Source of the DNA: a virus
DNA: 20,423 nt
Virus record (IMG/VR): IMGVR_UViG_3300033142_000555
Location: 1-20,423 of that record
Reading direction: 5' to 3' (one strand)
Both the position numbers and the translations under genes were made by a program. Below the pieces are notes generated by a model that was not told the origin of the DNA, searched no databases, and saw only the letters and a list, made by a program, of their open reading frames with translations. The stretch's first letter is position 1; the number at the start of each line of letters is the position of its first letter. This document shows positions 1 through 20,423 of the stretch, one piece after another.

Positions 1-24
1 GTTCAATTAGATATTAAGTTTTAA
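1..24 (+). CDS. 3' end of an upstream gene (partial)
   Basis: The first frame is open from base 1 and stops at the TAA at 22-24, giving seven visible residues. It would end 54 bases before the small terminase start. Too little is present to name a product, and the open frame could be chance. Confidence 0.25.
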   Translation, partial: VQLDIKF

Positions 25-78
25 TTAGATGATTATATATACTAAAGATACAGACGGGAACACAATAATTAAGAAATC

Positions 79-447
79 ATGGGTTATAACAAAGAGAAAC
101 TATATAAGCAAGCCTTAAAAGTAAGCGAAAAGAAAAACGTTTATTTTATTGAAGATGTAGTAACTCTTTTACCCTGTAGTAAGCAAACTTTCTATGATCA
201 CTTCCCTGTTGACTCAGACGAATTTGACACTATAAAAGCTAATATAGAAGCTAACAAGGTTAGTACTAAGCTACAGTTAAGAACTAGACTATCTGAAGGA
301 GATAAAGCAGCTGAAATATTAGCACTGTATAAACTAATAGGTACTCAGGAAGAAAGAAAAGCATTAAGCCAAAACTATACCGATCATACTACAGACGGAA
401 AAAAGATAGATATACCTGTTTTGACTTGGGTAAAAGAAGAAGAATAG
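79..447 (+). CDS. terS: Terminase small subunit (putative)
   Basis: A 122-residue protein lying 63 bases before an unmistakable large terminase gene, the usual place for the DNA-recognition subunit of the packaging motor. Residues about 18-45 (FIEDVVTLLPCSKQTFYDHF and following) read as a helix-turn-helix resembling a DNA-binding domain. Residues about 55-95 are helical and charged (KLQLRTRLSEGDKAAEILAL), suitable for oligomerisation. The C-terminal tail ends PVLTWVKEEE; a short acidic or hydrophobic tail of this kind often contacts the large subunit. Small terminases diverge strongly, so the assignment depends on position, size and the HTH pattern rather than on a diagnostic motif. Confidence 0.72.
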   Translation: MGYNKEKLYKQALKVSEKKNVYFIEDVVTLLPCSKQTFYDHFPVDSDEFDTIKANIEANKVSTKLQLRTRLSEGDKAAEILALYKLIGTQEERKALSQNYTDHTTDGKKIDIPVLTWVKEEE

Positions 448-468
448 GACTATTTAAATAAGTCCTAT
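444..468 (+). other. Hairpin between the terminase genes
   Basis: ATAGGACT (444-451) and AGTCCTAT (461-468) form a perfect 8-bp inverted repeat around a 9-base loop; it includes the stop codon of the upstream gene. No T-run follows, so it is not a normal intrinsic terminator on either strand. It may mark an RNA processing or stability site between the two terminase genes. Confidence 0.4.
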
Positions 469-510
469 CTATAATCTCTAGGAATACACCTAAAAATATA
501 TGATTATTCC

Positions 511-1728
511 ATGAATGTAGAGATAAACGAGATTTTTAAACCTTTATTTACTACTAAAAAGAGGTACATATTTATGACTGGTGGGAGGGCTAGTCTAAAG
601 TCTACTACTGCACATAGTTTTATAGCTCTTTTAACTTTAGAATCTGGTCACGGTGTTTTATTTACTAGATACACTATGACAAGTGCTGAAAAGTCAATTA
701 TACCTGAATTTAATATAGCTATTGAAAGACTTGGCTTAGTTAATCAGTTCCATGTAACCAAAAACCAGATAACAAATATTAATACTGGTAGCTTTATAAT
801 CTTTTCAGGAATAAAGACAAGTTCAGGAAATCAAACAGCTAATCTAAAATCATTAGCGGGTATTACAACATGGGTAATAGAAGAAGGCGAAGACTTTAAT
901 GATGAAAAGGCTTTTGATACTATAGACGATTCAATTAGAACTAAAGGCAAACAGAATAGAGTAATATGGATTCAAAACCCTACTACAAAAGAGCATTTTA
1001 TCTATAAAAGGTGGATAGAGCCATTCCCTAAACAAATTGATCTATCAGGTCATAAAGTAACTGTTTCAGGTCATCCAGACGTAGAGCATATTCATTCATG
1101 GTATAAGATCGCAACAAAGTATCTGAGCGAATCATTTTTAAAAAAGGCAAGTAAATCAGAGAAAGAAAATCCTAAATGGTTTTATCATAATTACGTTGGT
1201 GGATGGCTTGAAAAGGCTGAAGGGGTAATATTTGAAAATTGGGAGATAGGCGAATTTGATTACTCTTTACCTTATGGATATGGTTTAGACTTTGGCAGCA
1301 AAGACCCAGACGCTCTAACAAGAGTAGCCATAGATCACAAAAGAATGATTTTATACGTCAAAGAAGAGCTATATAAATCAGGTCTTAGCACTAATGAACT
1401 AGGTTTGATAGTTAAATCTATATGTGAGCATAAATTAATAATAGCGGATAGTGCAAGCCCTAGAACTATACAAGATTTAGATAGTTTAGGGCTAAACATT
1501 AAAGGAGTAAAAAAGCCAGCAGGTAGTATAATAGAAGGAATTAAACTTATGCAGAACTATAAGATAATAGTTCATCCAGATTCTAATAATCTAGTTAAAG
1601 AGCTTAATAACTATATATGGGTAGATAAGAGGGGAGGAGTTCCAATAGATGACTATAATCACTTATTAGATGGATTCAGGTATTACGTTTCCCATACTAC
1701 TAAAAAACAATACTCAGTATTTCTTTGA
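511..1728 (+). CDS. terL: Terminase large subunit (packaging ATPase-nuclease)
   Basis: This 405-residue protein is the motor that pumps and cuts phage DNA at the portal. The N-terminal ATPase shows a Walker A-like P-loop GGRASLKST (residues 24-32). A Walker B and catalytic acid segment follows, WVIEEGEDF (from W121, with E124 and E125), then a coupling-type motif WIQNPTTKEHF. The C-terminal RNase H-like nuclease has three well-placed acidic residues: D260 in YGLDFGSKD, D313 in IIADSASP and D387 in LLDGFRYYV. Length and motif order match the Terminase_3 / PBSX-type family. The ATG at 511 leaves a short lead before the P-loop, normal for the family. The P-loop has Leu where the classical motif has Gly, a variation I recall within this family. 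Confidence 0.95.
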   Translation: MNVEINEIFKPLFTTKKRYIFMTGGRASLKSTTAHSFIALLTLESGHGVLFTRYTMTSAEKSIIPEFNIAIERLGLVNQFHVTKNQITNINTGSFIIFSGIKTSSGNQTANLKSLAGITTWVIEEGEDFNDEKAFDTIDDSIRTKGKQNRVIWIQNPTTKEHFIYKRWIEPFPKQIDLSGHKVTVSGHPDVEHIHSWYKIATKYLSESFLKKASKSEKENPKWFYHNYVGGWLEKAEGVIFENWEIGEFDYSLPYGYGLDFGSKDPDALTRVAIDHKRMILYVKEELYKSGLSTNELGLIVKSICEHKLIIADSASPRTIQDLDSLGLNIKGVKKPAGSIIEGIKLMQNYKIIVHPDSNNLVKELNNYIWVDKRGGVPIDDYNHLLDGFRYYVSHTTKKQYSVFL

Positions 1729-1746
1729 TTAATGTATAATGATTAT

Positions 1747-1754
1747 GATCTTTG
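1747..1754 (+). promoter_or_regulatory. Possible -7 promoter element
   Basis: GATCTTTG differs at one position from TAnnTTTG. A TTTG lies at 1724-1727 with a 19-base spacer, the spacing expected for Bacteroidota promoters. Only three bases separate it from the ATG at 1758, so the transcript would be almost leaderless. The alternative TTG start at 1752 lies inside this element. Confidence 0.3.
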
Positions 1755-1757
1755 GGT

Positions 1758-2081
1758 ATGACAAAAGAAGAATATAACAATTTTCTAGAGATTACTGAAT
1801 ACTGCGAGCAAATCCAATGCGTAAACCATGTATTAAAAGGATGGGTAGATAAGGGTAGAATTGATAGACCATACTGTAAAAAGACATCCGCAATAGCTAA
1901 AGAAGTTCCATTAAAAAAGGGCTTTAAGTTTAGGACTTACGAGATAGTAAAAGATGTTTTGATTTATGAAGTATCAGATGAAGAATTTCAAAAGATGAAT
2001 TCTCAAATATTGGAATTAAAAAAAGAACTGATAGAAGAGAATGAAAAACTCGAAAGCATTTTAGATAAATACATCAAATAA
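1758..2081 (+). CDS. Hypothetical protein between terL and portal
   Basis: An unrecognised 107-residue soluble protein starting at the ATG at 1758; a TTG two codons upstream is possible but overlaps a promoter-like element. The N-terminal part is mixed and includes three Cys (EYCEQIQC and, further on, PYCKKTSAIA). The C-terminal third (about residues 75-105, EEFQKMNSQILELKKELIEE and following) has the heptad-like pattern of a helical coiled coil. It lies between the large terminase and the portal in the same orientation. It may be a packaging accessory, but the sequence shows no domain that proves a role. Confidence 0.65.
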   Translation: MTKEEYNNFLEITEYCEQIQCVNHVLKGWVDKGRIDRPYCKKTSAIAKEVPLKKGFKFRTYEIVKDVLIYEVSDEEFQKMNSQILELKKELIEENEKLESILDKYIK

Positions 2082-2111
2082 TCACACAACTTTTTTTATT
2101 TGTAGTTGCCG

Positions 2112-2119
2112 TATATTTG
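2112..2119 (+). promoter_or_regulatory. Possible -7 promoter element before portal
   Basis: TATATTTG matches TAnnTTTG exactly, 28 bases before the ATG at 2148. No TTTG is found at the proper -33 spacing, so this may be a weak promoter or chance in AT-rich DNA. It overlaps the in-frame TTG-started extension at 2106, which argues that the extension is not translated. Confidence 0.3.
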
Positions 2120-2147
2120 TGTTAATTCGTTAAAATGTTTAACACCT

Positions 2148-3806
2148 ATGGTGCTTTCTGAAATAGAGGTAATTGATCTTTGCAAGGATAAAGAGCCTGA
2201 TGAATGGATAAAAGAAGCTAGAAAAGAAAGTCATCTTTTAAAGATGCACTATTACGGCGAAGGTTTAAGTAATTATCTTACTAAAATCCAAGGCTTAGAA
2301 AACGATGCTCAAATAAATCTCAGAAGAAAGTACGCTATATCTAATGAATCTATAATTTCTTCTTTACTTAGGGCTGTAGATAACGCATGGAGCGCTAAAG
2401 GGGGCATGATCAACATCAACGCTTCTGATACAGTAAAAGAAGATTTAAAAGAGAAAATAAAAGAATCAAATAACGGTCAATCATTAAAGTACTATTTAAG
2501 ACATCAATGGTTTGATAGGTTTTTGACCGATCCTAACGGCCTTTTGTGCTTAGATTCTGATATGGATGGCACTTTAGCTAAACCAGTTTACAAGTCTATT
2601 GATGACATATGTAAAATGAAGGTTAAAGGAACTAAGCCATGTTACGTAGTCTATGAGCCTCACAAAATAGAACAATACGCTGGTAGAACTGATTGTTATA
2701 GATGGGTTGTTGATGATGCTAATTATTATTTAGTAAAAGGCGAAAGTGATAATTGTCAAATAGTAGAAATTAGACCTAACCCGTTTGGAGTTGTTCCTTC
2801 CATTCAAAACAGTCCTATATTAAATACTCTTACTAGGATAAAAAACAGCCCTATCCATAAACAGCTCATGTTGTTAGATTCTTATCTTATAGATAACTCT
2901 GTAAACAACATATATAAAAAGCTACATGGTTTCCCTGTATTCTGGTTTTATACTGGTAAGTGTGAATCATGTAAAGGTAGCGGAGAGATTAACGGCAAAA
3001 CTTGTTCTTCATGTAATGGCACTGGTCAAAGCATGAAAAGAGATGTGTCCGACGGTATACCTTTAAAAACACCTGTAGACTCTGATTCCCCTACAATAGC
3101 GCCTAATATTGCTGGTTACATTCAGCCAGCCTTAGAAACTTGGCAAGAGCAAAGAGTAGAGATTAAAGAAATGTTTGACAGAATCTACTTTTCTCATTGG
3201 GGTACTACAATAGAAAAAGCAGATAATGAAACAGCTACAGGTAGATTTATAGACGCTCAACCAGTAGTAAATAGACTACATCAATACTCTGACATATTTG
3301 AGGATGTTCATAAAAGTTTAATGGAGCTATATACTAGATTCTATTATCCAAATACTCAAATAGATATAACTGTATCTTATGGTCGTAGGTACCTAGTAGA
3401 AACTCCCGATCAGATTTGGAAAAAATACAGAGAATCAAGAAAAGAAGGGGCTGATAATTCATCATTAGACTTATTGCTATCTCAGTTTTATGAATCAGAG
3501 TTTCAAACTGACGAAATGATGAGAGATTATCATCTAAAACTTATTAAGGTTGATCCCTTAGTACATTTTAAAGTTGATGAAGTTTTAAAGATGGATATAA
3601 ACGCATCTTTAAAAAACATGAAGACATATTTCCAAGATTGGAAAAACGTAACACCTATACAACAGGTAATAGATCAAACAACGGAAACATTAATAGATAA
3701 TTTAAAACAATTTTCAGATGAACAGATACAAAGTTTGGAAGCTGGTCAAGGAGAGGGGGGAATTAGTCCGATTCAAGGTCAAGAAGGAGTCAATAGTATT
3801 GCTTAA
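2148..3806 (+). CDS. Portal protein with inserted DnaJ-like zinc finger
   Basis: A 552-residue protein after the terminase genes and before scaffold and capsid genes, the position of the dodecameric portal through which DNA enters the head. Portal-like features are the size, the mixed alpha/beta N-terminal half, the helical stretch about 330-430 (ETWQEQRVEIKEMFDRIYFS, then NETATGRF) and an acidic Gln-rich C-terminus. An unusual insert carries C272, C275, C286 and C289 in two CxxCxGxG motifs (CESCKGSGE and CSSCNGTGQ), the pattern of a DnaJ-type zinc-binding module. I start at the ATG at 2148 because the longer TTG form crosses a promoter-like element. The portal call is from context and overall pattern; the zinc module is directly visible. 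Confidence 0.82.
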   Translation: MVLSEIEVIDLCKDKEPDEWIKEARKESHLLKMHYYGEGLSNYLTKIQGLENDAQINLRRKYAISNESIISSLLRAVDNAWSAKGGMININASDTVKEDLKEKIKESNNGQSLKYYLRHQWFDRFLTDPNGLLCLDSDMDGTLAKPVYKSIDDICKMKVKGTKPCYVVYEPHKIEQYAGRTDCYRWVVDDANYYLVKGESDNCQIVEIRPNPFGVVPSIQNSPILNTLTRIKNSPIHKQLMLLDSYLIDNSVNNIYKKLHGFPVFWFYTGKCESCKGSGEINGKTCSSCNGTGQSMKRDVSDGIPLKTPVDSDSPTIAPNIAGYIQPALETWQEQRVEIKEMFDRIYFSHWGTTIEKADNETATGRFIDAQPVVNRLHQYSDIFEDVHKSLMELYTRFYYPNTQIDITVSYGRRYLVETPDQIWKKYRESRKEGADNSSLDLLLSQFYESEFQTDEMMRDYHLKLIKVDPLVHFKVDEVLKMDINASLKNMKTYFQDWKNVTPIQQVIDQTTETLIDNLKQFSDEQIQSLEAGQGEGGISPIQGQEGVNSIA

Positions 3807-3945
3807 AAGTCAAGCAGATGAATTAAACGATTATAGTGATCAGACTATGAAAGAGTACGAATTGATTGAAGATGATATTATGAATAAAAAAGAGCCAGTA
3901 AAAAAGCAACGTAGACCTAAAAAATCAGAAACAAAAGAAGATTAA
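3799..3945 (+). CDS. Small Lys/Glu-rich protein between portal and scaffold
   Basis: A 48-residue reading frame if started at TTG 3799, overlapping the portal stop by eight bases; AAGGAG lies a few bases upstream. An ATG at 3718 in the same frame would overlap the portal by 89 bases and add atypical residues, and an ATG at 3844 would give a much shorter peptide. The C-terminal part is strongly charged and basic (KKEPVKKQRRPKKSE). No domain is recognised. The position just before the scaffold-like gene suggests a minor head-assembly protein or nothing more than a short accessory peptide. The exact start is uncertain. Confidence 0.5.
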   Translation: MLKSQADELNDYSDQTMKEYELIEDDIMNKKEPVKKQRRPKKSETKED

Positions 3946-3946
3946 T

Positions 3947-4729
3947 ATGTTAGCAGAAGAAACACAGGAACAACTTAGTAAGTATGGTTTTGATGTTTCA
4001 GCATTAACAGAAGCTGTAAAAAGCGAAGAAGAAGTTAAGCTGGATGTTCCAGAACTATACACAGACAAAGGAGTGTCAAACGATGACATGACGGTATTTG
4101 GTAAAAACAGATACGATGAAGGCAAGAAAGTTATGAGTGAAATCATGGCTAAATCCTACAAAGAAAAGTACGGTATTGATTTAGAAGGTAAAAATTTAGA
4201 TAGTGTAGTAGAGGCTATAAAAGATAAATATTCTAAGCCCTCAGATAATGCTGAGTTAGAAAACTCATTTAAAGAGCTACAAACTAAATACTCTGATCTG
4301 CAATCAAACTATGAACGCAAAGAACAAGAGTTTAGCACAGAGCTATTTAAACGCGAAATAAGAAGCAAACTATCTAATGCAATACCCAAAGATACGACGA
4401 TAGATAAAAGCGATATAATTGATTTATATTTGCTAAAGCACACTATTGACAGTGACGGTGTTAAAATCAATGGTGAGATACAAAAGAACAATCTTTTAAG
4501 TCCTTTAAGCCCTGAAGAACATTTTAAATCTTGGATTGATTCAAGTAAATATGTTAAAAGGTCTGGAATGGGTGGAGAGGATTCTAAAGGCGGAAGTTCC
4601 GTAGGTAAATTCAACAACTTTGAAGACTTTATGGAATACGCAAAAAACAATCATTCTATTCAATGGGCTAATTCCGAGGAAGGTCAAAGGTTTTTGAAAC
4701 AAAATAAGAGTAATAATTTTAGTTTTTAA
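3947..4729 (+). CDS. Scaffold-like head assembly protein
   Basis: A 260-residue, very hydrophilic protein immediately before the major capsid gene, where phage scaffolds normally lie. Residues about 95-140 (AELENSFKELQTKYSDLQSN and following) form a predicted coiled coil, typical of scaffolds that act as internal rods during procapsid assembly. The N-terminus is acidic. The region after about 200 is Gly/Ser-rich (GMGGEDSKGGSS) and then resumes as a charged helix to the end (FEDFMEYAKNN). No serine protease motif is evident, so this looks like a pure scaffold rather than a protease-scaffold fusion. Function is inferred from position, composition and coiled coil. Confidence 0.65.
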   Translation: MLAEETQEQLSKYGFDVSALTEAVKSEEEVKLDVPELYTDKGVSNDDMTVFGKNRYDEGKKVMSEIMAKSYKEKYGIDLEGKNLDSVVEAIKDKYSKPSDNAELENSFKELQTKYSDLQSNYERKEQEFSTELFKREIRSKLSNAIPKDTTIDKSDIIDLYLLKHTIDSDGVKINGEIQKNNLLSPLSPEEHFKSWIDSSKYVKRSGMGGEDSKGGSSVGKFNNFEDFMEYAKNNHSIQWANSEEGQRFLKQNKSNNFSF

Positions 4730-4743
4730 ATTTTTGATAACAG

Positions 4744-5775
4744 ATGGCAAATTTCACACCGTCTAACCTTGTAAAAGGTCAGGCAATTTTTAACGACCAA
4801 TTCATGTCGGGTGAATGGAGAGCGCCTGATTCAGCAGCTATTACAACTGCTAATACAGGAGCAAAAGCTAACCCTTCACTTGCTGGATTAAGAAGTAGAG
4901 AGGATAGAGCTGTAGAGGCTTATTTCCCTATTAGACAGGCTTCCACTAATGGAACTGGAAGATCGCACAACCATACAGGTAATAGAGGCGATAGTTTAGA
5001 TGAAGAGATAACTTGGAGCACATTCGCTGAGTCTTTCTCTATCTCTAAAAAGATGGCAGATAATAACGTTTATGATTTCTCACAAATGTTTGCTGCAACA
5101 CAAAAAAACGCTCTATTTAATTTGATCAATAGAGTAGATTCTTGGTTTGTAAGTAACTTGATATCTAATAAGACTCAGGTAAATGCTGGAGGTGGTAGAG
5201 GTGTCTTTGATGGCACTGCTGACGATTACCAAGTAGCTGCGGCTGAACAAGATTTGTTCTACGAGAACGTAAAAGCAATGATGGAGCAAAACTTGTATAG
5301 AGGTAATATCACAGGTATTATTGATTCAAGAGCGAACGTATTAGCTAGAAACGTAGGCAACCAAGGAACAGGTAACCAAAGCAACTTAGGATACCAGCTT
5401 CAAGGATTTGATCAACTTGCTACTACTACTAGACAAATCTTAGACGTACCAGCTACTTATACAGAATCAGGTATTTTCTTCGAGACTGGTTTAGTAGGTG
5501 TTGTGCCTTGGATTCCAGTACAAAACAGAAAAGCGCTAGACCCTGAGAGAGCTATGTCTTATAATGGTGATTCTGGTTCTATTTCTATTCCAGAGCTAGG
5601 TATGGACATTGCTGTTCACGCTTACACTGAGAGAGCAGATACTTCTTCATCAAATGGAGATACACAGGATGAAGTAATGCAGTACGAGTTGTCTGTAGAT
5701 GTTGGATTTGTTCCAGCGCCTTTGTCAAACACTAATGAAACTGTAATTTTTTCAGCTGGTGTACTTGCACCTTAA
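4744..5775 (+). CDS. Major capsid protein (likely)
   Basis: A 343-residue protein following the scaffold-like gene and closed by a strong terminator, as expected of the most highly expressed head gene. It is rich in Ala, Gly, Asn and Thr with few Lys and no long coiled coil. It contains helix-strand patterns compatible with a large shell protein: the spine-like segment near 95-130 (SISKKMADNNVYDFSQMF), the domain from about 160 to 250, and a beta-rich C-terminal part (DEVMQYELSVDVGFVPAPLS). I do not see a sequence motif that decides between the HK97-fold subfamilies. It lacks a long N-terminal delta domain, consistent with a separate scaffold. Named from order, length and composition. Confidence 0.8.
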   Translation: MANFTPSNLVKGQAIFNDQFMSGEWRAPDSAAITTANTGAKANPSLAGLRSREDRAVEAYFPIRQASTNGTGRSHNHTGNRGDSLDEEITWSTFAESFSISKKMADNNVYDFSQMFAATQKNALFNLINRVDSWFVSNLISNKTQVNAGGGRGVFDGTADDYQVAAAEQDLFYENVKAMMEQNLYRGNITGIIDSRANVLARNVGNQGTGNQSNLGYQLQGFDQLATTTRQILDVPATYTESGIFFETGLVGVVPWIPVQNRKALDPERAMSYNGDSGSISIPELGMDIAVHAYTERADTSSSNGDTQDEVMQYELSVDVGFVPAPLSNTNETVIFSAGVLAP

Positions 5776-5806
5776 TTTTTAAACAATAGAAGCACTTTTA
5801 TCAATT

Positions 5807-5830
5807 AAGCCCTTTAATTAGGGCTTTTTT
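5807..5830 (+). terminator. Intrinsic terminator after the capsid gene
   Basis: AAGCCC (5807-5812) pairs with GGGCTT (5821-5826) around an 8-base loop, followed by a T-run to 5830. It lies 32 bases after the capsid stop and ends the head operon before a separate promoter. Confidence 0.8.
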
Positions 5831-5852
5831 ATTTTAAAAATGTGAAAAGTTT

Positions 5853-5883
5853 TTTGCAGTTCTTGAAAATGTTTCTATCTTTA
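5853..5883 (+). promoter_or_regulatory. Bacteroidota-type promoter of the small-gene cassette
   Basis: TTTG at 5853-5856, then 19 bases, then TATCTTTA at 5876-5883, seven of eight positions of TAnnTTTG. This is the best promoter match in the window. Transcription would start near 5888-5890, about 20 bases before the ATG at 5909. Confidence 0.65.
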
Positions 5884-5908
5884 CATCATAACAATAACAA
5901 ACAGAGAT

Positions 5909-6136
5909 ATGACACAGCAAAACACAAACCAGTTAAAATTTGAAATCAAAAGATTTGTTGATATTATAGGTTTCAACTTTGCTAATACAAAATGGTTAGA
6001 TAAATTAACCGAAGTATCAAAGGCAACTTTGTTAGAGTATTGTTATGATGCTCCAAGTCTTTCAAAAAGAGATGTCGCTATGATGCTTTACAGCAATCAA
6101 GATAATAAGCTTTGGAATATAATAATGAATAGATAA
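5909..6136 (+). CDS. Hypothetical protein, first gene of the AT-rich cassette
   Basis: A 75-residue protein I do not recognise. It appears fully helical, with a polar N-terminal arm rich in Gln and Asn, then segments such as KFEIKRFVDIIGFNF and KRDVAMMLYSNQDNKLWNII. No Cys pair, signal peptide or membrane segment is visible. It is the first gene after the promoter at 5853-5883 and is followed four bases later by the next start, so it is probably co-transcribed with the three genes downstream. Position between the capsid gene and the next structural block, with separate transcription signals, suggests an accessory rather than a virion role. Confidence 0.65.
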   Translation: MTQQNTNQLKFEIKRFVDIIGFNFANTKWLDKLTEVSKATLLEYCYDAPSLSKRDVAMMLYSNQDNKLWNIIMNR

Positions 6137-6140
6137 AACC

Positions 6141-6437
6141 ATGAAATTTACAAACGAACTAAAAGGATACGTTTATAATTTAGATGATGTAGAATCATAC
6201 GAATGTAATGTAGTTGTTAATTGGGAGGCAGATATTGAATATAGCTCTTACGGTATTAAAGACTTTCAAGTTTTTATTATAGATGTGCAAGTAGAAATAT
6301 TTAATGATGAAGATTATTCTAAAATAGATATAGATTTTAATTCATTTAAAATTGTAAATGATATTGAAATTAATTTTCCTTTGTGCTTTAGTGAGGCTGA
6401 AATTCATATAGATGAAAAAACAATAGTCATATACTAA
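6141..6437 (+). CDS. Very acidic small protein in the AT-rich cassette
   Basis: A 98-residue protein with about 22 Asp/Glu against six Lys and no Arg, giving a strong net negative charge. It alternates short beta-type segments (YECNVVVNWEADIEY, DFQVFIIDVQVEIF, DIDFNSFKIV), suggesting a small beta-rich fold. It contains the piece YSSYGIKDF, which I loosely associate with accessory phage proteins, but I cannot name a family. The gene is followed after one base by the next start codon, indicating tight co-expression. A DNA-mimic or protein-binding inhibitor is conceivable from the charge, but this is only inference. Its DNA is among the most AT-rich of the window. Confidence 0.65.
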   Translation: MKFTNELKGYVYNLDDVESYECNVVVNWEADIEYSSYGIKDFQVFIIDVQVEIFNDEDYSKIDIDFNSFKIVNDIEINFPLCFSEAEIHIDEKTIVIY

Positions 6438-6438
6438 T

Positions 6439-6714
6439 ATGGAAGAATATTTAAAATCATTAGGGTTTAATTTTTGGGATACAGATAAACACCCTTTGAG
6501 TATTGATTCTTTTATAATATTTGCTGAAGAAGAAGATAGCGATACTTTTTATGAAGCTTCAAGAGATACTATAATATATCACAGCGCAAAAGACTCAACA
6601 TATAATGAGCTTATAAATGATAAGTATGTTGATGAATTTTTTTATACTTGTTGTGGTGATGTAATATCTGGTGATGAATATAGATGTCCAACATGTAAGG
6701 AAGGTGTAAGATGA
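6439..6714 (+). CDS. Acidic protein with C-terminal zinc ribbon
   Basis: A 91-residue protein, acidic over the first 65 residues (FAEEEDSDTFYEASRDT). It ends in a compact Cys cluster: YTCCGDVISGD followed by YRCPTCKEGVR. A CxxC with upstream Cys-Cys fits a four-cysteine zinc ribbon, a module used for nucleic-acid or protein contact. No enzymatic motif is seen. Its stop overlaps the start of the next small ORF by the ATGA arrangement. It belongs to the cassette driven from 5853-5883. What it binds cannot be read from the sequence. Confidence 0.65.
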   Translation: MEEYLKSLGFNFWDTDKHPLSIDSFIIFAEEEDSDTFYEASRDTIIYHSAKDSTYNELINDKYVDEFFYTCCGDVISGDEYRCPTCKEGVR

Positions 6715-6809
6715 AGAAGTTTTTGTATGTTTTAATTAGTATTTATTTATTAGAGTCTGGAGATTTTCCAAAGCCTCCAGATGATGTAAGTTATGAGGAT
6801 GTATGTTAG
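6711..6809 (+). CDS. 32-residue peptide with hydrophobic N-terminus
   Basis: The ATG at 6711 overlaps the preceding stop (ATGA), and the frame ends with TAG at 6807-6809. The start MKKFLYVLISIYLLES is a short positively charged then hydrophobic segment, like a signal peptide or membrane anchor. The tail is acidic and Pro-rich with one Cys as the last residue (DFPKPPDDV, then YEDVC). The overlap, the last place in the cassette and the terminator 14 bases later support a real gene. It could be a small membrane or secreted peptide; no family is recognised. Confidence 0.5.
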   Translation: MKKFLYVLISIYLLESGDFPKPPDDVSYEDVC

Positions 6810-6822
6810 TTAGGTTGATTTT

Positions 6823-6850
6823 AGGCTAGGCTTTTTGTCTAGCCTTTTTT
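6823..6850 (+). terminator. Intrinsic terminator of the AT-rich cassette
   Basis: AGGCTAG (6823-6829) pairs with CTAGCCT (6839-6845) around a 9-base loop, followed by five T (6846-6850). It closes the cassette that starts at 5853. The T-run directly abuts the promoter-like element at 6852. Confidence 0.8.
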
Positions 6851-6851
6851 G

Positions 6852-6859
6852 TATCTTTA
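6852..6859 (+). promoter_or_regulatory. -7 promoter-like element
   Basis: TATCTTTA followed by C repeats the nine bases found in the promoter at 5876-5884. It ends four bases before the ATG at 6864, so a transcript would be leaderless or nearly so. No TTTG lies at the normal distance; the nearest, 6834-6837, gives a spacer of only 14 and lies in the terminator loop. Confidence 0.4.
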
Positions 6860-6863
6860 CGGC

Positions 6864-8168
6864 ATGTATGTTAATAAAAAACTATTACGTGAAGAATTAG
6901 CAAAGACTGTAGGATTTTATCAGTCTAACGACATAAACTTACCTGTTATTAGCCCTTCATTGTCTAGATCAGAGTTTGACAGATATGTTAATGAGGTTCA
7001 TGGATTACTAACTACTGAAAACATACAAGAATGTCAGGCTAATTTTAGTAGATACAATTACTCTAAATACGATAGCTCTTTAGGCTATACTGAAGGCGAT
7101 ATAGTACAAGATAATGGCATTGTATTAGAAGCTATACAAAACGTCCCTGTAGGCACTGCATTAACTGATAACTCATATTGGTTTGAGTTAGATAACTTTA
7201 ATCAGTACTTATATCAAAAGAAACTACAAGGAATAGACTACACTCTCAATTTTATTTTTGATCAAAAGAAAATCAGGAATAAAGTAAAATCAATATACGA
7301 GAATATAAGGCTATATGATGGCACGGCAAACTATAGAGACGTAGTAAGCAATCAAAACAACTTTGTAGGGTTAAGGTTTAGACTAAAAGATGATAGAGAT
7401 TTATTAACCATCATTAATCAAATTGGTACACACTTTAGCGAAGCGGTCAGCTTTAACCTTTATTTATACCATTCCAGCCAACAAACACCAATAGCCACAA
7501 TTCCTATAAATCACACTAAAGCAAAGTCTAGTCAATGGACTAATCAAAGTGATTTAAATCTTAGATATGTTAGCGATTACCACGATGCAGGGGGTGAATA
7601 TTTCTTAGGGTACGCTCAAAGCGAGCTAGGCACTGCACAAGCTTATAAAATGTACTCATTAGACTGGTATAGAGGGTTTGAATGTGGTTCATGCAGTAGA
7701 TCAAAAGAATATTGGCGCAATTATTCGCCTTGGTTAGATGTTTCTAGCTTTTCAATAGCTGAAAGTAAATTTAATGTAGGGGTAGACTTGTTTGATCCGC
7801 AGGATGTAGGTATAACAAATGATAACAACTACGGACTAAACGTAAATATTACTAGTAAATGCGATTTAACGCCTTTTTTCTTGCAAGAGAAGCAAAACAT
7901 GGCTGAGTCTATCAAATACGCTACAGGTTTAGTAATAATGCAGGACATGGCTTCAAACGTTAGAGGCTCTAACGGTGCTGCAAATCAAGTAAAACAAGAA
8001 GCCAACACTCAGACGGTAAGCGTTGACGGTGTTAACGGTACTGTATTTGATATGGTAAAAAGTAATTTAAGAGGTTTAAGCTTTGATTTAAGCGGATTGC
8101 AAAGCGAATGTTTAGCATGTGATGACGCTAAAGCGGATATTATACAGCGAACTATTACTTTTAGATGA
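6864..8168 (+). CDS. Virion structural protein with carbohydrate-binding-like segment
   Basis: A 434-residue protein at the start of the post-capsid structural block, probably a neck, connector or adaptor component. Residues about 69-106 (YDSSLGYTEGDIVQDNG to SYW) follow the Y-GD-V--NG---A-------W pattern of CBM5/12-like modules that phages use in virion proteins. Two Cys pairs are seen, ECGSCSRSKE and SECLACDD. The rest has many Asn, Tyr and Ser and no catalytic motif. I start at ATG 6864 rather than TTG 6849, because the latter lies in the terminator T-run and before the -7 element. Its stop overlaps the next start by ATGA. No specific family is certain. Confidence 0.7.
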   Translation: MYVNKKLLREELAKTVGFYQSNDINLPVISPSLSRSEFDRYVNEVHGLLTTENIQECQANFSRYNYSKYDSSLGYTEGDIVQDNGIVLEAIQNVPVGTALTDNSYWFELDNFNQYLYQKKLQGIDYTLNFIFDQKKIRNKVKSIYENIRLYDGTANYRDVVSNQNNFVGLRFRLKDDRDLLTIINQIGTHFSEAVSFNLYLYHSSQQTPIATIPINHTKAKSSQWTNQSDLNLRYVSDYHDAGGEYFLGYAQSELGTAQAYKMYSLDWYRGFECGSCSRSKEYWRNYSPWLDVSSFSIAESKFNVGVDLFDPQDVGITNDNNYGLNVNITSKCDLTPFFLQEKQNMAESIKYATGLVIMQDMASNVRGSNGAANQVKQEANTQTVSVDGVNGTVFDMVKSNLRGLSFDLSGLQSECLACDDAKADIIQRTITFR

Positions 8169-8575
8169 ATGGCATAGAAATAGGTTTAAACAGGCTTATA
8201 AGCTTATCTAATAGTGTAGAAAAGATAACTATTGAAGAGATTCGGAAGGAATCTAAACTTATTTCAGATTTAAACAGGGATCAATTAATGAAAGGTATAG
8301 ACGCTTTCGGAAATCCTACACCTGAATACTCTGAAAGTAGTAAAAAGAAAGGAAAAAGAGGTAGAATTAAGTTTTTTGATACAGGAGATTACCAAAAGGC
8401 TATAAAACCAGTATTTGATAATGAAGGGATTGATATTGAGTCAACTGATTTTAAAAATGCTTTTTTAAACCCATATAAAAAGGTAATACAGACTTTAGGG
8501 TTAACAAACGAGAGCATAATACAGTTACAAAACAAGATTCTACCTAGAATAATAAAAAGATTAAGATTAATGTAA
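8165..8575 (+). CDS. Putative head-tail connector or tail completion protein
   Basis: A 136-residue, basic, mostly helical protein. The order NRDQLMKGIDAFGNPTPEYS, a Lys-rich stretch (KKKGKRGR), FFDTGDYQKAI and GLTNESI is a layout I recognise from small phage morphogenesis proteins made between the capsid and tail genes, similar in plan to minor tail or neck completion proteins (gp10-like). That link is a pattern impression only. It begins by ATGA overlap with the previous gene and ends in TAATG overlap with the next, so it is translated as part of a coupled set. Confidence 0.6.
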   Translation: MNGIEIGLNRLISLSNSVEKITIEEIRKESKLISDLNRDQLMKGIDAFGNPTPEYSESSKKKGKRGRIKFFDTGDYQKAIKPVFDNEGIDIESTDFKNAFLNPYKKVIQTLGLTNESIIQLQNKILPRIIKRLRLM

Positions 8576-8889
8576 TGGCTGCTAACTTAAACATTGTTTC
8601 AAATCAACTACTAACTATCAAAGCTGATTTTTTAAAAAATTTCAGTGTAGTATTTAGTGAGTTTGATAATATTGATACTTCTTACTCTTTAACACTTACC
8701 AAAACTACCCATCCTTTTAACGTAGTAAACTTTGTATTTGGCAATGACATAACCATAACTACAGACACGCTTACTGTATCTTTTAACGGTAGCGATTATA
8801 GTCAAGGGATGTACAAAGGAACTTTAGAAAGCCAAAGCAAAAACGCTGATGTATTTTTATCAATAGATATTGAACTATCAATAGTATGA
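8575..8889 (+). CDS. Beta-rich putative virion adaptor
   Basis: A 104-residue protein of alternating hydrophobic and polar residues (YSLTLTKTTH, VVNFVFGNDITITTDTLTVS, VFLSIDIELSIV), consistent with an eight-strand beta sandwich. There is no Cys, no signal sequence and no charged tail. Start overlaps the stop of the previous gene by one base, and its own stop overlaps the next start by ATGA. Position before fibre-type genes suggests an adaptor or baseplate-type component. The family is not recognised. Confidence 0.6.
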   Translation: MAANLNIVSNQLLTIKADFLKNFSVVFSEFDNIDTSYSLTLTKTTHPFNVVNFVFGNDITITTDTLTVSFNGSDYSQGMYKGTLESQSKNADVFLSIDIELSIV

Positions 8890-9314
8890 GCTGTAACAAC
8901 AATATAAAAGTTAGTTCTAATTCTTGCAAAACAGAATTAAAAGTAAGCTCTGATTGTAGCAATGCTAATCTTACTGTAGCATGTGGAGGGGCACAAGGCG
9001 CTGCGGGTGTAGGAGTTCCAGAAGGAGGTACGGCAGGACAAGTACTTGCTAAAATAGATGGTACTAATTATAACACAGAATGGAGAGATGAAGAAATTTC
9101 TTTGTCTTGGATTGATGTAGCTGGTGATGTTGAATATACAGGCGTAGAAACAACTATTGCAAGTGGTGAAGTATCTGAGTGCGACTATAAGGGGGGAACT
9201 ATATATCGCTTTACAAATTCAACAAATAACGCAAATGGCTATTCAATAGAAGATAGTTTTTATAATGATTTTGACGGAACTAATTTATCTAATTTAATAA
9301 AAACCAGAGGATGA
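8886..9314 (+). CDS. Fibre-like protein with Cys-repeat N-terminus and GTxGQVL motif
   Basis: A 142-residue protein in two visible parts. The N-terminus contains spaced Cys at residues 3, 14, 24 and 33 in short repeats (IKVSSNSC, LKVSSDC, LTVACGG). These are followed by a brief collagen-like Gly-X-Y run (GAQGAAGVG). Then comes GGTAGQVLAKIDGTNYNTEW, close to a motif I know as recurrent in phage tail fibres (GGTTGQVL-K---T-Y-T-W). The C-terminal 60 residues are beta-like and include YKGGTIYRFTNS. It is coupled to its neighbours by four-base overlaps. Role: probable tail fibre or fibre attachment piece. Confidence 0.65.
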   Translation: MSCNNNIKVSSNSCKTELKVSSDCSNANLTVACGGAQGAAGVGVPEGGTAGQVLAKIDGTNYNTEWRDEEISLSWIDVAGDVEYTGVETTIASGEVSECDYKGGTIYRFTNSTNNANGYSIEDSFYNDFDGTNLSNLIKTRG

Positions 9315-9628
9315 AAATTAAAATAACCAACCCATCTGACGCATTTAACATGTTAGAAGTAGTAGACTTTCGGTTTACTGGTATACCTAGACAAAACAGC
9401 AAAAAACAGCTTTTTATAAAAGCTATAAAGTTTAAATTTAATGAAGATGATTCATGTAGCTACTCTGATGATCCTCCTGTAGAAGTTTTTATAAAAGATT
9501 TAGACTTATACCTAGAGCAAGATTTAATATCAGGTAATAATTTAAGATACAATACTTTTATAAATACTGTAGATAGTGTAGGTAGTATCTTTAAAGATAA
9601 ATTTGGAATAGAATACGAATTAATATAA
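9311..9628 (+). CDS. Hypothetical protein in the adaptor-fibre cluster
   Basis: A 105-residue protein with no recognised domain. It mixes strands and turns (VVDFRFTGIPRQNSKKQLFI, VEVFIKDLDLYL) with a C-terminal segment TVDSVGSIFKDKFGIEYELI. It starts inside the stop of the preceding gene (ATGA) and ends four bases before the 753-residue fibre gene. Tight coupling with virion genes suggests a minor structural protein or a small assembly factor for the neighbouring fibre proteins. That is inference from position only. Confidence 0.6.
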   Translation: MKIKITNPSDAFNMLEVVDFRFTGIPRQNSKKQLFIKAIKFKFNEDDSCSYSDDPPVEVFIKDLDLYLEQDLISGNNLRYNTFINTVDSVGSIFKDKFGIEYELI

Positions 9629-9632
9629 AAAT

Positions 9633-11894
9633 ATGTTTGGCAATCCGTACATACCAGAAGTTGATCCTAATATAGCCGCAGAAGCTTTTAGTAATGGCCT
9701 GTTTGCTCAATTGGTAGCAAATGGAGGCGTAGAAGGTGGCAACCTTGGAAAAACTACACACATCTGTCTAAAAACTACTGACGGCAAAATTCAAGTAGGT
9801 AGTGCGGATGATGGAAACGAGGTAGTCTTTTACGAAGACGGAAGCGACTTTGCCAATAACATTGTAAAGACTAGAGTGTTTTTGTCAGTTGGTCAAGTAC
9901 ACATAGAAACAGGCTGCCAAGACGGAACGGTGGTAACTAGTTCAAAAGGTATTTGCGGAGCCTCTGGTAATGGTTTAGCAACTGGAAACAACGTCTCGCC
10001 CATGCCGTTGGGTAATGAGGGTTTTGCAGGTAGGCAATTCTTCCTATTTGCTTTTAGAAACTCAACAGGTGGGACAGGAGGTAACAGAGGGGAAGTCTAC
10101 GTAGCGGCTGGTGCCGTAGAATCAGAGGCTAGGCTATTAAGTGGAGACGGTCAGACCGTTGTCGATGGACCTTATGTTATTCCTCCGTACGGAGTTCAAA
10201 CGTTTTTAACAGATGCAAATGATGAGTTTCAAGTAGTAGCAACTCAAAATGTATTTGTAGGAATTGCCGCTAATATGAGCCTTACTAGTGCTCAATATTA
10301 CGATATGCGTTTAGTCCCGCCTTTGTCAACAAATTTAATAGGGCAAAATCGTAATGCTAGACTTTCGGCTTTATATGACAATACAGAAGTATGGTGGTAT
10401 AGGCAAAACGGTGATATAGGCAAGGTAATACTAAGTCCGGGCGCACCTGTAGCATTATATCAAGGTACAAGGAATTTATTAGGCGATATAATTAACATAA
10501 ATGCCAATGTCGTACCAGCAACGGGGGGAACTTTTACAATTACAGTACAATCAGAAACAACCGCAGGAATAGCCTACGATGCAAATTCAGCAGATATACT
10601 AAGCGCATTGTCTGCCTTAACTAGTTATAGCGAGGATGATTTCATAGTAGAAATGACTAGAGGCGATAACTTAGGGCAGTCTAACGCACAGGTTACAATA
10701 TACACACAAGGGCTACTTGGACGTATTACAGGATCGTCTATTGATTCCACAGGCTTAACGGGTAATCCGCACGTTTATAATTTACAACAAAGCGGAACAG
10801 CGGCACCAAATGGAGGTCAAGATCAAGGCTATGTAAAGCAAGGCGCTTTGCACTTAGTAGCGACTAACGGATTAATTTCGTGCCTAAGTGGTGCAGATGG
10901 TGCAGGATTAGAGGCTACCTATTATTATCCAGTTCAAGCAATGACTCAAAGAGTACCATTGTATTTAGGAATAGAAAACGCCTCAACCCCTCAAAACAGT
11001 TCAATAGCTATACAATCTATTTATAAAGGAAATTTTAAAATCTACAATCAAAACAAAGTACTTAAATACTCAGGTACATTTGACAGAGGGTTCGTCCCAG
11101 ACTCAGGCAAAAGACAAACACACGCCACGGCCGTGTTAATAGCACCAACTGGTGGAGATATTGCAATGACTGAGGATTTTGATGGAGGATATTTAGAATG
11201 TGACGTACCAGTTAATGTAATAGTTAACACTGACGAAAATGATGTAATAATTTCGGGAGGTATACCAACCGCAGGCGATGAGATTGTAGTTTACGGCACA
11301 ACACCGAACGACATTAGAACGGCACTAGTAAAAGCCTCAGACGGGTTTACTTATAAACGATCAGTGGACGGAATAGCAGACCCTAACCCAGAACAGGGAT
11401 TTATTGACTACAATGACACCACTGGCGCAATTTCTTTAGTTGCTGACACTTGGACAACAATCCCTAATAACGGGGCGGGAGCGTTTAGTAATGACGCTTA
11501 TAAGCCTACGGCCGTAACTCAACTAATGGACGTGTCTACAGGTGAAATTGATCCAAGAGAGTTGAGTATTGGAGACACTATACTAATTCGTAATGACTAC
11601 ACTATTAACCCTAACACTAATAATGCGGAGCTAGAGTTTAGATATGTGCTAGGAGACGGGGCGAATGAATACACCCTGCAAACTACAATCGGAAGGCTTG
11701 ACGATGGATCAGGTGTAGATTATAGATTTAGTTTAAAACCTGATTTGATTTACATGGGTGACCTAAACACTAGAGATAATTTAATCACATTACAGGTTAA
11801 ACTAAGCGCTAACGGCACTTTAACAAATGCGGGTAGTGTTATTCAAGTAATTAAACAAAACGTACACGGGGCAGAAAATTGGCTTAAAGTATGA
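9633..11894 (+). CDS. Large tail fibre or spike protein
   Basis: A 753-residue multidomain surface protein. Residues about 1-290 are Gly/Asn-rich beta (KTTHICLKTTDGKIQVGSAD, VYVAAGAVESEARLL). Residues about 295-377 carry a module common in phage minor structural proteins: GTFTITVQSETTAGIAYDAN, then a short helix (ADILSALSAL), then strands ending SIDSTGLTGN. Residues about 590-753 resemble the trimeric beta head domain seen at the ends of many phage proteins, with ELSIGDTILIRNDYTI, LGDGANEYTLQTTIGRLDDG and DLIYMGDLNTRDN. The likely role is host recognition or a virion appendage. GC content is higher than in the head genes. Its stop overlaps the next start (ATGA). Confidence 0.8.
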   Translation: MFGNPYIPEVDPNIAAEAFSNGLFAQLVANGGVEGGNLGKTTHICLKTTDGKIQVGSADDGNEVVFYEDGSDFANNIVKTRVFLSVGQVHIETGCQDGTVVTSSKGICGASGNGLATGNNVSPMPLGNEGFAGRQFFLFAFRNSTGGTGGNRGEVYVAAGAVESEARLLSGDGQTVVDGPYVIPPYGVQTFLTDANDEFQVVATQNVFVGIAANMSLTSAQYYDMRLVPPLSTNLIGQNRNARLSALYDNTEVWWYRQNGDIGKVILSPGAPVALYQGTRNLLGDIININANVVPATGGTFTITVQSETTAGIAYDANSADILSALSALTSYSEDDFIVEMTRGDNLGQSNAQVTIYTQGLLGRITGSSIDSTGLTGNPHVYNLQQSGTAAPNGGQDQGYVKQGALHLVATNGLISCLSGADGAGLEATYYYPVQAMTQRVPLYLGIENASTPQNSSIAIQSIYKGNFKIYNQNKVLKYSGTFDRGFVPDSGKRQTHATAVLIAPTGGDIAMTEDFDGGYLECDVPVNVIVNTDENDVIISGGIPTAGDEIVVYGTTPNDIRTALVKASDGFTYKRSVDGIADPNPEQGFIDYNDTTGAISLVADTWTTIPNNGAGAFSNDAYKPTAVTQLMDVSTGEIDPRELSIGDTILIRNDYTINPNTNNAELEFRYVLGDGANEYTLQTTIGRLDDGSGVDYRFSLKPDLIYMGDLNTRDNLITLQVKLSANGTLTNAGSVIQVIKQNVHGAENWLKV

Positions 11895-13186
11895 GTATTA
11901 AAATTTACAAAGACAGCGCAGCAAATTCAATATTTATTGAAGACAACAACGGTGCTCAATTTATTAACAGTCTACAGGCTACAGTACCAGTTGACAAGGT
12001 TACTATTACAGACCTAGCAAGGCAGATAGATATAGTGTCAGACGTAGATCATACTGATTTTGTGGATGAAAACGATGTTCAATATGCAGGCACAGCGACA
12101 GAGGTATGTGACGCCTTAAACGCAATATTTCAAAGTTCTGGCACTCCATCGGGTGACGCTCCGACAATTACTAGTAACACGACTATTAATTTAATTGAAG
12201 GGCAGACGCTCAATTACGAATTAACCGCAACGTTTGGAGTAGGTTTTGAGTGGGAAAATTTACCCGCAGGAGTTACAACGGTGGAAGGTAATGTTAGGAA
12301 GATAATAGGCGGCTCTAATCTTACGGCTGGCACTTACTCCATAACAGCAAGAGCGATAAACTATAATGGCACAGATCAAAAAACTATTAACGTAGTAGTG
12401 TCTAATCCAAGTTTTGCAAATAGCAAAAGCGTAAACTTTAATAATAACGATTATCTAGGTGCAAACGCTGGCATATTAGACGGAGTATTAGGGCGATCAA
12501 CTAATGGGGTAGGCGCAACCGACGCACATACTGTTTCTGTATGGTTTAAAGCTGGTACAGCCTCCAACGCATCTCAAACTATTTTATACTTTGGAAATCA
12601 AGACGTAGCAAATCAAGGGTTTCTACAACTAAAATATAACGGATCACTTAATAGGCTTGATTTTGTCTACGGTACTAATAATAATAATTTAAGACTATCA
12701 ACGCCATCAAATAGCATAACAGTAGGGCAATGGCATCATATTATGTATTGCTACAAAGGCGGTCAAACTGGAAACTCTAGTGCTACCAATGACTTAAATA
12801 GTTATTACGCTCAGTTTCCTTTTTTCCTTGACGGTGTAGACATTAGTAGCACACTAATAAAATCAAATAGTAATTTTGGATATACTGGTGGGATCGTAGG
12901 GCAAAATTTTAGAGTAGGAAGATTTAACAACGGTCAGAACTTGCGTAATAATTGCAGGGTTGACGAGTTGGCAGTATGGGACAGCGACCAAAGCGCAAAT
13001 ATTTCGAGTATTTACAGCGTTGGCGGTGCGGTCGATCTTATGAGCCTACAAGACGAGCCAGAGCATTGGTGGAGGATGGGAGACGGTGACACGTTCCCGT
13101 TCTTATTTGACACAGGAGTGCAAGCAAATTGCATTTTTCAGATGCAAAACATGACAAGCGCAGACATAGTAAACGACGTACCTTAA
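11891..13186 (+). CDS. Ig-like plus LamG (ConA-like lectin) virion protein
   Basis: A 431-residue adhesion-type protein. An N-terminal domain of about 95 residues precedes a putative Ig-like fold at about 95-175 (TITSNTTINLIEGQTLNYEL, WENLPAGVT, AGTYSITARAINYNGTD), the He_PIG-type pattern. From about 190 to 405 there is a LamG/concanavalin-A-like jelly roll: HTVSVWFKAG, QTILYFGNQD, GQWHHIMYCYKGG, FFLDGVDISS, FRVGRFNNGQ, RVDELAVWDSDQSA and EPEHWWRMGDGD. This combination typically binds glycans or other surface polymers and is frequent in phages of aquatic bacteria. It directly follows the fibre protein and precedes the repeat fibre, forming a receptor-binding block. Confidence 0.85.
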   Translation: MSIKIYKDSAANSIFIEDNNGAQFINSLQATVPVDKVTITDLARQIDIVSDVDHTDFVDENDVQYAGTATEVCDALNAIFQSSGTPSGDAPTITSNTTINLIEGQTLNYELTATFGVGFEWENLPAGVTTVEGNVRKIIGGSNLTAGTYSITARAINYNGTDQKTINVVVSNPSFANSKSVNFNNNDYLGANAGILDGVLGRSTNGVGATDAHTVSVWFKAGTASNASQTILYFGNQDVANQGFLQLKYNGSLNRLDFVYGTNNNNLRLSTPSNSITVGQWHHIMYCYKGGQTGNSSATNDLNSYYAQFPFFLDGVDISSTLIKSNSNFGYTGGIVGQNFRVGRFNNGQNLRNNCRVDELAVWDSDQSANISSIYSVGGAVDLMSLQDEPEHWWRMGDGDTFPFLFDTGVQANCIFQMQNMTSADIVNDVP

Positions 13187-13195
13187 TAGAAAGAC

Positions 13196-14302
13196 ATGGC
13201 GGAAGAAATAAACATTCAACTAGACCCATTTGCAAACACGGGTTTGACTTTATTAGGTAAAATATTTAACAAAGCAGGAACTCAGCAAGGAAGCACAGTT
13301 TCATTAACGGAAAATGCGCCTGCTTTATATTCTGGTGACTTTGATTTATCAAGTACTAGTGATGGGGCGTATGCTGTTAGATTTGAAACTAACACACCTG
13401 ATAAGCTTTACGGAACGGGTACATTGTTTGTGAGAAATAATGCGGAGGTATCACAGGAAAACTTTTTTAACCCATCACTTGACGAGGTAACCACCGACAC
13501 AGCATCAAGAGACGCGTCAAAGGCTGACGTTTCTGGTCTTTCTACATTTGACCCTAGTGTTGACACGGTAACCACCGACACAGCTTCAAGGGATGCAAGT
13601 AAAGCAGACGTAAGCGGATTAGCTACACAGACAAGCGTTGACGACATTCCTAGCGATGTAGATACAGTATTAACCGCTTCGCATGGTTCGGGCACTTGGC
13701 AGCAAGGCACGGGGGGCGATACTGCAGCGGATATTTACACGTACTTTACAGACGGCACAAGAGAGGACGCATTTAAGGCGGATGTAAGCGGCTTATCTAC
13801 CTTCGACCCTAGTACTGACACTGTAACGACTGACACGGCAAGCAGGGACGCTTCTAAGGCGGACGTGAGCGGTTTATCTACCTTTGATCCAACCACGGAT
13901 GAAGTAATAACAGATGCGGCAAGTAGAAACGCAAGTAAAGCGGATGTTTCTGGTTTAGCAACACAATCAAGCGTTGACAATATACCCGCAGACGTAGACA
14001 CAGAGCTTACAAGTTCACACGGTACAGGATCTTGGCAGCAAGGCAGCACGGGAACGGTAGACGCTAACGTTATAAGCGTTGACGGAAATAGTGTGTCAAG
14101 TGCAGACGACTTTAAAGCGGACGTTTCAGGTTTATCTACTTTTGACCCTTCTACAGATCAAGTAACAACCGATAGTGCTAGTAGAGAAGCTAGTAAAGCG
14201 GATGTTTCAGATTTAGGTACTAAAGCGAATCAAAATGTAATTAACGAAGGTGTTAAAAACGCAAGTAGAATAAAACCTCACAACCAAAATTTACCTGATT
14301 AA
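13196..14302 (+). CDS. Repeat-containing tail fibre protein
   Basis: A 368-residue protein. The first 85 residues form a beta domain (INIQLDPFANTGLTLLGKIF, NAPALYSGDFDLSS, DGAYAVRFET) similar to other phage fibre starts. The rest is built from repeated KADVSGL units with alternating linkers: STFDPS-D-VTTDTASRDAS, or ATQTSVDDIPSDVDT with ASHGSGTWQQG. One unit includes TVDANVISVDGNSVSS, a familiar fibre motif. The C-terminal end (KNASRIKPHNQNLPD) leaves the repeat pattern and is a candidate tip or joining point to the next gene. The rod-like repeats suggest a fibre shaft or spacer. The start 10 bases after the previous stop fits co-transcription. Confidence 0.8.
   Translation: MAEEINIQLDPFANTGLTLLGKIFNKAGTQQGSTVSLTENAPALYSGDFDLSSTSDGAYAVRFETNTPDKLYGTGTLFVRNNAEVSQENFFNPSLDEVTTDTASRDASKADVSGLSTFDPSVDTVTTDTASRDASKADVSGLATQTSVDDIPSDVDTVLTASHGSGTWQQGTGGDTAADIYTYFTDGTREDAFKADVSGLSTFDPSTDTVTTDTASRDASKADVSGLSTFDPTTDEVITDAASRNASKADVSGLATQSSVDNIPADVDTELTSSHGTGSWQQGSTGTVDANVISVDGNSVSSADDFKADVSGLSTFDPSTDQVTTDSASREASKADVSDLGTKANQNVINEGVKNASRIKPHNQNLPD
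13469..14230 (+). repeat. Degenerate protein-level repeats in the fibre gene
   Basis: Seven copies of a KADVSGL core (last one KADVSDL), each with linkers of two types. Copies agree much better in amino acids than in bases: the same residues use different codons from copy to copy (for example Ser as TCT, AGC, AGT or TCA). The order of linkers is STFD, ATQT, STFD, STFD, ATQS, STFD, GTKA. Confidence 0.85.
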
Positions 14303-14303
14303 T

Positions 14304-14588
14304 ATGGCTAGTAGAATACAGATAGGAAAAGTAGTAACAGTAAAAGGTCAGAAGTTTAAAATATCTGCGGGTACTGCAAAAGGTAAAAAGTATAAGGCTA
14401 CTGCATTGAATGGTAAAAAGACTATACAGTTTGGAGCTAAAGGGTATAGTGCTAGACCAGGCACTGCAAAAGGTGATAACTATTGTGCTAGATCGTCAGG
14501 TATAAAGAGTAGTAAATCTGGTGCTACAGCGAATGACTTTGCTAGAAAGCTATGGAATTGTCAAGGTAAAAAAAGTATGAAGTCATAA
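14304..14588 (+). CDS. Small basic phage protein with duplicated GTAKG motif
   Basis: A 94-residue Lys-rich protein one base after the fibre stop codon. It has an internal duplication: SAGTAKGKKYKA near the middle, then SARPGTAKGDNYCARSSGI. It ends with NDFARKLWNCQGKKSMKS, containing the second Cys. I have an impression of similar GAKGYS-PGT-KGD-YCARS proteins in other phages, without a firm function. The charge suggests nucleic-acid contact or packaging with DNA in the head. The two Cys may bind metal or pair. The stop codon overlaps the T-run of a minus-strand terminator, so no terminator of its own is evident. Confidence 0.65.
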   Translation: MASRIQIGKVVTVKGQKFKISAGTAKGKKYKATALNGKKTIQFGAKGYSARPGTAKGDNYCARSSGIKSSKSGATANDFARKLWNCQGKKSMKS

Positions 14589-14612
14589 AAAAACCCCTAC
14601 GGATGCAGGGGT
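14587..14612 (-). terminator. Intrinsic terminator of the minus-strand gene set
   Basis: On the minus strand ACCCCT (14612-14607) pairs with AGGGGT (14598-14593) and is followed by a T-run reading from 14593 down to 14587. It lies 22 bases after the lipoprotein stop. On the plus strand the hairpin is followed by A residues, so it has no intrinsic-terminator form there. Confidence 0.75.
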
Positions 14613-14634
14613 AAAAAATAACTATGAATAAATA

Positions 14635-15042
14635 CTAAATATTAGAAAACCTAAAATCTTTAGCCCAAATATAAACAGAATCTTTGTAAGTTATTTCTAG
14701 TTGAAAAGTTCCTGAGCCTGTTTTTACTCTTGGAAATAACATAGACCCTACTAAATACTCATTACTACCAGATGTAATATATGTAGTGTCGTTGTATGTT
14801 TCTTTGTATATGATATTACGTGGTAAACTGTCACCTTGTAATAATATTTGTGTAGGTATCATAGAGTTTCCAGAAACGCAAAGAGTCATATAATCTTTAG
14901 ATTGCTCACATTGACCTTTATAATTTTCTATTACAGAATATTCTAAAATATCTTCATTTGTAATAGTTTCGAACTCTTGTATTTCCTCAGTACATGAGCA
15001 ACTAATTATAGTTGCAATTATTAAAAGTAGTTTATTATTCAT
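14635..15042 (-). CDS. Putative lipoprotein
   Basis: A 135-residue protein with a bacterial lipoprotein signal: MNNKLLLIIATIISC places a Cys at residue 15 after I-I-S, followed by SCTEE. The mature part is acidic near the anchor (EIQEFETITNEDILEY). It includes two further Cys (GQCEQSK and MTLCVSGN) and has beta-type segments (TGSGTFQLEITYKDSVYIW), as in a small globular domain. It overlaps the upstream membrane-protein gene by the ATGA arrangement and is followed by a minus-strand terminator. Orientation opposite to the virion genes suggests a host-surface protein, for example lysogenic conversion or superinfection exclusion. An outer-membrane lysis subunit is also possible. The specific function is unknown. 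Confidence 0.75.
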   Translation of the reverse strand: MNNKLLLIIATIISCSCTEEIQEFETITNEDILEYSVIENYKGQCEQSKDYMTLCVSGNSMIPTQILLQGDSLPRNIIYKETYNDTTYITSGSNEYLVGSMLFPRVKTGSGTFQLEITYKDSVYIWAKDFRFSNI

Positions 15043-15248
15043 AGTATTAAATATTTAATTATTATAACGTGTATAAAAGTTTCTATTAGTCCTAAGTTGT
15101 ACCAAATACATATCAAGCAATCGGTCACCCATCTAGGCTTATAGAAAAGTATCATTTCATTTATTGAGCTTTTATTTGCATGTATTATTATTCTGAACAT
15201 AGCCCAAAACATGAAATAAAATAAAATATTAAAAACAGTATTTTCCAT
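15039..15248 (-). CDS. Small two-helix membrane protein
   Basis: A 69-residue protein starting at ATG 15248. A longer frame to 15296 adds 16 residues that cross the intergenic repeat region and look less likely. Two hydrophobic segments are clear: NILFYFMFWAMFRIII (about 6-22) and LICIWYNLGLIETFIHVIII (about 44-65), joined by a polar loop with a few charges (HANKSSINE). The stop overlaps the lipoprotein start (ATGA). Topology and size would suit a holin-like or membrane anchor protein, and pairing with a lipoprotein suggests the two act together at the envelope. No family is recognised. Confidence 0.65.
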   Translation of the reverse strand: MENTVFNILFYFMFWAMFRIIIHANKSSINEMILFYKPRWVTDCLICIWYNLGLIETFIHVIIIKYLIL

Positions 15249-15290
15249 ATTTATAGTGGTGTTTATTTTTAAATAAAGTGCATATGTGCT

Positions 15291-15320
15291 TTGCAACTAC
15301 GTTGTAAACAATGCTACAAC
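15291..15320. repeat. Cluster of GTTGTAA-type inverted half-sites
   Basis: TTGCAAC (15291-15297) and GTTGTAA (15301-15307) are inverted with one mismatch around TAC. CTACAAC (15314-15320) is a third, inverted half-site, so GTTGTA (15301-15306) also pairs with TACAAC (15315-15320). It lies between two minus-strand genes and extends into the end of the 66-residue gene. No T-run follows on either strand. Confidence 0.4.
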
Positions 15321-15514
15321 TTTGCTAATAATTCATCCAATTTGCGATTTAACGAATCCAACCTATCAGAGTTTGAGTAGGTTAATAAATTTTCGTCAAC
15401 ATCTTTTAACTGTTCTTTAGTTAGTGTTTTACTTATTTCAATCAATTCTTCTTCTTCAAAAACTGTAGCAGTTAAATTTCTGCGTTTTTCTAATAATTCG
15501 TTAAATCTCTCCAT
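15314..15514 (-). CDS. Small charged helical protein
   Basis: A 66-residue, Glu/Leu/Lys-rich protein. It is predicted almost entirely helical: MERFNELLEKRRNLTATVFE at the start, ELIEISKTLTKEQLKDVDEN in the middle, and a heptad-like end (RLDSLNRKLDELLAKL) able to form a coiled coil. No DNA-binding HTH is obvious, although a small regulatory or anti-repressor peptide could look like this. The gene stands alone between two intergenic stretches with inverted repeats, 65 bases from the next minus-strand gene downstream and 82 bases from the one upstream. Product not recognised. Confidence 0.6.
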   Translation of the reverse strand: MERFNELLEKRRNLTATVFEEEELIEISKTLTKEQLKDVDENLLTYSNSDRLDSLNRKLDELLAKL

Positions 15515-15548
15515 CTTATAATTAATTTAATCGTTAATAATACGCACA

Positions 15549-15588
15549 GTTTACAACACCACCTATACACCATTAAAACGGTGCATAG
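15549..15588. repeat. Hairpin with attC-like layout
   Basis: The inner arms are CTATACACC (15563-15571) and GGTGCATAG (15580-15588), eight of nine pairing, around an 8-base loop. They are preceded by GTTTACAAC (15549-15557) and followed, seven bases later, by GTTAATT (15596-15602). No T-run follows, so it is not a normal terminator. GTTTACAAC is the inverse of GTTGTAAAC at 15301-15309. Confidence 0.4.
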
Positions 15589-15596
15589 CCAAAACG

Positions 15597-15725
15597 TTAA
15601 TTCAAATAAAACTTAAACCATTCGCTAAGTTCATAGCTTAGAACATGCTGAACCGCTACGCCGTTACTGTTTAAATTTGATGACTTTTTGTACTTTTTAT
15701 ACCAGAGTCTTTGATCTTTTTTCAT
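15597..15725 (-). CDS. 42-residue basic peptide
   Basis: A short reading frame from the ATG at 15725 to the TAA at 15597. It reads MKKDQRLWYKKYKKSSNLNS, then NGVAVQHVLSYELSEWFKFY and LN. The first half is strongly basic with aromatic residues, and the second half is a possible amphipathic helix. It has a plausible promoter upstream (15749-15779) and a hairpin eight bases beyond its stop. It is divergent from the 57-residue membrane protein gene. Low length makes chance possible, but the codon pattern and flanks favour a gene. It could be a small regulator of this divergent region. Confidence 0.45.
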   Translation of the reverse strand: MKKDQRLWYKKYKKSSNLNSNGVAVQHVLSYELSEWFKFYLN

Positions 15726-15748
15726 AGTTATGTTTTTTTTGTTGAATG

Positions 15749-15779
15749 CAATTAAAGCACATTTTATAAAAAATGCAAA
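15749..15779 (-). promoter_or_regulatory. Possible promoter and palindrome, minus strand
   Basis: On the minus strand TTTG (15779-15776), 19 bases, then TTTAATTG (15756-15749), six of eight positions of TAnnTTTG. The spacer holds a 20-bp imperfect palindrome (15757-15776; eight of ten pairs), an operator-like place for a repressor. The divergent plus-strand gene starts at 15802. Confidence 0.35.
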
Positions 15780-15789
15780 AACTTTTATT

Positions 15790-15797
15790 TATTTTTG
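15790..15797 (+). promoter_or_regulatory. -7 promoter-like element
   Basis: TATTTTTG matches TAnnTTTG exactly and ends four bases before the ATG at 15802. No TTTG is found at -33 spacing. It would give a leaderless or nearly leaderless transcript. Confidence 0.35.
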
Positions 15798-15801
15798 AAC
15801 C

Positions 15802-15975
15802 ATGAAAAAAATAATAAATACAATAATTGCTAAAGTGTTAATACTAATATCTACAGTATTATCAAAGAAAATATTATTCTACTCTATATACTTACTATCA
15901 ATGTATGTCATGATATTTTGGGCTTACAAGATAGTATCATACCCTTTCATTAAACTATATGAAATATTATTTTAA
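15802..15975 (+). CDS. 57-residue membrane protein
   Basis: The frame runs from the ATG at 15802 to TAA 15973-15975, whose last base is the first base of the next start codon (TAATG). Two hydrophobic helices are visible: IINTIIAKVLILISTVL after MKK, and ILFYSIYLLSMYVMIFWAYK after the turn SKK. The C-terminus (SYPFIKLYEILF) is also aromatic and hydrophobic. Size and two-helix layout would suit a holin or other small membrane protein, but it has no recognised family. One-base overlap indicates translation coupled to the tail-assembly chaperone gene, an odd partner for a membrane peptide. Confidence 0.6.
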   Translation: MKKIINTIIAKVLILISTVLSKKILFYSIYLLSMYVMIFWAYKIVSYPFIKLYEILF

Positions 15976-16457
15976 TGAAAGAAATAAAACTAGGATTTAG
16001 AAATAAAATAAAGCTATACGACTCTTGTAAAGAAATGCCTATTACTAGGTATCACGAATTACAGAAGCTAGCCATGATAGATATGGGTATAGGTTCTACA
16101 GTAGAAGACTTTAATGGTCATTTTTCAAAGCTTCATGCATACATAGCAAACGATAAAAAGGAAGATTCTATAAACGAGATGAAAAACGTTTTTAAGAATT
16201 TTTATTTGATGATTGACCGAGTAGGCGTATGGTCTTATTCTATGCTTTGTTTTATTCACTCTATAAACAATAAAGAGTATGAACTATCAGAGGATAGATA
16301 TAAAGAAGATATTTTACTACTGTCAAAAAAGGGATTAACTGTAAAACATTGTGAAGATCAGATTAATGAATTAAAAAAAAAATTCATAACGAACTGGAAT
16401 CATATTTTCCTACAAGATATAATGGAACAACAAATGCCAACATCATATCAGATGTAA
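15975..16457 (+). CDS. Tail assembly chaperone, short form (putative)
   Basis: A 160-residue soluble, mostly helical protein directly before the tape measure region, the place of the lambda gpG-type chaperone in long-tailed phages. It has no membrane segment and no obvious domain; visible pieces are RYHELQKLAMIDMGIGSTVE, FYLMIDRVGVWSYSMLCFIH and the charged stretch QINELKKKFITNW. The LKKKF codons form a run of ten A (16373-16382) where a second open frame, shifted by -1, begins and continues to 16753. That arrangement (short form plus frameshifted long form) is the classical signature of tail assembly chaperones, and supports the name more strongly than the sequence itself. Confidence 0.72.
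   Translation: MKEIKLGFRNKIKLYDSCKEMPITRYHELQKLAMIDMGIGSTVEDFNGHFSKLHAYIANDKKEDSINEMKNVFKNFYLMIDRVGVWSYSMLCFIHSINNKEYELSEDRYKEDILLLSKKGLTVKHCEDQINELKKKFITNWNHIFLQDIMEQQMPTSYQM
16373..16382 (+). other. Predicted -1 ribosomal frameshift site
   Basis: Ten consecutive A following TT; in the upstream frame this reads TTA AAA AAA AAA TTC, giving A_AAA_AAA slippery heptamers. The -1 frame has stops at 16364-16366 and 16367-16369 just before it and is open afterwards to 16753. Confidence 0.7.
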
Positions 16458-16753
16458 AAAGGCAATCTATAAAAATACTAGAGTCTATAATAGCTGATTA
16501 TAAAGGTGATTTAGAAGCAAAGAAAAAAGCGGATAAAGTCATAGCTAGTATAGATGACTATATAGTAAGTTTAAACCCTCCCAAAGATTTTTCAGACACT
16601 GCGGATAGCTGTATTATACATTTAGAGAAGTCATTTGAGTATCTACGTACTTCTATGGAAGAAGTAGGTATATCAAGCCCTAAAAAGCTATCTGTATATG
16701 AATTCAACTCTAAGATTGATTACTTTAAATCAAAAAGTAAGTCTGCAAAATAA
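16382..16753 (+). CDS. Tail assembly chaperone, -1 frame extension
   Basis: After a -1 slip at the A-run, reading continues from ATT at 16382 for 123 codons to TAA 16751-16753, giving a long form of about 259 residues with the same N-terminal 136. The extension has clear protein character: VKRQSIKILESIIADYKGDL, KKKADKVIASIDDYIVSLNP, SLEKSFEYL-like helices and YEFNSKIDYFKSKSKSAK at the end. It has no usable start codon near its beginning; the first ATG is about 16657, deep inside. It is therefore best explained as the GT-type extension that contacts the tape measure protein. A fission by sequencing error in the homopolymer is the alternative. Confidence 0.68.
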   Translation: MHNELESYFPTRYNGTTNANIISDVKRQSIKILESIIADYKGDLEAKKKADKVIASIDDYIVSLNPPKDFSDTADSCIIHLEKSFEYLRTSMEEVGISSPKKLSVYEFNSKIDYFKSKSKSAK

Positions 16754-16824
16754 AAAAGCCTAGTCACCGTCTATGACTAGGCTAAAAGTTGCTCAAATTG
16801 TGTACCACGTAGTCACTCGACTAC
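16751..16824 (-). ncRNA. Candidate small minus-strand RNA
   Basis: The minus strand of this gap has a promoter-like pair (16829-16859), then GTAGTC/GACTAC (16824-16819 and 16814-16809) as a small hairpin. A 10-bp perfect hairpin follows (16783-16774 with 16766-16757), ending in a run of six T. That is a full set of signals for an RNA of about 70 bases. The second arm of the first hairpin (TGACTA) could also pair with TAGTCA of the terminator arm, so alternative folds exist. No open frame of useful length is seen. Not confirmed by any homologue. Confidence 0.3.
16757..16783 (-). terminator. Strong hairpin with terminator form on the minus strand
   Basis: AGCCTAGTCA (16757-16766) and TGACTAGGCT (16774-16783) pair perfectly around a 7-base loop. 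On the minus strand it is followed by TTTTTTATTTT. On the plus strand it is followed by AAAAGTTG, so it should not end transcripts coming from the chaperone gene. Confidence 0.55.
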
Positions 16825-16828
16825 ATAG

Positions 16829-16859
16829 CAATAGTAGATGATAAAAAATTAATAAGCAA
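16829..16859 (-). promoter_or_regulatory. Promoter-like pair, minus strand
   Basis: Minus-strand TTG (16859-16857), a 20-base spacer, then TACTATTG (16836-16829), seven of eight positions of TAnnTTTG. It points towards the hairpins at 16751-16824 and away from the tape measure gene. Confidence 0.35.
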
Positions 16860-16868
16860 GTTTTTGAG

Positions 16869-16876
16869 TATTTTTG
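16869..16876 (+). promoter_or_regulatory. -7 promoter-like element before tape measure
   Basis: TATTTTTG matches TAnnTTTG exactly and ends three bases before the ATG at 16880. No proper -33 TTTG is seen. The TTG start at 16874 is the end of this element and is less likely to be used. Confidence 0.35.
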
Positions 16877-16879
16877 TGT

Positions 16880-19321
16880 ATGTCTAAAAAAATTACATAC
16901 GCTGATATATTTGATTTTTCTAATCCCGCCGATGTTAAAAAAGCAATTAAGGCTATTAATGATTTAAACAAGGTTTACAAAGATTTAGAAAAGACACTCG
17001 CTAAAGGTTCGGCTAGTGTTGAAGCTTCAATGAAGAATACTGTAAATTCAGCCGATGAATTAGAGAAAGAATTAAAGAAACTTAGCGAAGTAAAGAAGGA
17101 AGAACAAAAACAAATACAAGAGTATAACAACAAAGCAAAAGCGTTAAGCATATCTTATGAAAATCAAAAAAAGAAAGTCCAAGAGCTACAAAAGCAAGAG
17201 CAAAAGCTCAAATCCGAGCGTGAAAAGCTATCCAAAGAAAACCAAAAAATAACCAAACAAGAAAAGGAAAGAATAAGGTTACAAGATAGATTAGCTAAAT
17301 CTACGGGTAAAGATGCACAGGAGACGGCTAAACTTAAAATACAAATACAGGAGGCTAATAAAGCTACAAAAGAAAGAGCTAAAGAAGCTTTGGGACTAGT
17401 TTCTATATATCAAAAGGAATCAGCCAGATTAAACGATCTAAGAAAAAGATATAAAGAAGTAGCATTATCACAGGGTGCAAGCTCAAAAGAGGCTAAGAAG
17501 TTACAAAAAGAAGCCAAAGCATTAGATAAACAGTTAAAGTCCTTGGATTCTAATGTTGGTCAAAATCAAAGACTTGTAGGCGCTTACGGTGATGCTCTTA
17601 GTAATACTATACCAGCTTTAGGAGCGGTAAGAAATCAAGTAGGCTTGCTATTTAAGTTAATAGCCACTAATCCGATAGGTTTATTAATTACGGCTTTAGT
17701 AGGTTTAGCCGCTGCTTTTGCTAAAACACAAAAAGGAGCTGATTTAATAGCTCAGTCTACGGAGTTTATAAGCGCTGTATTTGATGAGCTTATAAGTAGA
17801 GTAGCAAAGTTAGGTTCAGCCTTAGTAAAATTTATATCATTTGATTTTAAAGGAGCTGCTGAGGATGCTAGCGCGGCTATAGATGATATAGGTAACGGAT
17901 TACTAGAGGCTGGTAAATCTGCTAGTAAACTATCAAAAGAAAGACAAGAGTTTAGAGATAGAGAAAGAGAGATTAACGTTCAGTTATCTAAAAATAGGTC
18001 TATAATACAAGATTTAATTCTTATAACAAGAGAAAGAAAGTTTGATGAAGAAACTATAGCTAAACAAAGAAAAGCTTTACTAGATGCTAGTGCTTTAGAG
18101 TTGAAAAACGAAGAACTAAAGCTAGAACTAGCACAAAAAAGATTAGAATTTGCAGAACAAGAGCTTAAAAACAATGCTGACGGCTTAGACGATCAGGAAT
18201 TACAAAATGATATAGCCGAAGCTAGAGTAGCTTTATTTGATGCTCAGGCATCTTCAAGAGCAAGACAAAGAGATATAGCCAACAGACAAATAGAATTTGA
18301 AGCTAGAATAACGAACGAGTTTAAACGTCAAAAATCTGAGCTAGATAAAATTGCTAAGTCTAGTAAAAATGTTCAAAGAGCTACCGATTTACGTTTAGAG
18401 ATAGAAGAGGGATTTACAGAAAGCCTAAACAGTGAATTAGACAAAAGAACGAACGCCATAGCTAAAGCAAGCGCTAAACAATTAGCTATAGAGCAAGAAA
18501 CAGCCGAAAAAAGAAAATTAATACAAGAAAACTCATTTCAAGCCGCTTCTTTGATAGGTAATCAGTTGTTTACTAACGCTAATATTAGAAGTCAAAACGA
18601 ACTAACTAATTTTAAGAGGCAAAAAGAGGTAGAATTAGAGCTAGCGGGTGAAAATGCACAAGCTAGGGCAGCTATAGAATCACAAATAGCAGAAAAAGAA
18701 AAGCAAGTCAAAATAAAACAAGCTAAAGACAATAAAAAGCAAGCTCTTTTTAATATAGCTGTCAATACCGCTCAAGGGGTTACAAAAGCTTTAGCTACAG
18801 CTAATATACCATTGTCAATAGTTATAGGTTTATTAGGGGGTGTACAAGCTGGTTTAGTAGCATCTCAGCCATTACCGCAGTTTGAGGATGGAGGTTTTAA
18901 AAATATGTCTGGTGATGCTATAGTAGGAGAGAAAGGTTATGAATATTCGGTTTCTCCTAGTGGTAAATTAACAAAGGTAGGTGCTAACGGTGCAGAAGTA
19001 AGGAGCGATATAGAAAAAGGGTCTTTTATAATACCTCATCATGTATCTAAGGCGCTTGATGATTACGGTATGAACGCAGAAGGCATATATTCTAGTTCAG
19101 CTAACTCATTAAAGCAAATAATAGAAGCTAGAGAGGATAAAATGGCTATGGCTATAGTCAAATCTTTTGCAAGGGAAAATGATATACTAGCTGAAAAGTT
19201 TGATCAGTCAATTAAAAATGTACCGCAAACTGAGTGGAACATATCAGACAGGAAACTAAAAAGTTACATCGTAGAAGGTAACACTAAGAGAAATGATTGG
19301 AGGTCTAAAAACAGATTTTAA
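16880..19321 (+). CDS. Tail tape measure protein
   Basis: An 813-residue protein, the longest in the window, following the frameshifted chaperone as in most long-tailed phages. It sets tail length during assembly and is later ejected into the host envelope. Residues about 20-235 are a near-continuous Lys/Glu/Gln coiled coil (KEEQKQIQEYNNKAKALSIS and on). A hydrophobic stretch follows at about 257-281 (NPIGLLITALVGLAAAFAKT), then more coiled coil to about 630, and hydrophobic residues near 640-660 (ANIPLSIVIGLLGGVQAGLV). The C-terminus has the typical FEDGGFKNMSGDAIVGEKGY and GSFIIPHHVSKAL motif region. By the usual rule of about 0.15 nm per residue the tail would be roughly 120 nm. No lytic domain is seen. 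Confidence 0.92.
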   Translation: MSKKITYADIFDFSNPADVKKAIKAINDLNKVYKDLEKTLAKGSASVEASMKNTVNSADELEKELKKLSEVKKEEQKQIQEYNNKAKALSISYENQKKKVQELQKQEQKLKSEREKLSKENQKITKQEKERIRLQDRLAKSTGKDAQETAKLKIQIQEANKATKERAKEALGLVSIYQKESARLNDLRKRYKEVALSQGASSKEAKKLQKEAKALDKQLKSLDSNVGQNQRLVGAYGDALSNTIPALGAVRNQVGLLFKLIATNPIGLLITALVGLAAAFAKTQKGADLIAQSTEFISAVFDELISRVAKLGSALVKFISFDFKGAAEDASAAIDDIGNGLLEAGKSASKLSKERQEFRDREREINVQLSKNRSIIQDLILITRERKFDEETIAKQRKALLDASALELKNEELKLELAQKRLEFAEQELKNNADGLDDQELQNDIAEARVALFDAQASSRARQRDIANRQIEFEARITNEFKRQKSELDKIAKSSKNVQRATDLRLEIEEGFTESLNSELDKRTNAIAKASAKQLAIEQETAEKRKLIQENSFQAASLIGNQLFTNANIRSQNELTNFKRQKEVELELAGENAQARAAIESQIAEKEKQVKIKQAKDNKKQALFNIAVNTAQGVTKALATANIPLSIVIGLLGGVQAGLVASQPLPQFEDGGFKNMSGDAIVGEKGYEYSVSPSGKLTKVGANGAEVRSDIEKGSFIIPHHVSKALDDYGMNAEGIYSSSANSLKQIIEAREDKMAMAIVKSFARENDILAEKFDQSIKNVPQTEWNISDRKLKSYIVEGNTKRNDWRSKNRF

Positions 19322-20423
19322 TGCCAAGTAATTTATACGAGAGTAAAAACGAGTTTAGACTATATGATGTTGAGGGTGTTATACTGTCTCCAAATGAATA
19401 CATTTTAATAAACGAGCCAGAAGGGTTTAGAGATTTCAATATAACAATAGAAAGAGACCCTGATAAACATGGTTTATTTTATGAGTTTGGTGGTGATGAT
19501 GAGCTATTAGGATTTGATAGGGTTACTTTATCAGGTCAAAGTTATAGCCCTTATGAGTTCATAAACACTATTTTAGATTCTAAAGGTATAGACTCTAAGA
19601 TTCAATTAGAGTTTTTAAGCGATGATATAAGTCAATACAAAGCTGATTTTGATTTTGAATCTTTAAATATAGAAGATTATAAGATAAGCGTAAATGTTAG
19701 GCGCGTATTGCTAGGTGATTTGTTTAGAACTCGAATCGAAACACCTGTAGACTTTTCCGCTACAACTAGCATTGATGGAGAATCTATAACTGGATTATCT
19801 ACTGAAAGTATGTTTTTACATGGTAAAACTATAAAAACTTTAGTAGAATCATCAGTATCAGACCCTTTACAGTCTTCAGATTTTTCTTCTAGCACAGTTC
19901 CGCAAATAGACTTACCAAATGTAAGTAATAAGATAAGTACAGTAAACTTTACATCTAATTTAAATACTATATCGAATCAAGATCAATTCTGCTCTATACC
20001 TTTTTCAAATGTCAACATAGGTCAGACTTCTGGTTACTTTGCTCAAAATGCACTATATTTTGATAACTCATTAATAGATAATGATCTGTTTTTTTTAGGA
20101 GGTAATGATTTAGAAAATGGTGAATATAATATATCTATTGATTTTTTATTTTCTCTTGGTATAGTTTATCCTTTAGTAATAGGTAATTATAGTAATCATC
20201 AATTTTACTATTCTTTTCGATTTTCTATTTATGACAAATTTGGTAATCAAAAGTTAGAAAATGTATTTGGTCAAAATAATGCTGGCTTTGGAGTTAATAA
20301 TTCTACAGTAAGAAGGTTTGGAGGTTACATACCTGTTTCTGGTGCAGATGATGGCTTTTTTGGAGGGTTTGATAATATTACATTTTCAACTATTACTAAT
20401 CTGCAAAAGGGTGATAAATGTTT
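19321..20423 (+). CDS. Distal tail protein, 5' part (runs off the window)
   Basis: The ATG at 19321 shares its first base with the tape measure stop (TAATG), and the frame stays open for 367 codons to the window end. The start reads MPSNLYESKNEFRLYDVEGV, followed by NITIERDPDKHGLFYEFGGD. Further on come DDISQYKADFDFESLNIEDY and KISVNVRRVLLGDLFRTRIE, with mainly beta-type residues. The position directly after the tape measure fits the distal tail or tail-tip proteins, which form the hub of the baseplate. No enzymatic motif is visible in the part present. The aromatic, Asn- and Gly-rich region after about residue 230 is a possible host-contact or carbohydrate-binding part. Confidence 0.75.
   Translation, partial: MPSNLYESKNEFRLYDVEGVILSPNEYILINEPEGFRDFNITIERDPDKHGLFYEFGGDDELLGFDRVTLSGQSYSPYEFINTILDSKGIDSKIQLEFLSDDISQYKADFDFESLNIEDYKISVNVRRVLLGDLFRTRIETPVDFSATTSIDGESITGLSTESMFLHGKTIKTLVESSVSDPLQSSDFSSSTVPQIDLPNVSNKISTVNFTSNLNTISNQDQFCSIPFSNVNIGQTSGYFAQNALYFDNSLIDNDLFFLGGNDLENGEYNISIDFLFSLGIVYPLVIGNYSNHQFYYSFRFSIYDKFGNQKLENVFGQNNAGFGVNNSTVRRFGGYIPVSGADDGFFGGFDNITFSTITNLQKGDKC

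Follow-up and report, generated by a model that had tools for sequence, protein, structure and literature searches.

How does a single gene give rise to two proteins when its coding capacity is divided between two overlapping reading frames, with nothing but a run of A residues at their junction? The question arises from a virus record of 20,423 bases (34% GC), referred to here as the window. A plus-strand ORF at 15975..16457 (160 aa, TAA at 16455) passes through ten consecutive A residues at 16373..16382, read in the zero frame as TTA AAA AAA AAA TTC, so that the junction, TT A_AAA_AAA, holds a slippery heptamer of the XXXYYYZ type in zero-frame phase. The -1 frame has stops at 16364 (TAA) and 16367 (TGA), is open from 16370, extends 123 codons beyond the run until it meets the TAA at 16751-16753, and has no start codon near its beginning in the window sequence. 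The plus-strand segment 16370..16753 encodes the C-terminal part of a 259-aa long product, and the 24 residues that the zero frame adds after the run (16383..16457, plus strand) belong to the short form only. The first-pass annotation had given this layout, with a zero frame ending at 16457 and products of 160 and about 259 residues, and the sequence confirms it in full. Frameshifting in tail assembly chaperone genes is a conserved feature of long-tailed phages and is normally read as ribosomal.

Both frames belong to the same protein family. The zero-frame product matches phrog_8914 at positions 2-145 (E 3e-29), and the -1 frame product matches positions 133-248 of the 250 positions of this family (E 1.5e-11); since the two frames match one family, both are real coding sequence, as had been claimed for the extension. 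In tblastn searches, the fused protein of 259 aa recovers 77 phage records, with hosts that, where named by organism, are Bacteroidota genera. Most of the records with full query coverage have the chaperone in one single frame, and the fused sequence covers such single-frame relatives, which span both parts, to 98-100%. The possibility that the extension is a separate downstream gene is ruled out by the missing start codon and by the fusion of the two parts in relatives.

The genomic context is that of a G/GT-type locus, with a chaperone gene immediately upstream of the tape measure gene, both in the window and in the annotations of relatives, and with two overlapping frames that encode a short product and one extended at its C-terminus. 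The tape measure protein is encoded directly downstream at 16880..19321 (plus strand; matches to phrog_18891 and phrog_167), and the earlier assignment of a tail chaperone gene preceding it is supported by this position and by the phrog matches. On the other side, a 57-aa hydrophobic ORF (15802..15975, plus strand) ends in TAATG overlapping the chaperone start, and its place is taken by a gene of approximately 86 aa in relatives. The AlphaFold model of the short form of the window has a pLDDT of 87.7, and a model of the long form of one relative (L021) reaches 93. When the Foldseek matches were re-examined, 89 of the 107 residues of the HK97 tail assembly chaperone 2ob9 aligned with the short form at Z 5.3, a score tied with those of unrelated helical proteins; a whole-model fold comparison returned helical fragments only, no sequence relatives with a solved structure were found, and no Pfam chaperone family was matched. 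Thus, the name chaperone rests on gene position, the two-product design, the annotation of relatives and a weak fold match to 2ob9. By analogy with G and GT of lambda, the short and long forms may both act on the tape measure protein.

Several other features of the window were recorded. Between the chaperone and tape measure genes, at 16757-16783, there is a strong 11-pair hairpin that is terminator-like on the minus strand, and the 127-nt intergenic region as a whole has a fold z of -3.9. Within the plus-strand tail gene cluster, three small minus-strand ORFs at 14635-15514 (135 aa with a lipoprotein-like N-terminus, 85 aa and 66 aa) resemble a cargo (moron) insertion. A 368-aa protein encoded at 13196-14302 is built of near-repeats (STFDPSTDTVTTDTASRDASKADVSGL), and the portal protein contains a DnaJ-type CXXCXGXG zinc-binding motif (2961-3039; PF00684, E 8e-5, below the cutoff of Pfam).

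A bare A10 is unremarkable in an AT-rich window, and the weight of the observation comes from relatives. At least one A10 or T10 appears in 52 of 100 dinucleotide shuffles of the window, in which the run at 16373-16382 is the only A/T run of nine or more; chance origin of the run, which would be possible judged on the window alone, is ruled out by its conservation in relatives. In the protein alignment of relatives, the frame junction is marked by three invariant lysines, which correspond to an A-run at the DNA level in every relative of the first set examined. The analysis was extended to 132 distinct loci from viral and genome contigs and phage records, and to 134 with the addition of two further terminase-linked records whose contig includes the chaperone (L267 and L268). 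A run of A8 or longer is present at the homologous codons in 131 of the 132 loci and in 133 of the 134 (A8-A11), counts that are non-independent because the loci are kin to each other, which dereplication and shuffling allow for in part only; some of the loci are on metagenomic contigs, where homopolymer errors are possible in individual cases. The comparison with related phages that had been suggested thus finds the run kept almost throughout, with both frames inside phrog_8914, and the A10 that, according to the first-pass annotation, would be a notable variant in a Bacteroidota phage turns out to be the rule in the family.

The run is 9-11 residues long in nearly all loci and occurs in phase 0 or 2. 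A10 from codon position 1 within one open frame is found in 91 of the 132 loci, A9 at codon position 1 in 17 and A11 from codon position 3 in nine; 11 loci are split between frames, and the remaining ones are single-frame variants. The lone exception to A8 or longer among the 132 loci is an A6 in the context CGA AAA AAG, which contains the E. coli dnaX heptamer. The only short-run members, L070 and L071 (run at 3366, CGA AAA AAG), have possibly switched to ribosomal frameshifting. Lysine codons at the site are AAA in 359 cases and AAG in two, against 1474 AAA and 1181 AAG in the rest of the same genes, and AAA is kept even in genes of ~60% GC; one of these (L069, 60% GC) has no AAA elsewhere and yet retains the run. 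Other A/T runs of nine or more number only six in 818 kb of these loci. The isolate Flavobacterium phage 1/32 shares with the window an A10 site in the same phase, and its gene is annotated as frameshifted.

The host and module assignments of some relatives deserve mention. Three members (L113, L117 and L118) come from MAGs labelled Propionibacterium, Clostridia and Bacillota, and probably represent phage contigs assigned to an incorrect host during binning. Most of the long contigs that encode a terminase 46-62% identical to that of the window (511-1728; L187-L266) have no phrog_8914 match, and the terminase and tail modules appear to be mosaic.

The position of the two products relative to the frame differs among loci. 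In most relatives, the long protein is encoded in one frame, with nearby stops in both other frames, whereas in at least 13 loci, including the window, L267 and L268, the polarity is reversed and it is the short protein that is in frame. In the window, a shift would thus be needed for the long product, as annotated; in most relatives the extension is part of one continuous ORF, where slippage would yield the short form. An exact -1 shift is required in 12 of the 13 split loci. Of the 11 within the set of 132, ten could reach the long frame by gaining one A or by a -1 shift, and Croceibacter phage P2559S (A8) calls for a different change. The latter locus (L007, run at 2887) has two annotated ORFs in a frame relation unlike that of all other split members, perhaps as a result of a sequencing indel. 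The zero-frame tails after the run comprise 0-28 codons in the other split members, comparable to the 24 residues in the window; the zero-frame stop is immediate in L118 (GTC AAA AAA AAA TAG) and L117 (CTA AAA AAA AAA TAA). On the phylogenetic tree, where the window sits on a very long branch of unsure placement, the split state needs eight changes, of which at least five are forced by well-supported branches. In dnaX, for example, an efficiency near 50% allows a single nucleotide to reverse which product needs the shift (PMC5009743, a review), and 5-8 reversals of polarity are what would be expected of an efficient site that is indifferent to frame.

The surroundings of the run carry further signals in the main class of relatives. 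Across 85 representatives, the 36 nt directly upstream of the run fold far more stably than synonymous-codon shuffles (mean z -1.8); the signal is strong in the A10 class at codon position 1 (mean z -1.87 +- 0.11, 73 representatives), at best weak in the A9 and A11 classes (a 5' hairpin is lacking in the Flavobacterium A11 class and in the majority of A9 members) and mixed in the split class. In 73 of 77 cases, the 3' end of the hairpin is at most 2 nt away from the edge of the run. Covariation is seen in two groups that pair in different registers, with scores of 0.302 against 0.110 and 0.647 against 0.235; none of 500 shuffles reaches these scores in either register, and the signal collapses on sliding. 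Thus the hairpin directly 5' of the motif that characterizes stem-loop-mediated slippage is strongly developed in the main class and absent from the window, L267 and L268 (z +0.88, +0.74 and -0.51). Downstream structure is found neither in the family (z +0.25 against synonymous-codon shuffles) nor in the window, and a downstream stem-loop was dropped as a candidate stimulator; a Shine-Dalgarno-like stimulator was likewise rejected, the frequency of such cores in the 20 nt upstream (0.35) being equal to that in the -80 bin. In the main class, both other frames reach a stop sooner than the synonymous null predicts (3.35 against 10.78 codons, 0/300; 6.1 against 9.25 codons, 1/300). This enrichment is clearest in the frame reached by loss of one A, also when all classes are pooled; close stops are confined to this frame in the A9 class and do not occur in both other frames in the A11 class.

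We propose that the gene makes two tail assembly chaperone proteins with a shared N-terminal domain through programmed slippage of RNA polymerase on the run of about ten A residues, a reading to which we assign a probability of roughly two in three. Both that slippage occurs and that RNA polymerase is responsible we infer from sequence. Under this scenario, the polymerase would slip while the A-run fills its 9-10 bp RNA-DNA hybrid, yielding a pool of mRNAs, some having lost or gained A residues, each of them normally translated. In the window, the faithful A10 transcript would give the 160-aa form and a transcript with one extra A (A11) the 259-aa form, and loss of one A would leave a transcript whose translation very soon ends at a stop. 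Most relatives would make the long form from the faithful transcript and the short form from slipped ones, and there the hairpin folded directly 5' of the run probably raises slippage. Bacterial transcription slips efficiently on as few as nine A or T residues, a run of 9-11 A occupies the whole RNA-DNA hybrid, and polymerase slippage is known to be stimulated by a hairpin immediately 5' of the motif (PMC5009743). What is found at these loci is an A/T homopolymer of about nine or more residues inside a coding region, conserved as nucleotides; its length of 9-11, independent of phase, beyond the 7 nt that a heptamer requires and near the size of the hybrid, points to transcriptional slippage.

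The main alternative, ribosomal -1 frameshifting on A_AAA_AAA in the manner of lambda G/GT but at an all-A site, we regard as unlikely though deserving of serious consideration. The heptamer is canonical and in the correct phase, nearly all split members need precisely the shift that a ribosomal -1 event would produce, G/GT frameshifting in the experimentally studied phages is ribosomal (PMC5009743), and neither the window nor its two terminase-linked relatives have the 5' hairpin, while the A11 class lacks close stops in both other frames; all these observations speak against polymerase slippage or for the ribosome. However, the 3' structure that often helps such shifts is missing from family and window alike, AAG is excluded from the site despite the greater tendency of A_AAA_AAG to shift in E. 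coli (PMC5009743), and the run is held at 9-11 residues where seven would suffice. Furthermore, the hairpin is located 5' of the run and abuts it, so that a decoding ribosome would presumably have melted it, and stop enrichment is strongest in the frame that a -1 shift does not reach. The near absence of AAG, the 5' hairpin in the main class, the lack of downstream structure and the close stops in both other frames together favor transcriptional over ribosomal slippage, and for the family we consider transcriptional slippage the probable mechanism. For the window itself this is less certain, given that A_AAA_AAA without a stimulator could also act at translation. Of the programmed -1 frameshift originally annotated, a site of frame change is very probable, and the evidence favors its transcriptional origin over the ribosomal one.

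Two explanations at the level of DNA fare far worse. An assembly or sequencing indel, with the true virus having A11 (or A9) and one continuous frame, is improbable, even though the homopolymer lies within a metagenomic contig, single-frame A11 relatives exist and a search for another contig of this virus that spans the run found none. The two loci reached via the terminase of the window agree with it in the A10, its phase and the split (152/253 residues in L267 and 152/255 in L268), and it is therefore unlikely that the window contains a sequencing error; moreover, the isolate Flavobacterium phage 1/32 has the same site, and nearly all split loci shift in one direction. Given the A11 single-frame relatives, an A11 in the window would merely exchange the in-frame product, and the run would remain the slippage site of the family. 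Still less credible is phase variation, with the A-run as a hypermutable contingency locus that toggles the long form between genomes: the homopolymer is long and the frame differs between the sister loci L100 (A11) and L102 (A10), but the covarying hairpin and the close stops would be left unexplained, and contingency is not to be expected of a tail gene that every particle requires.

Polymerase slippage on the A-run can be compared with several known systems. Like the gene in the window, lambda G/GT and the HK97-type chaperones are located directly before the tape measure gene and have short and long products with a common N-terminus in a -1 frame relation (Xu et al., 2004, cited in PMC3711429; PMC5009743), and in fold the short product modestly resembles the HK97 chaperone 2ob9. 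Unlike the G/GT genes as described in these sources, phrog_8914 loci have the long form in one frame in most relatives, an all-A run of 9-11 and, in many relatives, a 5' hairpin; nor is there a detectable sequence relation of the window protein to Pfam chaperone families. Thermus thermophilus dnaX, with transcriptional slippage on nine A/T, shares with the phrog_8914 genes an A-run of about nine or more, and with the main class of relatives the close stops in both other frames and the in-frame long form (PMC5009743); the differences are that here a phage tail gene is involved, many members have a 5' hairpin and the polarity in the window is reversed. In E. coli dnaX and in bacteria with reversed dnaX polarity, as here, a small change of the site flips which product needs the shift, whereas E. 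coli dnaX, in contrast to the reading favored here, relies on the ribosome, which shifts by -1 on A_AAA_AAG aided by stimulators in the mRNA (PMC5009743). The stem-loop-mediated transcriptional slippage of Roseiflexus IS630 (Penno 2015, in PMC5009743) resembles the main class in its nascent-RNA hairpin directly 5' of the motif; its motif is U5C5, with deletion of one C only, as opposed to the pure A-run here, and the window lacks the hairpin. The closest counterpart within the family is the joined (frameshifted) chaperone annotation F132_37/F132_38 of Flavobacterium phage 1/32 (KJ018210), at about 26% protein identity to the window.

Tail chaperones made by frameshifting have precedents, as does slippage on A-runs, but no earlier description of a family-wide, hairpin-linked, polarity-flipping A10 site in tail chaperone genes was found in the open-licence literature. 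On balance, with odds somewhat better than even, this family of Bacteroidota phage chaperones sets the ratio of short to long form by RNA polymerase slippage on A10, boosted by a hairpin in many members and efficient enough to permit repeated swaps of the in-frame product. The same output of two products is apparently maintained here by a nucleotide signal that suits RNA polymerase, and the whole family offers a testable case of convergent regulation. The site is hidden in most members, where the gene looks like one ordinary ORF, and its polarity explains why some phages have one annotated gene where others have two. Chaperone genes that appear as single ORFs should therefore be checked for a short form made by slippage.
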